The translations under genes and the position numbers were made by a program. From the NCBI RefSeq assembly GCF_000971195.1, contig NZ_BBLZ01000006.1, positions 62,001 through 126,000 on the forward strand: a DNA stretch of 64,000 nucleotides. Reading direction: 5' to 3'. Below, piece after piece: positions 1-64,000 of the stretch. The DNA comes from Demequina soli. GTDB taxonomy: Bacteria > Actinomycetota > Actinomycetes > Actinomycetales > Demequinaceae. Each line of letters opens with the position of its first letter. Within the stretch, counting starts at the first letter, position 1. The notes under the pieces were generated by a model, which saw only the letters and a list, made by a program, of their open reading frames with translations, was not told where the DNA came from and did not search any database.

Positions 1-2
1 CG

Positions 3-608
3 GGCTGGACCGGCCCCACGGTGGTGGGCGCGCTCGCGTCAGCCGGCTACCGCCTGGCCGAGGCCGGGCCGCCCGAGCGCCAGGGCATCGTCCACCGCCT
101 CGACGTCGGCACGTCCGGCCTCATGGTGGTCGCCCGCAGCGTGCCCGCCTACAGCGTCCTCAAGCGCGCCTTCAAGGAGCGCACCGTCGAGAAGATCTAC
201 CACGCGGTCGCGCAGGGCCACCTCGACCCGACCGAGGGCACCATCGACGCGCCCATCGGGCGTCACCCCAGCTCCGACTGGAAGTTCGCGGTCGTCGAGG
301 GCGGCAAGCCGTCGGTGACGCACTACGAGGTCCTCGAGATGTTCCCCGCGGCGTCGCTGCTGGAGATCCACCTCGAGACGGGGCGCACGCACCAGATCCG
401 CGTGCACATGGCGGCGATGCGGCACCCGCTCGCGGGCGACCTCACGTACGGCGCCGACCCGACGCTGGCCACGCGGCTCGGGCTCACGCGCCAGTGGCTG
501 CACGCCCACGAGCTCGCGTTCGAGCACCCCACGCGCGGCGGCGAGGTGCGCGTGACGTCGCACTACCCGGAGGATCTGGCCGCCGCGCTCGAGATCCTGC
601 GCGGCTGA
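3..608 (+). CDS. RluA/RluD-family 23S rRNA pseudouridine synthase (3' part)
   Basis: C-terminal part of a pseudouridine synthase; the start lies before the window and the frame is open from base 3. These enzymes isomerise specific uridines in large-subunit rRNA. The catalytic-Asp motif HRLDVGTSG is near base 95-120 and the family's [13 protein letters not shown] motif is near 375-415. The missing N-terminus would hold the S4 domain if this is RluD-like. The stop (TGA 606-608) overlaps the ATG of the next gene (TGATG), so the two are probably translationally coupled. RluD versus another RluA paralogue cannot be settled from this part. Confidence 0.93.
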
Positions 609-1099
609 TGCAGGTCTCCGTCGTCGCCTCGCGCGAAGGGCTCGAGGAGGCGCTCGCCGTGCGCTTCGCCGTCTTCGTCGACGAGCAGGGCGTGTCGCCC
701 GACATGGAGCGCGACGCCCAGGACGACGACGCGCGCACCGTCCACGTCCTCGTGCACGCCGACGACGGCGCGGTCCTGGGCACCGGCCGTCTCCTCGCGC
801 CGCACACCGACGAGTTCCATGCCGATCACGGCGCGATGGACCCCGCGAACCCCCACATCGGCCGGCTCGCGGTGCTCGCCGCGGCGCGCGGGACCGGCGC
901 CGGACGCGTGCTCATGGGGGCGCTCGAGGCCGAGGCGCTGGCCCGGCACGGCGTGGATGGGTGCGTGCGCGTCGAGCTGAGCGCCCAGGACCAGGCGATG
1001 CCGTTCTACGCGCGGCTGGGCTACGTCGCGCACGGCGATGGCTACCTCGACGAGGGCATCCCGCACCACGACGCGTACAAGGACGTCGTCGCGCGCTGA
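608..1099 (+). CDS. GNAT-family N-acetyltransferase
   Basis: 163-residue acetyltransferase that would transfer acetyl from acetyl-CoA to an unknown amine. It begins with the ElaA/GNAT-like pattern EALAVRFAVFVDEQGVSP. The acetyl-CoA pyrophosphate loop is seen as IGRLAVLAAARGTGAGR, followed by a C-terminal AMPFYARLGYVAHGDGYLDEGIPH segment typical of this subgroup. The ATG at 608 overlaps the upstream stop, which fixes the start and suggests co-expression with the pseudouridine synthase. The substrate cannot be read from sequence. Confidence 0.88.
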   Translation: MQVSVVASREGLEEALAVRFAVFVDEQGVSPDMERDAQDDDARTVHVLVHADDGAVLGTGRLLAPHTDEFHADHGAMDPANPHIGRLAVLAAARGTGAGRVLMGALEAEALARHGVDGCVRVELSAQDQAMPFYARLGYVAHGDGYLDEGIPHHDAYKDVVAR

Positions 1100-1121
1100 G
1101 AGCCTCGCAGTGCGTACGCGA

Positions 1122-2078
1122 TCAGCCGGCGAGCGAGTCGACGAACGCGACCGCGGCGGCGCCGATGCGGGCGCGCGCCTCATCGTGCGAGATCGTCGGC
1201 GTGCCGTCGCCGGCCTGCGTGCCGTAGTCGCCGAAGAACGCGTGGACCGCGCCGTCGACAACAGTGAAGTGCGCGTCCGCGGGGAGGTCGTCGCGGGACG
1301 CCTCGATCGCGGCGGGCGTGGACAGGCCGTCCTCGCTGCCCGAGATGGACTCGACCGCGGCCGTGAGGGACGTGCTGAGGTCGCCCGCGGGATACGAGGC
1401 GAACAGGAGCAGGCCGACCACGGGCTGGGTGTCGGCGGAGTCGTCCGCGTCGGCCTCCATCGAGGCCACCACGCCGCCGAGCGAGTGGCCGCCGACCACC
1501 CAGCGCGTGAGCTCGGGGCGCTCCTGCCGGGCGGCGTCGAGCGCGCCGACGTCGAGGAACGCGATCCCGAGCGGCTGCTTGGTGATGATGACGGTGTGAC
1601 CGGCCTCGGCGAGCGGGCGCAGCACGGCGGCGTACGCGCGGGCGTCGACGAGGGCGCCCGGCTGGAACAGCACGGCGGTGCCGGAACCGTCGTGGGGCGC
1701 CATGACGATCCGGGTGGCGCTCTCGACCACCGTGACCGCGCCGTCCGACCTCATCGCGGCGAGCGCGGGCTCCTCCGCGGTGGCCGGGCGCAGCCACGCG
1801 AGGCCCGCGACCCAGCCGAGCGCGACCACGGTGCCGCCGACGCGCAGCACGCGCCGCCAGCCCGCGCGGGAGGAGCGCGCACGCAGCGACAGGATCAGCA
1901 CCGCCGCGGCGGCCAGCACGGTGACGCCGAGCAGGATCGGGTAGGCCGGGTGGGCGTGCACGATGCCGCCCGACTCGGTCGCGAGCGCCCACGCGACGAC
2001 CGCGAGGGCGAGCGCCGCGACGGCGCGTTCGGCCCAGCGCAGCCAGGCGGGCGCGGGGGCGGCAGGGGCGTCGGTCAT
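1122..2078 (-). CDS. alpha/beta hydrolase with N-terminal membrane segments
   Basis: 318 residues. Two or three hydrophobic N-terminal segments are followed by an extracytoplasmic alpha/beta hydrolase domain. The nucleophile elbow is GGHSLGGVVA and the likely catalytic His is in VVDGAVHAFFGDYG near the C-terminus, resembling the alpha/beta hydrolase-5 family. The start ATG at 2078 was chosen because GGAG lies about 11 nt upstream; longer in-frame starts lack this. The gene follows a TetR regulator on the same strand after a 111-bp gap that holds a palindrome, so it is a plausible target of that regulator. Substrate unknown. Confidence 0.8.
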   Translation of the reverse strand: MTDAPAAPAPAWLRWAERAVAALALAVVAWALATESGGIVHAHPAYPILLGVTVLAAAAVLILSLRARSSRAGWRRVLRVGGTVVALGWVAGLAWLRPATAEEPALAAMRSDGAVTVVESATRIVMAPHDGSGTAVLFQPGALVDARAYAAVLRPLAEAGHTVIITKQPLGIAFLDVGALDAARQERPELTRWVVGGHSLGGVVASMEADADDSADTQPVVGLLLFASYPAGDLSTSLTAAVESISGSEDGLSTPAAIEASRDDLPADAHFTVVDGAVHAFFGDYGTQAGDGTPTISHDEARARIGAAAVAFVDSLAG

Positions 2079-2189
2079 CGTGGGGCTCCAGCGTGCGGTC
2101 GGGCGAGCCCGTGCGGGTCGCCATCTTCTCGACATGGTGTCGACAACTAGGGGGACTCTAGGCCTCGGGCGGCCGGCGCGGCAAGTCGC
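2079..2189 (-). promoter_or_regulatory. hydrolase promoter with candidate TetR operator
   Basis: On the minus strand a -10-like TAGAGT (complement of 2156-2161) is followed by the palindrome GGTGTCGACAAC at 2137-2148, whose 8-bp centre TGTCGACA (2138-2145) is perfect. This places the palindrome over the likely transcription start of the hydrolase gene, as expected for a repressor site. The adjacent TetR gene is the obvious candidate; that link is inference. Confidence 0.4.
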
Positions 2190-2768
2190 TCAGCCGCGCG
2201 CGAGGTACGGCTCGACGAGCCGTGCGACGGCCTGAGCGACCTCCTCGAGCGGGTCGCCCGTCTCGACCCGCCGGGCGCCCGCGAGCACGATCGCGTTGAC
2301 GAGCTCGGTCGTGAGCGCGGGGGAGGGGTCGCCGAGCTCCTCGATCGCCGCGCGCAGAGGCTCGACGAGTGTCGCGTGGAACGCCGCGGAGCGCGGCGCG
2401 AGCTGGTCGCTCGGCACCACGGCGGACAGGGTGCGGGCGAGCGCGTGCTCGCCGTCCGCCACCAGCGCGAGGTTCTCGCGCACGTAGGCGCGGACCCGCT
2501 CCGCGGGCGTGGCAGCGGCGGCGTAGGCGGCGTCGAAGCGTCGCTGCCAGCGGGGGAACGTCTCCTCGACCACGGCCGTGAGCAGGTCCTGGCTCGACGA
2601 GAAGTAGTGGTAGACCGACGAGCGCGACAGGCCAGCGCGGCGCCCCGCGTCGCCGAGCGTGGGGATCGTGTCGGGGTGCTCGTGCATCAGGGCGACGGCG
2701 GCGTCGAGCAGCGCGGCGCGCCTCGCCGCGCGGTGCTCCACCACGGTGGCGGCGTCGATCTTGGGCAC
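2190..2768 (-). CDS. TetR/AcrR-family transcriptional regulator
   Basis: 192 residues. The N-terminal helix-turn-helix is seen in TIPTLGDAGRRAGLSRSSVYHYFSS, the typical TetR recognition region; the rest is a helical ligand-binding domain. The GTG start at 2768 is preceded by a good ribosome site (GGGAGGGG on the minus strand) and gives the usual TetR length. It lies between hrpA and an alpha/beta hydrolase gene, all on the minus strand. The palindrome upstream of the hydrolase could be its operator. The ligand is unknown. Confidence 0.9.
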   Translation of the reverse strand: MPKIDAATVVEHRAARRAALLDAAVALMHEHPDTIPTLGDAGRRAGLSRSSVYHYFSSSQDLLTAVVEETFPRWQRRFDAAYAAAATPAERVRAYVRENLALVADGEHALARTLSAVVPSDQLAPRSAAFHATLVEPLRAAIEELGDPSPALTTELVNAIVLAGARRVETGDPLEEVAQAVARLVEPYLARG

Positions 2769-2800
2769 CCTGACCCCTCCCTGGACTGTGTGGGCAGAGA

Positions 2801-5800
2801 CTATCGCGCGTGGTCCGCGCCGACGGCGGCGAGAGCCTTCCGGATCCGCTGCTCGCTCACGGGTCCGTCCGTGCCGAGCCGCTGCGCGAAGAGCGACACG
2901 CGCAGCTCCTCGATCATCCACCGCACGCCGTCGAGCGCGGCTGCCGTCTCGGGCGTCACGCGGCCCTTGGCGTGGGACGCGCGCACGGTGTCGTACTGCT
3001 CGACGGACTGCGCGACCTGCCACGCGAGCTGCGCGTCCTTGGCGGGGTCGGCCTGCGCCTTCTCGAGACGATGCGCGCCGGCCTTGAGGTAGCGCGCCAG
3101 GTGGGGCAGGCGCTCGGGCGGGGTCGCCCGGACGAATCCGTCGCCCACGAGCGCCGCGGACTGCTCGCGCAGCTCCTGCAGCGTCGACAGCAGCGACAGC
3201 GAGGTGGCGCCCCGGACCGCGACGTCGAGCTCGCGCGCGGCGGCGAGCGCGGCGGCGGCCTGGCGGGCGACGTCGAGGACGGCGTCCTCGAGGCCGGCGC
3301 GGACGCGCTCGCGCAGCTCCTCGTAGGTCGCGCGATCGCGCACGTTCCCGGCCTCGGGGGTGAGGCGTGCGATCGCGGCGGCCTGGAGGTCGTCGACGAG
3401 CGCGTCGGTGGACCGGTAGGGCGACGCGCCGAGCGCGAGCGACTCGGCGGGCGTCCAGCGCGTGGTGACGCGCCGGGTCGCGAGGCCGACCTCGGTGAGC
3501 AGGAGGCGGCGCACGCCGTGCGCGTGGGCGGCGTCGCGGCCCACGGAGTCGGCGAGGACGCGCAGCGAGGCCCGCGGGCCCTTCTCCTCGACGATCGCCG
3601 GGTAGCCGCGCGCGACCACGCCGTGCACGGTGCCCTCGACCTCGTCGGGAAGCGCGTCGAGCGCCGGCCATCCGGCCAGCGCCTCGACCTCGGCGACCGC
3701 GGCGCTCGCGGGGCGGGGCGCATCGTCCCCCGAGGAGGCGGCGGCGACGACGGCCGCGGGGCCGGGCGTGGACCGGCGCGCGGCCGCGTCCGCGGCCCGC
3801 TGCACCGCGGTGCGGACCGCGGCCTGGGCCTCGGGGGCGAGCGAGCGCTGGAGCAGCAGCAGGTCGTGGGACTCGTCGAGGATGCGGTCGCCGCCCCGGC
3901 CGCGAGGCTCGACCACGCGGAACGTCATGTGCAAGTGCGCGGGCAGCCGCTCCTCGAGGCCGTCCCACGCGTCGGCGGGGATGTCGACGTCGCGCAGCGC
4001 CAGCACCGCGCGCGTGAACGCGTCGCGGAACGGCTCGGCCATGTCGCCGGCCCGGACCACGTCGGCCCACGCGGGCAGGTGCTCGCCCATCCACGCGACG
4101 ATGTCGCGCGCGGCGTCCGGCGCGGGCACCAGGAGGCGCCGCACGGGCTTGGGCAGCGCGCGGATCGTCGCCGTCACCAGCTCGGGCTGCATCCCCGGCA
4201 CGAGCCAGTCGAAGCCGTCCGGCACGAGGCGGGCGAGCACTCCCACGGGAACGTGGACGGTGACCCCGTCCGCGGCGGTGCCGGGCTCGAACTGGTACGT
4301 GAGCGGCAGCTCGAGGTCGAGCTGGGGCCAGCGCTCCGGGAACTGGGAGGGGTCGACGGCGGCGCTCTCGGGCACCAGCTCGTCGAGCGTGAGGCTCAGC
4401 AGCTCCGGGTCCTCGCGGCGGGCGCCCTGCCACCAGCGGTCGAAGTGGCGCGCCGACACGATCGACGCGGGCAGGCGCGCGTCGTAGAACGCGAACAGCG
4501 TCTCCTCGTCCGCGATGAGGCCGCGGGTGCGGGAGCGCGCCTCCACCTCGGCCGCGTCCTCGAGCACGCGCTGGTTGCGGCGCCAGAAGCCGTGGTGGGT
4601 GGTCCACTCGCCCTGCACCAGGGCGTGGCGGATGAAGAGGTCGCGCGCCTCGTCCGGGTTCACCTTGGCCCACAGCACGGGCCGGTCGGCGACGATCGGC
4701 ACGCCGTACAGCAGCACCTTCTCCGAGGCCATCGCGGCGCCACGCTTGGAGGACCAGTGCGGCTCGGAGTACGTGCGCTTGGCGAGGTCGCCCGCGAGGT
4801 CCTCGGCCCACGCGGGGTCGATGCGCGCGACGTCGCGGGCCCACAGCCGCGACGTCTCCACGAGCTCGGCGGCCATCAGGAACTCCGGCGGCTTCTTGGA
4901 CAGCGGCGAGCCGGGGTTGATCGCGAACCGGATCCCGCGCGCGCCGATGAACTCGTTGGACGCGCGCTTGCGCGCCTTCCGCATCTCCTTCGCGCGCGCC
5001 TCGCCCTTGAGATGGGTGAAGGAGCTCGCCTTGAGCTGCAGCACGTCCTGCGCGCCGACCTGCGACAGCAGGCCCGCGAGGATCGACCGATGGATCGCGT
5101 CGTCGTCCCAGACGTGCCTGAGCGCCCCGGTGCCCTCCGCATCGTCCACGGGGGATGGCTTGCGGTAGGGCATCTCGATGTCGAGGCCCTTGGCGGACTC
5201 GCGGATCTGCTGGACCAGGTCCTGCCACTCGCGCACGCGCAGGAAGTTGAGCATCTCGGACCGGCACAGGCGCCGGAACTGGTTGCCCGACAGCGCGTGC
5301 TGGCGCTCGCGCACGTGCTCCCAGAGGTTGAGGTAGGACAGCAGGTCGGAGGTGGGATCGGCGAAGCGACGATGCAGGAGGTCCGCCTCCTCGCGGCGCT
5401 CGGTCGGGCGCTCGCGGGGGTCCTGGATGGACAGCGCGGCGGCGATGACGGCGACCTCGCGGGCGACGCCGTGGCGCGCGCCCTCGACGATCATGCGGGC
5501 CTGGCGCGGGTCCATCGGCAGGCGGGCGAGCATGCGGCCGATGTCGGTGAGCGCCGTGCGGCCGTCGCTCGTCGTGATCGCGCCGAGCTCGCTCAGCAGC
5601 TGCACGCCGTCGCGGATCGCGCGCGTGTCCGGCGGCTCGACGAACGGGAAGCGGGCGACGTCCTCGGGGCTCGCCACGACGCCCACGGAGATCATCTGCA
5701 GCAGCACGCTCGCGAGCGACGTGCGCAGGATCTCGGGCTCGGTGAAGGCGGGGCGGCCCGCGAAGTCCTCCTCGGAGTACAGGCGGATCGCGATGCCGTC

Positions 5801-7012
5801 GGCGAGGCGGCCGGCGCGGCCCGAGCGCTGCCGGGCCGAGGCCTGCGAGATCGGCTCGATGGGCAGGCGCTGGACCTTGGTGGCCTTGGAGTAGCGCGAG
5901 ATGCGCGCCGTGCCGGGGTCGACGACGTAGTTGATGCCGGGCACCGTGAGCGAGGTCTCGGCGACGTTGGTCGCCAGCACGATGCGCCGGGCCGTGTGCC
6001 GCTCGAAGACGCGGTGCTGGTCGGCGGCGCTGAGGCGCGAGTAGAGCGGCAGGATCTCGACGCGGCGGGGGTGGCGCGGGTCGCGCGCGCGGTCGCCCAG
6101 GTGCGCCTCGAGGCCGTCGGCGGCGTCGCGGATCTCCCGCTCTCCGGACAGGAACACGAGGACGTCGCCGTCGCCCCACGTCATGAGCTCGTCGCACGCG
6201 TCGACGATGCCCGTCACCAGGTCCCGCTCCTCGCCCCTGGACTCGCCCTCGAGCGGGCGGTAGAGGATCTCGACCGGGTAGGTGCGGCCGGTGACCTCGA
6301 CGACCGGGGCGGTGGGCGCATCGTCCGGCGCGTCCGCCGCGAGCGGGCCGCCGGGCGCGAAGTGGCGCGCGAAGCGGTCGGAGTCGATGGTCGCCGAGGT
6401 GATGACGATCTTCAGGTCGGGGCGGCGCGGCAGCAGGTTGGTGAGGTAGCCGAGGAGGAAGTCGATGTTGAGGCTGCGCTCGTGGGCCTCGTCGATGATG
6501 AGGGTGTCGTAGGCCAGCAGGTCGGGGTCGCGCTGGATCTGCGCGAGCAGGATGCCGTCCGTCATCACCTTGACGAGCGTGTTCTCCGAGCTCTGGTCGG
6601 TGAAGCGCACCTGGTAGCCGACGATCCCGCCGAGCTCCGTGCCGATCTCCTCGGCGATCCGCTCGGCGACCGAGCGCGCGGCGATGCGCCGGGGCTGCGT
6701 GTGGCCGATCTGCCCCGCGCGCCCGCGTCCCAGGTCGAGGCAGATCTTGGGCAGCTGCGTGGTCTTGCCCGAGCCGGTCTCGCCGGCGACGATCACCACC
6801 TGGTGGTCGCGGATCGCGGCGGCGATCTCCTCGCGGCGCGCGGAGACCGGCAGCTGCGCCGGGTAGGCGATGGCCGGGACCTCGACGGCGGCCCGGCGCT
6901 CGGCGGCGGCGGCCAGGGCGCGCGTGCTCACCCGGGGACGATGCGCCTCGTCCCTTCGCGGTCCGCCGCGCCCGCGCCGGGAGTTGCGTCGGGGCCGGGT
7001 CTGCTCGCTCAC
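2801..7012 (-). CDS. hrpA: ATP-dependent RNA helicase HrpA
   Basis: 1403-residue DEAH-box helicase, close to the usual HrpA length of about 1300. Walker A GETGSGKTTQ, Walker B DEAH in IIDEAHERSLNIDF, motif III ITSATIDSDRF and motif VI QRSGRAGR are all present. HA2/OB-like regions follow, then a long C-terminal DUF3418-type domain. In E. coli HrpA acts on collided ribosomes and mRNA; here the role is inferred from family. GTG at 7012 was chosen because the preceding in-frame sequence is low-complexity and unconserved. The gene contains four copies of the GGACGATGCG word, three of them reading as Asp-Asp-Ala in variable segments. Confidence 0.93.
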   Translation of the reverse strand: MSEQTRPRRNSRRGRGGPRRDEAHRPRVSTRALAAAAERRAAVEVPAIAYPAQLPVSARREEIAAAIRDHQVVIVAGETGSGKTTQLPKICLDLGRGRAGQIGHTQPRRIAARSVAERIAEEIGTELGGIVGYQVRFTDQSSENTLVKVMTDGILLAQIQRDPDLLAYDTLIIDEAHERSLNIDFLLGYLTNLLPRRPDLKIVITSATIDSDRFARHFAPGGPLAADAPDDAPTAPVVEVTGRTYPVEILYRPLEGESRGEERDLVTGIVDACDELMTWGDGDVLVFLSGEREIRDAADGLEAHLGDRARDPRHPRRVEILPLYSRLSAADQHRVFERHTARRIVLATNVAETSLTVPGINYVVDPGTARISRYSKATKVQRLPIEPISQASARQRSGRAGRLADGIAIRLYSEEDFAGRPAFTEPEILRTSLASVLLQMISVGVVASPEDVARFPFVEPPDTRAIRDGVQLLSELGAITTSDGRTALTDIGRMLARLPMDPRQARMIVEGARHGVAREVAVIAAALSIQDPRERPTERREEADLLHRRFADPTSDLLSYLNLWEHVRERQHALSGNQFRRLCRSEMLNFLRVREWQDLVQQIRESAKGLDIEMPYRKPSPVDDAEGTGALRHVWDDDAIHRSILAGLLSQVGAQDVLQLKASSFTHLKGEARAKEMRKARKRASNEFIGARGIRFAINPGSPLSKKPPEFLMAAELVETSRLWARDVARIDPAWAEDLAGDLAKRTYSEPHWSSKRGAAMASEKVLLYGVPIVADRPVLWAKVNPDEARDLFIRHALVQGEWTTHHGFWRRNQRVLEDAAEVEARSRTRGLIADEETLFAFYDARLPASIVSARHFDRWWQGARREDPELLSLTLDELVPESAAVDPSQFPERWPQLDLELPLTYQFEPGTAADGVTVHVPVGVLARLVPDGFDWLVPGMQPELVTATIRALPKPVRRLLVPAPDAARDIVAWMGEHLPAWADVVRAGDMAEPFRDAFTRAVLALRDVDIPADAWDGLEERLPAHLHMTFRVVEPRGRGGDRILDESHDLLLLQRSLAPEAQAAVRTAVQRAADAAARRSTPGPAAVVAAASSGDDAPRPASAAVAEVEALAGWPALDALPDEVEGTVHGVVARGYPAIVEEKGPRASLRVLADSVGRDAAHAHGVRRLLLTEVGLATRRVTTRWTPAESLALGASPYRSTDALVDDLQAAAIARLTPEAGNVRDRATYEELRERVRAGLEDAVLDVARQAAAALAAARELDVAVRGATSLSLLSTLQELREQSAALVGDGFVRATPPERLPHLARYLKAGAHRLEKAQADPAKDAQLAWQVAQSVEQYDTVRASHAKGRVTPETAAALDGVRWMIEELRVSLFAQRLGTDGPVSEQRIRKALAAVGADHAR

Positions 7013-7062
7013 CCGGACATTCTTCCAGGCCCCGCCGACACCGGATCCCGTTCCGTCCACCA

Positions 7063-7078
7063 CCCCCACAAGTGGGGG
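7063..7078. promoter_or_regulatory. operator-like palindrome CCCCCAC-AA-GTGGGGG
   Basis: A perfect 7-2-7 inverted repeat in the gap between divergent hrpA and the small lipoprotein gene. A 16-mer differing by one base occurs at 45737-45752. In both places about 25 nt separate it from a -10-like box (TAGGTT at 7104; TATACC at 45777) and 56-58 nt from the start codon. That position is just upstream of -35, as for an activator site. The binding protein is unknown. Confidence 0.5.
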
Positions 7079-7136
7079 ATATGCAGGCGCGACGCCGCGC
7101 GGATAGGTTCGGTCCGCGACGACGGAGGGGGAGACC

Positions 7137-7355
7137 ATGCGCGTGGGGCTCGCGGTGGCGGTGGGGGCGGTGCTGGCGCTCGGGGGATGCGCGGACGCCG
7201 CCACGGAGGCGGCGCCTCCCGTCGAGGCGCCGATCGCGGCCGCCACGACCGCGCCCATCACGGCCGGGACCCCCGAGCTGCGGGGCGATCCGACCGCCGC
7301 GCTGCCGACGGTCGAGCTCGCCGCGGATCGCGTCGCGGGGCATCCCGGGGCCTGA
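7137..7355 (+). CDS. small putative lipoprotein
   Basis: 72 residues: a signal peptide with lipobox LGGC (Cys about residue 19), then a short Ala/Pro/Thr-rich tail without a recognisable domain. The start is supported by a strong ribosome site GGAGGGGGAG six bases upstream and by a -10-like TAGGTT at 7104-7109. The product is probably an exported, membrane-anchored lipoprotein of unknown role. It shares its upstream palindrome with the membrane-protein gene at 45809. The reading frame is short, so it is a prediction rather than a certainty. Confidence 0.6.
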   Translation: MRVGLAVAVGAVLALGGCADAATEAAPPVEAPIAAATTAPITAGTPELRGDPTAALPTVELAADRVAGHPGA

Positions 7356-7437
7356 CGAGGCGCGACGCGCCTCGACACCCCGACCCGACCCGCGCATCGT
7401 CCCGTCGCTGTCGGTGGCGGCTCCTAGAATCGTCCCC

Positions 7438-10400
7438 ATGCCGGGTAAGGATTTCGTTCATCTCCACGTCCACACCGAGTACTCGATGCTGGACGGTGCG
7501 GCGAAGATCGGCGACCTGTTCAGCGAGGCCGAGCGGCTCGGCCAGAAGGCGATCGCGACCACCGACCACGGCTACCTGTTCGGCGCGTACGAGTTCTGGA
7601 ACAAGGCGCAGGCCACCGGCGTGAAGCCGATCATCGGGCTCGAGGCGTACCTCACGCCGGGCACCGCGCGCGGCGACCGCACCCGCGTGCGCTGGGGCGA
7701 GCGCGGGCAGGAGTCCGACGACGTCAGCTCGGGCGGCGCCTACACGCACGCGACCATGTGGGCGCGCGACACCGCCGGCATGCACAACCTGTTCCGGCTG
7801 GCGTCCTACGCGTCGCTCGAGGGGCACTTCTACAAGGCGCGCATGGACCGCGACCTGCTGCAGCGCTTCTCGAAGGGCATCATCGCGACCACCGGCTGCC
7901 CGTCGGGCGAGGTGCAGACCCGCCTGCGCCTGGGACAGTACGACGAGGCGCTCAAGGCCGCCGCCGAGTTCCAGGACATCTTCGGCAAGGACTCCTACTA
8001 CGTCGAGCTGATGGACCACGGCCTCGACATCGAGAAGCGCGTGTTCGAGGACCTGCTGCGCATCTCCAAGGCGATCGGCGCCCCGCTCGTCGCGACCAAC
8101 GACCTCCACTACACCAAGAAGGAGGACGCGACCGCGCACGAGGCGCTGCTGTGCGTGCAGTCGGGATCGACGCTGAGCGAGCCCACGTACGACAACGGCG
8201 GCAAGCGCTTCGCGTTCTCGGGCGACGGGTACTACGTGAAGTCGTCCGAGGAGATGTGGGACATCTGGGGCGACTACCCCGAGGCGCTCACCAACACCCT
8301 CGCGATCGCCGAGCAGTGCGAGGTGTCCTTCAACACCAAGGCCGACTACATGCCGGTCTTCGACTGCCCTCCGGGCGAGGACGAGCACTCGTGGTTCGTC
8401 AAGGAGGTCCAGAAGGGCCTGCACGAGCGCTTCGGCCCCGAGATCCCCGCCCACGTGCAGGAGCGCGCGAACTTCGAGATCGAGGTCATCGCGGGCAAGG
8501 GCTACCCGGGCTACTTCCTGGTGGTCGCCGACTTCATCCAGTGGTCCAAGGACAACGGCATCCGCGTCGGACCGGGCCGCGGCTCCGGCGCCGGGTCGAT
8601 GGCCGCGTACGCGATGAAGATCACGGACATCGACCCCATCGTCCACCAGCTGTACTTCGAGCGCTTCCTCAACCCGGAGCGCGAGTCCAAGCCCGACTTC
8701 GACATCGACTTCGACGAGCGCAGGCGCGGCGAGGTGATCCAGTACGTCACGCAGAAGTACGGCCAGGAGCGCGTCTCCATGATCGTCACGTACGGCACCA
8801 TCAAGGCGAAGCAGGCGCTCAAGGACTCGACGCGCGTGCTCGGCAAGCCGTTCTCGCTCGGCGAGCAGCTGACCAAGGCGTACCCCGAGGCGATCATGGG
8901 CAAGGACATGCCCCTGATCGGCGTCACCGACACCGCCCACCCGCGCCACTACGAGGGCGAGGACTTCCGCACGCTGCTCGCGCAGGATCCCGACGCGCAG
9001 CAGGTGTTCGAGCTCGCGCAGGGCCTCGAGGGCCTCAAGCGCCAGTGGGGCGTGCACGCGGCCGGCGTCATCATGTCGTCCGACCCGCTGATCGACATCA
9101 TCCCGATCATGCGACGCGAGCAGGACGGCGCGGTGATCACGCAGTTCGACTACCCGACGTGCGAGACGCTCGGCCTGGTCAAGATGGACTTCCTGGGCCT
9201 GCGCAACCTCACCATCCTCGACGACGCGCTCGAGAACATCGTGGACAACGGCAAGGAGCCGCTGGTCCTGGAGGAGCTCGAGCTCGCGGACGAGGGCACC
9301 TTCGACCTGCTCGCCCGCGGCGACACGCTCGGCGTGTTCCAGCTCGACGGCAACGCGATGCGCCAGCTGCTGCGTCAGATGAGGCCCGACACGTTCGAGG
9401 ACATCTCCGCCGTCCTGGCGCTGTACCGCCCCGGCCCGATGGGCATGAACTCTCACACCAACTACGCGGAGCGCAAGAACGGGCGGCAGGAGATCCAGCC
9501 GATCCACCCCGAGCTCGACGAGCCGCTCAAGGAGGTCCTCGGGATCACCTACGGCCTCATCGTGTACCAGGAGCAGGTCCAGCGCATCGCGCAGATCGTC
9601 GCCGGGTACACGCTGGGCGCGGCCGACCTGCTGCGTCGCGCCATGGGAAAGAAGAAGAAGGAGATCCTCGACAAGGAGTTCGAGCCCTTCAAGAACGGCG
9701 CGCTCGAGCGCGGCTTCTCCCTCGAGGCGATCAACGCGCTGTGGGAGACGATGCTCCCGTTCGCGGACTACGCGTTCAACAAGGCGCACACGGCCGCGTA
9801 CGGCGTCCTGTCCTTCTGGACCGCGTACCTCAAGGCGCACTACCCGACCGAGTTCATGGCGGCGCTGCTCACCTCGGTGGGCACCGACAAGGACAAGTCC
9901 GCGCTGTACCTGGCCGAGTGCCGGCGCATGGGCATCACGGTGCTGCCGCCGGACGTCAACGAGTCCAAGGCGACCTTCGCGGCCGTCGGCGGCGACATCC
10001 GCTTCGGTCTCACCGCCGTGCGCAACGTGGGCGCCAACGTGGTCGCGGAGATCGTCAAGGCGCGCACCGAGAAGGGCGCCTTCACGTCCTTCCAGGACTT
10101 CCTCGACAAGGTCTCCGCGACGGTGTGCAACAAGCGCACCATCGACTCGCTCATCAAGGCCGGCGCCTTCGACTCGATGGGGTACTCGCGCCGCGCCCTC
10201 AACGCGGTGCACGAGCAGGCGATCGACTCGGTCATCGGTGTGAAGCGCCAGGAGGCCACGGGCCAGTTCGACCTGTTCGCCGACGTCGAGGACCTCGGCG
10301 GGGGAGTCACGGTCGAGGTGCCCACGCTCGACGAGTGGGACAAGAAGACCAAGCTCAACCTCGAGCGCGACATGCTCGGCCTCTACGTCTCCGACCATCC

Positions 10401-10980
10401 GCTGTCGGGCCTGGACCACGTGATCCGCGCCGAGGCCTCGCACCAGATCCTCAACGCGACCCCGTCGCACGGTGTGCAGGACGGCTCGCAGATCACGCTC
10501 GCGGGGCTGGTGACCCGCGTCGACCGCCGCATCGCGAAGTCGGGCAACCCGTACGCGATCCTCACTCTCGAGGACATGTCGGGCGAGACGGAGATCTCGT
10601 TCTTCTCGAAGGTCTACGAGACGTTCGGGCGCGACCTCGCCGAGGACGCGGTGCTCGCGATCAAGGTGCGTGGGCGCGAGCGCGGCGACGGCGGGCTCCA
10701 GTTCTCCGCGATCGACGTGCGTATCCCCAACATCAACCAGGTCGACACCTCGCCCGTCGCGATCACGGTGCCGGCGGCGCGCGTGACCGCGCCGCTCGTG
10801 GACCAGGTCAAGGGGATCCTGCGCGCGCACCCCGGCTCGATCGAGGTGCGGATGGTGCTCACCGGGCCCGACAAGCCGCTCACGATGCGCCTGGGCAACG
10901 AGTTCCGGGTGGCCCGGTCCTCGGCTCTGTACGGCGACCTCAAGGCGGCGCTCGGCCCCAACTGCCTCGTCGGCGTGTAG
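7438..10980 (+). CDS. dnaE: DNA polymerase III subunit alpha
   Basis: 1180 residues, full length for bacterial DnaE, the replicative polymerase catalytic subunit. It starts with the PHP domain (FVHLHVHTEYSMLDGA), has the catalytic aspartates in KPDFDIDFDERRRGE near residue 420, and ends with helix-hairpin-helix and OB-fold regions (ITLAGLVTRVDRRIAKSG). It is DnaE1-like rather than the error-prone DnaE2. A TAGAAT box at 7425-7430 ends 7 nt before the ATG, so the mRNA is probably leaderless. dnaE just upstream of hisD is a common actinobacterial arrangement. Confidence 0.97.
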   Translation: MPGKDFVHLHVHTEYSMLDGAAKIGDLFSEAERLGQKAIATTDHGYLFGAYEFWNKAQATGVKPIIGLEAYLTPGTARGDRTRVRWGERGQESDDVSSGGAYTHATMWARDTAGMHNLFRLASYASLEGHFYKARMDRDLLQRFSKGIIATTGCPSGEVQTRLRLGQYDEALKAAAEFQDIFGKDSYYVELMDHGLDIEKRVFEDLLRISKAIGAPLVATNDLHYTKKEDATAHEALLCVQSGSTLSEPTYDNGGKRFAFSGDGYYVKSSEEMWDIWGDYPEALTNTLAIAEQCEVSFNTKADYMPVFDCPPGEDEHSWFVKEVQKGLHERFGPEIPAHVQERANFEIEVIAGKGYPGYFLVVADFIQWSKDNGIRVGPGRGSGAGSMAAYAMKITDIDPIVHQLYFERFLNPERESKPDFDIDFDERRRGEVIQYVTQKYGQERVSMIVTYGTIKAKQALKDSTRVLGKPFSLGEQLTKAYPEAIMGKDMPLIGVTDTAHPRHYEGEDFRTLLAQDPDAQQVFELAQGLEGLKRQWGVHAAGVIMSSDPLIDIIPIMRREQDGAVITQFDYPTCETLGLVKMDFLGLRNLTILDDALENIVDNGKEPLVLEELELADEGTFDLLARGDTLGVFQLDGNAMRQLLRQMRPDTFEDISAVLALYRPGPMGMNSHTNYAERKNGRQEIQPIHPELDEPLKEVLGITYGLIVYQEQVQRIAQIVAGYTLGAADLLRRAMGKKKKEILDKEFEPFKNGALERGFSLEAINALWETMLPFADYAFNKAHTAAYGVLSFWTAYLKAHYPTEFMAALLTSVGTDKDKSALYLAECRRMGITVLPPDVNESKATFAAVGGDIRFGLTAVRNVGANVVAEIVKARTEKGAFTSFQDFLDKVSATVCNKRTIDSLIKAGAFDSMGYSRRALNAVHEQAIDSVIGVKRQEATGQFDLFADVEDLGGGVTVEVPTLDEWDKKTKLNLERDMLGLYVSDHPLSGLDHVIRAEASHQILNATPSHGVQDGSQITLAGLVTRVDRRIAKSGNPYAILTLEDMSGETEISFFSKVYETFGRDLAEDAVLAIKVRGRERGDGGLQFSAIDVRIPNINQVDTSPVAITVPAARVTAPLVDQVKGILRAHPGSIEVRMVLTGPDKPLTMRLGNEFRVARSSALYGDLKAALGPNCLVGV

Positions 10981-11038
10981 CAAGGCTCTCCGCGCGGTGC
11001 ATGGGTGGCGCGCGACCGCGATCGCCTAGGTTCGGGTC

Positions 11039-11431
11039 ATGACGGTCATCCGCTGGCAGCGACTCGAGGGCGGCGCGATCGCGCTCGCGGCCGCCGCCGC
11101 GGGTCCGCTCGCCTTCGGGTTCGCCTGGTGGTGGCCGGTCGCGCTCTTCCTCGCGTTCGACCTCAGCGCGCTCGGCTATGCGGCGGGGCCGCGTGTCGGG
11201 GCGGCGCTCTACAACGCGGGCCACTCGTACGCGGGCGCGGTCGTCTGCGCGGCGGTGTTCGCGCTCACCGGTGCCGACGCCTGGGCGATCGTTGCGCTCG
11301 CGTGGGCGGTCCACATCGGGCTCGACCGCGCGCTCGGCTACGGGCTCAAGCACCCCGACGCGTTCCAGCACACGCACCTGGGCTGGATCGGGCGCGCGGC
11401 GCCCGGGGAGGGGGAGCTCAGAGCACGCTGA
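11039..11431 (+). CDS. DUF4260 family membrane protein
   Basis: 130 residues with about four hydrophobic segments and the DUF4260 hallmark near the C-terminus ([19 protein letters not shown]). A TAGGTT -10-like box at 11027-11032 lies 6 nt before the ATG, fitting a leaderless transcript. It is convergent with, and overlaps by 14 bases, the small reverse gene at 11418-11558. Family function is not established. Confidence 0.85.
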
Positions 11432-11558
11432 GCATCGCGGCCGCCACCACGGCGACCAGCCCCAGCCCGGCCAGCGCGACACCCCGGACACGCCGCGCGC
11501 GCACCGGCGCCGACGCATCGTCCGCCCGCGCGCGCTCCTCCCACTCGACGCACTCCAT
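11418..11558 (-). CDS. short single-pass membrane protein
   Basis: 46 residues: an acidic, then basic cytoplasmic-looking N-terminus ([20 protein letters not shown]) and one C-terminal hydrophobic segment, so possibly tail-anchored. On the minus strand CAGGCT lies 6 nt before the ATG, matching the leaderless pattern of many genes here. A copy of the 10-base word sits inside it and encodes the ADDA stretch. The small size makes the call tentative. Confidence 0.45.
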
Positions 11559-11601
11559 GGGCCAAGCCTGCCATGACGCCGTCCCCACTAGAGTGGAGCG
11601 C

Positions 11602-12906
11602 GTGCTGACCAGGATCGACCTTCGCGACCAGGACCTGACCGCCCGCGAGCTGCTCGCCGTGGTGCCGCGCGCCGACGTCAACGTGGGCGACGCGCTCGCG
11701 GTCGTCGAGCCGATCATCGCCGACGTCCGCACGCGCGGCGAGGCGGCGCTGAAGGAGCTCGGCGAGCGCTTCGACGGCGTGGTGCCGGAGCACCTGCGGG
11801 TGCCGCTGGAAGCGATCGACCAGGCGCTCGAGACGCTCGACCCCGCCGTGCGCTCGGGCCTCGAGGAGGCCATCGACCGCGTGGGCCGGTACCACCGTGC
11901 GACGGTCCCGCCGCCGGTCGACGTCGAGCTCGCGCCCGGCGCGGTGGTGTCGCAGCGCTGGATCCCCGTGGGCCGCGTGGGCCTGTACGTGCCCGGCGGC
12001 CTTGCCGTCTACCCGAGCTCGGTCGTGATGAACGTGGTGACCGCGCAGGCGGCCGGCGTGCCGTCGATCGCGGTCGCGAGCCCGCCTCAGAAGGCATTCG
12101 GCGGGCTGCCGCACCCGACCATCCTCGCGGCGTGCGCGCTGCTGGGCGTGACCGAGGTCTACGCCGTCGGCGGCGCGCAGGCGATCGCGATGCTCGCGCA
12201 CGGCGTCGAGGGCCTGTGCGATCCCGTCGACGTCATCACCGGCCCGGGCAACGTCTACGTCGCGGCGGCCAAGCGCGCGGTCAACGGCGTGGTGGGCATC
12301 GACGCGGAGGCGGGCCCCACCGAGATCGCGGTCATCGCCGACGCGACCGCCACGCCCCGGTACGTGGCAGCGGACCTGCTCAGCCAGGCGGAGCACGACC
12401 CGATGGCCGGCTCGGTCCTCATCACCGACTCCGTCGAGCTCGCCGAGGCGGTCGAGCGCGAGCTCGGCGCCCTCGCGGACGCCACCAAGCACCTCGCGCG
12501 CACCAAGGAGGCGCTCACCGGGCGTCAGAGCGCGATCATCCTCACCTCGGGCATCGACCAGTCCGTGGCGGTCGCCGACGCGTACGGCGCCGAGCACCTC
12601 GAGATCCACACCTCCGACGCCCGCGCGGTCGCCCGGCGCATCCGCAACGCCGGCGCGATCTTCGTGGGCGAGCACTCGCCGGTGCCGCTCGGCGACTACC
12701 TCGCCGGCTCCAACCACGTGCTGCCGACGGGCGGCACGGCGCGGTTCGCGTCGGGCCTCGGGGTCACCGCGTTCCTCAAGGCCGTGTCCTTCATCGACTA
12801 CTCGGCCGACGCCCTCGCGGAGGTGGGGGAGAAGGTGGTCGCGCTCGCGAACGCCGAGGACCTTCCGGCCCACGGCGAGGCGATCCGCGCGCGCCTCGAC
12901 GGCTGA
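11602..12906 (+). CDS. hisD: histidinol dehydrogenase
   Basis: 434 residues, normal HisD length. It oxidises L-histidinol to histidine in two NAD-dependent steps, the end of histidine synthesis. Recognisable blocks are [17 protein letters not shown], the [14 protein letters not shown] motif, [11 protein letters not shown] with the zinc ligands, and EHLEIH. The GTG start at 11602 sits 7 nt after TAGAGT (11589-11594), so it is probably leaderless. It lies about 6.4 kb from hisC, so in this genome it is detached from the main his operon. Confidence 0.96.
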
Positions 12907-13124
12907 CGCACGGTCCGCGGCGGGGGACGATGCGCCGTCCGGCCGGGGTGCGCGCACCCGCCCACGGACATGCATCGAGGGCCACCACGGCATGACATCG
13001 TTCTCGTGTCTCCACTGGTAGACACGCCGATGTCGGCTTATTCACACCAATGCATAAACCCGGTGCCAAAACCTGGGATAGTCCTCCCATCGCCACAATG
13101 GCGTATTCCTCAGGGGGAACATCG
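12907..13124 (+). promoter_or_regulatory. 218-bp intergenic region before the secreted repeat protein
   Basis: Contains one exact copy of the 10-base word (12925-12934) shortly after the hisD stop, and a stretch of lower G+C (about 13020-13080) that is likely to hold the promoter of the downstream gene. A ribosome site CAGGGGGAAC precedes the ATG at 13125. No clear terminator is visible after hisD. Confidence 0.4.
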
Positions 13125-14327
13125 ATGACTCATCTCCAGGCGCCCAAGCGCCTCTCTGGACGGCTGCTCGCGACCTCGCTCGCGGTCGCGGCCGGCCTCA
13201 CCATCCTCGTGCCCGCGGCGGCCGACGCCAGCACCACTGCGACGGCCCTCGCGCCCAGCACCGTGACCGTCGCCGGCACCGTGCAGACGGCCACCACGAC
13301 CCTGCCGAAGTTCACGTCCGTCCGGACCCCGATGATCTCGGGCACCAAGAAGGTCGGCTCGACGCTCTCCGCCACCGTCGCGTCGTGGAAGCCCTCCGCG
13401 ACCTTCACGTACCAGTGGAAGCGCAACGGCGTCGCGATCGCGGGCGCCACCAAGGCGACCTACCGCCTGACGTGCGACGACCGCGGCTCGCGAATCTCCG
13501 TCAAGATCGTCGGCACGCACCGCGGGTACGCGGCCGCGACCCGCACGTCGAAGCCGACCGACACGATCACCACGGGCGTCATCTGCGCGCAGCGCCCGAC
13601 GATCGAGGGCACCGCCCAGGCCGGCAAGACCCTCACGGCGCGGGTCGGCACCATCTACCCGGGCAACGTGCGCGCGAGCTACCAGTGGCTCCGCAACGGC
13701 GTCGTGATCTCGGGCGCGACCCACCAGTCCTACGCGGTCGTCAACCGTGACGCGGGCAAGAAGCTCTCGGTCAAGGTGTCCTACCACCGCGACGACCTCA
13801 AGACCATCGTGAAGACGACCGTGCAGACGAAGACCGTCGCGCCGCGCGCCAAGGTCGCGGTCGAGGACGGCCGCTATGCCGTCGGTACCCAGATCAAGGC
13901 GGGCACGTACTACCGCACGGGCAGCGACTACTGCTACTGGGAGCGCGGCGAGGACGGCAAGACCAACCCGCACGGCTGGGTCAACGCCCCCTACCGCGTC
14001 TACATGACGGTCCTGCCGACCGACGACTACTTCTACACCGAGGGCTGCAACGGCTGGACGCTGTCCGACGGCACGGGCGCCGGCTCCGGCCGCACGTCCA
14101 TCACGCAGGACGGCATGTACCTGGTCGGCGCCGACATCGCGCCCGGCGTCTACAAGACGACCACCTCGACCACCGAGTGCTACATGCAGCTCGACCAGGA
14201 CGCGTCCATGCGTGCGGGCAAGAGCCTCGGCTACAACATGGGCAAGCGCGCCGTGTGGGAGATCTCGCTCAGCAAGGGCCAGGTCTTCACCACGTGGGAC
14301 TGCGGCACGCTGACCCGCGAGTCCTGA
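13125..14327 (+). CDS. secreted protein with Ig-like repeats and tandem C-terminal modules
   Basis: 400 residues with a Sec signal peptide (basic start, hydrophobic core, AADAS cleavage area). Two repeats of the actinobacterial surface-protein type follow: TYQWKRNGVAIAGAT and SYQWLRNGVVISGAT, each with the YQWxRNGxxIxGAT core. The C-terminal third has two copies of a GxYxVGxxIxxGxY module (GRYAVGTQIKAGTYY and GMYLVGADIAPGVYK), each with paired cysteines. No sortase signal is seen, so it is probably released or wall-bound by other means. ATG 13125 was chosen because it begins the signal peptide and has a ribosome site. Function unknown. Confidence 0.8.
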   Translation: MTHLQAPKRLSGRLLATSLAVAAGLTILVPAAADASTTATALAPSTVTVAGTVQTATTTLPKFTSVRTPMISGTKKVGSTLSATVASWKPSATFTYQWKRNGVAIAGATKATYRLTCDDRGSRISVKIVGTHRGYAAATRTSKPTDTITTGVICAQRPTIEGTAQAGKTLTARVGTIYPGNVRASYQWLRNGVVISGATHQSYAVVNRDAGKKLSVKVSYHRDDLKTIVKTTVQTKTVAPRAKVAVEDGRYAVGTQIKAGTYYRTGSDYCYWERGEDGKTNPHGWVNAPYRVYMTVLPTDDYFYTEGCNGWTLSDGTGAGSGRTSITQDGMYLVGADIAPGVYKTTTSTTECYMQLDQDASMRAGKSLGYNMGKRAVWEISLSKGQVFTTWDCGTLTRES

Positions 14328-14342
14328 GCCTTCGGGCACGGA

Positions 14343-14376
14343 ACGAAGGGGCGTCGCGCGAGCGGCGCCCCTTCGT
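14343..14376 (+). terminator. intrinsic-type terminator hairpin
   Basis: Stem ACGAAGGGGCG (14343-14353) pairs with CGCCCCTTCGT (14366-14376), with further CGC/GCG pairing inside. It lies between the convergent secreted-protein gene and adhP, so it could serve both. There is no long T-run, which is usual in high-GC actinobacteria. Confidence 0.75.
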
Positions 14377-14393
14377 CGTCCCCGGCGGCCGGC

Positions 14394-15422
14394 TCAGCCC
14401 ATCTCGAGCACGATGCGCCCGTCGATGTCGCCCTTGAGCATGTCGTCGAACACGGCGTTGATGTCGTCGAGGTGGAGGGTCGTGATCGTCGGCACGATCT
14501 TGCCGCGCGCGAAGAAGTCGATCGCCTCCTCCATGTCGCGCCGCGTGCCCACGATCGAGCCGCGGATGGTCCACGCGTTGAGCACCACCGAGAAGATGTC
14601 CACCGGGAAGGACTCGGGCGGCAGGCCCACCAGCGTGACGGTGCCGCCGCGCCGCAGCGAGGTGAGCGCCTGCGGGAACGCCTTGCCGTTGACCGCGGTG
14701 ACGAGCGCGCCGTGCACCCCGCCGCCCGTGATGGCGCGGATCTCCGCCGCCGCGTCCTCGGACGTCGCCGCGTTGACGCCCAGCTCGGCGCCGTGCTTGA
14801 TCGCCAGCGCGAGCTTGCGCTCGTCGATGTCGACCGCGACGACGCGCCGTCCCATCGCCACGGCGTACTGCACCGCGATGTGGCCCAGCCCGCCGATGCC
14901 CGAGATGAGCACCCAGTCGCCGGGCTTCGTGTCCGTCATCTTGAGGCCCTTGTAGACCGTGACGCCGGCGCACAGGATCGGGGCCGCCTGCGCGAGGTCC
15001 ACGCCCGCGGGCAGGATCGGGCAGTAGCGCGAGTCCACGACCATGTACTCGCCGAACGAGCCGTTCACCGAGTAGCCGCCGTTGCGCTGCTTCGGGCACA
15101 GGGTCTCCCAGCCCTGCTCGCAGTACTCGCACTCGCCGCATGCGGACCACAGCCACGCGTTGCCGACCACGTCGCCGACGGCGATGCGGGTGACGCGCTC
15201 GCCGACCGCGACGACGGCGCCGACGCCCTCGTGGCCCGGCACGAACGGCGGCGCGGGCTTGACCGGCCAGTCGCCGTGAGCGGCGTGGAGGTCCGTGTGA
15301 CAGACGCCGGTGTGCGTCACCTTGACCAGGGCCTCGTAGCCCGTGGGCTCGGGCAGGGGGACGTCGCTGACGTCCAGCGGTTCTCCGAAAGCACGGACCA
15401 CTGCCGCGCGGAACGCATCCAT
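14394..15422 (-). CDS. adhP: zinc-dependent alcohol dehydrogenase (AdhP type)
   Basis: 342 residues, MDR superfamily, interconverting alcohols and aldehydes with NAD. The catalytic-zinc region HTGVCHTDLHAAHGD, the four structural-zinc cysteines in CGECEYCEQGWETLC and the Rossmann glycine motif GIGGLGH are intact. The ATG at 15422 has a strong ribosome site (GAAGGAG). Two operator-like boxes 65-100 bp upstream resemble DosR/DevR sites, and one recurs before the DUF4914 gene at 54.1 kb. An oxygen-limitation or redox role is therefore suggested but is inference. Confidence 0.93.
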   Translation of the reverse strand: MDAFRAAVVRAFGEPLDVSDVPLPEPTGYEALVKVTHTGVCHTDLHAAHGDWPVKPAPPFVPGHEGVGAVVAVGERVTRIAVGDVVGNAWLWSACGECEYCEQGWETLCPKQRNGGYSVNGSFGEYMVVDSRYCPILPAGVDLAQAAPILCAGVTVYKGLKMTDTKPGDWVLISGIGGLGHIAVQYAVAMGRRVVAVDIDERKLALAIKHGAELGVNAATSEDAAAEIRAITGGGVHGALVTAVNGKAFPQALTSLRRGGTVTLVGLPPESFPVDIFSVVLNAWTIRGSIVGTRRDMEEAIDFFARGKIVPTITTLHLDDINAVFDDMLKGDIDGRIVLEMG

Positions 15423-15467
15423 CGCTCACTCCTTCGTGGGTGGATCGCCGGCGCCCGGACGGGTGCC

Positions 15468-15522
15468 GGTCACCTCAGTCCTATGCCGGGACCCTGGTCC
15501 CGTGTCGGGACCTAGGTCACGG
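15468..15522 (-). promoter_or_regulatory. adhP upstream boxes, DosR/NarL-like
   Basis: CGGGACC-CT-GGTCCCG (15487-15502) is a perfect palindrome; CGGGACC-TA-GGTCACG (15506-15521) has one mismatch; their centres are 19 bp apart. A third, degenerate copy in the same phase may lie at 15468-15483. Known DosR boxes have GGGAC...GTCCC symmetry. The sequence GGGACCTAGGTCACGG recurs with one change at 54192-54207, at nearly the same distance from its gene (85 versus 87 bp). Confidence 0.55.
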
Positions 15523-15536
15523 CCGGTCATCACCGC

Positions 15537-15557
15537 GGACGATGCGCGGCATCGTCC
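15537..15557. terminator. inverted pair of the 10-base word after recQ
   Basis: GGACGATGC (15537-15545) and GCATCGTCC (15549-15557) form a perfect 9-bp stem with a 3-base loop, 47 bp past the recQ stop on the minus strand. This is one of two perfect hairpins built from inverted copies of the repeated word, the other being at 43354-43391. Confidence 0.55.
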
Positions 15558-15603
15558 CCGCGAGCCTTACCCTCGTGCCGGCGACGGGAGAGGCTGGCCC
15601 GCG

Positions 15604-17823
15604 TCACCTCTGGCCGAGCACGAACGGGTGGACCGCCGCCGCGCCGGCCTGGCGGAGCAGACGAGCCGCCACCGTGAGCGTCCAGCCCGAGTCCGTCATG
15701 TCGTCGACGAGCAGCACGCGACGGCCGGCGATCCGGGCACCGGCGTCGGGGCCGCCTTCGAGCGTGAGCCGGCGTGCCACGCCGGCGAGGCGGATCGCGG
15801 AGTTGACGTCATGCCGGTCGGGTCCGGGACGGTCGGCCGCGGGGCCGACGGCGCCCACGGTCGGCACACCCAGCCAGCGTGCCAACCCGCCCGCGAGATG
15901 CTCGACCAGCACCGGCCGTGTCGCCGAGCGCACCATCACGACCCCGTCCAGCACCGTGCGACGTGCGTCGGGGTCCTCGGCCGACGGGCCCCAGATCGCG
16001 TCCCAGTCCTGCAGCACGCGCACGGCGGCGGTGCGCAGCGGCACCGGGGTCTCCCCGTCGAGCGGGCGCCCGTCGGGGTCTCCGGCCTCGAGCAGATCGC
16101 GGAGCTGCACCGACCACCCGAGCCCGTCGAGCCGGGCGACCGCGCGCCCGGGCTCGGCCTGCGCGTCCGCCGGGATGCGTCCCTTGAGGTCCAGCCCGAG
16201 CGTGGCGAGCCCCGTGGGCCACTGCCGACGTGGAACCAGCTCCACGCCCACCCGGTCGAGCCCCGCCTGGGCCTCTGCCACCGCATCGTCGCTGGGCGCG
16301 GCCGGCAGGACGACGCCGCCACACCCATCGCAGCGTCCGCAGGTCCATCCGGTCTCGAGCTCGGGATCGTCGAGCACCCGGCGGAGGAAGGCCATGCGGC
16401 AGCCGTCGGGGGCGCCGGGGGACAGCCGCTGGTAGGCGAGCATCGTCTCCTCCTCCGCGCGTCGCGCCTGGGCGACCCGGGCGTAGCGCTCCGCGTCGTA
16501 GGACCACGGCTGCCCGGTGGCGATCCACCCGCCCTGCACGCGCCGCACCGCGCCGTCCACGTCGAGCACCTTGAGCATGGCCTCGAGCCGTCCGCGCCGG
16601 AGGTCGACCCGCGCCTCGAGGGCCGGGATCGACGTGGGAGCGTCGGAGGAGAGAGCGGCCAAGGTCGTGCGCACCGTCTCCTCGGCAGGGAAGGCCTGCG
16701 ACCCGAACCACTCCCAGATCGCGCGATCCTCGCGCCCGGGCAGCAGCACCACCGTCGCCCGGTCCACGCCGCGGCCCGCGCGCCCCACCTGCTGGTAGTA
16801 CGCGATGGGCGAGGACGGCGCGCCGAGGTGGACCACGAACGCGAGGTCGGGCTTGTCGAAGCCCATGCCGAGCGCGGAGGTCGCGATCAGAGCCTTGACG
16901 CGGTTGTCCTTGAGGTCGCCCTCGAGCCGCTCGCGCTCCGCCGGGTCGGTCTGACCGGTGTACGACGCGACCTCCAGGCCGGCGGACCGCAGCTGTGAGG
17001 CGACCTCCTCCGCGGCGGAGACCGTGAGGCAGTACACGATGCCCGAGCCGTCGATCGACCCGAGCGACTGTGCGAGCCATGCCACCCGGGCGGCGGGGTC
17101 CGGGAGCTCCATGACCGCGAGGTGCAGGGACTCGCGGTCGAGAGCGCCGCGCAGCACCAGCACCTCCATGCCCGCGTCGTCGCCCGTCACGCCGAGCTGC
17201 TCGGCCACGTCGGCGGTGACGCGGGCGTTCGCCGTCGCCGTGGTCGCGAGCACGGGGATGTCGGCGGGCAGGTCCGCGAGCAGGGTACGGATGCGCCGGT
17301 AGTCGGGGCGGAAGTCATGTCCCCAGTCGGAGATGCAGTGGGCCTCGTCGATCACCACCAGGCCGGCGTCGGCGGCGAGGCGGGGGAGCACCTCGTCCCG
17401 GAAGGCCGGGTTGTTGAGCCGCTCGGGTGAGCACAGCAGCACGTCGATCTCGCCGCGCGCGATGGCCGCGTGGACGTCCTCCCACTCGGTGACGTTCGCG
17501 GAGTTCACCGTGGCCGCGCGGATGCCGGCACGCGCGGCCGCGGCGATCTGGTCGCGCATCAGGGCGAGCAGCGGCGACACGATGACGGTGGGCCCGGCGC
17601 CGCGGTCGCGCAGCAGGCGCGTGGCGACGAAGTAGACGGCCGACTTTCCCCAGCCGGTGCGCTGGACCACGAGGGCCCGCGCGCGGCGCGACACGAGGGC
17701 CTCGATCGCGGTCCACTGGTCCTCGCGCAGCGCCGCGTCGTCGCGGCCCACGAGGCGCCGCAGCGCCGCCTCCGCGTCGAGACGGAGGGGCGCTGCGGCG
17801 GTGGTGGGGACGGTCTCGACCAT
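15604..17823 (-). CDS. recQ: RecQ-family DNA helicase with C-terminal phosphoribosyltransferase-like domain
   Basis: 739 residues. The helicase core has Walker A QRTGWGKSAVYF, DEAH in VIDEAHCISDWGHDFRPDY, and the arginine-finger block YYQQVGRAGRGVDR. A RecQ zinc-binding region follows (GCRMAF... WTCGRCDGCGG). The last 100 residues are not RecQ-typical: they carry a PRPP-binding loop, VLLVDDMTDSGWT, at residues 703-715, as in ComF/phosphoribosyltransferases. Such fusions occur in actinobacteria, to my memory. ATG 17823 is chosen as the first Met before the conserved region. Unwinding in DNA repair is inferred. Confidence 0.9.
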   Translation of the reverse strand: MVETVPTTAAAPLRLDAEAALRRLVGRDDAALREDQWTAIEALVSRRARALVVQRTGWGKSAVYFVATRLLRDRGAGPTVIVSPLLALMRDQIAAAARAGIRAATVNSANVTEWEDVHAAIARGEIDVLLCSPERLNNPAFRDEVLPRLAADAGLVVIDEAHCISDWGHDFRPDYRRIRTLLADLPADIPVLATTATANARVTADVAEQLGVTGDDAGMEVLVLRGALDRESLHLAVMELPDPAARVAWLAQSLGSIDGSGIVYCLTVSAAEEVASQLRSAGLEVASYTGQTDPAERERLEGDLKDNRVKALIATSALGMGFDKPDLAFVVHLGAPSSPIAYYQQVGRAGRGVDRATVVLLPGREDRAIWEWFGSQAFPAEETVRTTLAALSSDAPTSIPALEARVDLRRGRLEAMLKVLDVDGAVRRVQGGWIATGQPWSYDAERYARVAQARRAEEETMLAYQRLSPGAPDGCRMAFLRRVLDDPELETGWTCGRCDGCGGVVLPAAPSDDAVAEAQAGLDRVGVELVPRRQWPTGLATLGLDLKGRIPADAQAEPGRAVARLDGLGWSVQLRDLLEAGDPDGRPLDGETPVPLRTAAVRVLQDWDAIWGPSAEDPDARRTVLDGVVMVRSATRPVLVEHLAGGLARWLGVPTVGAVGPAADRPGPDRHDVNSAIRLAGVARRLTLEGGPDAGARIAGRRVLLVDDMTDSGWTLTVAARLLRQAGAAAVHPFVLGQR

Positions 17824-17931
17824 CCCCCGATGGTAGGGCGGGGGTCCGACAAGCCGGATCGGCATGCCCCCGCGCCACGGGGTCTCGGTCCATCGTGAGG
17901 ACGATGCGCCCGTCCCGCCCACGCGCGCCGA

Positions 17932-17951
17932 AAGTTCGGCTAGCCTAACTT
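17932..17951. promoter_or_regulatory. DtxR/MntR-like operator before mntH
   Basis: AAGTTCGGCTAGCCTAACTT is a 20-bp palindrome with a single mismatched pair and the GGCTAGCC core characteristic of DtxR-family metalloregulator boxes. It ends 48 bp before the mntH start. Manganese-dependent repression by an MntR-type protein is inferred from the target gene. Confidence 0.65.
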
Positions 17952-17999
17952 CGAGCGACGGCGCCCGTGGGGCGTCGCGCACGGACGGACGGAGCACGG

Positions 18000-19265
18000 G
18001 TGTCGAGCACGGTGGTCGAGCGGAACCGCGCGAGGTCGGGACGCGCGCGGGGACCGGTCCGGCGCATCGTCACCTTGATCGGCCCCGCGTTCGTGGCGGC
18101 CGTCGCGTACGTCGACCCCGGCAACGTCGCCGCGAACCTCACCGCCGGCGCCGAGTACGGCTACCTGCTCGTGTGGGTCCTCGTCGCGTCGAACCTCATG
18201 GCGGTCCTGATCCAGTACACGTCGGCCAAGCTCGGCCTCGTGACGGGGCGCTCGATGCCCGAGCTGCTGCGCGACCGCCTGGGGCGCCGCGGCCGCCTCG
18301 CGTACTGGGCGCAGGCCGAGGTGGTCGCGGCGATGACCGACCTCGCGGAGGTGATCGGCGGCGCCCTCGCGCTGCACCTGCTGTTCGGCCTGCCGCTCGT
18401 GCTCGGCGGGCTCATCGTGGGCCTCGTGTCGCTCGGCCTGCTCGCCGTGCAGACCCGGCACGGGCAGCGGCGCTTCGAGGTGGTCATCATGGCGCTCCTC
18501 GCGGTGATCGCGATCGGCTTCATGGCCGGGCTCGTGGTGTCCGACACCGACTGGGCGGGCGCCGCGGGCGGCCTCGTGCCCCGCTTCGAGGGCCCGGGCA
18601 CCGTGCTGCTCGCCGCGTCGATGCTCGGCGCGACCGTCATGCCGCACGTCATCTACCTGCACAGCTCGCTGTCGCGCGACCGCCACGGCGTCGGCCACGA
18701 CGCGGGCCGGCTGCGCCGCCTGCTGCACGCCACGAAGTGGGACGTCGGCCTGTCGCTGGTCATCGCGGGATCGGTCAACATCGCGATGCTGCTGCTCGCG
18801 GCGGGCAGCCTGCGCGGGGCCAGCGGCACCGACTCGATCGAGGGCGCGCACGCCGCGATCGAGGCGGCGCTCGGGCCGTGGATCGCCGGGGCGTTCGCGG
18901 TGGGCCTGCTCGCCTCGGGGCTCGCCTCGACCTCGGTCGGCTGCTACGCGGGCTCGGCGATCATGGGCGGGTTGCTGCACCGCCACATCCCGGTGTGGCT
19001 GCGCCGCACGCTCACGCTGCTGCCCGCGCTCGTGGTGCTCGGCGCGGGGGCGAACCCGACGTGGGCGCTCGTGGTGTCGCAGGTGGTGCTCAGCCTCGGC
19101 ATCCCGTTCGCGGCGATCCCGCTGGTGCGCCTCACGTCGGACCGCGCGGTGATGGGGGAGCACGTCAACACGCGCGCCGTGCAGGCGGTCGCGTGGACCG
19201 TCGTGGCGCTCATCGTCGCGCTCAACGCCGCGCTCCTGGTGATGACGCTGTCCGGGCAGGTGTGA
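18000..19265 (+). CDS. mntH: Nramp-family divalent metal (Mn2+) transporter
   Basis: 421 residues, about 11 transmembrane segments. The metal-binding TM1 motif is seen as AYVDPGNVAANL (DPGN) and the TM6 motif as MPHVIYLHSS (MPH). These mark bacterial MntH proton-coupled Mn2+ importers at the inner membrane. The GTG at 18000 has GGAG nine bases upstream; an upstream in-frame ATG at 17967 would add unconserved residues. A DtxR/MntR-like palindrome at 17932-17951 suggests manganese control. Confidence 0.93.
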   Translation: MSSTVVERNRARSGRARGPVRRIVTLIGPAFVAAVAYVDPGNVAANLTAGAEYGYLLVWVLVASNLMAVLIQYTSAKLGLVTGRSMPELLRDRLGRRGRLAYWAQAEVVAAMTDLAEVIGGALALHLLFGLPLVLGGLIVGLVSLGLLAVQTRHGQRRFEVVIMALLAVIAIGFMAGLVVSDTDWAGAAGGLVPRFEGPGTVLLAASMLGATVMPHVIYLHSSLSRDRHGVGHDAGRLRRLLHATKWDVGLSLVIAGSVNIAMLLLAAGSLRGASGTDSIEGAHAAIEAALGPWIAGAFAVGLLASGLASTSVGCYAGSAIMGGLLHRHIPVWLRRTLTLLPALVVLGAGANPTWALVVSQVVLSLGIPFAAIPLVRLTSDRAVMGEHVNTRAVQAVAWTVVALIVALNAALLVMTLSGQV

Positions 19266-19285
19266 GCGCCTTCTAGACTCTCCCC

Positions 19286-20380
19286 ATGACCTTGCCGATC
19301 CGCCCCGACCTGGCCGGGCTCGAGCCCTACGGCGCCCCTCAGCTCGAGGTCGCCGCCCGCCTCAACGTCAACGAGAACCCGTACGCGCCCCCGAACGCCG
19401 TCGTCGACGCGATCGCGGCGGCGGTGCACAAGGCCGCCGAGGGCCTCAACCGGTATCCGGACCGCGACTTCCTGGGCCTGCGCGAGGACCTCGCCGCCTA
19501 CCTGGCGACCGAGAGCCACGTCGACTTCCTCGAGGCCCGCCACATCTGGGCGGCCAACGGCTCCAACGAGGTCATGCTGCACCTGCACCAGGCCTTCGGC
19601 GGCCCCGGCCGCACGGTGATGAGCTTCGCGCCCACCTACTCGATGTACCCCGAGTACGCGCGCGACGCCCTCACCGACTACGTCACCCTGCCGCGCCGCG
19701 ACGACTTCACGCTCGACGTCGAGGCCGCCGCCGCCGCGATCCGTGAGCGCCACCCGGTCATGGTGATCGTCGCCAGCCCGAACAACCCCACCGGCACCGC
19801 GCTGCCGCTCGACCAGGTCGAGGCGCTGCTCGCGGCGGCCGCGGACGTCCCCGGCGGCTGCCTCGTGGTGGTGGACGAGGCGTACGCGGAGTTCCGTCGC
19901 AAGGGCGTGCCGAGCGCCGCGACGCTGCTGCCCGAGCACCCGCACCTCGCCGTCAGCCGCACCATGTCGAAGGCCTTCGCGCTCGCGGGCGGCCGCGTCG
20001 GCTACCTCGCCGCGCACGAGGACGTGATCGACGCGCTGCGCATCGTCCGCCTGCCGTACCACCTCAGCGCGGTCACGCAGGCGACCGCGCGCGCCGCGCT
20101 GGCCCACCACCGCGAGCTGCAGGCCCAGGTCGACGAGATCCGCGCCGAGCGCGACGAGACCGTCGCGTGGCTGCGCGAGCAGGGCTTCACGGTCGCGGAC
20201 AGCGACGCGAACTTCGCGCTGTTCGGCCCGTTCGAGGATCGTGAGAGGGTATTCCAGGGCCTGCTCGAGCGCGGCGTCCTGATCCGCGTGACGGGCCCCG
20301 AGGGATGGCTGCGGGTGTCGATCGGCACGCCGCAGGAGATGGCGCTGTTCCGCGGCGCACTGCTGGAGGTCACCGCATGA
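19286..20380 (+). CDS. hisC: histidinol-phosphate aminotransferase
   Basis: 364-residue PLP enzyme converting imidazole-acetol phosphate to histidinol phosphate. It shows the aspartate-binding N-terminus ([11 protein letters not shown]), the SPNNPTG motif, DEAYAEF, and the Schiff-base lysine in [24 protein letters not shown] box at 19274-19279 lies 6 nt before the ATG, so the his operon transcript is probably leaderless. The stop overlaps the hisB start (ATGA). Confidence 0.96.
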
Positions 20381-20997
20381 GCGAGTCCCAGGCCCGCACG
20401 GGCCGCACCGGTCGGATCGAGCGCGCCACGAGCGAGTCGTCGGTCCTGGTCGAGCTCGACCTCGACGGCTCGGGCCGCACCGAGATCTCGACGGGCGTGC
20501 CGTTCTACGACCACATGCTCACCGCGCTCGGCAAGCACTCGCTCATGGACCTCACGGTCCGCGCGACCGGCGACGTGCACATCGACTCCCACCACACCGT
20601 GGAGGACGTCGCGATCTGCATCGGCGAGGCGCTCAAGCAGGCCCTCGGCGACAAGGCGGGCATCTCCCGCTTCGGCGACGCGCTCGTGCCGCTGGACGAG
20701 GCGCTGGCCCAGTGCGTCGTCGACGTGTCCGGACGCCCGTACTTCGTGCACACGGGCGAGCCAGTCGGCCAGGCCACCCACCTCATCGGCGGCAACTTCG
20801 CGGGCTCGCTCACGGGCCACGCGCTCGAGTCGATCGCCCACCACGCGGGCATCTGCGTGCACATGCGCGTGCTCGCCGGCCGCGACCCGCACCACATCGT
20901 CGAGGCCCAGTTCAAGGCGCTCGCGCGGGCGCTGCGCTTCGCGGTGGAGAAGGACGCCCGCGTCCAGGGCATCCCCTCGACCAAGGGGGCCCTGTGA
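20377..20997 (+). CDS. hisB: imidazoleglycerol-phosphate dehydratase
   Basis: 206-residue monofunctional HisB, the dehydratase of histidine synthesis. Metal-binding motifs [11 protein letters not shown] and the second His-rich motif IAHHAG / [12 protein letters not shown] are intact. The ATGA overlap with hisC and GTGA overlap with the next gene show translational coupling along the operon. The actinobacterial form lacks the fused phosphatase of enterobacteria, as here. Confidence 0.97.
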
Positions 20998-21446
20998 GCG
21001 ACGTCGCCCTCCTGCTCACGCCGATCCCCAGCCCCCGATTCCTCACGGCGCTGTGCGCGCTGACGAAGGTGCGCGGGCGCGTGCTCGAGACCTCGGGCGG
21101 CCCGGTCGCGGTCCTGGACGATGCGTCGCCCGAGTCCGCGGAGCGGTCCGCCCGGGCGGTGTCCGGCTTCCTCAAGGGATCGGAGTTCCTCCTCGCGGAG
21201 AGCCGCGCCGGCAACGTGCGCGTGCAGTCGTGGAAGGGTGGCGCGGTCGCGGAGGAGCTGCCCGCCGGGCTCGTGCTCGCGGACTCGCCCGGCGTGGTGA
21301 CGTCGCTGCTCACGGGCGTGCAGACGCTCGACCAGGTCGCCGAGACGCACGACGAGAAGATCCACTCGACCGACATCGGCCGCGTCAAGGCGTACCGGGA
21401 GCTGCTCAGGGAGACCAAGGCGCTCAAGAAGGGGCAGGGCGAATGA
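20994..21446 (+). CDS. uncharacterised protein embedded in the his operon
   Basis: 150 residues, GTG start overlapping hisB by four bases and ATG of hisH overlapping its end, so it is translated as part of the operon. It has no signal peptide or membrane segment. The N-terminus ([17 protein letters not shown]) looks like a compact alpha/beta fold; the C-terminus is charged and helical. I do not recognise a domain. Its position suggests a role linked to histidine synthesis or to HisH/HisF assembly, but that is guilt by association. One copy of the 10-base word reads as LDDASP. Confidence 0.75.
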
Positions 21447-22099
21447 CGGCGCCGCTCGTCTGCGTCTTCGACTACGGCTTCGGCAACGTCCGCTCCGCCA
21501 CGCGCGCGCTCGAGCACGTGGGCGCGCGGGTCGAGCTCACCTCCGACCGCGCCGTCGCGGAGAATGCCGACGGCCTCGTGGTGCCCGGCGTGGGGGCGTT
21601 CGCGGCCGTCATGGACGGGCTGCGCGACGCGCGCGGCGACCAGATCGTCGGCCGCCGCCTCGCGGGCGGCCGCCCGGTGCTGGGCATCTGCGTGGGCATG
21701 CAGGTGATGTTCGAGCGCGGCGTCGAGCACGGCGTCGAGTCCGAGGGCCTCGACCAGTGGCCCGGCGTCGTCGAGCTGCTCCAGACGCCCGTGGTGCCCA
21801 ACATGGGCTGGGCGCCCGTCGAGCCGCCGGAGGGCTCACGCCTGTTCGCGGGCGTCGAGGACGAGCGGTTCTACTTCGTGCACTCGTACGGCGCGCGCGA
21901 GTTCCCCCTGGGCACCACGGAGGACACGGGCCGCTTCGCGGCGCCGCTCGTCACGTGGTCGACCGCGGGTGCCGGCACCGGCGCGGACCGGTTCGTGGCG
22001 GCCGTCGAGAATGGGCCGCTCAGCGCGACCCAGTTCCACCCCGAGAAGTCGGGCGAGGCCGGGCTCCAGCTGCTGCGCAACTGGGTCGAGTCGCTCTAG
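21443..22099 (+). CDS. hisH: imidazole glycerol phosphate synthase, glutaminase subunit
   Basis: 218 residues, class I glutamine amidotransferase. It supplies ammonia to HisF, which is not in this window. The catalytic Cys is in [12 protein letters not shown] and the His-Glu pair is in TQFHPEKSG. The ATGA overlap with the preceding gene fixes the start. It is slightly longer than average because of a Gly/Ala-rich insertion (TAGAGTGAD). Confidence 0.96.
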
Positions 22100-22132
22100 A
22101 CCCGTGCCCCGCGCGCGTGCCAGGCTGTGCGC

Positions 22133-22558
22133 ATGAAAGCCCTGGTGACGATGCTGGTGCTGGCCGTCGCGGTACCGCTCGCGGGCTGCGCGGCCACCGG
22201 GGGCGCGGCGGCCTCGTGCGTGGGACCCGAGCTCTCGGTCGCGCCGGAGGCGGTCGCGCCGGGGGAGGCCGTGTCCATCGCGCTGTCGCGGGCGCTCGAC
22301 GGGTGCCACGACACCGGCCAGCCCGGCGCCGCCGCGTGGGCGCAGGGCACGGTCCCCGCCGTCGTGACGCGGACGGGGACCGTGTTCCGCGACGTCGCGA
22401 CCGTCGACCTGACGCTCGTGCACGGCGACGGCGAGGCGGTCCTCGACACCTCCGGCCTCAAGCCCGGCACCTACCTGGTCACCGTCGACGGCGCCGGCCT
22501 GCCGGTCGAGGCGAACTACGGCGGCGCCGAGGCGACGTTCACCGTCGCGGGCTCCTGA
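22133..22558 (+). CDS. putative lipoprotein inserted between hisH and priA
   Basis: 141 residues: signal peptide with lipobox LAGC (Cys about residue 19) and a small beta-rich domain with two further cysteines. No family recognised. ATG 22133 is preferred over the in-frame GTG at 22127 because CAGGCT (22121-22126) then lies exactly 6 nt upstream, as in other leaderless genes here. It has its own promoter, so it is a passenger in the his cluster. Confidence 0.7.
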   Translation: MKALVTMLVLAVAVPLAGCAATGGAAASCVGPELSVAPEAVAPGEAVSIALSRALDGCHDTGQPGAAAWAQGTVPAVVTRTGTVFRDVATVDLTLVHGDGEAVLDTSGLKPGTYLVTVDGAGLPVEANYGGAEATFTVAGS

Positions 22559-22659
22559 CGCATCGTCCCACCCGCCGGGACGGGTAGCCTGGAGGCCGCC
22601 GCATCGGCCCCCATGACAGCGTGCTCCCTGGCACGCCGCGCTCCCACGAAAGCGAGACC

Positions 22660-23397
22660 ATGACCGAAACGCCCCGCCTCGAGCTCCTGCCCGCCGTCGA
22701 CGTCGCCGACGGCCAGGCCGTTCGCCTCACGCAGGGCGAGGCCGGCTCCGAGACCTCGTACGGCGACCCGCTGGCCGCGGCGCTCGACTGGGTGAACGGC
22801 GGCGCCGAGTGGATCCACCTGGTGGACCTCGACGCGGCGTTCGGGCGTGGCTCCAACGCGGAGCTCCTCGCGAGCGTCGTCAAGGCGGTCGACGTCAAGG
22901 TCGAGATGAGCGGCGGCATCCGCGACGACGAGTCGCTCGAGCGCGCCCTCGCCACCGGCTGCGCGCGCGTCAACCTGGGCACGGCAGCGCTCGAGGACCC
23001 CGAGTGGACCGCCCGCGCGATCGACCGGCACGGCGACCGCATCGCGGTCGGGCTCGACGTGCGCGGCACCACGCTCGCGGGCCGCGGCTGGACCCGCGAG
23101 GGCGGCGACCTGTGGGAGGTGCTCGCGCGCCTCGACGCCGCCGGCTGCGCCCGCTACGTCGTCACCGACGTGAAGAAGGACGGCATGCTCTCGGGCCCCA
23201 ACCTCGAGCTGCTCACCCAGGTGTGCGAGGCCACCGACGCGCCCGTGGTGGCGAGCGGCGGCATCAGCTCGCTCGAGGACATCGCGGCGCTGCGCACCCT
23301 CACGGGTATCGGCATCGAGGGCGCGATCGTCGGCAAGGCGCTGTACCACGGCAACTTCACGCTCCCGCAGGCGCTCGACGTGGCGGGCCGTCCCTGA
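22660..23397 (+). CDS. priA: phosphoribosyl isomerase A (HisA/PriA)
   Basis: 245-residue TIM barrel. HisA isomerises ProFAR to PRFAR; in actinobacteria PriA also does the TrpF reaction. The first catalytic Asp is in [13 protein letters not shown] and the second in [16 protein letters not shown]; phosphate loops SGGIRD and ASGGISS are present. The region after strand 5 ([14 protein letters not shown]) is PriA-like. ATG 22660 has a weak purine-rich ribosome site. A -10-like TAGCCT at about 22587 gives a leader of roughly 65 nt. Confidence 0.94.
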
Positions 23398-23428
23398 CGG
23401 TGTCGGCGGCGGGCCGTAGGCTGGGCCC

Positions 23429-24154
23429 ATGAGCGAGGACGAGCCCCTGAAGGAGATCCCCGAGTCGATCTTCTCCGACGACGACGGCAGCGCGGACGCG
23501 CGCCTCGCGCAGGCCCTGATCCGCTACTCCCACGGCAAGGCCGAGATGGCCGACGTGGTCGACGCGCTCGCCTACGCGCGGGTGCTCATCCCCGTGATGG
23601 CGTCGGGGGAGAAGCGCGTGGTCGGCAAGCACGGGCTCGAGCAGGACGAGGTCGCCTCCACCGGCGTCGTCGCCGTCGAGATGCCCGACGGCCGCACCGC
23701 GCTGCCCATCTTCACCGACGTGGACGCGGTCAAGGCGTGGAGCGACCGCGCCCGGCCCATCCCGGCGGAGGGCCCGCGCGCGGCGCTCGCCGCGGTCGCC
23801 GAGGGCTGGAGCGCGCTCGTGCTCAATCCCGGCATGGAGACGGTGCTCATCCCGCGCCCGGCCGTCTGGGCGCTCGGCCAGGGAGAGCCGTGGCGCCCCG
23901 CGGTAGTCGACGGCACCGTGGCGGAGGACGTCCGCGCGGCCGTCCAGGAGGCCGTCGCGCTCGACGAGTTGCTGCGCGGCGTCGACGCGGTGCCCGGCCG
24001 TGGCGCCGAGGTCGCCGTGGTCCTGCGCCTCGTCCCGGGCCTCACGCAGCCGGAGCTCGACGCGATCCTCGAGCGCGTGCAGGCGCAGCTCGCGCGCGCG
24101 GCCGTGGTGGCCCAGCGCATCGACAGCCTCGAGCTGCGGCTCGCGCAGGCCTGA
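23429..24154 (+). CDS. SseB family protein
   Basis: 241 residues with the SseB N-terminal domain pattern (SIFSDDDGSADARLAQAL; LPIFTDVDAVKAW). The C-terminal part is a helical, Glu/Ala-rich region. It commonly sits between the his operon and infC in actinobacteria. The start is supported by TAGGCT (23417-23422), 6 nt before the ATG. Despite the name, there is no evidence for a secretion role here. Confidence 0.88.
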   Translation: MSEDEPLKEIPESIFSDDDGSADARLAQALIRYSHGKAEMADVVDALAYARVLIPVMASGEKRVVGKHGLEQDEVASTGVVAVEMPDGRTALPIFTDVDAVKAWSDRARPIPAEGPRAALAAVAEGWSALVLNPGMETVLIPRPAVWALGQGEPWRPAVVDGTVAEDVRAAVQEAVALDELLRGVDAVPGRGAEVAVVLRLVPGLTQPELDAILERVQAQLARAAVVAQRIDSLELRLAQA

Positions 24155-24175
24155 ACCCGGCGCTCGCCGCGCCGC

Positions 24176-24886
24176 TCAGCAGGCGGCGCGCACCTCGGTG
24201 AGCCGCGCCTCGTCCGCGAGGAACGCCTCGAGGCGCGGCAGCGTGACCGCGCCCGCGTACTCGTGCGAGTCGGACGAGAACACCACGCCCACGACATCGC
24301 CCGCGGCGTCCGTGACGGGGGAGCCCGAGTTGCCCTCCTTGGCGAGCACCCGCAGGTAGTAGATCTGCGGTCCTCCCGGGTCGAGCTCGTCGTCTCGCAG
24401 CCCGACGTACGGCCCCGTGACGGAGGCGAGCGGCCCGCCGAGCGCGTAGCCGGTCACCGTGAGGTCGTCGCCCGGGGAGGGCTCGTCGGTCGCGATCGTC
24501 GCGGCGTCGGGGAAGGTGCCGTCGATCGTGATGAGCGCCAGGTCGTCGCTCGTCGAGTAGGCGGCCGTGGTGGCGTGGTAGTGACGCCCCTGGTAGTCGG
24601 TCAGCTCGAGGTCGGTCGCACCCTTCACGACGTGCCGGTTGGTGACGGCGTGGGTCCGGTCCAGCATCCACGCGGTTCCGTTGCGGTAGGAGTCGCACGT
24701 GGTCGCCCAGACGCGCAGCGTGATCCGTTCGGCGTGGGTGAAGCCGTCCCCGGACGATGCGGCGGAGGAGGCCGCGACGGGCGTCGGGGTCGCGTACGGC
24801 GGCGGGGACAGCGGCACGCACGCGGCGAGCGCGAGGGCGGCGAGAGCGGCGATCAGGCCGGTGCGCGCCGCCCTCGGCTCACCCAT
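24176..24886 (-). CDS. trypsin-like serine protease lipoprotein (second copy)
   Basis: 236 residues. Lipoprotein signal with LAAC (Cys 23), a short Pro/Ser linker, then a chymotrypsin-fold protease with His85 in TNRHVV, Asp115 in SDDLALI and Ser187 in GNSGSPV. All three catalytic residues are present, so an active, membrane-anchored protease outside the cell is expected. ATG 24886 overlaps the upstream coiled-coil gene by 8 bases, implying coupling. It is paralogous to the protease at 25376-26131. The linker contains a GGACGATGCG copy encoding AASSG. Confidence 0.88.
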   Translation of the reverse strand: MGEPRAARTGLIAALAALALAACVPLSPPPYATPTPVAASSAASSGDGFTHAERITLRVWATTCDSYRNGTAWMLDRTHAVTNRHVVKGATDLELTDYQGRHYHATTAAYSTSDDLALITIDGTFPDAATIATDEPSPGDDLTVTGYALGGPLASVTGPYVGLRDDELDPGGPQIYYLRVLAKEGNSGSPVTDAAGDVVGVVFSSDSHEYAGAVTLPRLEAFLADEARLTEVRAAC

Positions 24887-25379
24887 GCTTGGCCTGGAAG
24901 GCGTCGTACGCGGCATGCACCTTGTCGCAGTAGTCGACGATCGAGGACTCCGATGCGTCGACGCTCGACGCGATGTAGCGGTCCGGGTGCCGCAGGACGT
25001 CGAAGTGCTCCTGCTGGGCGTCGACGCAGCGCTGGTACGCGTCGACGATGTCCTCGAGCTCCGTCACCAGCTCGGTGCCCTGCGCGCCCGAGTTCACCGC
25101 GGAGGAGTACTCCTTCTTCAGCGCGGCGAGCTCGGCGCGCGTCTGCTCGAGGCTGGCCAGGCGCGTGTTCTGGTCCGACACCTGGTCGGTGAGCGACCGC
25201 ACGCGGCCCCGCAGGTCGGCGTTCTGGCCCTCCCACGTGGAGCGAGCCGTCGCGAGCAGCGCGAGCGGCACCGCGAGCGCGACCACGGCGACGAGGGCGA
25301 GGGCGAGGCCGATCGCGAGCCCGCGCCGGCGGCGAGGCGCCGCGGGCGCCGCCGGGGGCTCGACGGGCCCCTCGGTCAC
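24879..25379 (-). CDS. single-pass membrane protein with coiled coil (second copy)
   Basis: 166 residues: Pro/Arg-rich cytoplasmic N-terminus, one transmembrane helix (about residues 21-43), then an external coiled coil (SLTDQVSDQNTRLASLEQTR) and a C-terminal domain with two cysteines (YQRCVDAQQEHFDVLRHPD; IVDYCDKVHAAYDAF). The same C-terminal pattern occurs in the protein at 26128-26967. GTG 25379 overlaps the preceding protease stop by four bases (GTGA). Probably works with the adjacent protease; not a family I recognise. Confidence 0.78.
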   Translation of the reverse strand: MTEGPVEPPAAPAAPRRRRGLAIGLALALVAVVALAVPLALLATARSTWEGQNADLRGRVRSLTDQVSDQNTRLASLEQTRAELAALKKEYSSAVNSGAQGTELVTELEDIVDAYQRCVDAQQEHFDVLRHPDRYIASSVDASESSIVDYCDKVHAAYDAFQAKHG

Positions 25380-26131
25380 CGCGCCCCCGCGTTGGTGCTC
25401 ACGCAGGACGCCTCCGGCACGAACAGCGAGGCCTCGCTCAGCAGCGTGTTGAGCGTGGAGATGGGCACGATGAAGCTCTGGTCCGAGAAGTTCTTGGCGT
25501 AGATGACGCCCACGACGTGGCCCTCCTCGTCGAGGACCGGCGATCCCGAGGACCCCTGCGACACCTTCGCGCTCGTCGCGAGCACGGTGCCGACGGCGCC
25601 GCCCAGCGGGTCGCTCGTGGTGCCGAGCACCACGCCCGTCGAGGTGGTGAGGCGCCCGCCGTTCGGGTACCCGACCACCGTGATGACGTCGCCCTCCGCG
25701 GGGTCCGCGTCGGCGCGCACCGCGAAGGCCGAGCCCAGCGACTCCTCGGTGGTGACGATCGCGATGTCGGCGACCGCGGTGGTGGTCGCGGCCGTCGCCG
25801 CGATCGAGCGCCCGTCGTAGGTGGTCACGGTGATGCGCTTGGCGTCGTCGACCACGTGCCGGTTGGTGACCAGCGTGTGCGAGTCGAGCGCGAAACCGGT
25901 GCCGGTCGCGATGAACCCGCAGCCGACGTTGCGCACGCGCACCGTCATGCGCTGGGCGGCCGTGAAGCCGTCGGGGGACAGGGCGCCGGGGCCGTCGCCC
26001 GGCGAGGCGGACGATGCGGGGACGAAGTCGTCGGGCATCGCGCCCGGGGCCTGGGGCAGGGTGGCGCAGCCCGCGAGGGCGAGCGCCAGGGTGGCGGCGA
26101 GCGCGGCGCCGGCGGTACGCGCTCGGCTCAT
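25376..26131 (-). CDS. trypsin-like serine protease lipoprotein (first copy)
   Basis: 251 residues. Lipobox LAGC (Cys 22), Pro/Ser linker, then a chymotrypsin-fold protease with His92 (TNRHVV), Asp122 (AVADIAIV) and Ser195 (QGSSGSPV). It is complete and likely active on the outer face of the membrane. The ATG at 26131 overlaps the upstream gene by four bases. Order of the operon is membrane coiled coil, protease, membrane coiled coil, protease, i.e. a duplicated pair. A GGACGATGCG copy encodes PASSAS in the linker. Confidence 0.9.
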   Translation of the reverse strand: MSRARTAGAALAATLALALAGCATLPQAPGAMPDDFVPASSASPGDGPGALSPDGFTAAQRMTVRVRNVGCGFIATGTGFALDSHTLVTNRHVVDDAKRITVTTYDGRSIAATAATTTAVADIAIVTTEESLGSAFAVRADADPAEGDVITVVGYPNGGRLTTSTGVVLGTTSDPLGGAVGTVLATSAKVSQGSSGSPVLDEEGHVVGVIYAKNFSDQSFIVPISTLNTLLSEASLFVPEASCVSTNAGAR

Positions 26132-26967
26132 CCCGCCACCGACTGCTGGAAGGAGACGTTCGCCGCGGTGGCGGCCGCGCACAGCTCGTCGACGCTCTTC
26201 TCGTACGCGCGGATCTCCTTCTTGTCGAAGTCGTCCGGGGAGCGCAGGTAGTCGACGAGCTTCTCGTGGCCCTCGACGCAGCGGCTCAGGGAGCTCGCGA
26301 CGGAGGACGCCGAGGTGATGATCGACTGGAGGCCGTCGATCTGCTCCTGCGCGTAGGCGGCGTCGTCGCCCCACTGCGCGTTCTCGGCCTGGAGGCGGCT
26401 CACCGTGTCCTTCGAGGCCGACAGCTGCTGCGTGACGAGGTCGAGCTGCTGCTGCGTCGCGGCGAGCGTGTCGCGCTCGGCGGTGAGGTCGGTGCCGAGG
26501 CTGTGGCCCACCTCGGTGAGCTCGGCGACCCGCACCTCCCACGCGTCGGAGACGCGCCACAGGTAGGCGATGAGCGCGGCCGCGGCGAGCAGCGTGACGG
26601 TCATCATCGCGACCACGATGATGAGGCCGACGGGGCGCGGCGGATGGGCGGCGAAGGGCTCGTCGTCGGCGGCCTCGGCGCCGTCGGGGGCCACCATGGG
26701 GTCGGCGTCGTCGTCCTCGCCGAACCGGTGGGTCTCGTCGACGCCCGCGGCGCGCGAGGAGCGCCCCTTGCGGGGCTCCGCGACGGCCGCGCCGCCGACC
26801 ACCGGGATCTCGTCGGTGTCGACGACGTCGTGGGGAGTCGGCTCGGTGACGGGGTAGAAGGGGAGGCGCGTCCGCGGGGGGCTGGTGGCGGTCCCTGTGG
26901 ACGCGCTCAGCGAACCGGCGCGGCTGCCGAGATCGGCTCCGCGCCGGACGTCCTCCCCATTCGCCAC
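26128..26967 (-). CDS. single-pass membrane protein with coiled coil (first copy)
   Basis: 279 residues: a disordered, acidic cytoplasmic N-terminus of about 110 residues, one transmembrane helix (VGLIIVVAMMTVTLLAAAAL), a long external coiled coil (about residues 140-215) and a C-terminal region with two conserved cysteines (SRCVEGHEKLVDYLRSPDDF; VDELCAAA). The shorter protein at 24879-25379 shares this C-terminus. GTG 26967 overlaps the DUF1844 stop by one base (TAGTG). Probably a partner or tether of the downstream protease; inferred from gene order. Confidence 0.8.
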   Translation of the reverse strand: MANGEDVRRGADLGSRAGSLSASTGTATSPPRTRLPFYPVTEPTPHDVVDTDEIPVVGGAAVAEPRKGRSSRAAGVDETHRFGEDDDADPMVAPDGAEAADDEPFAAHPPRPVGLIIVVAMMTVTLLAAAALIAYLWRVSDAWEVRVAELTEVGHSLGTDLTAERDTLAATQQQLDLVTQQLSASKDTVSRLQAENAQWGDDAAYAQEQIDGLQSIITSASSVASSLSRCVEGHEKLVDYLRSPDDFDKKEIRAYEKSVDELCAAATAANVSFQQSVAG

Positions 26968-27371
26968 TACGTGACCGCCCCCGTGTACTTCTCGCCGGGT
27001 CCCTCCCCGGGCCGGTCCGGGATCGCCGAGGCCTCCCGGAATGCCAACTGTACGCTTCGCAAACCGTCACGAAGCGCGCGCGCATGCGTGTCGCCGAGGT
27101 CCGGGGCAGCGGCGGTGACGAGCCCCGCGAGGGCGTTGATGATCGTCCGCGCCTCGTCGAGGTCCTGGTGCTTCTCGCCGTCCTCCGCCAGCCCGCACCG
27201 CAGTGCGGCCGCGCTGAGAAGATGAACGCTCACGGTCGTGATAAGTTCCACCGCGCTCACCTCGGCGATGTCACGGGCCGCCTCGGCGACCCCCGCATCG
27301 TCCGTCGGAGGGGGCATGTCTGCGGCACCGGCGGGCATGCCGGGACCTGCTTCCTGGTCTTCTGGGCACAT
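26967..27371 (-). CDS. DUF1844 domain-containing protein
   Basis: 134 residues with the DUF1844 core [23 protein letters not shown] followed by [16 protein letters not shown]. Soluble and helical. It is divergent from infC, a frequent actinobacterial arrangement. The start ATG 27371 is chosen because CAGAAT ends 7 nt upstream on the minus strand, matching the leaderless pattern. Its stop overlaps the start of the coiled-coil/protease operon, so these genes may be co-transcribed. Function unknown. Confidence 0.82.
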
Positions 27372-27520
27372 GCTTGCTATTCTGGTGCATCGACCGGTTG
27401 CGGCAGACGTCGCAACACGCAAGTGGAGTCCACCTCCCACCCTCGGACCGTCAAGGACCAGGGTCTCGGTCACGGCCTTCGCCGCGAGGTTTCGCGGTGG
27501 GGTGTTCCGTGCCTCCGGTG

Positions 27521-27553
27521 GCCTCTGCTCGTGTTTCGGGCAGGGGCCTTTTC
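27521..27553 (+). promoter_or_regulatory. terminator-like hairpin in the infC leader
   Basis: GGCCTCTGC (27521-27529) pairs with GCAGGGGCC (27541-27549), nine pairs with one G-T, followed at once by TTTT (27550-27553). It lies 63 bases before the infC start codon in a leader of about 230 nt. Such a structure could attenuate the infC-rpmI-rplT operon. I do not recognise a named leader family. Confidence 0.5.
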
Positions 27554-27616
27554 CCGTTTCTGGGGGCAGGGCGCCGGCCGGGAGGTCGCACACGTCAGCA
27601 ACGAGAAGGAGCCGCT

Positions 27617-28297
27617 ATCAACGAGCCGCGCATCAACGAGCGCATCCGAGTCCCCGAGGTCCGCCTGGTCGGTCCGAAGGGCGAGCAGGTCGGCATCGTC
27701 CGCATCGAGGATGCCCTCCGTCTGGCGCAGGACGCCGAGCTCGACCTGGTCGAGGTGGCGCCCAACTCGCGTCCTCCCGTCGTCAAGCTCATGGACTACG
27801 GCAAGTTCAAGTACGAGGCTGCGGTCAAGGCGCGCGAGGCACGTCGCAATCAGGCGAACACCGAGATCAAGGAGATGCGGTTCCGTCTCAAGATCGACGA
27901 GCACGACTACGAGACCAAGAAGGGTCACGTCGTCCGGTTCCTCAAGGGTGGCGACAAGGTCAAGGTCACGATCATGTTCCGTGGCCGTGAGCAGTCCCGT
28001 CCCGAGATGGGCCGACGCCTGCTGATGAAGCTCGCGGAGGAGCTCCAGGAGTACGGCGTGGTCGAGAACGCGCCGAGCCACGAGGGGCGCAACATGTCGC
28101 TCGTCCTGGGTCCGCTGAAGAAGAAGGCGGAGGCCAAGGAGGAGCAGCGCAAGGTCCGCGAGGAGCGCAAGGCCGCCGAGCAGGCCGCGCGCGACGAGAA
28201 GGACCGCAAGGCGCCGAAGGGTGCCGAGGTGGCCGACGAGGCACCCGAGGTGACCGACGAGGTCGCCGAGGCCGTCGAGGAGTCGGCGGCCGAGTAG
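27617..28297 (+). CDS. infC: translation initiation factor IF-3 (non-AUG start)
   Basis: 226 residues from an ATC codon. IF-3 binds the 30S subunit and checks initiator tRNA and start codon. The family start [19 protein letters not shown] aligns with ATC at 27617, with GAAGGAG at 27604-27610; no ATG or GTG is available at that point. Rare start codons in infC are known to allow IF-3 autoregulation. Both IF-3 domains are complete ([21 protein letters not shown]), followed by an acidic/lysine-rich C-terminal extension of about 50 residues common in actinobacteria. Confidence 0.95.
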
Positions 28298-28392
28298 ACG
28301 TCGCGAGACGCACACAGGCTTCGGGCGCTGGTCGCCCGTGATCCGTGCTGGGCTCCACCGGGGCCCAGCCAGACCTAGAAGGAGAGGCAGCA

Positions 28393-28587
28393 ATGCCCAA
28401 GAACAAGACCCACTCGGGTGCCAAGAAGCGCTTCAAGCTCACCGGCACCGGCAAGGTGAAGCACGCCTCGGCGATGAACGTCCACAAGTTCGAGGAGAAG
28501 CACTCCTCGCGCAAGCGCCGCGTGGCCCAGGACCAGATCCTGTCGGACGCCGACTCGAAGAAGATCAAGAAGCTGCTGGGCAAGTAA
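28393..28587 (+). CDS. rpmI: 50S ribosomal protein L35
   Basis: 64 residues, typical bL35 with [18 protein letters not shown] and [11 protein letters not shown] ribosome site GGAGAGG precedes the ATG. It sits in the conserved infC-rpmI-rplT order. The 95-bp gap from infC contains two hairpins, CGGGCG/CGCCCG and GCTGGGC/GCCCAGC, which may tune expression. Confidence 0.98.
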
Positions 28588-28624
28588 GCCCCGCCCCCAC
28601 ACACGTACCTTTAGGAGAACTGAA

Positions 28625-29005
28625 ATGGCACGCGTCAAGCGGGCGGTCAACGCCCAGAAGAAGCGCCGTACTACCCTCGAGCGCGCCGCGGGTTACCGCG
28701 GTCAGCGTTCGCGCCTCTACCGGAAGGCGAAGGAGCAGGTCACCCACTCCCTCGTCTACTCGTACAACGACCGCCGCAAGCGCAAGGGCGACTTCCGCAA
28801 GCTCTGGATCCAGCGCATCAACGCTGCGGCCCGTGCGAACGGCATGACCTACAACCGCTTCATCCAGGGCCTCAAGGCCGCTGGCATCGAGGTCGACCGC
28901 CGCATGCTCGCCGAGCTCGCGGTGAACGACGAGGCCGCGTTCGCGACCCTGGTCGAGACCTCGAAGAAGGCGCTCCCCGCCGACGTCAACGCGCCCGCCG
29001 CGTAA
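28625..29005 (+). CDS. rplT: 50S ribosomal protein L20
   Basis: 126 residues, standard bL20 ([54 protein letters not shown]). It binds 23S rRNA early in 50S assembly. AGGAGA lies just upstream. In other bacteria L20 represses its own operon; whether it acts on the leader here is unknown. Confidence 0.98.
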
Positions 29006-29031
29006 GACGTCCTCCTCAAGGGATCACCCGC

Positions 29032-29883
29032 ATGACGGAACGCCCCGCCGGGCCTGCTGACCTCACCGTGACGCTTTCGAATCCGAAGGCCGAACGGGTC
29101 AAGAGAGTCGCGGCCCTGGCGGGGCGTTCCGCGCGTTCCCGGGCGGGCGTGTGGCTCGTCGAGGGACCGCAGGCGGTGCGCGAGGCGGTGCGGTTCGCCG
29201 CCGACCGCGTGCGCGACGTCTACCTGTCGCCCGACGCGGCGCTGCGCTACCCCGAGATCGCCTCGGAGGCGCTCGCCGCCGGGCTGTACGTCCACGTCGG
29301 CACCGATGCGGTGCTCGAGGCCATGAGCGCCGACGCCCAGGGCGTCGTCGCGGTCGTCGAGTCCACCGGCACGTCGCTCGACGACGTCGTGGCGGCCGCG
29401 CCGCGTCTGGTCGCCGTCCTGTCGAACGTGCGTGACCCCGGCAACGCGGGCACCGTGATCCGCGTGGCCGATGCGGCGGGCGCCGACGCCGTGGTGCTCG
29501 CCGGCGAGTCGGTCGACCCCGGCAACCCCAAGGTGATCCGCTCCACGGCGGGATCCCTGTTCCATCTTCCCGTGGCGCGCGCGCCGCTGGCCGAGGCGGT
29601 GGCCGCGCTCGGTGCCGCCGGGCTCACCGTGCTGGCCGCCGACGGATCGGGCGAGGACCTCCTGGGCGACGCCGGCTCCGGCTCGGGCGCGGGCGGCTCG
29701 GAGTCGCTCGCCGGACGCACCGCGTGGGTGTTCGGCAACGAGGCCTGGGGCCTGCGCCCCGAGGAGCTCGACCTCGTCGACGCCGTGGTGCGCATCCCGA
29801 TCCACGGCCACGCCGAGAGCCTCAACCTCGGCACCGCCGCCGCCGTTTGCCTGTACGCGTCGGCGACCGCCCAACGGGCCTGA
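29032..29883 (+). CDS. TrmH/SpoU-family RNA 2'-O-methyltransferase
   Basis: 283 residues. N-terminal substrate-binding domain (WLVEGPQAVREAV) and a SPOUT knot domain with motifs LSNVRDPGNAGTVIR, TAWVFGNEAWGL and IPIHGHAESLNLGTAAAVCLY, the last being the SAM-binding trefoil. Methylates rRNA or tRNA ribose; the exact position is not predictable. It directly follows rplT with a 26-base gap and is probably in the same operon. Confidence 0.93.
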   Translation: MTERPAGPADLTVTLSNPKAERVKRVAALAGRSARSRAGVWLVEGPQAVREAVRFAADRVRDVYLSPDAALRYPEIASEALAAGLYVHVGTDAVLEAMSADAQGVVAVVESTGTSLDDVVAAAPRLVAVLSNVRDPGNAGTVIRVADAAGADAVVLAGESVDPGNPKVIRSTAGSLFHLPVARAPLAEAVAALGAAGLTVLAADGSGEDLLGDAGSGSGAGGSESLAGRTAWVFGNEAWGLRPEELDLVDAVVRIPIHGHAESLNLGTAAAVCLYASATAQRA

Positions 29884-30068
29884 CGCCCGCTCGGGCAACC
29901 GCCGGCAATCCGGACATTCTCCACAGGCCAGCCTGGGGATAACCGGGCGATCGGCGCCCCACCAGGGGAGGAACCCGTCTCGCAGGGTGGACAGAACCTC
30001 GGCACCCTGTGACGAAGACCACCCCGCCGCGAGCCCCGACACGCGTGCGGACCACGGACAATGGTGCC

Positions 30069-31736
30069 GTGACAAGGGGACGGCTGAGGCTGCGCATGGC
30101 GCGATCGCGCGGCGTCGTCGCCGCGGTCGTCATGGTCGCGGCGGTCCTGGTGATCCAGATGGTCGCGTCGGTGCTGAGCGCCGTCATCGCCGACCGCACC
30201 CTGTCCGCCGCCGCGGAGGATACGTACACCTACGTCGGCGACCTCATGTCCGAGCGCGTCGCGACCTTCGCGGGCGCCGCCTCCGACGTGGTCGAGGGCA
30301 CCGCGTCCGAGATCCGCCGCGACGGCACGCTCCCCACCGACGACGAGCTGCTGCGCGCCCTCGCGGACCGCCTCGACCGCGAGCCCGCGGTCGGCAGCAT
30401 CTTCGTCGCCGAGCCGGACGGCCACCTGGTCTCCCTCGCGACCGCGCCCGACGGCTACTCGCTCGTCGAGGTCACGCCCGACCCCGCCGCCGGCGGCGCC
30501 GCCATCACGCGCGTGGAGTACGACGCCGAGCTCGACGAGACCGACCGCACCGACGGGTCCACCGCCTACGACCCCACGTCCCGGCCCTGGTACCAGCGGG
30601 CCCTGGGCTCGACCGCGGTCGCCTGGACGGACCCGTACATCTCGTCGCGCACCGACGAGATCGTCGTCTCGCCGGTCCTCGCGGTCCGCGACCCCGCGGG
30701 CGCCGCGGTGGCCGTCGTCGGCGCCGACCTGGACCTCGACCGCCTCGGCAGCCTCCTCGAGGACATCCCGATCGGCTCCGACGCGCACGCCTTCATCCTC
30801 ACGGGCGACGGCAAGGTGGTCGCCGCCCCGGCTGGCCAGCGCGCGACCCTCCACCGCCTGCAGGCGCAGCTCGACGGCGTGCCCGACGCGTCCGACCTCG
30901 GCATCCCCACCGCTGCGCCCAGCGCGATCGCGAGCTCCAGCGCGATCCGCGCCCACGGCGACACCGTGAGCCTCGAGCGCACCATGGACCCCGCCACCGG
31001 GCTCGACTGGGTGCTCCACCTCGACGCCAGCGCCTCCGATCTCGCCCCCGCGGTCAGCGGTTTCAAGCGCGCGGCCTACTGGGTCACCAGCTTCTCGGTC
31101 CTCATGGTGGTGGTGGCGGCCGGCCTCGCGCTGCAGCTGTGGCGCCCCATCCGCCGCATGCGCGAGCACGCCCAGACCGACGCGCTGACCGGCCTCGCCA
31201 ACCGCTACGAGTACGCCCGCCGTGGCCGCGCGATCCTGCGGTCGGCGCAGCGCGACGGCGAGGCGGTGGTCCTCATCGCGCTCGACCTCGACGACTTCAA
31301 ACGGGTCAACGACGAGCACGGGCACGACGCCGGGGACGTGGTCCTCGCGGCTGTCGGCGACGTCCTCAACGAGACGGTGCGTAGCCGCGACATCGCCGCG
31401 CGCATCGGCGGCGACGAGTTCATCGTGCTCATGCGCCTGGGCGAGCGCGGCTCCCCGGTCGAGGTCGCGCGCCGCCTGCGCGACGACGTCGCCCTCGCCA
31501 TCCGCGAGTCCTTCGCCGGCGGCTGCGGCGCGGGCGCGACCGCGGGCTTCGCGACCACCACGGCCGCGGGCCACGACCTCGCCACGCTCCAGTCCGCCGC
31601 CGACGAGGCGCTCGTGTCCGGCAAGCGCGTGCGCAAGGGCCGCACCTACGCGTTCGGCCACGGCGCCGGGACGCACGCGCCCGGGGACGATGCGCCGGAG
31701 GGCCTGTCGCCGGCTGGTAGCCTTCCCGGCAACTGA
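30069..31736 (+). CDS. membrane diguanylate cyclase with dCACHE sensor
   Basis: 555 residues: N-terminal transmembrane helix, extracellular dCACHE-type sensor (STAYDPTSRPWYQRAL; DPYISSRTDEIVVSPVL), second transmembrane helix (about residues 335-360), then a GGDEF domain with intact GGDEF at 447-451. An RxxD inhibitory site (RSRD) stands five residues before it, so product feedback is expected. It makes c-di-GMP in response to an unknown ligand. GTG 30069 is chosen because GACAAT ends 6 nt upstream; the in-frame GTG at 30009 is the alternative. Confidence 0.92.
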   Translation: MTRGRLRLRMARSRGVVAAVVMVAAVLVIQMVASVLSAVIADRTLSAAAEDTYTYVGDLMSERVATFAGAASDVVEGTASEIRRDGTLPTDDELLRALADRLDREPAVGSIFVAEPDGHLVSLATAPDGYSLVEVTPDPAAGGAAITRVEYDAELDETDRTDGSTAYDPTSRPWYQRALGSTAVAWTDPYISSRTDEIVVSPVLAVRDPAGAAVAVVGADLDLDRLGSLLEDIPIGSDAHAFILTGDGKVVAAPAGQRATLHRLQAQLDGVPDASDLGIPTAAPSAIASSSAIRAHGDTVSLERTMDPATGLDWVLHLDASASDLAPAVSGFKRAAYWVTSFSVLMVVVAAGLALQLWRPIRRMREHAQTDALTGLANRYEYARRGRAILRSAQRDGEAVVLIALDLDDFKRVNDEHGHDAGDVVLAAVGDVLNETVRSRDIAARIGGDEFIVLMRLGERGSPVEVARRLRDDVALAIRESFAGGCGAGATAGFATTTAAGHDLATLQSAADEALVSGKRVRKGRTYAFGHGAGTHAPGDDAPEGLSPAGSLPGN

Positions 31737-31745
31737 GGAGGTCCC

Positions 31746-32192
31746 ATGGACAACACGCGTCGGCTCGACATCCCTGGTGCCCGCGGCACCGTCGAGGTCG
31801 AGGGCGTGCTGGGTCTGCTCTACAAGGTCCGCATCGGCGGCGAGATCGTCAAGCGGTCGAAGAGCCGCTGGTCCATCCCGCTGCGCAACGGCTCCACCGC
31901 GAAGCTGTCGTCCAACGGCATCATCCCCGGGTTCCAGACGCTGTACCTCGACGGCACCCCGGTGCTGAAGATGGGCGCGCACGTGCCGACCGCCGCGAAG
32001 GTCGCGATGTTCGCGCCGCTGCTGCTCATCGTGTTCGGTTACCTGGGCCCGTTCCTCGCGGTGTTCATGTTCCTCACGAACGTGCTGCTCGTGAAGAACC
32101 CCCAGGTGCCCGTCGGCTTCCGCGTCGCCATGCCGATCGTCACGACGGCGATCATGGCGTTGCTTCTCACCGTCATCGGGCTAACCTGGTAG
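31746..32192 (+). CDS. uncharacterised membrane protein
   Basis: 148 residues. A soluble, basic N-terminal half (about 85 residues, with RSKSRWSIPLRNGSTAKLSS) precedes two hydrophobic segments at the C-terminus. AGGAGG lies five bases before the ATG. No family recognised. It follows the diguanylate cyclase by 9 bases, so the two may be co-transcribed; a functional tie is speculative. A hairpin at 32222-32246 ends the unit. Confidence 0.78.
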   Translation: MDNTRRLDIPGARGTVEVEGVLGLLYKVRIGGEIVKRSKSRWSIPLRNGSTAKLSSNGIIPGFQTLYLDGTPVLKMGAHVPTAAKVAMFAPLLLIVFGYLGPFLAVFMFLTNVLLVKNPQVPVGFRVAMPIVTTAIMALLLTVIGLTW

Positions 32193-32221
32193 CACGATGC
32201 GCCGCACCCGCCTGTTTACCT

Positions 32222-32246
32222 AGGCCCGGAGAGACCCTCCGGGCCT
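32222..32246 (+). terminator. hairpin terminator after the cyclase unit
   Basis: AGGCCCGGAG (32222-32231) pairs with CTCCGGGCCT (32237-32246), a perfect 10-bp stem with a 5-base loop, 30 bp after the stop of the membrane protein gene and before the pheS promoter. No T-run. Confidence 0.7.
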
Positions 32247-32354
32247 GACTCGCGCCCGGACGCCCCAGGCGAGGACCGCATCGTCCACCGCCGGCCCGCC
32301 CGTGCGCCCCGCTAGACTTCCACCGGTTGTTTTCGAGGCTGTGAAGGGCCACCC

Positions 32355-33443
32355 ATGACTGAACTCTCCCCGCTCGACGTCGCAGGCGTCGACGCGGCCG
32401 TCGCCGAGGCGCTCGCCTCGTTCGCGGCGGCCACCTCCCTGGACGAGCTGAAGGAGGCCCGCCTCGCCGCCACCGGCGACAAGGCCGCGCTCACGCTCGC
32501 GAACAAGCTCATCGGCGGCCTCACGCCCGAGGAGAAGGCGCAGGCCGGCAAGACGATGGGCGGCGCGCGTGCCGCGATCGGCCGCGCCCTTGCCGCCCGC
32601 ACCGCCGAGCTCGAGGCCGAGCGCGACGCGCGCGTGCTGGTCGAGGAGGCCGTGGACGTCACGCTTCCCGTCTCGCGCGCTCTCGTGGGTGCGCGGCACC
32701 CGCTCGAGACGATGCAGGAGCGCATGTGCGACGTGTTCGTCTCCATGGGCTGGGAGGTCGCCGAGGGACCCGAGATGGAGGCGGAGTGGTTCAACTTCGA
32801 CGCCCTCAACTTCGATCCCGACCACCCGGCGCGCGAGATGCAGGACACGTTCTTCATCGACCCGCCGTCGTCGGGGCTCTTGATGAGGACGCACACCTCG
32901 CCGGTGCAGGTGCGCGCTGCCTTGGAGAGGCGTGACTCGCTCGAGAACGAGGGCCGCGGCATCTACGTCGTGTGCCCCGGCAAGACGTTCCGCACGGACG
33001 AGCTCGACGCGACCCACACCCCGGTGTTCCACCAGATCGAGGGCCTGGCCATCGATCGCGGTTTGACGATGGCGCACCTCAAGGGCACGCTCGACCACTT
33101 CGCGAAGTCGCTGTTCGGGCCGGACGCGGTGACGCGCCTGCGCCCCTCGTTCTTCCCCTTCACCGAGCCGTCCGCCGAGATGGACCTCCGCTGCTTCGTG
33201 TGCGGCGGCTCGGACCCCGACTGCCGCACCTGCCGCGGCACCGGCTGGATCGAGTGGGGCGGCTGCGGCATGACGCACCCCAACGTGCTGCGTGCCGCCG
33301 GGATCGACCCGACCAAGTACACCGCCTTCGCGTTCGGCATGGGGATCGAGCGCACCCTGATGTTCCGCCACAGCGTCACCGACATGCGCGACATGGTCGA
33401 GGGCGACGTGCGCTTCTCTCAGCAGTTCGGGATGGAGATCTGA
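32355..33443 (+). CDS. pheS: phenylalanyl-tRNA synthetase alpha subunit
   Basis: 362 residues, class II synthetase catalytic subunit. Motif 2 region LMRTHTSPVQVRA, the KTFRTDELDATHTPVFHQIEGL block and motif 3 FGMGIERTLMFRH are intact. N-terminal coiled coil for tRNA binding. A TAGACT box near 32313 gives a leader of about 30 nt; no T-box or leader peptide is evident. pheT follows with a TGATG overlap. Confidence 0.97.
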   Translation: MTELSPLDVAGVDAAVAEALASFAAATSLDELKEARLAATGDKAALTLANKLIGGLTPEEKAQAGKTMGGARAAIGRALAARTAELEAERDARVLVEEAVDVTLPVSRALVGARHPLETMQERMCDVFVSMGWEVAEGPEMEAEWFNFDALNFDPDHPAREMQDTFFIDPPSSGLLMRTHTSPVQVRAALERRDSLENEGRGIYVVCPGKTFRTDELDATHTPVFHQIEGLAIDRGLTMAHLKGTLDHFAKSLFGPDAVTRLRPSFFPFTEPSAEMDLRCFVCGGSDPDCRTCRGTGWIEWGGCGMTHPNVLRAAGIDPTKYTAFAFGMGIERTLMFRHSVTDMRDMVEGDVRFSQQFGMEI

Positions 33444-36025
33444 TGCCGAAGATTCCGCTTAGCTGGCTCGCGGAGTCCGTCTCCCTGGTGGAGGGCGCGA
33501 CCCCCGAGGACATCGTCACCTCGCTCGCGAAGGTCGGGCTCGAGGAGGAGGGCATCCACGGCTCCGGCGTCGAGGGGCCTTTGGTTGTCGGGCGCGTCAT
33601 GTCGTTGGTCAAGGAGGAGCAGTCCAACGGCAAGACCATCAACTACTGCCGCGTCGACGTCGGCTCCTTCAACGACCCCGAGGGGCCGGGGCACAAGCCC
33701 GACAACAAGGTCGACTACCCGTCGTCGAAGGGCATCGTGTGCGGTGCGCACAACTTCGTCGAGGGCGACTGGGTGGTCGTGGTGCTGCCGGGCGCGACGC
33801 TGCCCGGGCCGTTCCCGATCTCGGGGCGTAAGACGTACGGCCACTGGTCGGACGGCATGATCTGCTCGGCGCGCGAGCTGGGGCTCGGCGAGGACCACTC
33901 GGGCATCATCGTGCTCACCTCCCTTGGCTTCTCGGCCGATGAGCTCGAGCCCGGCCAGGACGCGATCCCGCTGCTCGGCCTCGACCAGAAGACCATCGAG
34001 ATCAACGTCACGCCCGACCGCGGCTACTCGTTCTCGATCCGCGGCGTGGCGCGCGAGTACGCGCACGCGACCGGCGCATCGTTCACCGACCCCGCTGGTA
34101 TTCCGGTGACCGGGGCCGCCGGTGAGGGCTTCCCCGTGCTCATCGAGGACGAGGCGCCCGTGCGCGGCAACGTGGGCTGCGACAGGTTCGTGGCGCGCAT
34201 CGTGCGCGGTGTCGACCCGAACGCGCCGGTGCCCGCGTGGATGAAGCAGCGCCTCGAGGGCGCGGGCATGCGCTCGATCTCGCTCGCGGTGGACGTCACC
34301 AACTACGTCATGCTCGAGCTGGGCCAGCCGCTGCACGCGTACGACCTCGCGACGGTGACCGCGCCGATCGTGGTGCGTCGTGCGCGGCCCGCGGAGAGCA
34401 TCGTCACCCTGGACGATGCGACGCGCGTGCTCCACGGCGAGGACCTGCTCATCACGGACTCTGATGGTGGGCATGGCGCTCGCGCGATCGGCATCGCCGG
34501 CGTCATGGGCGGCGCGCTGACCGAGGTGTCCGCCTCGACCGTCGACGTGCTGCTCGAGGGTGCGCACTTCGACCCGATCACCATCGCGCGCACGGCGCGC
34601 CGTCACAAGCTCGGCTCGGAGGCCTCGCGGCGCTTCGAGCGCGCCGTGGACACCGCGCTGCCGCCCGTGGCGGTGCAGCGCGCGGCGAACCTGCTCGCGG
34701 AGCTGGGCGGCGGTGTGATCGAGGACGTGTTCACGGACGTGAACAACGTGCCCGCGGTTTCTCCGATCGAGATGGATGCCGACTATCCGTCGCGCATCGT
34801 GGGCGTCGACTACCCGGTGTCCGAGGTCGTGTCCTCGCTCGAGCAGGTCGGGTGCACCGTGACGCAGGACGGCGACGTGCTCATCGTGACGCCGCCGACG
34901 TGGCGCGCGGACCTCGAGGCGCCCATCAACCTGGTGGAGGAGGTCGCGCGCCTGCGCGGCTTCGAGAACCTGCCGTCGGTGCTGCCCGTGGCGCCCCCGG
35001 GGCGTGGGTACACGCACTCGCAGATCGTGCGGAAGTCGGTCGCGCGGTCGCTGGCCGAGGCCGGGCTGACGCAGGTGCTGACCTACCCGTTCATCTCCTC
35101 GCAGCGGCTCGACGACTGTCTGCTGCCTTCTGATGATGTTCGTCGCGACGTCATCCGCCTGGCCAACCCGCTGAGCGCGGAGCAGCCGCTGCTGCGCACG
35201 GCGCTCATCGAGACGCTGGTGGACGCGGTGAAGGTCAACCTGGGTCGCGGTGCACAGGACGTGGCGGTCTACGAGACCGGTCGCGCGTACCTGGGCCGCC
35301 TCGTGGGCGCCATCCCGGCGACCTACTCGGGCGACTCGATCACGCCGGACGACGTCGAGGCGCTCAACAAGGCCATCCCGGGCCAGGTGCGCCGCGTCGC
35401 GGGCATCATGGCCGGCAACAAGATCGCCGCCGGCTGGGACGGCCACGCCACGCCGTGGCGCTGGACCGACGCGATGGCGATGGTCGAGAAGGTCGAGCGC
35501 GCGTGCGGCGTGGTGCTTGAGATCTCGTCGGAGGTGGGGGAGCGGCAGTCGACGGCTCCGTTCCACCCGGGCCGCGTGGCGATCTACCGTCTCGACGGCG
35601 AGATCGTCGGCGGGGCGGGCGAGCTGCACCCGAAGGTGTGCGAGAACCTCGGCCTCCCGGCTCGTTCGGTGGCGTTCGAGCTGCTGCTCGATCCGATGAT
35701 CTCCGAATCTGAAGGCGTCCTTGTCACTGCGTCGCCCGTCTCCGGGCAGGTGCTGGCGAAGGAGGACTTCGCTTTCGTGGTGTCGTCTGACGTGGCCGCT
35801 GGGGACCTGGTCTCCGCGGTCATCGATGCGGGTGACGGTCTGGTCGAGGACGCGCGCGTCTTCGACGTCTACACGGGCGAGCAGATCGGGTCTGGGAAGA
35901 AGTCCTTGGCCATCAACGTGAAGATGCGCGACGCGGACCACACGCTCTCGGCCGACGAGGTGCTGTCCGTGCGCGAGGCGATCATCGCGGCGGCGTCCGA
36001 GAAGTTCGGTGCAATGCTGCGCTAA
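33443..36025 (+). CDS. pheT: phenylalanyl-tRNA synthetase beta subunit
   Basis: 860 residues, slightly longer than E. coli PheT. N-terminal tRNA-binding domain (YCRVDVGS... GIVCGAHNFVEGDWVVV), B3/B4 editing domain, B5 region and a C-terminal ferredoxin-like anticodon-binding domain (LAKEDFAFVVSSDVAAG). It forms the alpha2-beta2 enzyme with PheS and edits Tyr-tRNA(Phe). Translationally coupled to pheS. A GC-rich hairpin follows at 36046-36077. Confidence 0.97.
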   Translation: MPKIPLSWLAESVSLVEGATPEDIVTSLAKVGLEEEGIHGSGVEGPLVVGRVMSLVKEEQSNGKTINYCRVDVGSFNDPEGPGHKPDNKVDYPSSKGIVCGAHNFVEGDWVVVVLPGATLPGPFPISGRKTYGHWSDGMICSARELGLGEDHSGIIVLTSLGFSADELEPGQDAIPLLGLDQKTIEINVTPDRGYSFSIRGVAREYAHATGASFTDPAGIPVTGAAGEGFPVLIEDEAPVRGNVGCDRFVARIVRGVDPNAPVPAWMKQRLEGAGMRSISLAVDVTNYVMLELGQPLHAYDLATVTAPIVVRRARPAESIVTLDDATRVLHGEDLLITDSDGGHGARAIGIAGVMGGALTEVSASTVDVLLEGAHFDPITIARTARRHKLGSEASRRFERAVDTALPPVAVQRAANLLAELGGGVIEDVFTDVNNVPAVSPIEMDADYPSRIVGVDYPVSEVVSSLEQVGCTVTQDGDVLIVTPPTWRADLEAPINLVEEVARLRGFENLPSVLPVAPPGRGYTHSQIVRKSVARSLAEAGLTQVLTYPFISSQRLDDCLLPSDDVRRDVIRLANPLSAEQPLLRTALIETLVDAVKVNLGRGAQDVAVYETGRAYLGRLVGAIPATYSGDSITPDDVEALNKAIPGQVRRVAGIMAGNKIAAGWDGHATPWRWTDAMAMVEKVERACGVVLEISSEVGERQSTAPFHPGRVAIYRLDGEIVGGAGELHPKVCENLGLPARSVAFELLLDPMISESEGVLVTASPVSGQVLAKEDFAFVVSSDVAAGDLVSAVIDAGDGLVEDARVFDVYTGEQIGSGKKSLAINVKMRDADHTLSADEVLSVREAIIAAASEKFGAMLR

Positions 36026-36045
36026 CGCGCTCTGAAGTCACGATG

Positions 36046-36077
36046 CGGCGGCCGGCGGATCACCCCGCCGGCCGCCG
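36046..36077 (+). terminator. hairpin terminator after pheT
   Basis: CGGCGGCCGGCGG (36046-36058) pairs with CCGCCGGCCGCCG (36065-36077), a perfect 13-bp stem with a 6-base loop, 20 bp after the pheT stop. Confidence 0.75.
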
Positions 36078-36190
36078 ACCGCGTTCCCGGGCCGGCGCGT
36101 CGCCCGTCTCCGGCTGTGCCGGCCATCGGCGCGCGCCCGCGTCGCCGCCGCACACCTCGCCTCCATAGACTGGCAGCACAGCGAGGAAGC

Positions 36191-37255
36191 GTGGATCTGT
36201 TGTCCAGTGCATCGGCGCCCGCACACGGCGAGCACCCTCACGATCGCGGGGCCAGCCTTGCGTCGCCCCAGCTGCTCCCGGCCGAGGACTACGTCGCCGA
36301 CGCGACCCGGCGCATCCACGACGCCAAGCGGCGCGTGCTGCTGACGACGTTGACCATCGCGCACGACCACCGCACGGACGACCTCATCGAGGCGCTCGTG
36401 TGGGCCGCGAGGCGTGGGGTCGACGTGTCGGTCGCTGCGGACGTCTTCACCTACGCGGACGCCGCCGGCACCTTCCTGCCCACCGGCTATCGCACCAAGG
36501 CATGGCGCACCTCCGACCAATTGGCCTCGAGGCTCACCCACGAAGGCGTGCGCTTCACCTGGCTGGGCCGCGAGAAGGGTCTCCCGTGGCGGGGCCGGAC
36601 GCATACGAAGTTCTGCGTGGTGGACGACGTTGCGTACGCCTTCGGCGGGGTGAACCTGGACCGCAAGGGCATCGAGAACACCGATTTCATGCTCCGCATC
36701 GCCGACCCGCGGCTGGCCGACGACCTCGAGACGGTCTACCACCAGATCCGGCACATGAACCACCACGAGCGCGGGCACGAGTCGCTCGAGCTGCCGTACG
36801 GCACCGACCGGGTGCTGGTGGACGGGGGCATCCCCGGCGACTCCATCATCTACCGCCGGGCGCTCGAGCTGGCGCGGCGGGCGGAGCGCGTGCTGCTCGT
36901 CTCCCAGTACTGCCCGACCGGGGAGCTGGGCAAGGTCATCAGCGAACGAGACCACGAGCTGTGGTTCAACCCGCCGCGCAACGCCAGCCCCGTGAACCGC
37001 GCCCTCATCACCTCCTCGATGCTGTGGACCCGCCATCGCTCGATGTACACGAGCAAGCACTACCTGCACGCCAAGGTGATGGTCTTCTTCGGCGAGGATG
37101 GCGCCCGTACGGCGCTCACGGGGTCGCACAACTTCGTGGAGGGAGGCGTGCGTCTGGGCACGCGCGAGATCGCCATGGAGACCCGGAACCCAGCGACGGT
37201 CGCGCAGATCCTGGAGTTCCATGCGCTCTACGTCCGTGGCGACGGCGCGTCCTGA
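36191..37255 (+). CDS. phospholipase D-family protein (cardiolipin synthase-like)
   Basis: 354 residues with two HKD-type motifs: THTKFCVVDDVAYAFGGVNLD and LHAKVMVFFGEDGARTALTGSHNF. This is the layout of two-domain PLD enzymes such as cardiolipin synthases; no transmembrane segment is seen. The GTG at 36191 has AGGAAG upstream and a TAGACT box at 36166-36171, giving a short leader. It lies between pheT and a toxin-antitoxin pair. Lipid substrate versus nuclease activity cannot be decided. Confidence 0.85.
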   Translation: MDLLSSASAPAHGEHPHDRGASLASPQLLPAEDYVADATRRIHDAKRRVLLTTLTIAHDHRTDDLIEALVWAARRGVDVSVAADVFTYADAAGTFLPTGYRTKAWRTSDQLASRLTHEGVRFTWLGREKGLPWRGRTHTKFCVVDDVAYAFGGVNLDRKGIENTDFMLRIADPRLADDLETVYHQIRHMNHHERGHESLELPYGTDRVLVDGGIPGDSIIYRRALELARRAERVLLVSQYCPTGELGKVISERDHELWFNPPRNASPVNRALITSSMLWTRHRSMYTSKHYLHAKVMVFFGEDGARTALTGSHNFVEGGVRLGTREIAMETRNPATVAQILEFHALYVRGDGAS

Positions 37256-37273
37256 GAGTGCAGGCCGGTGCCG

Positions 37274-37675
37274 TCAGCCCCTGACGGGATCGTGGGTCGC
37301 GAAGCCCAGTGCCTCGCCGACGGTCAGCATCGTCCGATCGTGCGACACGATCGTCGTCGCGGCGGCTCCGAGGCGCATGGCCGACGCCAGGTGCAGGGCA
37401 TCGAGGGTCGTGACGTGCGGACGAATGCTCGCGGCCTCCGCGACGAGGGCGCTGTCGACGCCGAGCAGGACGAGCTCCGCGGCGAACTCGTCGGCGACGC
37501 GCGTGGCCAGGCCGTCACGGCGCAGAGCGCGGACGCACTCCAGGTGGAGCAGTCGCGACGACACGACCGTGCCCGGTTCGGTCGACGCGTACCAGGCGGT
37601 CGCCCCCGCGTCGTGCCCGAGCATCACGCGCAACGCGACGGAGGTGTCGAGGTACCACGTGCGGTCACCAGCCAC
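37274..37675 (-). CDS. vapC: PIN-domain toxin, VapC-like
   Basis: 133 residues. PIN-domain acidic residues: Asp in WYLDTSVALR, Glu in HLECVRA, Asp in TLDALHLASA and Asp in IVSHDRTM, the quartet of a Mg2+-dependent ribonuclease. Expected to cleave specific RNA (often tRNA) when free of antitoxin. The GTG start at 37675 overlaps the antitoxin gene by 11 bases, the usual vapBC order. The target is unknown. Confidence 0.88.
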   Translation of the reverse strand: MAGDRTWYLDTSVALRVMLGHDAGATAWYASTEPGTVVSSRLLHLECVRALRRDGLATRVADEFAAELVLLGVDSALVAEAASIRPHVTTLDALHLASAMRLGAAATTIVSHDRTMLTVGEALGFATHDPVRG

Positions 37676-37937
37676 GATCGAGCTCGCTGAGCACGGAATC
37701 CGCGTCGTCCGAGAGCTCGACCCGCGGGCGGGAGCGCGGACGCTCCCGTGTGGGCGCGGTCGCGAGCCCGGCGGCGATCAGGGCCTCGATCGGGCTTGCG
37801 CCGTCGACGGGCTCGGGGATCAGGCGCAGGACAACCTTGCCGCGGTTGGTGACGCGCACGGGCTCGCCGGTCTCCGCGATCTCACGCGTGATCGCGGAGA
37901 TGCGCTGGTTGAGCTCCGTCATGGTGATCGTCTTCAC
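37665..37937 (-). CDS. Phd/YefM-type antitoxin
   Basis: 90 residues. N-terminal Phd/YefM DNA-binding fold (MTELNQRISAITREIAETGEPVRVTNRGKVVLRLIP) and a disordered, toxin-binding C-terminus ending ELDRGW. Pairs with the downstream PIN toxin. GTG 37937 is chosen because TAGAAT on the minus strand (complement of 37945-37950) ends 7 nt upstream; an ATG 15 bases in is the alternative. A palindrome overlapping that -10 is the likely autorepression site. Confidence 0.87.
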   Translation of the reverse strand: MKTITMTELNQRISAITREIAETGEPVRVTNRGKVVLRLIPEPVDGASPIEALIAAGLATAPTRERPRSRPRVELSDDADSVLSELDRGW

Positions 37938-37946
37938 GCGGCCAAT

Positions 37947-37966
37947 TCTAGGATCGAGATGCTAGA
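37947..37966. promoter_or_regulatory. toxin-antitoxin operator palindrome
   Basis: TCTAGnATCnnGATnCTAGA-type inverted repeat of 20 bp overlapping the -10 box (complement of 37945-37950) of the antitoxin gene. This geometry fits autorepression by the antitoxin-toxin complex, as known for vapBC and phd-doc modules. Confidence 0.6.
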
Positions 37967-38106
37967 TACGGACGGGGTATGGATGGCGCCGGCGCCGCGG
38001 CGGTGCCAGGGCCGGAGTGAAGCGCGCGCGACAACCATCCACGTTCGTGTCGCTTACGGCCGTCCCAGCTCCGCAATCAAGGCAGGGTCGTGACGCTTTG
38101 CAGGCG

Positions 38107-39507
38107 TCAGATCGCAGGCTCGTCCTCGACGATGGCCGCCTCGGCGACCTCGTCCTCGGCGGAGGCCGCCGCATCGTCCACGGGCCCGCGCAGCACGAAG
38201 AAGACCGCCGCCCCGAGCGCGAGCACCACCCCTCCGAGCACCACGTCCCACACGGACAGCGGCCGCAGCGTCGCGGCGAGGATCCACAGCAGCAGCCCCA
38301 GCCACACCCACAGCAGCCAGCCCATCCGGCGCAGCACGTCGCCGAGGCCCTCGGGACGCCACCCGCGGCGGTCCAGCAGCATGGTCCCGCGCCGCAGCAC
38401 CGACGACCCCGATCCGCGCGCGCCCGACGCCAGCGACGACCCGCCCGAGAACACCCCGGCCAGGATGAGGATCACGCCCAGCACCGCGTAGGCGAGCATG
38501 ACCGCCGCGACCTCTCCGGTGAGCGCGTGGTAGATCGCGGCGGTGGCGGCGGTCGGCACGGTGGTCGCGACGGCCGCGGCCACCACGGACCCGCCGAGTG
38601 CGATCGCGAATCCCAGCACCGCCCCCAGGATGAGGATCAGCGTGCCCGCGACGATCACCGCGCGCGGGCGTCGCGGGTGCACGATCACGCCGACGATCAC
38701 GAGCAGCAGCGCCACCCACGGCAGCGTGTTGCCCACCGTGGTGAGCACCGAGTACCCCAGCCGCGCCTTCGCCACGCCCGGCACGTCCGCGACCTTGATC
38801 GAGGCGTTCACCTCGGGGATCGAGCTCGCGAGGGTGAAGCCGGCGTCCACGAGCGCAGGCTTGAGCTGGTCGATCAGCGGCTGCAGCTGGATGGACACCT
38901 CGCCGGAGTCGGAGATGGACACGGCACCGTCCGCGTCCGCCTCCATCACCGCGACGAGCTGCTGGTGCGTGAGCCGCAGCGACTGCTCCCACACGGTCGC
39001 GAACGCGTCGGACTCGACCACGGTCGTGAGCGCGGACCGGATCGCCACGCGCGCCTGGTCCGCGAGCAGCGGCCCCAGCAGGCCCTTCGCGTTCTCGAGC
39101 CGCGGCGTCGCGCTGGTGTCGATCACGGAGTTGAGCAGGTCCTCGACGAGCGCGTCGGTGTCGAGCGCGTTGTCGATCGCCTTCGAGGCCTCGTCCACGA
39201 TGAGCGCCTGCACCGCCGGGTCCTCGGCGAGCGGCGCGAGCGTGCTCACGAACGCGTCCGTGTCGCTCACCTGGCGTGCCGCGAAGCCCGCGACGGTGGC
39301 CAGCGGCGCCACGATCGTGCCGAGCACGATCAGCAGGATCCCCAGGAACGCCCGTCCTCGGTGACGCGAGCGCGTCGCGACGGCGACGGGGGACGATGCG
39401 GCGTCCGCCGGGGCGATCGCGGCGGCCACCGTCTCGCGCAGCCGGGCGTTCTCGGCCTCGAGCTCGGCGAGCCGCGCCTCGATCTGCGCCTTGGTCGGTC
39501 CGGCCAT
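38107..39507 (-). CDS. multi-pass membrane protein with coiled-coil N-terminus
   Basis: 466 residues. A short cytoplasmic coiled coil (QIEARLAELEAENARLRETV) precedes a first transmembrane helix, an external domain of about 180 residues (ARQVSDTDAFVSTLAPLAED is typical of a widespread actinobacterial membrane family), three further helices, and another two near the C-terminus with an acidic tail. AGGAGG precedes the ATG. Two copies of the 10-base word lie in its termini (AASSP and VDDAAAS). Function unknown. Confidence 0.82.
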   Translation of the reverse strand: MAGPTKAQIEARLAELEAENARLRETVAAAIAPADAASSPVAVATRSRHRGRAFLGILLIVLGTIVAPLATVAGFAARQVSDTDAFVSTLAPLAEDPAVQALIVDEASKAIDNALDTDALVEDLLNSVIDTSATPRLENAKGLLGPLLADQARVAIRSALTTVVESDAFATVWEQSLRLTHQQLVAVMEADADGAVSISDSGEVSIQLQPLIDQLKPALVDAGFTLASSIPEVNASIKVADVPGVAKARLGYSVLTTVGNTLPWVALLLVIVGVIVHPRRPRAVIVAGTLILILGAVLGFAIALGGSVVAAAVATTVPTAATAAIYHALTGEVAAVMLAYAVLGVILILAGVFSGGSSLASGARGSGSSVLRRGTMLLDRRGWRPEGLGDVLRRMGWLLWVWLGLLLWILAATLRPLSVWDVVLGGVVLALGAAVFFVLRGPVDDAAASAEDEVAEAAIVEDEPAI

Positions 39508-39602
39508 GGTCGTGCCTCCTGAAGATCGCCTTGGCCCGAGACTAGCGCCGGACCGCGGGCGACGGGAGGGATTCCAGGGACGATGCGCCGCCCGGCAGGC
39601 CT

Positions 39603-40424
39603 TCAGCGGCCCGGTGCCGCCTCCGCGAGGAACGCGAGCACGTGCGCGAGGGTCTGGTCGAACCGGTCGCGATGGATGCTGTGCCCCGCGCCCGCGATCC
39701 GCACGGCCCTCCCGTCGGGCAGCGCCTCGAGCGCCGCCGCCGCGATCTCCGGCGTGACGATCGCCCCGAGCTCCGGGTCGCCCGTGACGAGCAGAACGGG
39801 GCAGCGCATCGCCGCGAGGCGGTGCCGCCAGCCCAGCCCGAGGCCACGCGCGAGCAGCGCCAGCATGGTCGGGTCGAATTGCGCCTTGGTCGCCGCCCAG
39901 GCCTCGTTCTCGGCCGCGTCCCACGTGGGGTTCTGGCGCGTGGCGACGGCAAGGCGCTCGCCCTCGCTCATCGACCGCATGTCCGCGAGCAGCGCGGCGA
40001 AGCCGTCGAGGTGCGGGTCCGGGCCGTCCTGCTCCGCCGCCTCGGTGCGGCCGAACGGCGGGTCCTCGAGCACGGCGGCGGCCACCAGGTCCGGGCGCGA
40101 GGCGGCCAGCGCGGCCGCCGTCTCCGCGCCCATGGAATGGCCCCACACCAGCACCGGACCCAGGCTCAACGCGTCGAGCACCGCGGCGGCGTCGGCGGCC
40201 AACGTGGCGACGTCGGGCGCGGCGTCGACCCGGCTCGAGCCGCCGTGGCCCCGCGCGTCGGGCATGACCAGGTCGTAGCCGGGAGCGAGGGCATCGGCGA
40301 CGCGGGACCATGCGGCCGCGCCGTCGGTGATGCCGTGCAGGAGGAGCAGGGTGCGCGCGCCGTCGCGCGGGAGACGGCGGTAGCGCAGCTCCGCGCCCGC
40401 CGCCCGGATCAGGCCGGTGTCCAT
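39603..40424 (-). CDS. alpha/beta hydrolase
   Basis: 273 residues, single-domain hydrolase. Oxyanion motif LLHGITDG, nucleophile elbow WGHSMGAE, catalytic Asp in VTGDPELG and His in GAGHSIHRDR. Soluble; esterase or lactonase-like, substrate unknown. The start was set at the Met before the conserved region; CACCAT lies 6 nt upstream on the minus strand, a weak match to the leaderless pattern. It is divergent from the metP-like gene. Confidence 0.87.
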   Translation of the reverse strand: MDTGLIRAAGAELRYRRLPRDGARTLLLLHGITDGAAAWSRVADALAPGYDLVMPDARGHGGSSRVDAAPDVATLAADAAAVLDALSLGPVLVWGHSMGAETAAALAASRPDLVAAAVLEDPPFGRTEAAEQDGPDPHLDGFAALLADMRSMSEGERLAVATRQNPTWDAAENEAWAATKAQFDPTMLALLARGLGLGWRHRLAAMRCPVLLVTGDPELGAIVTPEIAAAALEALPDGRAVRIAGAGHSIHRDRFDQTLAHVLAFLAEAAPGR

Positions 40425-40512
40425 GGCGCCATGGTGGCACGCCGCATCGTCCCCGCTCACCAGGCACGATGCGCGCCCGCGGTTTAGCGTGAGCCGGAGA
40501 GGGGAGACAACC

Positions 40513-42129
40513 ATGGCCGAGCACCCCACCGAGGCGGCCCCGCCGCCTCCCACCCACGAGAAGCGCGAGCACTGGTCCGGCCAGACCGCGTTCATCCTCG
40601 CCGCGATCGGCTCCGCCGTCGGCCTCGGCAACATCTGGCGCTTCCCGGGCCAGGCGTACGAGCACGGCGGCGGCGCCTTCATGATCCCGTACCTCGTCGC
40701 CCTGCTGACGGCGGGCATCCCGATCCTCTTCCTCGAGCACGCGATCGGCCACCGGTTCCGCGGCTCGCCGCCGCTGGCCATGAAGCGCGTGCACCGCCAC
40801 GCGGAGGGCGTGGGCTGGCTGCACGTGGCCATCTGCTTCGTCATCGGGCTGTACTACACGGCGATCCTCGCGTGGGCGCTCAGCTACTTCTTCTTCAGCT
40901 TCTCCCTCGCGTACAAGGACGACCCGGCGGGCTTCTTCACGTCCGACTACCTGCAGCTGGGGGAGGCGGGGACGTTCAGCACCAGCTTCGTGCCGAAGGT
41001 CATCATCCCGCTGGTCGCGATGTGGGCCGTCACGATCGTCATCCTCGCGCTCGGGCTGCACAAGGGCGTCGAGCGGCTCAACATCGTGGGCATCCCGGTG
41101 CTCGTCGCCACGTTCCTCGTCATCGTGGTCCGCGCGCTGTTCCTCGACGGCGCGGCCGACGGCCTCGACGCGCTGTTCACCCCGGACTTCGCCGCGCTCA
41201 AGGACCCGCAGGTGTGGATCGCCGCCTACGGGCAGATCTTCTTCTCGCTGTCGCTGGCCTACGGGATCATGATCACCTACGCCTCGTACCGGCGTCGCCG
41301 CTCGAACCTCACCGCGCCGGGCCTGGTGGTCGCGTTCGGCAACAGCTCGTTCGAGCTCCTCGCGGGCATCGGGGTGTTCGCGACGCTCGGGTTCCTCGCG
41401 CACCGCGAGGGCGTCGGCGTGGGCGAGCTCGACGGCATCGCGGGGCCGTTCCTGTCCTTCGTCACGTTCCCCGCCACCATCGCGGAGATGCCCGGCGGCG
41501 CGTTCTTCGGCGCCCTGTTCTTCGCGTCGCTGGTCCTCGCGGGGCTGACATCGCTCGTGTCGGTGCTGCAGGTGGTGTCCGCGGCGCTGCAGGACAAGCT
41601 GGGCCTCAAGCCCCGCACCGCGGCCGTCCTCGTGGGCGGCACCAGCGCGGTGCTGTCGATCGTCGGATTCGGCACCACCACGGGCCTGTACCTCCTCGAC
41701 ACGGTCGACAACTGGTCCAACCAACTCGGCATCGTGGCGGGCGCGATCACCATGATCGCCGCCGCCGTGTGGCTCGGCCGGCGCGGCCACGAGCTCGAGC
41801 GCCACCTCGCGGCCGTGTCCACGCTGCGTCCTGGCCGGGCGTGGCTGTGGCTCGTGAGCGCCGTCGCGCTGCTGCTCATCTACATGTTCGTCGACAAGGC
41901 CGTCACGCTCGCCATCGACGGCTATGGCGGCTACCCGACCTGGTACCTCGTGGTCTTCGGATGGGGCACCGTGGTGTTCCTCGCCCTCGTGGCGTTCCTG
42001 ATGCCGTTCCTCAAGTGGCGACGCGATATCTCCCGCTTCCATCCGTGGCCCTCGCGCGAGCAGCTCAACCTGCCCGCCGACGTGGGGGAGCGCCACACCG
42101 AGGACTACGACCCGAGGGGGCGCTCATGA
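40513..42129 (+). CDS. metP: NSS-family sodium-dependent amino acid transporter (MetP-like)
   Basis: 538 residues, about 12 transmembrane segments, LeuT fold. The N-terminal signature AAIGSAVGLGNIWRFPGQAYEHGGGAF is diagnostic of neurotransmitter:sodium symporters. The following 47-residue gene matches the MetS small subunit, so this is probably the large subunit of a methionine/alanine importer as in Corynebacterium MetPS. A TAGCGT box and purine-rich GGAGAGGGGAG precede the ATG. Substrate preference is inferred from the pairing. Confidence 0.9.
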   Translation: MAEHPTEAAPPPPTHEKREHWSGQTAFILAAIGSAVGLGNIWRFPGQAYEHGGGAFMIPYLVALLTAGIPILFLEHAIGHRFRGSPPLAMKRVHRHAEGVGWLHVAICFVIGLYYTAILAWALSYFFFSFSLAYKDDPAGFFTSDYLQLGEAGTFSTSFVPKVIIPLVAMWAVTIVILALGLHKGVERLNIVGIPVLVATFLVIVVRALFLDGAADGLDALFTPDFAALKDPQVWIAAYGQIFFSLSLAYGIMITYASYRRRRSNLTAPGLVVAFGNSSFELLAGIGVFATLGFLAHREGVGVGELDGIAGPFLSFVTFPATIAEMPGGAFFGALFFASLVLAGLTSLVSVLQVVSAALQDKLGLKPRTAAVLVGGTSAVLSIVGFGTTTGLYLLDTVDNWSNQLGIVAGAITMIAAAVWLGRRGHELERHLAAVSTLRPGRAWLWLVSAVALLLIYMFVDKAVTLAIDGYGGYPTWYLVVFGWGTVVFLALVAFLMPFLKWRRDISRFHPWPSREQLNLPADVGERHTEDYDPRGRS

Positions 42130-42269
42130 ACGGCTCCGCCATCGCGCTGCTCACGGTCTCGATCGTGCTGGTGTGGGGCGGCCTCGGGGTGTCGATCGCG
42201 ATCCTCGCGCGCCGGCCCGAGAACGACCACATGCCCGAGGGCGGCGAGGACACCCGCATCCCCGACTGA
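42126..42269 (+). CDS. metS: MetS-type NSS transporter small subunit
   Basis: 47 residues, one transmembrane helix (IALLTVSIVLVWGGLGVSIAIL) and a short acidic tail (RRPENDHMPEGGEDTRIPD). ATGA overlap with metP shows coupling. This size, topology and place match the methionine/alanine import small subunit family, needed for activity of the large subunit in Corynebacterium. Confidence 0.88.
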   Translation: MNGSAIALLTVSIVLVWGGLGVSIAILARRPENDHMPEGGEDTRIPD

Positions 42270-42327
42270 GCGACGCCCCTGGTAGGCGGCGTGAACGGCC
42301 CCGATGTCACCGTGACCATCCACGATC

Positions 42328-42353
42328 ATGCATAATGATGCATAGCGATGCAT
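42328..42353 (+). promoter_or_regulatory. three ATGCAT repeats at 10-bp spacing
   Basis: ATGCAT occurs at 42328-42333, 42338-42343 and 42348-42353, exactly one helical turn apart, about 70-90 bp before the ABC transporter gene. A -10-like CATAAT (42331-42336) lies inside. Such phased sites often bind a regulator cooperatively. The cognate regulator is unknown. Confidence 0.45.
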
Positions 42354-42419
42354 GACCTGCTGGGAGTCCCCACCCGGACCCGCGGAGCCATGCGCCCTCA
42401 CACCCTCGAAGGAGCATCC

Positions 42420-43343
42420 ATGCGCAAGCCTGCCCTCGTCGCGATCGCCGCGATGACCGCCGTGTCCCTGTCCGCCTGCACCTACGCCTCGCAGGAGACC
42501 GGCTCGAGCACCGGCACCTCCGCCGGCGCGACCGCGCAGGCGGCCGCGAGCTTCGACCCGAGCACCGTCGCCGTCAACGACGCGGCCGTCGCGCTCCTGC
42601 CGCAGGACATCAAGGACCGCGGCACGCTCCGCGTCGCCATGGAGACCACCTACGCGCCCGCCGAGTTCCTGGCCGCCGACGGCCAGACCCCCGTGGGCTA
42701 CGACGTCGAGATCTCGGAGGCCATCGCAGCCGCGCTCGGCCTCGACGCGCAGATCGAGTCCGCCGCGTTCGACTCGATCATCCCCTCGATCGGCTCCAAG
42801 TACGACGCGGGCATCAGCTCCTTCACCATCACGCCCGAGCGCGAGCAGGTCGCCGACATGACCAGCTACCTCAGCGTTGGCGAGGCCTACGCCGTCCAGG
42901 CCGGCAACCCCCAGGGCGTCGACGCCTCCGACCTGTGCGGCACCACGGTCGCCGTCCAGACCGGCACCGTCCAGCAGGACGAGGCCAACCAGATGGCCGC
43001 CGACTGCAAGGACGCGGGCGGCGACGCGCTCACCGTCCTCAACTACGACTCGCAGGCCGACGCCGCGACCAACGTGGTGGGCGGCAAGGCGGACGTCCTG
43101 TTCGCGGACTCGCCGATCATCGGCTACGCCGTGACCCAGACCGGCGGCCAGCTCGAGCAGCTCGGCGACGCCTTCGCGACCGCGTCGCAGGGCATCGTCA
43201 CCGCGCAGGGCTCGGCGACCACCCAGGCGATCGCCACCGCCCTGCAGGGCCTCATGGACGATGGCACCCTGAAGGAGATCCTCGACGGCTGGGGCGCGTC
43301 CGACGACATGCTCACCACCGCCGAGGTCAACCCGGCCTCCTAA
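42420..43343 (+). CDS. polar amino acid ABC transporter, substrate-binding lipoprotein
   Basis: 307 residues. Lipobox LSAC (Cys about residue 19), a Ser/Thr/Ala linker, then a family 3 solute-binding domain ([50 protein letters not shown]). Binds a polar or basic amino acid outside the cell. GAAGGAG precedes the ATG. A strong inverted repeat of the 10-base word lies between it and the permease gene. Confidence 0.93.
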
Positions 43344-43353
43344 GCGGCGTCGG

Positions 43354-43391
43354 CCGGCGCATCGTCCCTCCCACGGAGGACGATGCGCCGG
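43354..43391 (+). terminator. 14-bp inverted repeat made of two 10-base words
   Basis: CCGGCGCATCGTCC (43354-43367) and GGACGATGCGCCGG (43378-43391) are perfect complements with a 10-base loop. It starts 11 bp after the binding-protein stop, within the transport operon. It could reduce read-through so that the binding protein is made in excess, as is common for such operons. Confidence 0.7.
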
Positions 43392-43421
43392 TCGCCTCGC
43401 GTACGACACCTGGAGAGAGCG

Positions 43422-44384
43422 ATGAGCGCCACCGGCCACGACCCGGTCCCGAACCGCATCCACGCCCGCCCCGTCCCGCGCCCCGGCCGCTGGATCGCCG
43501 CCGCGATCCTCGCCGTGCTGGCCGCGATGGCCGTGCACGGGCTGGTGACCAACCCGAACTTCCACTGGGACGTGTTCTTCACGTATGTCCGCGACGTCAC
43601 GGTGATCCGCGGCGTGGGCTGGACGCTCGTGCTGACGTTCGGCTCGATGCTCATCGGCGTGGTGCTCGCGATCGCGCTCGCGATCATGCGCCGCTCCGAC
43701 AACCCGGTCCTGCAGTCGGTCAGCTGGTTCTACATCTGGCTGTTCCGCGGCACCCCGGTCTACACGCAGCTGGTGTTCTGGGGGCTCATCTCGGTGCTGT
43801 ACCCGAAGCTCAGCCTCGGCATCCCGTTCGGCCCGGAGTTCCTCACGTTCGACACGGCGACCGTCATCACCGCGTTCTGGGCGGCGCTGCTGGGTCTGGG
43901 GCTCAACGAGGCGGCCTACCTCGCGGAGATCGTGCGGGCCGGCCTCGGCTCGGTCGACAAGGGCCAGGAGGAGGCGGCCCGCGCGCTCGGCATGAAGGAG
44001 TCGACCATCCTGCGCCGGATCGTCATCCCTCAGGCGATGCGCGTGATCGTGCCGCCGACGGGCAACGAGACGATCTCGATGCTCAAGACCACGTCGCTCG
44101 TGCTCGCCGTGCCGTTCACCCTGGACCTCACGTTCGCGACCAACGCGATCGGCAACCGCATCTTCATGCCGATCCCGCTGCTCGTGGTGTCGGCGTTCTG
44201 GTACCTGCTCATCACGTCGATCCTCATGGTCGGCCAGCACTACCTCGAGCAGTACTACGGCCGCGGCTCCGGCTCCGAGCGCCCCCGCCGCGGCGGCCCA
44301 CGCCGGCCCCGGCTCGGCCGTCAGGCGGCCATCAAGGCCGGCGGCACGACCAAGGACGACCCCTTCCTGGAGGTGACCCCGTGA
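43422..44384 (+). CDS. polar amino acid ABC transporter permease
   Basis: 320 residues, about five to six transmembrane segments. The EAA loop is seen in [31 protein letters not shown], the HisM/GlnP-type signature. The C-terminal tail is long and basic. A ribosome site GGAGAG precedes ATG 43422. A single permease gene suggests a homodimer. The stop overlaps the ATPase start. Confidence 0.93.
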
Positions 44385-45163
44385 CCGCCGCCCCCCACTC
44401 GACCCCCATGGTCGACGTGCGCCAGGCGCACAAGATGTTCGGCGACCTGCACGTGCTCAAGGGTGTGGACCTCACGGTCCGCTCCGGCGAGGTGTGCGTG
44501 GTGCTCGGCCCCTCCGGCTCGGGCAAGTCGACTCTGCTGCGCTGCCTCAACGAGCTCGAGGTGCTCACGGGAGGCTCGGTCCGCATCGACGGCGAGCTGC
44601 TCGGGTACCGCGAGGACGAGTCCGGCAGGCTGCACCGCCTCCACCCGACGGCGATCGCCAGGCAGCGCGCGAAGATCGGCATGGTGTTCCAGCGCTTCCA
44701 CCTGTTCCCGCACATGACCGCCCTCGAGAACGTCATGGAGGCGCCGGTCCAGGTCCTCGGGCGCTCGAAGGCCGAGGCACGCGCCACGGCCACGGAGCTG
44801 CTCGAGCGCGTGGGCCTGGCCGACCGCATGGGCCACTACCCCGCGCAGCTGTCGGGCGGCCAGCAGCAGCGCGTCGCGATCGCCCGCGCGCTCGCGATGG
44901 ACCCCGAGCTCATGCTCTTCGACGAGCCCACGTCCGCGCTCGACCCCGAGCTCGTCGGCGAGGTGCTCGCGGTGATGAAGGACCTCGCCCGGGGCGGCAT
45001 GACGATGGTCGTCGTCACCCACGAGATCGGGTTCGCGCGCGAGGTCGCCGACCACGTGGTGTTCATGGACGAGGGCGTCGTGGTCGAGGAGGGCGCACCC
45101 GCCGCCGTCCTGGACGCGCCGCGCGAGGAGCGCACCCGGGACTTCCTCTCGCACGTGCTGTAG
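44381..45163 (+). CDS. polar amino acid ABC transporter ATP-binding protein
   Basis: 260 residues, GlnQ/HisP type. Walker [11 protein letters not shown]-loop [13 protein letters not shown], signature [16 protein letters not shown], Walker [15 protein letters not shown] and H-loop VVTHEIGF are intact. GTGA overlap with the permease gene. It energises import of an amino acid by the operon's system. Confidence 0.95.
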
Positions 45164-45197
45164 ACCGTCGCCCCTGGTGTGGGGCAGGCTGGGTGTC

Positions 45198-45344
45198 ATG
45201 AGCGACGATGCGCCGGTTGGGCTCGTCCCCGCGCCTCACCCCGAGCCCACGCTGGGCTCGCAGGCGGTGGTGCTCGCGCTCGGGCTGCTGGGGGCCGCGT
45301 TCGTCGCGTGGTGGCTCGTCGCCGCCGCGATGCTCGACGGGTGA
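45198..45344 (+). CDS. small single-pass membrane protein
   Basis: 48 residues: a Pro-rich N-terminus beginning MSDDAPVG and one transmembrane helix (VVLALGLLGAAFVAWWLVAAA). CAGGCT ends 7 nt before the ATG, so it is probably leaderless. Codons 3-6 are a 9/10 match to the repeated word. Its stop overlaps the next gene (TGATG), implying a two-gene unit. No family recognised. Confidence 0.6.
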   Translation: MSDDAPVGLVPAPHPEPTLGSQAVVLALGLLGAAFVAWWLVAAAMLDG

Positions 45345-45730
45345 TGGGCGTGAACCCGGAGGCGTGGGTCGCGCTCGGCTACGTCGTGATCGCGATGGCA
45401 GTCACGGCGCTGCAGGGCCTGCTGCTCGGCGCGGTGCTCGCGCTGCGTGGCGCGGTCGCGCTGCGCACCGGGCGTCGCTGGTCGGTGTGGGTCGTCTTCT
45501 GGCCTCCGGCCGCGCTCGGGCTGGTGGTCGCCGGCCTCGCCGCCGCGGACGACGCGGCGCTCGGCCCGCTCGTCGCGATCGCGTCCGCGTGCGTCGTGGC
45601 GCTCTTCGGTGTGTCAGCCGCGGCGGCGGTCCGGGTGCGTTTGGCGCGATCCGGGGTGCTCGCGCTCGCGGTCGTCGTCGGACTCGTCGCGGTGTGGCTG
45701 CTGCGCCCGCTGCTGTCGCTCGCCCTGTAG
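45344..45730 (+). CDS. multi-pass membrane protein
   Basis: 128 residues with four hydrophobic segments and almost no polar loops. Translationally coupled to the 48-residue protein upstream, so the two may form a complex. No recognisable family or catalytic motif. Confidence 0.65.
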   Translation: MGVNPEAWVALGYVVIAMAVTALQGLLLGAVLALRGAVALRTGRRWSVWVVFWPPAALGLVVAGLAAADDAALGPLVAIASACVVALFGVSAAAAVRVRLARSGVLALAVVVGLVAVWLLRPLLSLAL

Positions 45731-45736
45731 CGCGCA

Positions 45737-45752
45737 CCCCCACAACTGGGGG
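45737..45752. promoter_or_regulatory. second copy of the CCCCCACAA-TGGGGG operator
   Basis: CCCCCACAACTGGGGG differs by one base from the palindrome at 7063-7078. It stands 24 nt before a -10-like TATACC (45777-45782) and 56 nt before the ATG at 45809, nearly the same spacing as at 7.1 kb. Likely a shared activator site. Confidence 0.5.
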
Positions 45753-45808
45753 TGGCACCTGGCGCATCACCGCTGCTATACCTGGGGCGACATCGACGAG
45801 GGGGAGTC

Positions 45809-46333
45809 ATGGCGGCTGTGCCCGGCACCGCGACGCGGCGGCTGTCGATCGCTGGCGAGCTCCACATCCTCGTGGTCGTCACGGTCGTCGCCACGTGGGT
45901 CGCCTGGCTGCTCGTCGGCCTGGTGCTCGCGCCGTGGCTCGGCGTGGACGCGGCCTGGCTGCCCGGTCCGATCGGCGTCGTGTACTCCGTGCGGTGGATC
46001 CTGCTCGTCCAGGTCTTGTTCGCGATGGCGAACGGGCTCGCGCAGGCGTTCTCTCGCTCCGACGTGCGCTGGTCGCTCGCGATCCCGGTCGCGCTGTGCG
46101 TGGTGGTCGGCGCCGTCACCGCGATGGTCGCGCTCGTCGCGGGTGCCGTCGAGGGGCTGCTGTCCTTCGTGGGCCTCGGCATCGTGGTGACGGCATACGC
46201 AGCCGGGGCGCGGTGGGTCAGCCGGACGCCGCCGCCACGCGCGGTCGGCGTCGCCGCGGGCGGCCTCGTGTGGACCGTCGCGCTCGGCACCGTGGCTTGG
46301 GGGGCGTGGGCGCTCGCGCAGATCGCCGGGTAG
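45809..46333 (+). CDS. multi-pass membrane protein
   Basis: 174 residues, four or five hydrophobic segments. A strong ribosome site GAGGGGGAG precedes ATG 45809 and resembles that of the lipoprotein gene at 7137, with which it shares its upstream palindrome. No family recognised. It is convergent with the dehydrogenase gene, with only 6 bp between stops. Confidence 0.7.
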   Translation: MAAVPGTATRRLSIAGELHILVVVTVVATWVAWLLVGLVLAPWLGVDAAWLPGPIGVVYSVRWILLVQVLFAMANGLAQAFSRSDVRWSLAIPVALCVVVGAVTAMVALVAGAVEGLLSFVGLGIVVTAYAAGARWVSRTPPPRAVGVAAGGLVWTVALGTVAWGAWALAQIAG

Positions 46334-46339
46334 GGCCGC

Positions 46340-47245
46340 TCAGCGCTCGAACGACGCGAAGTATGCCGCGGCCATGTCCTCGGACCCGTGCCCGGAGCCG
46401 GTCGCGCGCTCGAGCCGCGCCCGCGCGCCCTCGAGCCCGTCGAGGTGGAGGCCCGCGCCGCGCGCGGCGTCGAGGATCAGCCCGGCGTCCTTCGCTGCGG
46501 TCGCCGCGGCGAACGACGCGGGCGACAGCCGCTCCTCGAGGATGAGCGACGCCTTGGCGCGCAGGTAGCCCATGTCGAGCCCGCCCCCGGCGACGATCTC
46601 AAGGAACTGGCGGGGCTCGACTCCCAGGCCCTCGGCGAGCGAGATCACCTCACCGGTCGCGTTGTTGACCGCGAGGACCCAGGTGTTGGCGACCAGCTTG
46701 AGGCGCTGCGCCGACCCGGCGGACGCGTCGTCGCCCGTCCACACCGTGCGGGAGCCGACCGCGTCGAACAGCGCGGCGGCCGTCTCGCGGGTCTCCTCGG
46801 AGGCCGCCGCGAGGACGGTGAGCTGCCCGGCCTCGGCGGGCTCGCGCGTGCCGAGCACCGGAGCGTCGACGAGCGTGAGCTCGAGCTCCGCCGCGAGGGC
46901 GGCGACCTGTGCGTGCAGGTCGAGGCCGACCGTGGCGCACTGCACCCACACGGTTCCCGGACGCAGCCCGGGCGCCGCCTGACGGACCACGTCGAGCGTG
47001 ACCGGTCCGTCGTGGAGCATGGTCAGCATGACGTCGGCCTCCGCGACGGCCTCGGCCGGCGTGACCGTCGGCGTCGCTCCGTCCGCGGCGAGCGCGGCCG
47101 CGGCCGCGTGCGTGCGGTTCCAGACCCGCACGTGGTGGCCCGCCCGCACGAGGTTCCGCGCCATCGCGGCCCCCATGATGCCCATGCCGAGCACGGCGAC
47201 GGTGAGCGGGCGGGATGCGCCCTCGGGTGCGGCGGTCTCGGACAT
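46340..47245 (-). CDS. NAD(P)-dependent oxidoreductase, 3-hydroxyisobutyrate dehydrogenase family
   Basis: 301 residues. Rossmann motif VLGMGIMGAAMARNLVRAGH, the family glycine-rich block DAPVLGTREPAEAGQL and the catalytic-lysine helix RLKLVANTWVLAVNNATGE. It oxidises a beta-hydroxyacid or reduces a semialdehyde; the substrate is not predictable. GAGGAG precedes the ATG on the minus strand. Confidence 0.9.
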   Translation of the reverse strand: MSETAAPEGASRPLTVAVLGMGIMGAAMARNLVRAGHHVRVWNRTHAAAAALAADGATPTVTPAEAVAEADVMLTMLHDGPVTLDVVRQAAPGLRPGTVWVQCATVGLDLHAQVAALAAELELTLVDAPVLGTREPAEAGQLTVLAAASEETRETAAALFDAVGSRTVWTGDDASAGSAQRLKLVANTWVLAVNNATGEVISLAEGLGVEPRQFLEIVAGGGLDMGYLRAKASLILEERLSPASFAAATAAKDAGLILDAARGAGLHLDGLEGARARLERATGSGHGSEDMAAAYFASFER

Positions 47246-47322
47246 GAACGCTCCTCGGATGGTGGATGGTCGAAGGGAGAACGTGCGAGCCGCGCGTCCG
47301 CTTCCCTCAGTACGCTCGACCC

Positions 47323-48162
47323 GTGGAACTCGCCCGCGCCTCGCTGTCCGCCCTCGCGGCGCTCCTGCTCGCGGGCTGCGCGCTGCTGCCCTCCGACGGC
47401 GCCTCGCCCTCGGACGCGGGGGCGTCGCCGGCCCCGCCCGCCGCGGCGGACGCGACCGGCACGCCCGGCCCGACCGACGCATCGTCCGCCCCGAGCGTCG
47501 ACGTGCCCACACGGATCATCGACCGCGGCGAGCACGGCTCGTACGGCGTGGTGACGCTCGACCTCGCGGACTGGGACGTGCGCGTCGACTGGCCCCGCCG
47601 CGCCGACGGCACCGATATGGCGTCCTATATCGCGCACCATCCGGGCATCGCGGTCCTCACCAACGCGGGGATCTTCTCCGACGACCTCACGCCGGGCGGG
47701 CTGCTCGTCGCGGACGGCACGGAGCTGCGCGCGCTCAACCTCGCGGACGGCTATGGCAACTTCCACCTCAAGCCCAACGCGGTGTTCGAGATCCGCGACG
47801 ACGGCACCGCCGCGGTCGTCGACTCCACCCGCTACGACCCGGCGGGCGTCGCGCAGGCGACCCAGTCGGGCCCGGCCCTGCTGCTCGACGGGCAGATCCA
47901 CCCGCAGTTCAACGAGCACAGCACCAACACGGCGCTGCGCAGCGGCGTCGGCGTCAGCCCCGACGGGCGCACCGTCTACCTGGTCATCACGCGCACCTAC
48001 GTCACCCTGTGGGACTTCGCGACGATGTTCCGCGACGAGCTCGGGGTCCACGACGCCCTCTACCTCGACGGCCAGATCTCGCAGCTGTGGGTGGCGGGCG
48101 AGCCCGACCCCACGCCGTACCTCGGCCCCTACGCGGGCGTGATCGCGGCCTACCCGCGCTGA
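47323..48162 (+). CDS. phosphodiester glycosidase-family lipoprotein
   Basis: 279 residues. Lipobox LAGC (Cys about residue 18), a Pro/Ala/Ser linker, then a DUF2233/NAGPA-like domain (NAGIFSDDLTPGGLLVADG; YLVITRTYVTLWDFATMF; DALYLDGQISQLWV). Such enzymes cleave sugar phosphodiesters, for instance in wall polymers. GTG 47323 follows TACGCT by 6 nt, so it is likely leaderless. One copy of the 10-base word encodes TDASSAP in the linker. Confidence 0.87.
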   Translation: MELARASLSALAALLLAGCALLPSDGASPSDAGASPAPPAAADATGTPGPTDASSAPSVDVPTRIIDRGEHGSYGVVTLDLADWDVRVDWPRRADGTDMASYIAHHPGIAVLTNAGIFSDDLTPGGLLVADGTELRALNLADGYGNFHLKPNAVFEIRDDGTAAVVDSTRYDPAGVAQATQSGPALLLDGQIHPQFNEHSTNTALRSGVGVSPDGRTVYLVITRTYVTLWDFATMFRDELGVHDALYLDGQISQLWVAGEPDPTPYLGPYAGVIAAYPR

Positions 48163-48185
48163 TCGCCGGGGCGTACGGTGCGCTC

Positions 48186-49103
48186 ATGACCCTCGAGCCT
48201 GGCGTGGCCGCGTGGGTCGCCGCGCGCCTCGGGTCGCCGCCCGGCGAGGCGTTCTTCGTGGCTCGCTCGATGTCCGAGGTGTGGGGCGTCGCGCTCGCCG
48301 ACGGCCGCCGCGTCGCGGTCAAGCGGCGCGACGGGGGAGCGCGGCTCGCGATCGCGGCACGCGCGCATCGCGCCGCCGCCCGGGCCGGGATCGACACGCC
48401 CGCCCTCCTGGCCGGCCCGGACCGCGTGGGGGACGATGCGTGGCTCACCGCCGAGGACTGGCGTCCGGAGGGCGCCCTGACGCCGCAGGGCGACGCGCCG
48501 GAGGCCTTCGCGCGGCTGCTGGCGCGCATCGTCGCCGCGCTCGCGGGGGTCGAGCACGCGGGGCTCGAGCCGACGCCGTGGACCGCCTACGCCCACGGCG
48601 CCGAGGACCGCGTGTGGCCGCCGCCGGGCTCGGACCGGTGGGATCCGCACCGCATCGAGGCGGACCTGCCGCCCGCGCTCGTGGACATGGCCCGGGCCGC
48701 CCGCGCGCGGCTGCGGGCGAGCGCCCTGCCGCCGGTGCTGGGGCACGCGGACCTCAACGGGATGAACGTCCGCTGGGTGGGCGGCTCGCCGATCGTCCAC
48801 GACTGGGACTCGATCACCGCCGTTCCCGAGGCGGTGCTCGCGGGCGTGCTCGCCACCGACCACGTCGCCGCCCCGGATGCGGGCGCGATCGCGGACATCG
48901 CGACGGGCGAGCGCCTCCTCGCCGCATACGAGGCGGCCCGCGGGCGCGCCCTCACGCGCGAGGAGGGAGAGGTCGCGTGGGCGGCGTCCGCGTGGCTCGC
49001 GTGCTACAACGCCGCCTTCGAGCACCTGCACGGAGGGCCGGGCGCCGTCACCGCCGCGATCCTGCGCGACGGGGGAGCGCGGCTCGCGCTCGCGGGCGCG
49101 TGA
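48186..49103 (+). CDS. aminoglycoside phosphotransferase-like kinase
   Basis: 305 residues, APH fold. Catalytic loop GHADLNGMNVRW (HxDxxxxN), DFG-equivalent IVHDWDSI and the N-lobe lysine in VAVKRRDGG are present, so it is likely an active small-molecule kinase. Antibiotic resistance is not implied. TACGGT ends 6 nt before the ATG. One copy of the word encodes GDDAW. Confidence 0.85.
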   Translation: MTLEPGVAAWVAARLGSPPGEAFFVARSMSEVWGVALADGRRVAVKRRDGGARLAIAARAHRAAARAGIDTPALLAGPDRVGDDAWLTAEDWRPEGALTPQGDAPEAFARLLARIVAALAGVEHAGLEPTPWTAYAHGAEDRVWPPPGSDRWDPHRIEADLPPALVDMARAARARLRASALPPVLGHADLNGMNVRWVGGSPIVHDWDSITAVPEAVLAGVLATDHVAAPDAGAIADIATGERLLAAYEAARGRALTREEGEVAWAASAWLACYNAAFEHLHGGPGAVTAAILRDGGARLALAGA

Positions 49104-49130
49104 CGCGGGGCACCGCCCTACGCTGACCCC

Positions 49131-49526
49131 ATGGCAGTCACCGACCTCGCCGAGCTCATCGCCGGCCTGAGCGCGCGTCTCGATCCCGAGGCCTACGTGT
49201 GGGCGTCCGTGCCGACGGTCCCCGAGGGCTGGGATCCGGTGGTCACGGTCCGCGAGTCGGAGGGCATGACGGTGGTGCTGCCCGAGGCGCAGGCGGACGC
49301 CCTGGGTCTCGCCTACGAGTTCCGCTCGGCGCGCATCACCCTCGAGGTGCTGTCCGCGCTCGAGGCGGTCGGGCTCACCGCGGCCTTCGCGCGTGCGCTC
49401 GCGGACGAGGGCATCAGCGCCAACGTGGTCGCCGGCTTCCACCACGACCACATCTTCGTGCCATGGGCCCGACGCGCCGACGCCCTGGCCGCCCTCGAGC
49501 GGCTCCAGTCCTCCGCACGCGGCTGA
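49131..49526 (+). CDS. ACT domain-containing protein
   Basis: 131 residues, an ACT-type ligand-binding fold (SARITLEVLSALEAVGLTAAFARALADEG; ANVVAGFHHDHIFVPW). Soluble; regulatory amino-acid binding is the family role. TACGCT at 49119-49124 ends 6 nt before the ATG, another leaderless candidate. Confidence 0.85.
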   Translation: MAVTDLAELIAGLSARLDPEAYVWASVPTVPEGWDPVVTVRESEGMTVVLPEAQADALGLAYEFRSARITLEVLSALEAVGLTAAFARALADEGISANVVAGFHHDHIFVPWARRADALAALERLQSSARG

Positions 49527-49761
49527 GCCGGCGGCCCCGCCCGCGCCGCGCAAGGATCCTGCAAAAGCGACCCCGGCCTACCCACGCGCAGACGGTGGGG
49601 GTAGCGTGCGAGGGGTCGAGTCGGCGCGGCTTGCGGGATCCATGGGGAGGGGGCCCGTCGCCGCGACGATGCTCCGGGCGGCGCCGTCGAGGGCGCCAGG
49701 GTCGCGTGTGAGGGGACGGCGACCGAGCCTCCCCGTCGCTGACCCGACCTTGGAGCGTCCC

Positions 49762-50631
49762 ATGACCACCGCATCGTCCACCCCGACCATCACCACCCAC
49801 GAGCGCGAGCAGATCGACGCCGCGAACGCGACGGGCGGCCCCGCCGTGATCCTCATCCACGGGCTGTGGGCCGTCGCCGACGGCTGGCACCCGTGGCAGG
49901 CGCGCCTCGCGGAGCGCGGCATGGCGTCCGTCGCCGTCGCGTGGCCGCGCGAGCCCGCGACCTTCGAGGCCGCGATCGCGAACCCCGACGCCGTCGCCGG
50001 GGTCGGGATCCAGGAGACCGCCGACCACATCGCCGCGGTCATCGCGGCGCTCGACGTCAAGCCGTACGTGGTGGGCCACTCGTTCGGCGGGCTGCTCGCG
50101 CAGAAGATCGCGGGCATGGGCCTGGCCCGCGCCACGGTCGCGATCGAGCCCGCGCCCGTCAAGGGCGTGCTGCCGCTGCCGCTCAACGTGCTGCGGGCGT
50201 CGTCGCCCGTGCTCGGCAACCCCGCCAACCGCACCAAGGCGGTGCGCCTCACCTACGAGCAGTTCAAGTTCGCGTGGGCGAACGAGCTCGAGGAGAAGGA
50301 GGCGAAGCGGCTGTGGAACACCGTGCATGTCGCGGCGCCCGGCAAGCCGCTGTTCCAGGCGGCGGCCGCGCGCTTCCAGCCCCACTCCGAGGCGGCGGTC
50401 GACGTGATGAACCCGCTGCGTGGCCCCCTGCTCATCATCGGTGGCGACTCGGACCACCTGGTCGCGCCGTCCGTCAACCGTGCGACGCTCAAGCTGCAGA
50501 GCCGCAATCCCGGCCTCACGGAGTTCCTTGAGATGCCGCACCGCGGCCACTCGATCACGATCGACGCGGGCTGGACCGAGGTCGCGGACGCCGCGATGGA
50601 CTTCCTGCTCGCGCATCCCGGCGACGACTGA
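49762..50631 (+). CDS. alpha/beta hydrolase, catalytically complete
   Basis: 289 residues. Oxyanion motif LIHGLWAVADGW, nucleophile elbow VVGHSFGGLL, acid in GGDSDHLV and His in PHRGHSITIDAGW. Soluble; substrate unknown. The next gene is a tandem paralogue lacking the nucleophile. ATG 49762 has GGAG upstream; the preceding 235-bp gap holds a plausible promoter around 49590-49615 (GGGTAGCGT). A copy of the word reads TTASST at the N-terminus. Confidence 0.87.
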   Translation: MTTASSTPTITTHEREQIDAANATGGPAVILIHGLWAVADGWHPWQARLAERGMASVAVAWPREPATFEAAIANPDAVAGVGIQETADHIAAVIAALDVKPYVVGHSFGGLLAQKIAGMGLARATVAIEPAPVKGVLPLPLNVLRASSPVLGNPANRTKAVRLTYEQFKFAWANELEEKEAKRLWNTVHVAAPGKPLFQAAAARFQPHSEAAVDVMNPLRGPLLIIGGDSDHLVAPSVNRATLKLQSRNPGLTEFLEMPHRGHSITIDAGWTEVADAAMDFLLAHPGDD

Positions 50632-50700
50632 GCGCGCGACGGCCCCGACCGGCGCCTCCCGTGGCGGCCGTGGCCACCCGCGGTTACATTCGAACGAGCC

Positions 50701-51549
50701 ATGAACGCCGGTCGGATGACGCCGCGCGAGCGGGAGCAGGTCGACGCCGCCAACGCGGCGGACGGCCCCGCCGTGGTGCTCCTGCACGAGATGTGGGCGC
50801 TCGCGGGCGTGTGGGAGCCGTGGCGGGAGCGGCTCGCCTCCGCCGGCCTGCCGACGGTGACCCTCGAGTGGCCGGGCGAGGCCGCCTCGGTCGAGGACGC
50901 CCAGGCGCACCCGGACGCGATCGCGGGGGTCGGCCTGCTTGACATCCTCGCCCACGCGCTCGCGGTCGTGGACGCGCTGCGCGAGCCGCCGTTCGTGGTG
51001 GGCGACGGCGTCGGCGCGCTCACGGCGCAGCAGATCGCCGGCCGCGGCCGTGCCCGCGCGGCGGTGGCGATCTCGCCGGCGCCGATGCGCGGCGCGCCCC
51101 CGGCGCCCGACACGGTGCTCGCGTCCGCCGCGCCGATCCTGGGGGAGCGCGGCAACCGGGAGCGGGCCGTCGCGCTGCGCTATCCCGAGTTCCGCCGCGC
51201 GTGCGCCAACGCGCTCACGGTCGACGAGGCGCGCGCCTTGTGGGAGGCGTTCCACGTGCCCGCGCCCGGTCGCGTCGGCTTCGAGGTCGCGACGCAGCGG
51301 CGCGAGGCCCGCGCGCCGTCGAGCGTCGACACCGTCAACCGCGACCGCGGCCCGCTGCTCGTCATCGCGGCCGGCAAGGACCGCCTGGTCCCGCCGGAGG
51401 TCGCGGCCGAGACGTTCCGCATCCAGAGCCGCAACCCGTGCCCCACGGACTACGTGGAGTTCTTCGACCGCGGCCACACCCTGACGTACGACGCGGGATG
51501 GCCCGAGGTGGCCGACCGGGTCATCGAGTACCTCGACCGGTACCGGTGA
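50701..51549 (+). CDS. alpha/beta hydrolase paralogue lacking the nucleophile
   Basis: 282 residues, about the same architecture as the preceding gene (EREQVDAANAADGPAVVLLHEMWALAGVWEPW; FFDRGHTLTYDAGWPEVAD). The GHSFGG elbow has become GDGVGA, so the catalytic Ser is Gly, and the oxyanion HG has become HE; the His motif RGH is kept. It is therefore a likely pseudoenzyme, perhaps a binding or regulatory partner of its neighbour. TACATT lies 10 nt before the ATG. Confidence 0.85.
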   Translation: MNAGRMTPREREQVDAANAADGPAVVLLHEMWALAGVWEPWRERLASAGLPTVTLEWPGEAASVEDAQAHPDAIAGVGLLDILAHALAVVDALREPPFVVGDGVGALTAQQIAGRGRARAAVAISPAPMRGAPPAPDTVLASAAPILGERGNRERAVALRYPEFRRACANALTVDEARALWEAFHVPAPGRVGFEVATQRREARAPSSVDTVNRDRGPLLVIAAGKDRLVPPEVAAETFRIQSRNPCPTDYVEFFDRGHTLTYDAGWPEVADRVIEYLDRYR

Positions 51550-51562
51550 GGGGCGCACGCGC

Positions 51563-52177
51563 TCACAGCGTGCGGATCACGCGGGCCGGGTTGCCGGCGA
51601 CCACGGACATGGGCGGCACGTCCTTGGTGACCACCGATCCGGCCGCGACCACCGAGCCGCGCCCGATGGTGACGCCGGGGCAGATCACCACGGACCCGCC
51701 CAGCCACACGTCCGACTCGAGCGTGATGGGGAACGCGCGCTCCCAGCCCTCGCGGCGGATGTCCACGTCGAACGCGTGGTTGACCGTGTAGAAGCGCGCG
51801 TCGGGGCCGATGAGCGCGTGGTCGCCGATGGTCACGATTCCCGAGCCGACGATGACCAGGTTGGAGTTGATGAACACGTCGCGGCCGAACCGCACGCGCT
51901 CGCGGTACTCGAGGTAGATCGGCGGGCGGTAGTCCAGGCCGGGCCCGCACTCGCCCACGAGCGCGGCGAGGCCTGCCGTCGAGCCCTCCGGGTCGTCGTA
52001 GTAGCGGCCGTTGAGCTCGCGCAGGCGCGCGAGGGTCGCGCGCTGCATGTCGGCGAGCTCGGGCCCGGCGCGGTACCGGAACCACTCGTCGGCCTGCAGC
52101 TTCTCGTACTCGGTGCGGGTGGGGTCCTCGACGGGGACCTCGGCCATCGCGGCCTTCATGTGCTCGGGGCTGGTCAC
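51563..52177 (-). CDS. sugar O-acetyltransferase (maltose acetyltransferase type)
   Basis: 204 residues. N-terminal Mac domain (EYEKLQADEWFRYRAGPEL) and a left-handed beta helix of hexapeptide repeats (FINSNLVIVGSGIVTIGDHALIGP; PGVTIGRGSVVAAGSVVTKDV), as in maltose/galactoside acetyltransferases; catalytic His in TVNHAFD. GTG 52177 follows TAGGTT (complement of 52185-52190) by 7 nt, so probably leaderless. Acts on sugars with acetyl-CoA. Confidence 0.92.
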   Translation of the reverse strand: MTSPEHMKAAMAEVPVEDPTRTEYEKLQADEWFRYRAGPELADMQRATLARLRELNGRYYDDPEGSTAGLAALVGECGPGLDYRPPIYLEYRERVRFGRDVFINSNLVIVGSGIVTIGDHALIGPDARFYTVNHAFDVDIRREGWERAFPITLESDVWLGGSVVICPGVTIGRGSVVAAGSVVTKDVPPMSVVAGNPARVIRTL

Positions 52178-52197
52178 GGGATCCAACCTACGGCCGT

Positions 52198-54105
52198 TCA
52201 CAGGTACATCGGCGTGAGCGCCTCGTAGTCCTCCACGGTCGCGTCGCGCAGGCATGCCTCGATGATCCGGCGGCCCAGCGGGTCCAGGTCGTCGGTGAGG
52301 AACTGCGCGAGCTCGGACTTGAAGAAGCCCGTGAGGATCGCGCAGCCCGCGTCGTAGGCCTCGAGCCCCACCTGCGACTGCGTCTCCGGGCGCAGCAGCG
52401 TGCGGCGCACCGGCTGGCCGTCGAGCGTGATCTCCTTGGGCGAGTAGCCGAACAGCGCGCAGCGGGCCGGCTCGAGCTGGTCGGCGCGCATGCGCCCGCC
52501 GCCCTTGCGGGCGAGCCACTCGCGGGTGAGCCACTCCGCGGAGAAGCCCACGTGGTAGGCGCCGATGTGCTGGTTGGGCGTGAGGACGTAGCGCGTCCGG
52601 TGGAACTCGACGATCTGCCGGAGCAGCAGGTTCGCGGCCTCGACCTTGGTGCCCGTCGAGAACGGCCAGTACGAGCCCACGCCCTCCGACACCATGCCGC
52701 CGTGCTCGAGCGTCCTCACCGCGTCCGCGGCCTCGCCGATCGACGGGTTCTTGTCGCCGCGCGGCGCGATGAGGCGCCACAGCCACGCGATGGCCGGCGG
52801 CACGAAGTGCGTCATGCCCATGATCCCGTAGGTCGGGTTCTCGGCCGTGCACGCGGGCATGCGGGCGCCGAACGTGCGCACGTCGACCGCCTCGGGCTCA
52901 TGCACCACGCCGTGGATCATCCGGCGGGGGATGACGACGCGCGGGTTGGGGCACGGCTTCCCCGTCGAGTCGAGCGTGTGCTCCCACGGCAGCACCGTCG
53001 CGTCCTGCACGCCGTCGAGGCTGAAGAACACCAGGGGCGTGTCGGGGTGGATGACCGCCCGCTCGAAGTGCACGTCCGCGCCGTACGCCTTGAGGTTGTC
53101 GACGCGCACGAACCAGCCGTCCTCTGCGTCCGCGACCACCATCTTCCCGGAGCCGTCCTGGACGGCCGGGTGGCACAGCGTCATGTCGTCGGTGACGGGC
53201 GCGAGGTCCGAGGTCTCGGACAGCGTGATGAGGTACGGCTCGTGGGTGACCACGTTGGTGCCGAGCAGGATGCGGCCGTCGTCCTCGCGGCGCAGGTCCT
53301 GGCACATCTCGGACTTGCCGCCGCCGGAGGCGCCCTCGTGCATGATCACGGTCTCGTTGTCGTAGGGCGTGGTGACGCGCACCGCCGACGCGTGCGCCGT
53401 GATCCAGCCCTCCTGCTCGCCGACGTCGAGCAGCACCGAGAACACGCCCTTCTTCGCGCTGGGCCCCGGGTAGAGGTTGTAGGCGAAGATCTCGTGCAGC
53501 GTCTCGGAGCGGTCGTGGACCACCACCTGCCTGCCGTCGAAGTGGGTGTGGCGGAACGGGGGAGCGACGTAGAGGATCGAGCGCGGCGTGAACGGCCCGA
53601 GCTCGTCGAACGTCACCCAGCCCTGCAGGTCCACGAGCGCGGTCGCGAAGAACGCCGCGTTCGCGGGCATGATCGCGATCGAGGGCGAGCCGTGCATGAG
53701 GCCGCCGGCCTTGAACGGCACCACCACGAGGTCCTGGCGGGCCAGCCACGCCATCGTGTCGGCGCGCGCGGAGTCGAACGCGTGGCCGAACCGGTCGGCG
53801 TAGCGGGCCTTGTCGGTGGGGCGGCTGTCCGCGATCACCATGCACTGCGGGTCCCGGCGCCGCATGTAGTCCTCGGGGTAGTTGACGGCCATGCCGTTGC
53901 GGCAGCGCGTCACGGTCGCCTCGGTGACCACCTCGCCGTCGACGTCGTAGTCGACGCTGAAGCGGGGGCCGCCCTCCGGTCCCAGGGCGAGGGCGTAGAG
54001 CTCGGCGCGCGTGGCGGGCACGGTGACGCTCGGGGCCGCCGCGAGGGCGGCGCGCACCTCGGGGGCGAGGTCGACCAGCGACAAGGGGGTGAGGGTGTCC
54101 AGCAT
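52198..54105 (-). CDS. DUF4914 family, PEPCK-like P-loop protein
   Basis: 635 residues. A central P-loop HEGASGGGKSEM resembles that of ATP-dependent phosphoenolpyruvate carboxykinases, and long conserved blocks (NPTYGIMGMTHFVPPAIAWLWR; TPNQHIGAYHVGFSAEWL) match what I remember of DUF4914; its reaction is not established. GAAGGAG precedes ATG 54105. A DosR-like box 87 bp upstream is almost identical to one before adhP, suggesting a shared regulon. Confidence 0.75.
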   Translation of the reverse strand: MLDTLTPLSLVDLAPEVRAALAAAPSVTVPATRAELYALALGPEGGPRFSVDYDVDGEVVTEATVTRCRNGMAVNYPEDYMRRRDPQCMVIADSRPTDKARYADRFGHAFDSARADTMAWLARQDLVVVPFKAGGLMHGSPSIAIMPANAAFFATALVDLQGWVTFDELGPFTPRSILYVAPPFRHTHFDGRQVVVHDRSETLHEIFAYNLYPGPSAKKGVFSVLLDVGEQEGWITAHASAVRVTTPYDNETVIMHEGASGGGKSEMCQDLRREDDGRILLGTNVVTHEPYLITLSETSDLAPVTDDMTLCHPAVQDGSGKMVVADAEDGWFVRVDNLKAYGADVHFERAVIHPDTPLVFFSLDGVQDATVLPWEHTLDSTGKPCPNPRVVIPRRMIHGVVHEPEAVDVRTFGARMPACTAENPTYGIMGMTHFVPPAIAWLWRLIAPRGDKNPSIGEAADAVRTLEHGGMVSEGVGSYWPFSTGTKVEAANLLLRQIVEFHRTRYVLTPNQHIGAYHVGFSAEWLTREWLARKGGGRMRADQLEPARCALFGYSPKEITLDGQPVRRTLLRPETQSQVGLEAYDAGCAILTGFFKSELAQFLTDDLDPLGRRIIEACLRDATVEDYEALTPMYL

Positions 54106-54162
54106 GCTCGGCTCCTTCGACTCGCGCGGCGCAGGACTCGTCCATCGTGCGCCTCTCGGCAG

Positions 54163-54207
54163 AGTCTGTCGATTCAAAAGGAAAGGTAAAAGGGACGTAG
54201 GTCACGG
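54163..54207 (-). promoter_or_regulatory. DUF4914 promoter with DosR-like box
   Basis: On the minus strand: box GGGACGTAGGTCACGG (given as + strand, 54192-54207), adjacent -35-like TTTTAC (54186-54191) and, 17 bp on, -10-like CAGACT (54163-54168). The box matches 15 of 16 bases with 15507-15522 before adhP. A box abutting -35 is the usual place for a class II activator. Confidence 0.5.
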
Positions 54208-54332
54208 GTCATGGGTTGGTTCGCCGCGACACGCGGGTGAGCAGGGACGATGCGCTGGCGCGGCGGTCGTGGCGCCCCTAGGCTCGCGTCAGGTCGCCGC
54301 GAGGACGCGGCGCCGGAGGTCGGGGGGCTTCG

Positions 54333-55070
54333 ATGGGCGGACGGGCGGTGGTCGCTGCCGCGGGCGTCGTGGTGGTGCTGGGCGCGGCGTGGTGGATCGC
54401 GAGGGATCGGGTGGCGGAGCCGCCGGTCACGGAGGAGCGGGCGCGGCACACGGACGTGCCGGTGCTCGTCCCGGACGGCGGCGACGAGGTGTGGTGGACC
54501 TGCCTGGGCGGCCAGTGGCACGAGTCGCCGCGCTCCCACGGCGTGCTGCTGCTCACCACCGGGGCCTCCGGCTGGGTCGACACCTGCGCGCGGGTCTACG
54601 CGATGCCCGCCTCGTCGGCCGCCCGCGATGCCTACGCCGTCGCCGTCACCTCGTACTGGACCACGGAGGGCGGCTACGCCGTCGAGCCGTGGGCCGAGGT
54701 CGACACGCCCGCGGAGGGGCCGTTCACGGTGCAGGTGTCGACGTCGGTCGACGCGACGGACTCGGGCGTCGGCTCGCCCGCGTTGCTGGCGGCCTTCGCG
54801 ATCGTGCCCTGCGGGCCCGGCGACACGGATCCCGCGGGCTGGATCGCCGGCTGGACCGTCGACGTGGGCGACGCTTGCGTGGGCGCGGTGGGTGACGCGC
54901 TCGCCGAGGAGGGCTACGACGCCGGGCGCGCCTGGTGGACCTTCGACCGGCCCTCTGCGGTCGACGTCACGGGTCTCGCCTGGACCTTTGAGGTCCCCGC
55001 CGGCTCGGACCCCGTGTTCGAGCTCCGCGCGGGCGACGCCGGCGGCGACACCACGGCGCGCAGCCGCTGA
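54333..55070 (+). CDS. membrane-anchored secreted protein (paralogue A)
   Basis: 245 residues: one N-terminal transmembrane helix (VVAAAGVVVVLGAAWWI), then an extracytoplasmic domain with several cysteines (TCLGG; VDTCARVYAM; VPCGPG; DACVGAVG). The block VDTCARVYAM...AYAVAVTSYW has a counterpart VDSCMEVYRM...YLAVVTSAW in the next gene, so the two are paralogues. A TAGGCT box near 54281 is likely the promoter. No family recognised. Confidence 0.7.
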   Translation: MGGRAVVAAAGVVVVLGAAWWIARDRVAEPPVTEERARHTDVPVLVPDGGDEVWWTCLGGQWHESPRSHGVLLLTTGASGWVDTCARVYAMPASSAARDAYAVAVTSYWTTEGGYAVEPWAEVDTPAEGPFTVQVSTSVDATDSGVGSPALLAAFAIVPCGPGDTDPAGWIAGWTVDVGDACVGAVGDALAEEGYDAGRAWWTFDRPSAVDVTGLAWTFEVPAGSDPVFELRAGDAGGDTTARSR

Positions 55071-55193
55071 CCGCGCACACCCCACCCGGCCGGCGCATCG
55101 TCCCGGCGCGAGCCTCCCGGGCCGGCGCCGTGCCAGCCGCTACGCTCACGGCCAGGCTCCTAGGGTCCGGTTCGGGCCGGTAAAGAGGGAAAT

Positions 55194-55889
55194 GTGCGCA
55201 CGGTGGTCCTGACCCTGCTCGCGATCGTGGCGCTCGCGATCGGGTGGTTCTGGTGGCGAGGCGACGTGGTGAGCAGCGCCCCCGCCGTGGAGCAGGTCGC
55301 CGAGGTGCCGCTGCCCGTGGTGACCGGCCCCTACGATCCCGTCGCCTCCGACTGCCGCACCGAGGTCCCGTGGACCTCGACGCACACCAGGAAGTGGCAA
55401 TCGCTCGCGCAGGAGTACGCCGGCACGGTCGACTCCTGCATGGAGGTCTACCGCATGACCGCCGACGAGGACACGTCGGGCGACTACTACCTCGCGGTCG
55501 TCACGTCCGCATGGAGCCGCACGGACCGCGAGGACTTCTGGTACCCCTGGGACGGCGGCGCGGACGCCCCGAGCCCCGTGACCATCGAGGTGACCGCGAC
55601 CAACCCGGCGATCGGCAACGACTACCACGCCTCGGATCCCTCCGGCGTCGCGTGCGCGTCCGCCGTGCCCGACGCGCCGGTCATGCTCGACGGCGCGGAC
55701 CTCACGGGCACGCCCACCTTCGTCGCGGGTGCCTGCGGCGGCGAGATCACGCGCGCCGCGTGGAGCGCCGACGGCGCGGCGTGGACCGTGACCCGTCCGG
55801 AGGAGTTCGACCTCACCGTCGTGTCGTACCTCGTGAAGGTGGGTCAGGGCGAGCGGCCGCATCTCCAGCTGAGCGTCACCGCGAGCTGA
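55194..55889 (+). CDS. membrane-anchored secreted protein (paralogue B)
   Basis: 231 residues from a GTG with GAGGG upstream; N-terminal transmembrane helix (VVLTLLAIVALAIGWFWW) and an external domain with paired cysteines (SDCRTEVP; VDSCMEVY; VACASA; AGACGG). Related to the preceding gene. A TAGGGT box near 55161 is the probable -10. A role at the cell surface is likely but undefined. Confidence 0.7.
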   Translation: MRTVVLTLLAIVALAIGWFWWRGDVVSSAPAVEQVAEVPLPVVTGPYDPVASDCRTEVPWTSTHTRKWQSLAQEYAGTVDSCMEVYRMTADEDTSGDYYLAVVTSAWSRTDREDFWYPWDGGADAPSPVTIEVTATNPAIGNDYHASDPSGVACASAVPDAPVMLDGADLTGTPTFVAGACGGEITRAAWSADGAAWTVTRPEEFDLTVVSYLVKVGQGERPHLQLSVTAS

Positions 55890-55916
55890 GCCGCGGCGCG
55901 CCGCCTTGACCCCCAT

Positions 55917-55932
55917 TCGAACAGGTGTTCGA
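55917..55932 (+). promoter_or_regulatory. LexA (SOS) box on the radical SAM gene promoter
   Basis: TCGAACAGGTGTTCGA is a perfect match to the actinobacterial/Bacillus-type LexA consensus TCGAACnnnnGTTCGA. It lies between -35 TTGACC (55906-55911) and overlaps -10 TCGAAT (55929-55934), spaced 17 bp, with the ATG 6 nt on. Repression by LexA and a leaderless, damage-induced transcript are strongly suggested. Confidence 0.85.
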
Positions 55933-56212
55933 ATGGGGCCATGCGGTGGGAGGGACAGGCGCTGCGCGCCGAGACGGACGATGCTCTGCCGGCGCTCGCG
56001 CGGATGTCGAACCTCGTGCGCACCGTCACCACGCCCGAGTTCGCGGGGGTGACGTTCCACGAGGTGCTCGCCAAGAGCGCGCTCAACCGCGTGGGGCCGG
56101 GAAGCGCGGTGCCGTTCACGTGGACGGTGAACCCGTACCGGGGGTGCACCCACGCGTGCGTGTGTTTACGCGCGCTATAGCCCACCAGTCGCGACCTGGT
56201 AGGAAAGTGCGC

Positions 56213-56374
56213 ATGGAATCCATCATTTCTGCGGTCGTGCTCAACGTCGTGCTGTTCTTCGTTGCGATGTACGTGCTCTACATCGTCATTCGCAAGGGCG
56301 TGCGGGACGGAATTCGCGAAGCGTGGACGAAGCGCGACGGGACTCCCGGCGAGGGCCCCGCGCCCGCCGAGTAG
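56213..56374 (+). CDS. cassette 1 cargo: 53-residue membrane protein
   Basis: MESIISAVVLNVVLFFVAMY begins one transmembrane helix, then a basic and finally acidic tail (REAWTKRDGTPGEGPAPAE). TAGGAA (56200-56205) ends 7 nt before the ATG, and a near-palindrome ACCAG-TCGCGA-CCTGGT (56184-56200) abuts it, so the cassette seems to carry its own promoter and perhaps operator. Same strand as the host gene. No family recognised. Confidence 0.6.
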   Translation: MESIISAVVLNVVLFFVAMYVLYIVIRKGVRDGIREAWTKRDGTPGEGPAPAE

Positions 56375-56467
56375 CGAGCGCATTCTCGAAGCCGCGTCGG
56401 TCACCCAAGGGGGATGACAAAGGTCATCACGCTTGCGTGTGTTTACACGCGCCAACGCTCTTGGTAC

Positions 56468-56656
56468 TCAGTCATCCTTAGGTGTCGCGCGCTTGATCAA
56501 GTAGAAGGAGCCTGCGCCCGAGGCAACTGCCACGACCGCCTGGCTCACTTCGCGCACAATCGCTGGGCCGGAGTACTCGGAAAGACTCATGCAAGTGGCA
56601 AACCCGACGGCGCCTAGTCCAATACCGGCGAAGTACCACCTCCAGCGAATGCTCAT
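56468..56656 (-). CDS. cassette 2 cargo: 62-residue membrane protein
   Basis: Reads opposite to the host gene. Two hydrophobic segments (WYFAGIGLGAVGFATCM and AIVREVSQAVVAVASGAGSF) and a charged end, KRATPKDD. ATG 56656 is preceded closely by GGAG. An overlapping frame starting MEEVDETKVGDEHS (to 56478) is possible but Arg-rich and less protein-like. Function unknown; small membrane proteins in mobile cassettes may be immunity or toxin elements. Confidence 0.5.
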   Translation of the reverse strand: MSIRWRWYFAGIGLGAVGFATCMSLSEYSGPAIVREVSQAVVAVASGAGSFYLIKRATPKDD

Positions 56657-57692
56657 CTCCGACCTTCGTCTCGTCGACCTCTTCCATGGCAAGCCGATCG
56701 TACGGGCGCATTTGTAGCCGAGGAAGCATTGGTGCTACTGCGCCACGCTTGCGATGGATGGAAAAGGTCATCACGCTTGCGTCTACTGCTTCGCGCGACC
56801 CTCGCACCGGTACCTCGAGCTCGACGCGGGCGTCGATTTCGACCGCCAGATCATCGTGAAGATCAACGTCGCCGACGCCCTGCGCAAGGACCTCGCGAAG
56901 CCGTCCTGGAACCGCGAGCACGTGGCGCTGGGCACCAACACCGACCCGTACCAGCGGGCCGAGGGCCGCTACCGGCTCATGCCCGGCATCATCCGCGCGC
57001 TCGCGGACGCCGGCACCCCGATGTCGATCCTCACCAAGGGGTCGCTGCTGCGCCGCGACCTGCCGCTGCTCGCGGCCGCGCGCGCATCGGCGCCCGTCGA
57101 CCTCGCGCTGTCGATCGCGATCGCCGACGACGATCTCCAGCAGGCCATCGAGCCCGGCACCCCCACCACCCAGGCGCGCCTCGCGACCGTGACCGCCGCC
57201 GCCGAGGCCGGCTTCGACGTCGCGGTCTTCATGATGCCGATCCTGCCGTTCCTCACGGACTCCGAGGAGCACCTCGACGCCGCGCTCGGCCGCATCAAGG
57301 CCGCTGGTGCCGCCTCCGTCACCTACACCGCGCTGCACCTGCGCCCGGGCGTCAAGGAGTGGTACGCGCGGTGGCTGCACGCGCATCGTCCCGACCTGGT
57401 GCCGCGCTACCGGGAGCTCTACGGCGACGGCTCGTACGCCCCGAAGGAGTACCGGCGCTGGCTGGCCGCGCGGATGAAGCCGCTCATCGCACGTCACGGC
57501 CTCGCGCGCACCTCTGAGGATCCGAACACCGGCACGGTCGCGTCGCGCGCGAACGCCCGCGACGACCAGGGCGAGTGGCGGCGCACCCGCGCGCGTGGGG
57601 ACGATGCTCCGGCGGCGCCCGCCGACCACCTCACCCTGTTCTGATCGCGGGAGTAGCGTCGAGGACGGGGCGAGGTCGAGGAGGACCCGCGG

Positions 57693-58034
57693 ATGAGCCA
57701 CGACGAGCGCGACAAGGCGGCGGAGGCCCAGGCGTCGCTGTCCAACGAGCGCACGTTCCTGTCGTGGATCCGGACCGCGCTCGCGCTCATCGTCACGGGG
57801 GTCGCGCTCGTCGCGTTCGACATCCCGGTCGACGTGGGCTGGCGCCTCGGGGCGAGCGCGATCCTGCTGCTGCTCGCGATCGCGAACGCGGCGCAGGCGC
57901 TGTACTCGTGGCGAGCCAACGACCGCGCGCTGCGCCACGGCGAGGAGATCCCCGTGCTGCGGTCGGGCGCGTGGATCGCGTGGGGCGTGGTGGCGTCGGT
58001 GCTGCTCCTCCTCGTCGGCTGGGTGATGACGTGA
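57693..58034 (+). CDS. DUF202/YidH-like membrane protein 1
   Basis: 113 residues with three transmembrane segments and the DUF202 motif LSNERTFLSWIRTALALIVTG. GGAGGA precedes the ATG. Forms a pair with the next gene, as DUF202 genes often do. Function unknown. Confidence 0.9.
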   Translation: MSHDERDKAAEAQASLSNERTFLSWIRTALALIVTGVALVAFDIPVDVGWRLGASAILLLLAIANAAQALYSWRANDRALRHGEEIPVLRSGAWIAWGVVASVLLLLVGWVMT

Positions 58035-58375
58035 GCGCCGCGCGGCGCCGGCGCGCGAACCTGTGGGCGCTCGACCTCACGGTGCTGTCGTGGCGGCGGA
58101 CCACCTTCCAGGTCGCGCTCGCCGCGCTCGCGGTCGCACGCATGCTCGAGTCCCGCCTCGGGTGGTGGGTGCTGGCGACCGGGGCGGTGGGGGTGGCGCT
58201 CACGCTCGCGGTGCACGGCTCGGTGTCGGCCTACGTGTCCGCGATCGACGACGAGGGCAACCTCGTGCGCGAACCCGGCGGCATCGGCCACGTGCTGGTC
58301 CGCCAGGGCCTGGTCGCGGGCGGCACGGCGCTCCTCGCGCTCGCGTCCCTCGTGTGGGTGCTGCTCCAGGCCTGA
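58031..58375 (+). CDS. DUF202-type membrane protein 2
   Basis: 114 residues; divergent DUF202 fold starting ARRRRANLWALDLTVLSWRRT with three transmembrane segments. GTGA overlap with the first copy indicates coupling, and a heteromeric membrane complex is plausible. A terminator-like hairpin follows. Confidence 0.82.
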   Translation: MSAARRRRANLWALDLTVLSWRRTTFQVALAALAVARMLESRLGWWVLATGAVGVALTLAVHGSVSAYVSAIDDEGNLVREPGGIGHVLVRQGLVAGGTALLALASLVWVLLQA

Positions 58376-58386
58376 TCCCGCCCCGC

Positions 58387-58428
58387 CGGAGAGCACGGCA
58401 TGAGCCGTGCCGAGACGCTCTCCGTTTT
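58387..58428 (+). terminator. hairpin with TTTT after the DUF202 pair
   Basis: GCACGGC-ATGA-GCCGTGC (58393-58410) forms a 7-bp hairpin nested in CGGAGAG...CTCTCCG, followed by TTTT at 58425-58428. It ends inside the left arm of the 28-bp inverted repeat described separately. Confidence 0.6.
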
Positions 58429-58581
58429 CACGCAGTTGCGAACGGCCACACGCCCGAATCGTGCGCGGCATGCGCATCTCGAGCGTGGCGGGGCGCCCTG
58501 GCGCACGAAATCGGCGTCGCGACGCCCGCCGGGACGCCGTCGCGAGCCCACCGCGTTCGCAACCCCGTGAAAACGGAGAGC
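58417..58581. repeat. 28-bp inverted repeat flanking 109 bp
   Basis: Left arm 58417-58444 starts GCTCTCCGTTTTCACG; right arm 58554-58581 is its reverse complement with 2 mismatches in 28. The 109-bp interior is itself rich in short inverted repeats (GGCGTCGCGACGCC). It fills the gap between the convergent DUF202 and gnd genes. It may be a MITE/REP-like element or a bidirectional terminator. Confidence 0.6.
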
Positions 58582-58624
58582 AGCGCGGGCACACGCATGC
58601 CAGGCGCTCCCGAGCGATGGGTGG

Positions 58625-59647
58625 CTACTCGCCGGTGGGCTTCTCCTCATGGCCGCCGAAGCCCTTGCGCATCGCGGACAGCGTCCGCTGCGCGTAGTCG
58701 TCGAGGTCGCGCGACGCGAAGCGCGAGTACAGCGCGGTCGTGAGGACGGGGGTGGGCACGCCCTCGTCGATCGCCGCGATCGACGTCCACCGGCCCTCGC
58801 CCGAGTCGGACACGTGGCCCGAGAACGATGCGAGGGTCGGGTCCGCGCGCAGCGCCTGCGCGGTCAGGTCGAGCAGCCACGAGCCGATCACCGAGCCGCG
58901 CCGCCACACCTCCGCCACTGCGGCCGTGTCGATGTCGTATCGGTAGAACTCGGGGTGGGCCAGCGGCGCGGTCTCAGCGTCCGCGTCGCGCTCGTGCGCG
59001 CCGATGCCCGCGTTCTTGAGCACGTTGAGCCCCTCCGCGTACGCCGCCATGAGGCCGTATTCGATGCCGTTGTGGACCATCTTGACGAAGTGGCCCGCGC
59101 CGGTGGGACCGCAGTGCAGCCAGCCCTCCTCGCCCGGCACCAGATCGCCGGACAGGCCGGGGGTGCGGTCGGCCGCATCGGCCCCGGGCGCGATCGACCG
59201 CCAGATAGGCGCGAGGCGCTCGACGGTGGCCTCGTCCCCGCCGATCATGAGGCAGAAGCCGCGCGCGAGCCCGTGAACCCCGCCCGACGTGCCCACGTCG
59301 ACCAGGCGGATGCCCTGGTCGGCGAGCGCCGCCGCGTGCGCGATGTCGTCGCGGTAGTAGGAGTTGCCGCCGTCGATGATGACGTCGCCCGCCTCGAGCA
59401 CGCCCGCGAGGCCCTCGATGACCCGCTGCGTGACGGGGCCGGCCGGCACCATCACCCACACGGCGCGCGGCGCCTCGAGCGCCTCGACGAACCCCGCGAG
59501 CTCGTGCACCGGCACGGCGCCCTCCGCGGCCAGCGCCTCGATCGCGTCGGCGTTGACATCGTGGACCGCGACGGTGTGGCCGTCCCGCATCAGCCGGCGG
59601 GTGAGCCCCGCGCCCATGCGACCCAGGCCGATCATCCCCAGCTGCAT
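58625..59647 (-). CDS. gnd: 6-phosphogluconate dehydrogenase, decarboxylating (short GndA type)
   Basis: 340 residues, the short NAD-preferring form. Rossmann motif IGLGRMGAGLTRRLMRDGH, active-site blocks IIDGGNSYYRDD, DVGTSGGVHGLARGFCLMIGG and HCGPTGAGHFVKMVHNGIEYG. Converts 6-phosphogluconate to ribulose 5-phosphate. The zwf stop and this start are 1 bp apart, so they are an operon. Confidence 0.95.
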   Translation of the reverse strand: MQLGMIGLGRMGAGLTRRLMRDGHTVAVHDVNADAIEALAAEGAVPVHELAGFVEALEAPRAVWVMVPAGPVTQRVIEGLAGVLEAGDVIIDGGNSYYRDDIAHAAALADQGIRLVDVGTSGGVHGLARGFCLMIGGDEATVERLAPIWRSIAPGADAADRTPGLSGDLVPGEEGWLHCGPTGAGHFVKMVHNGIEYGLMAAYAEGLNVLKNAGIGAHERDADAETAPLAHPEFYRYDIDTAAVAEVWRRGSVIGSWLLDLTAQALRADPTLASFSGHVSDSGEGRWTSIAAIDEGVPTPVLTTALYSRFASRDLDDYAQRTLSAMRKGFGGHEEKPTGE

Positions 59648-59648
59648 G

Positions 59649-61100
59649 TCACTTCCCCTTCCTCTGCGCGGCGGTGCGCGACGCATCGTCCGCTGAACGG
59701 TGGTGCTTGAGCACCGGGTCGTGCCACGGCCCGTCGGCGCCGATGAGCGTGTCCGCCTCCGTGGGGCCCCACGTGCCCGGCGCGTAGCGGATCGCGGGCG
59801 CGTGGTCCGCGAGTACTCCGTCGACCACGTGCCACGCCGCCTCGACGGACTCCTCCGACGTGAACAGCGCGCGGTCGCCCTGGAGGGCGTCCCCGAGGAG
59901 CCGCTCGTACGGGCCGCGGCTCGCCTCGCTGCCCGTGGGCACCACGAGCTCGCGCTGCTCGCCGACGAACTCCTCGCCGGGGGTCTTCACGCGCGCCCCG
60001 AGCGCGATCTCGCCGTCGGGCTGCAGCCGGATGCGCAGGTGGTTGGGGTGCTGCGCCATCATCGCGTCGTCGAACAGGGCCTGCGGGGGGCGCTTGAACT
60101 CGACCACGATCTCGTGCGCGGTGACCGGCAGGTGCTTGCCGGTGCGCAGGTACCAGGGCACGCCCGCCCACCGCCACGAGTCGATGAACAGCCGCACCGC
60201 GGCGTACGTCTCGACGTCCGAGTTGCGGGCGACGCCCGGCTCGTCACGGTAGCCCTCGAACTGGCCGCGCACGATGTCGTTGCGCGTGAGCGGGCGCATC
60301 GCGCGGAACACGTTGGCCTTGGCCTCGTGGACGGCGAAGTAGCCCTGGTAGGCGGGCGGCTCCATGGCGAGCAGTGCGACGATCTGCAGCATGTGGTTCT
60401 CGAGCACGTCGCGCAGCGCGCCGGCGGTCTCGTAGAAGGCGCCGCGGCCCTGCACGCCGAAGTCCTCCGCGATGGTGACCTGCACGCTCGCGATGTGGTC
60501 GCGGTTCCACACCGGCTCGAGGAACGAGTTCGCGAACCTGAAGTAGAGAAGGTTCATGATCTCGTCCTTGCCCAGGAAGTGGTCGATGCGGAACACCGAC
60601 TCCTCCCGGAAGGCCCGGCGCACCACGCCGTCGAGCTCGCGCGCGCTCGCGAGGTCGCGACCGAACGGCTTCTCGACCACGACCCGTGCGTGCTTGTTGA
60701 GGCCCACGTGGGCGAGCCCGTCGATGACGGTGCCGAACATCGATGGCGGGATCGCGAGGTAGTGGACGGGGCGGCGCGCGTCCTCGACCGTCTCCTTGAG
60801 CGCCTCGAACGTCGCCGGCTCCCGGTAGTCGCCGTCGACGTAGCGCAGGAGGCCCACGAGGCGGTCGAGGACCTCCTCGTCGACGTCGTCGATCGTGGCT
60901 CTCACGGACTCGCGGGCGCGGTCGCGGAGGTCCTCGAGCGCCCAGTCGGAGTGCGCCACGCCGATCACCGGCACCTCGAGCTCGCCGTGAAGGACCATCC
61001 CGTACAGCGACGGGAAGATCATCTTGCGGGCCAGGTCACCGGACGCGCCGAAGAACACCAGCACGTCCGCATCGGTCTGCTCGGCGGGGGTCGCCGTCAT
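59649..61100 (-). CDS. zwf: glucose-6-phosphate 1-dehydrogenase
   Basis: 483 residues. Coenzyme motif [18 protein letters not shown], catalytic [19 protein letters not shown] and the conserved [11 protein letters not shown]. Catalyses the first oxidative pentose phosphate step, making NADPH. AAGGAGG precedes the ATG, which overlaps the SDR stop (ATGA). The C-terminus carries a copy of the 10-base word (SADDASRTA). Confidence 0.96.
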
Positions 61101-62059
61101 CGTCCAGCCTCCTTCGCGCGGGCGGCCGCGGCGGCCGCCTCCACATCCATGCGTTCCCCGGTCAGCGCCATCGAGGCCTCCCACAGGGCAGGGATCCCGC
61201 GCTCGATCGCTTCTCGGCGCACCAGGAAGCGGCGGGTGGGGTCGCCGGTGCCGCCCCAGCGCGGCCCCCACAGGGTGCCGCCCCGCGCGCCCGGGTCGGT
61301 CGCGGCGCGCAGCTGCGACAGGGCGCCCCGCGCGGGCGGCATGCCTCGCCTCTCGGCGTACGACTCCCAGAACGGCCCCTGCGACCCGCCGCCGCCCTCA
61401 CGCACCGTGCGCTTCTGCAGGTCGGTGTGCGCGATGCCCGGGTGCGCGCAGAGGGCGTGCGCGGGGGTGCCGGCCGCCCGCAGTGCCGCGTCGAGCCCGA
61501 GCGCGAGCTGCAGCGCCGCGAGCTTGGAGCGGCCGTACGCCCTCCAGTCGTCGTACTCGCCCTCGAGGTGCGGGTTGGCGGGGTCGACGTCGGAGCCCTG
61601 GAAGCGCGCGATCGACGTGGTGGTGACGATGCGCGCGGCGGGAGCCGCGACGATCTGCGGCAGCAGGCGCGACAGGAGGGTCCAGTGGCCCAGGTGGTTG
61701 ACGGCGAGCTGCATCTCGAAGCCGTCCTCGGTGCGCCGCTCCGGCATCGCCATCACGCCGGCGTTCGCGATGACGAGGTCGAGCACGGGATGCGCGTCCG
61801 CGATGGCGGCCGCCGCGTCGCGCGTGCCGGCCTGCGACGCCAGGTCGAGCGGGACCACCTCGAGCGACGCCTCGGGGACCTCGGCGCGGATCGCGGCGAG
61901 CGCATCGTCCGTCTTGGCGGGATCGCGCGCGGCCATGATCACGTGCGCGCCGCGCCCCGAGAGCGCCGCCGTGCACGCGAGGCCGAGGCCGCCGTTCGCT
62001 CCCGTGACGAGCGCGACCCGGCCCGTGAGGTCGGGGATGTCGGCGGCGCTCCACGTCAT
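61097..62059 (-). CDS. short-chain dehydrogenase/reductase
   Basis: 320 residues, SDR of the retinol dehydrogenase-like group. NAD(P) motif [12 protein letters not shown] in [10 protein letters not shown], and catalytic Ser/Tyr/Lys in [20 protein letters not shown]. First gene of the minus-strand SDR-zwf-gnd unit and coupled to zwf. Its substrate is unknown; its link to the pentose phosphate pathway is only positional. Confidence 0.9.
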
Positions 62060-62166
62060 GGCTGCTCCCTCGCTGGGCGGATCTTCCACCACCAGCCAAC
62101 CTAGCCCGGCCCGCCGTTGTTCCGCACGGCGCCCTAGGGTGGGAGGAGACCCCGAGGGAGGATCGG

Positions 62167-63264
62167 ATGACGGCGTTGCACCTGCTCTCCGCCGCCGGCG
62201 TGGCGGTGTGGCTCGACGACCTCAGCCGCGAGCGGCTGACCTCCGGATCGTTGGAGGAGCAGATCCGCAGCCGCTCCCTCGTGGGGGTGACCACCAACCC
62301 GTCGATCTTCCAGGCGGCCGTGTCGTCGTCCGACCAGTACGGCGGGCTGCTCGCCTCGCTGCGCGAGCGCGGGGCGTCCGCGGAGGAGGCCGTGCGGGAG
62401 CTCACCACGCGCGACGTGCGCGACGCGTGCGACGTGTTCGCCCACGTCTTCAAGCACACGCACGGCGTCGACGGGCGGGTCTCGATCGAGGTCGACCCGC
62501 GCCTGGCGCACGACGCCATCGGCACCATCGAGCAGGCGCGCGCCCTGTGGGACGAGGTGGACCGCGACAACGTCATGATCAAGATCCCGGCGACCGTCGA
62601 GGGGCTGCCCGCGCTCACGGCCGCGCTCGCGGACGGGATCTCGGTCAACGTCACGCTGATCTTCTCGCTCGAGCGGTACGCCGCGGTGGTCGAGGCGTTC
62701 CTCGCGGGCCTCGAGCAGGCCGCCGCGGTCGGGCACGACCTGGCGCGCATCGGCTCGGTCGCGTCGTTCTTCGTCAGCCGCGTCGACACGGAGGTCGACC
62801 GCCGGCTGCGGGCCGTGGACCCGGACTCGGTGCTGTGCGGCACCGCGGCGATCGCGAACGCGCGGCTCGCCTACGCGCACCACGAGGAGGTGCTCGCGTC
62901 CGCGCGGTGGCGCGCGCTGGCGCGCCTCGGGGCGCGCCCGCAGCGGCCGCTGTGGGCGTCCACGTCGGTCAAGGACCACGCCTACCCCGACACGATGTAC
63001 GTCGACGAGCTCGTCGCGCCCGGCGTGGTCAACACGATGCCCGAGGCGACGCTGGTCGCGTTCCAGGAGCACGGCGAGGCGCACGAGGGCGGCTGGAACA
63101 CCATCGAGGGCACGTACGACGAGGCGCGGTCGGCGTTCGCGCGGCTCGCGGCGGCGGGCATCGACATGGACGACGTCACCGCGCGGCTCGAGCGCGAGGG
63201 CGTGGACAAGTTCGTCGCGTCGTGGGACGACCTGCTCGCGACCGTGGGCGAGGCGCTCGCGTGA
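62167..63264 (+). CDS. tal: transaldolase
   Basis: 365 residues, actinobacterial Tal. Schiff-base lysine in [16 protein letters not shown], the [12 protein letters not shown] motif and [14 protein letters not shown] are intact. Moves dihydroxyacetone units between sugar phosphates in the non-oxidative pentose phosphate branch. GGGAGGA precedes the ATG. Divergent from the SDR-zwf-gnd unit. Confidence 0.96.
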
Positions 63265-63770
63265 CGGCGATCCTGTCCGTCCGCCGCGCCGACATCACCA
63301 CGCTCGACGTCGACGCGATCGTGAACGCCGCCAACTCGTCGCTGCTGGGCGGCGGGGGAGTGGACGGCGCCATCCACCGCGCGGCCGGGCCCGGACTGCT
63401 CGAGGAGTGCGCGCTGCTGCGCGGCTGCGCGGTCGGGTCCGCCAAGATCACCGCCGGCTACGCGCTGCCCGCGCGCCACGTGATCCACGCGGTCGGCCCG
63501 GTGTGGCACGGCGGCGACCGGGGCGAGGCGGAGCGGCTCGCCTCCGCGTACGCGACCTCGATCGCGCTCGCGCAGGAGCACGGCTGCCGCTCCATCGCGT
63601 TCCCGTGCATCTCGACCGGGGCGTTCGCGTACCCGGCCGAGCTCGCTGCCGCCATCGCGGTGCGGGCGGTGGGCCGCGCGCTCGCCTCCGCTCCGGACGT
63701 CGAGGACGTGGTCTTCTGCGTGTTCTCCGACACCGATCTCAGCATCTACCGGGGCATCCTCGGCGGGTAG
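63261..63770 (+). CDS. macro-domain ADP-ribose hydrolase
   Basis: 169 residues, MacroD-like: [27 protein letters not shown] and [12 protein letters not shown] are the ADP-ribose-binding loops. Expected to deacetylate O-acetyl-ADP-ribose or remove mono-ADP-ribose. GTGA overlap with tal suggests coupled expression, an unusual partner. Its stop TAG is part of the TAGGGT box before the next gene. Confidence 0.93.
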
Positions 63771-63779
63771 GGTGCGCGG

Positions 63780-64000
63780 GTGAGGGTTCTTCGGGACGAT
63801 GCGGTGGGTGCCGCCGGCGCGTGGCTGCGCGGGCGCATCGGCGCGTGGGCGACGGTGGGCGGCGTCGCCGGGACCGGCTTCGAGGCGTACGCCCGCGTCC
63901 TGCACCCGGTGCCCGGGCGGCGCCTGTCGTGGGATGACGACGGCCGCGGCATGGTCCCGCGCGTCGTCGACGAGCGCGAGTGGGCGTGGGGCGAGGTCGC
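63780..64000 (+). CDS. uncharacterised protein, 5' part only
   Basis: GTG at 63780 lies 6 nt after TAGGGT (63768-63773), so the gene is probably leaderless; the frame is open to the window end. About 73 residues are visible (VRVLRDDAVGAAGAWLRG; GFEAYARVLHPVPGRRLSWDDD). A copy of the 10-base word encodes RDDAV near the start. No family recognised. Confidence 0.65.
   Translation, partial: MRVLRDDAVGAAGAWLRGRIGAWATVGGVAGTGFEAYARVLHPVPGRRLSWDDDGRGMVPRVVDEREWAWGEV

Follow-up and report, generated by a model that had tools for sequence, protein, structure and literature searches.

A coiled-coil stalk protein paired with a MarP-like protease lipoprotein, and the duplication of the pair in Demequina

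In a window of 64,000 nucleotides from Demequina soli (the whole stretch of DNA that was analysed), four short genes alternate between a coiled-coil membrane protein, here called the stalk protein, and a serine protease predicted to be a lipoprotein, which raises the question of whether the two proteins work together at the cell envelope and what one may do for the other. Envelope proteases are often under the control of a partner protein, and finding that partner is the hard step.

Layout of the locus and its proteins

All four overlapping genes were confirmed exactly where the initial annotation had placed them, and the run that they form (24176-26967) consists of one stalk-protease pair duplicated in tandem. 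The features of the locus are as follows.

26967..27371, minus strand: DUF1844 gene, the first gene of the run (Pfam DUF1844, E 1.1e-15)
26128..26967, minus strand: A, stalk protein (GTG start, 279 aa; from sequence and ORF reading)
26281..26541, minus strand: stalk of A, residues 143-229, from the juxtamembrane Trp to just before Cys230 (87 residues)
26134..26370, minus strand: predicted hairpin of A, residues 200-278, with Cys230 and Cys263 (from AlphaFold2 helices and cysteine counts)
25376..26131, minus strand: B, MarP-like serine protease, predicted lipoprotein (ATG start, 251 aa)
24879..25379, minus strand: C, second stalk protein, with a shorter stalk (GTG start, 166 aa)
24176..24886, minus strand: D, second MarP-like protease, predicted lipoprotein (ATG start, 236 aa)

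Successive genes overlap by 4 nt (A/B, ATGA), 4 nt (B/C, GTGA) and 8 nt (C/D), while the TAG stop of the DUF1844 gene and the GTG start of A have one base in common. The flanking genes are, we presume, infC-rpmI-rplT on one side and hisA (his genes) on the other, with an SseB gene (Pfam) adjoining hisA beside the locus. A scan for promoters and terminators between 23900 and 27800 found none.

A and C are built alike, of a cytoplasmic tail, one transmembrane (TM) helix, a coiled coil and two cysteines near the C-terminus. Two sequence searches link them to each other (E 1.8e-5 and 7.4e-6). An AlphaFold2 model of A residues 100-279 (78 sequences; mean pLDDT 91.2, pTM 0.57) has helices at 113-196, 200-242 and 249-278, with a break at the conserved, near-invariant Ala197-Asp201 that forms a hinge at the start of the hairpin. 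Cys230 and Cys263 sit 12 and 14 residues from the hairpin turn in this model, the spacing that would be expected of a stapled hairpin. Conservation was counted in 155 units, a set that excludes L169-L189 and L228 (genomes duplicated under other identifiers) as well as L075, L105 and L189, in which A is split between two frames. Two cysteines lie between the juxtamembrane Trp and the protein end in 154/155 units (the exception being L167), and they are 33 or 34 residues apart in 143/155. Of the C-terminal pattern described in the initial annotation, the two cysteines are thus conserved, whereas its motif RCVx6-9LRxPD turned out to be local (LRxPD in 6/155 and RC[VIL] in 37/155). The best conserved residues of the first-copy stalk proteins (Gln181, Leu182, Ala197, Asp201, Cys230, Leu237, Tyr240 and Cys263) fall in the coiled coil, the hinge and the hairpin. 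In one genus (L167 and five more genomes), the stalk protein stops just past the hinge and lacks the hairpin in 6/6 genomes seen; since this genus still keeps the protease, the head is dispensable there.

No Pfam or NCBIfam match was common to most of the 78 stalk family members scanned, the commonest being Phage_scaffold (Pfam, 19 members) and SMC (NCBIfam, 17 members) and the best single one a HemD/HemX fusion (E 5.7e-9, 9 members); the window stalk protein had no Pfam match. A known fold was likewise discarded, as the best Foldseek match had an E of 0.51 and the best PDB profile match an E of 0.004, to coiled coils only. The stalk fits none of the described families.

B and D are 37% identical (E 2e-30) and are both made of an N-terminal hydrophobic stretch ending in a lipobox (LAGC and LAAC, respectively), a linker and a Trypsin_2 domain (PF13365; E 5.5e-24 and 86.0 bits for B, E 3.5e-18 and 67.2 bits for D, both above the gathering score of 27.6). 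By their signal peptide and lipobox cysteine (Cys22 in B, Cys23 in D), they are predicted lipoproteins. The B triad is His92, Asp122 and Ser195, with two further cysteines at 71 and 243; in D, the triad is intact and these cysteines are Cys64 and Cys236. The His-Asp-Ser residues that had been noted in both proteases are thus present in B and D, and the triad and first protease cysteine were found in 193/193 protease units, with exactly two protease-domain cysteines in 193/193 (counts made without search patterns, with some genomes counted twice); other protease Cys/His locations came partly from search patterns. A lipobox was found by pattern in 189/191 units, and L164 (LFGC) and L215 (TPAC) show theirs at the same place by eye. 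The linker of many B-type proteins carries a recurrent C..LP..P..P...VP pattern. The outer face, to which the initial annotation had assigned these proteins, agrees with their topology and is that of the actinobacterial cell membrane.

MarP of Mycobacterium tuberculosis (Rv3671c) was the top match both in a PDB profile search (3k6z, E 1.9e-26) and when the B model was compared by fold (3k6y, E 1e-13). Like B and D, MarP has a chymotrypsin-type protease domain outside the cell membrane, with one cysteine just before the catalytic core, to which the first protease cysteine aligns in a profile alignment, and another near the C-terminus. The accessible text on MarP describes a 214-397 disulfide and a single chain with four N-terminal TM helices (PMC4992679). 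Unlike MarP as described there, B and D are predicted lipoproteins that, as read from their sequences, lack these four helices and come with a stalk partner. Their scores against the MarP family model NF033740 (84.9 bits for B and 87.9 for D) stay below the NCBI cut-off of 250, and the alignments begin only at profile positions 187 (B) and 183 (D) of 390. By these comparisons, the protease is a MarP-like domain placed on a predicted lipoprotein instead of on the MarP membrane domain.

Distribution, duplication and loss of the pair

Profiles of both proteins were searched against 396 genomes from 109 genera of the order. The stalk profile matched 88/396 genomes at E 1e-3; 78 of these reached 1.4e-7 or better, a strong/weak split that was set after a gap was noticed between 1.4e-7 and 7.3e-5. 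The protease profile, used at a threshold (E 1e-35) that was fixed before it was run, matched 78/396 genomes in 17/109 genera. When the two lists were compared by eye, they turned out to contain the same 78 genomes (34 from the genus Demequina, one from a sister genus and 43 others). In 43/43 strong cases outside the family (20 + 23), the stalk gene is immediately followed by the protease gene, while a protease was next door to 0/11 weak stalk matches (10 in the order and one outside it, leaving out weak second matches in G072 and G334). The initial annotation had named a failure of the pairs to co-occur in other genomes as a refuting condition; they do co-occur, and are adjacent in every strong case. 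A sample of 296 genomes of the class gave one weak stalk match outside the order, with no protease there, so that the stalk family seems to be confined to this order at the sensitivity and sampling used.

Within Demequina, the stalk gene was found in 44/44 genomes and was followed by the protease gene at the same site in 44/44, with two pairs in 33 genomes and one in 11; A is split over two frames in L075 and L105. The stalk gene was also directly upstream of the protease gene in 80/80 named loci, the best 80 of 466 confirmed, which were picked via the protease and partly repeat the genus and order genomes. They belong to Demequina, Cellulomonas, Cellulosimicrobium, Actinotalea, Isoptericola, Promicromonospora, Georgenia, Sanguibacter and other genera, and those with 85-87% protease identity are Demequina. 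Taking the start codon nearest the stalk stop, stalk and protease genes overlap by 4 nt in 151/194 pairs (120/154 distinct pairs). The initial annotation knew of no named system with such a layout, and our literature search, which covered few subscription journals, likewise found neither one nor a study of the pair.

In a quick protease tree, whose long branches are unsure, B falls with the lone protease of Cellulomonas and its kin, and the D proteins of the genus form a long-branched group. Demequina has an old-type pair, A/B, and a fast-changing extra pair, C/D, a second copy that nature provides to compare with the first. Mapped onto a species tree built from five markers for 43 genus genomes and G044 (G011, the genome of L105, was left out), C/D was lost three times by Fitch or four times by Dollo reconstruction. 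C without D or D without C was found in 0/44 genus genomes. In the 11 single-pair genomes, a search with C returned nothing (10 genomes) or A alone (one), and D fragments remain in one single-pair genome (L089). Two stalk genes precede one protease gene at L107, L108 and L190 (the sister genus and one MAG), L108 being a further stalk-stalk-protease set at another site in G044; two stalk genes per protease gene would fit a dimeric stalk.

Mirror-tree residual correlations over 31 genomes were 0.67 for C-D, 0.54 for B-D, 0.41 for A-D, 0.39 for A-C and 0.37 for A-B. The shared change of C and D exceeds the species signal, for which the marker genes that also defined it are a weak control. Co-change specific to A and B was not retained, as the A-B value is not above those of A-C or A-D and only C-D stands out. 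Mean-field DCA on 155 pairs was shallow (Neff 103) and gave scattered top inter-protein pairs with a weak intra-protein signal, so that we claim no interface from it. A and B are in one frame with no stop between them in G037 (L080); this fusion was not counted as proof of contact, since its junction is compatible with a single-base sequencing or assembly difference.

What the stalk may do for the protease

Because of their shared presence, overlapping genes, joint loss and the joint change of C and D, it is nearly certain that stalk and protease are a functional pair. Their shared distribution, the order of the genes and the joint losses mark the stalk as partner to a MarP-like protease across a broad actinobacterial group. 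Our preferred reading, to which we give a probability of about 60% on the comparative data, is that the stalk binds the protease, keeps it in place and probably activates it. Each pair would then be one two-part membrane protease in which the stalk is the dedicated, membrane-anchored partner: its TM helix and its fixed-length, probably dimeric coiled coil would keep the protease at a fixed distance from the membrane and would probably stabilise or activate it, while the protease itself would sit on a lipid anchor with a linker that is often proline-rich. The two-cysteine hairpin at the tip would likely be a disulfide-stapled head that admits or presents the substrate, and we infer that contact is made by the stalk rather than by the head, since the stalk, not the head, is never missing. 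By analogy with MarP, the substrates may be cell-wall hydrolases or damaged envelope proteins.

The initial annotation had proposed either a protease/tether or a protease/sensor complex, possibly for envelope surveillance. A functional pair of the protease/tether kind is well supported by the identical set of 78/396 genomes, the adjacency and the loss of the second pair as a unit, but a sensor finds little support: the cytoplasmic part of the stalk protein varies in length and sequence between relatives, and the two-cysteine head is missing throughout one genus (6/6 genomes). A role in surveillance may be conceivable from the likeness to MarP.

Other explanations of the pairing were weighed against these data. 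The two could be unrelated envelope genes that happen to lie in one DUF1844 operon, their pairing reflecting nothing else than inheritance of that operon. Their site, between rplT and SseB/hisA and mostly behind DUF1844, is indeed common to most loci, and a DUF1844-like gene on the same strand precedes the stalk gene in 133/146 loci (107/119 without repeats). However, a DUF1844-like neighbour was not found in 13/146 loci, the G044 genome carries its stalk-stalk-protease set (L108) elsewhere, the two families coincide in 78/78 genomes, and C and D go as a unit in Demequina while A and B stay, and we hold this explanation to be highly unlikely. The stalk could also be the dedicated substrate or inhibitor of the protease, so that cutting the stalk or its hairpin would release or switch something. 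Shared presence and joint loss are equally expected for enzyme-substrate or enzyme-inhibitor pairs, and C and D do change fast and together, but the best conserved first-copy residues are spread over coiled coil, hinge and hairpin and the strict length of the stalk would be left unexplained, which makes this possibility an unlikely one in our view.

The pair might otherwise be a functional counterpart of MarP under acid or oxidative stress, split in two and lipid-anchored, in which the stalk takes the place of the MarP membrane domain. MarP is the closest solved protein, the cysteine positions match, and a MarP over the NCBI cut-off was found in 0/44 genus genomes; on the other hand, 16/43 pair-bearing genomes outside the family also have MarP, and its absence from 27/43 pair genomes outside the family versus 158/318 other genomes is a slight tendency only. 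Since 16 genomes hold both the pair and a true MarP, we discarded the idea that the pair simply replaces MarP, and we regard a split counterpart as quite improbable.

Returning to a stalk that holds the protease, its length hardly varies. From the juxtamembrane Trp to the first Cys, the first-copy stalk is 87 residues long in 119/120 units (114/115 distinct sequences), at a mean identity of 38% and a lowest of 15%. The spacing of the two protease cysteines, by contrast, has ten different values among these 120 units, between 170 and 180. The lone exception is again L167, whose protein ends after the hinge; in this hairpin-less genus, the segment that runs from this Trp up to the hinge Asp measures 51 residues in 6/6 genomes versus 58 in A, which is one heptad less. 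The C stalks are 73 (20 units), 69 (13 units, the clade of the window, including C itself) or 66 residues long (2 units), so that the paralogous stalks are 14 residues (two heptads) shorter, or 18 shorter in the clade of the window, where the lipid linker is shorter too. Over the 153 units with a measured linker, we rejected a match between stalk and linker length: the Spearman correlation of 0.75 for C/D comes mainly from one clade in which both are shorter, it is 0.20 (p 0.09) outside Demequina, and the stalk length of Demequina first copies is invariant, so that only the constant length was kept in favour of a ruler. We therefore propose tentatively, and with more doubt than belief, a novel type of membrane protease, made of two parts, whose fixed-length coiled coil would be a ruler setting the distance of a lipid-tethered protease from the membrane. 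If so, paralogous pairs with shorter stalks would act at a different depth within the same wall. The invariant stalk length makes this hypothesis directly testable, and many of Cellulomonas, Isoptericola, Georgenia, Demequina and the other pair carriers can be cultured.

Comparison with other partnered envelope proteases

The pair resembles NlpI-Prc and LbcA-CtpA in that an envelope protease has a dedicated non-protease partner: in the accessible accounts, NlpI binds Prc and helps it to degrade a cell-wall hydrolase (PMC5686067), and LbcA activates CtpA (PMC11021448, PMC8764530). In those two systems as described, the partner is a lipoprotein and the protease a C-terminal processing protease, whereas here a TM coiled coil is paired with a protease that is itself the predicted lipoprotein. 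Mycobacterial HtrA has been reported to act in complex with an essential partner, LppZ (PMC12735335), and is likewise an actinobacterial envelope serine protease with a partner. The likeness is one of description, and the anchors are reversed, LppZ being described as the lipoprotein and HtrA as membrane-anchored (PMC12735335, PMC12421883). B and D share the protease fold and catalytic motif with HtrA/DegS. Unlike HtrA/Deg proteases, which carry a PDZ domain after the protease domain, neither B nor D has a PDZ match in Pfam, and the B model ends shortly after its protease domain. Both proteases score higher against the MarP model than against HtrA-type models.

MarP-family proteases and the DUF1844 gene

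A MarP-family protease (NF033740) scoring above the NCBI cut-off of 250 bits was found in 176 of the 396 genomes of the order sample, whereas none was detected in the 44 genomes of the Demequina group. The first gene of the run in most relatives encodes a DUF1844 protein, named by a single paper in the literature searched; in the window, it lies at:

26967-27371, minus strand, DUF1844 gene

Doubled and headless stalk proteins

At three loci (L107 and L108, both from sister-genus genome G044, and L190), one protease gene is preceded by two consecutive stalk genes, suggesting that the stalk is a heterodimer; the L108 set occupies a second chromosomal site in G044. In six loci of one genus (L167, L251, L252, L253, L255 and L256), the stalk proteins have a stalk shorter by one heptad, end directly after the hinge that follows the coiled coil and are devoid of the two-cysteine hairpin, and yet the protease gene still adjoins the stalk gene.

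Observations at single loci

Remnants of a decayed second protease gene (D) lie next to the first pair (A/B) in L089 (6298-6559), where the second stalk gene (C) was not found beside them. In L080 (3883-5265), a single reading frame spans A and B without an intervening stop, possibly reflecting a one-base assembly difference. Within the his gene run of the window, between hisH and hisA, lies:

22127-22558, plus strand, lipoprotein-like ORF (143 aa, LAGC)

Finally, the protease of L236, from a record titled Sphaerisporangium cinnabarinum, groups among Cellulosimicrobium in the protease tree, and this record may be mislabelled.
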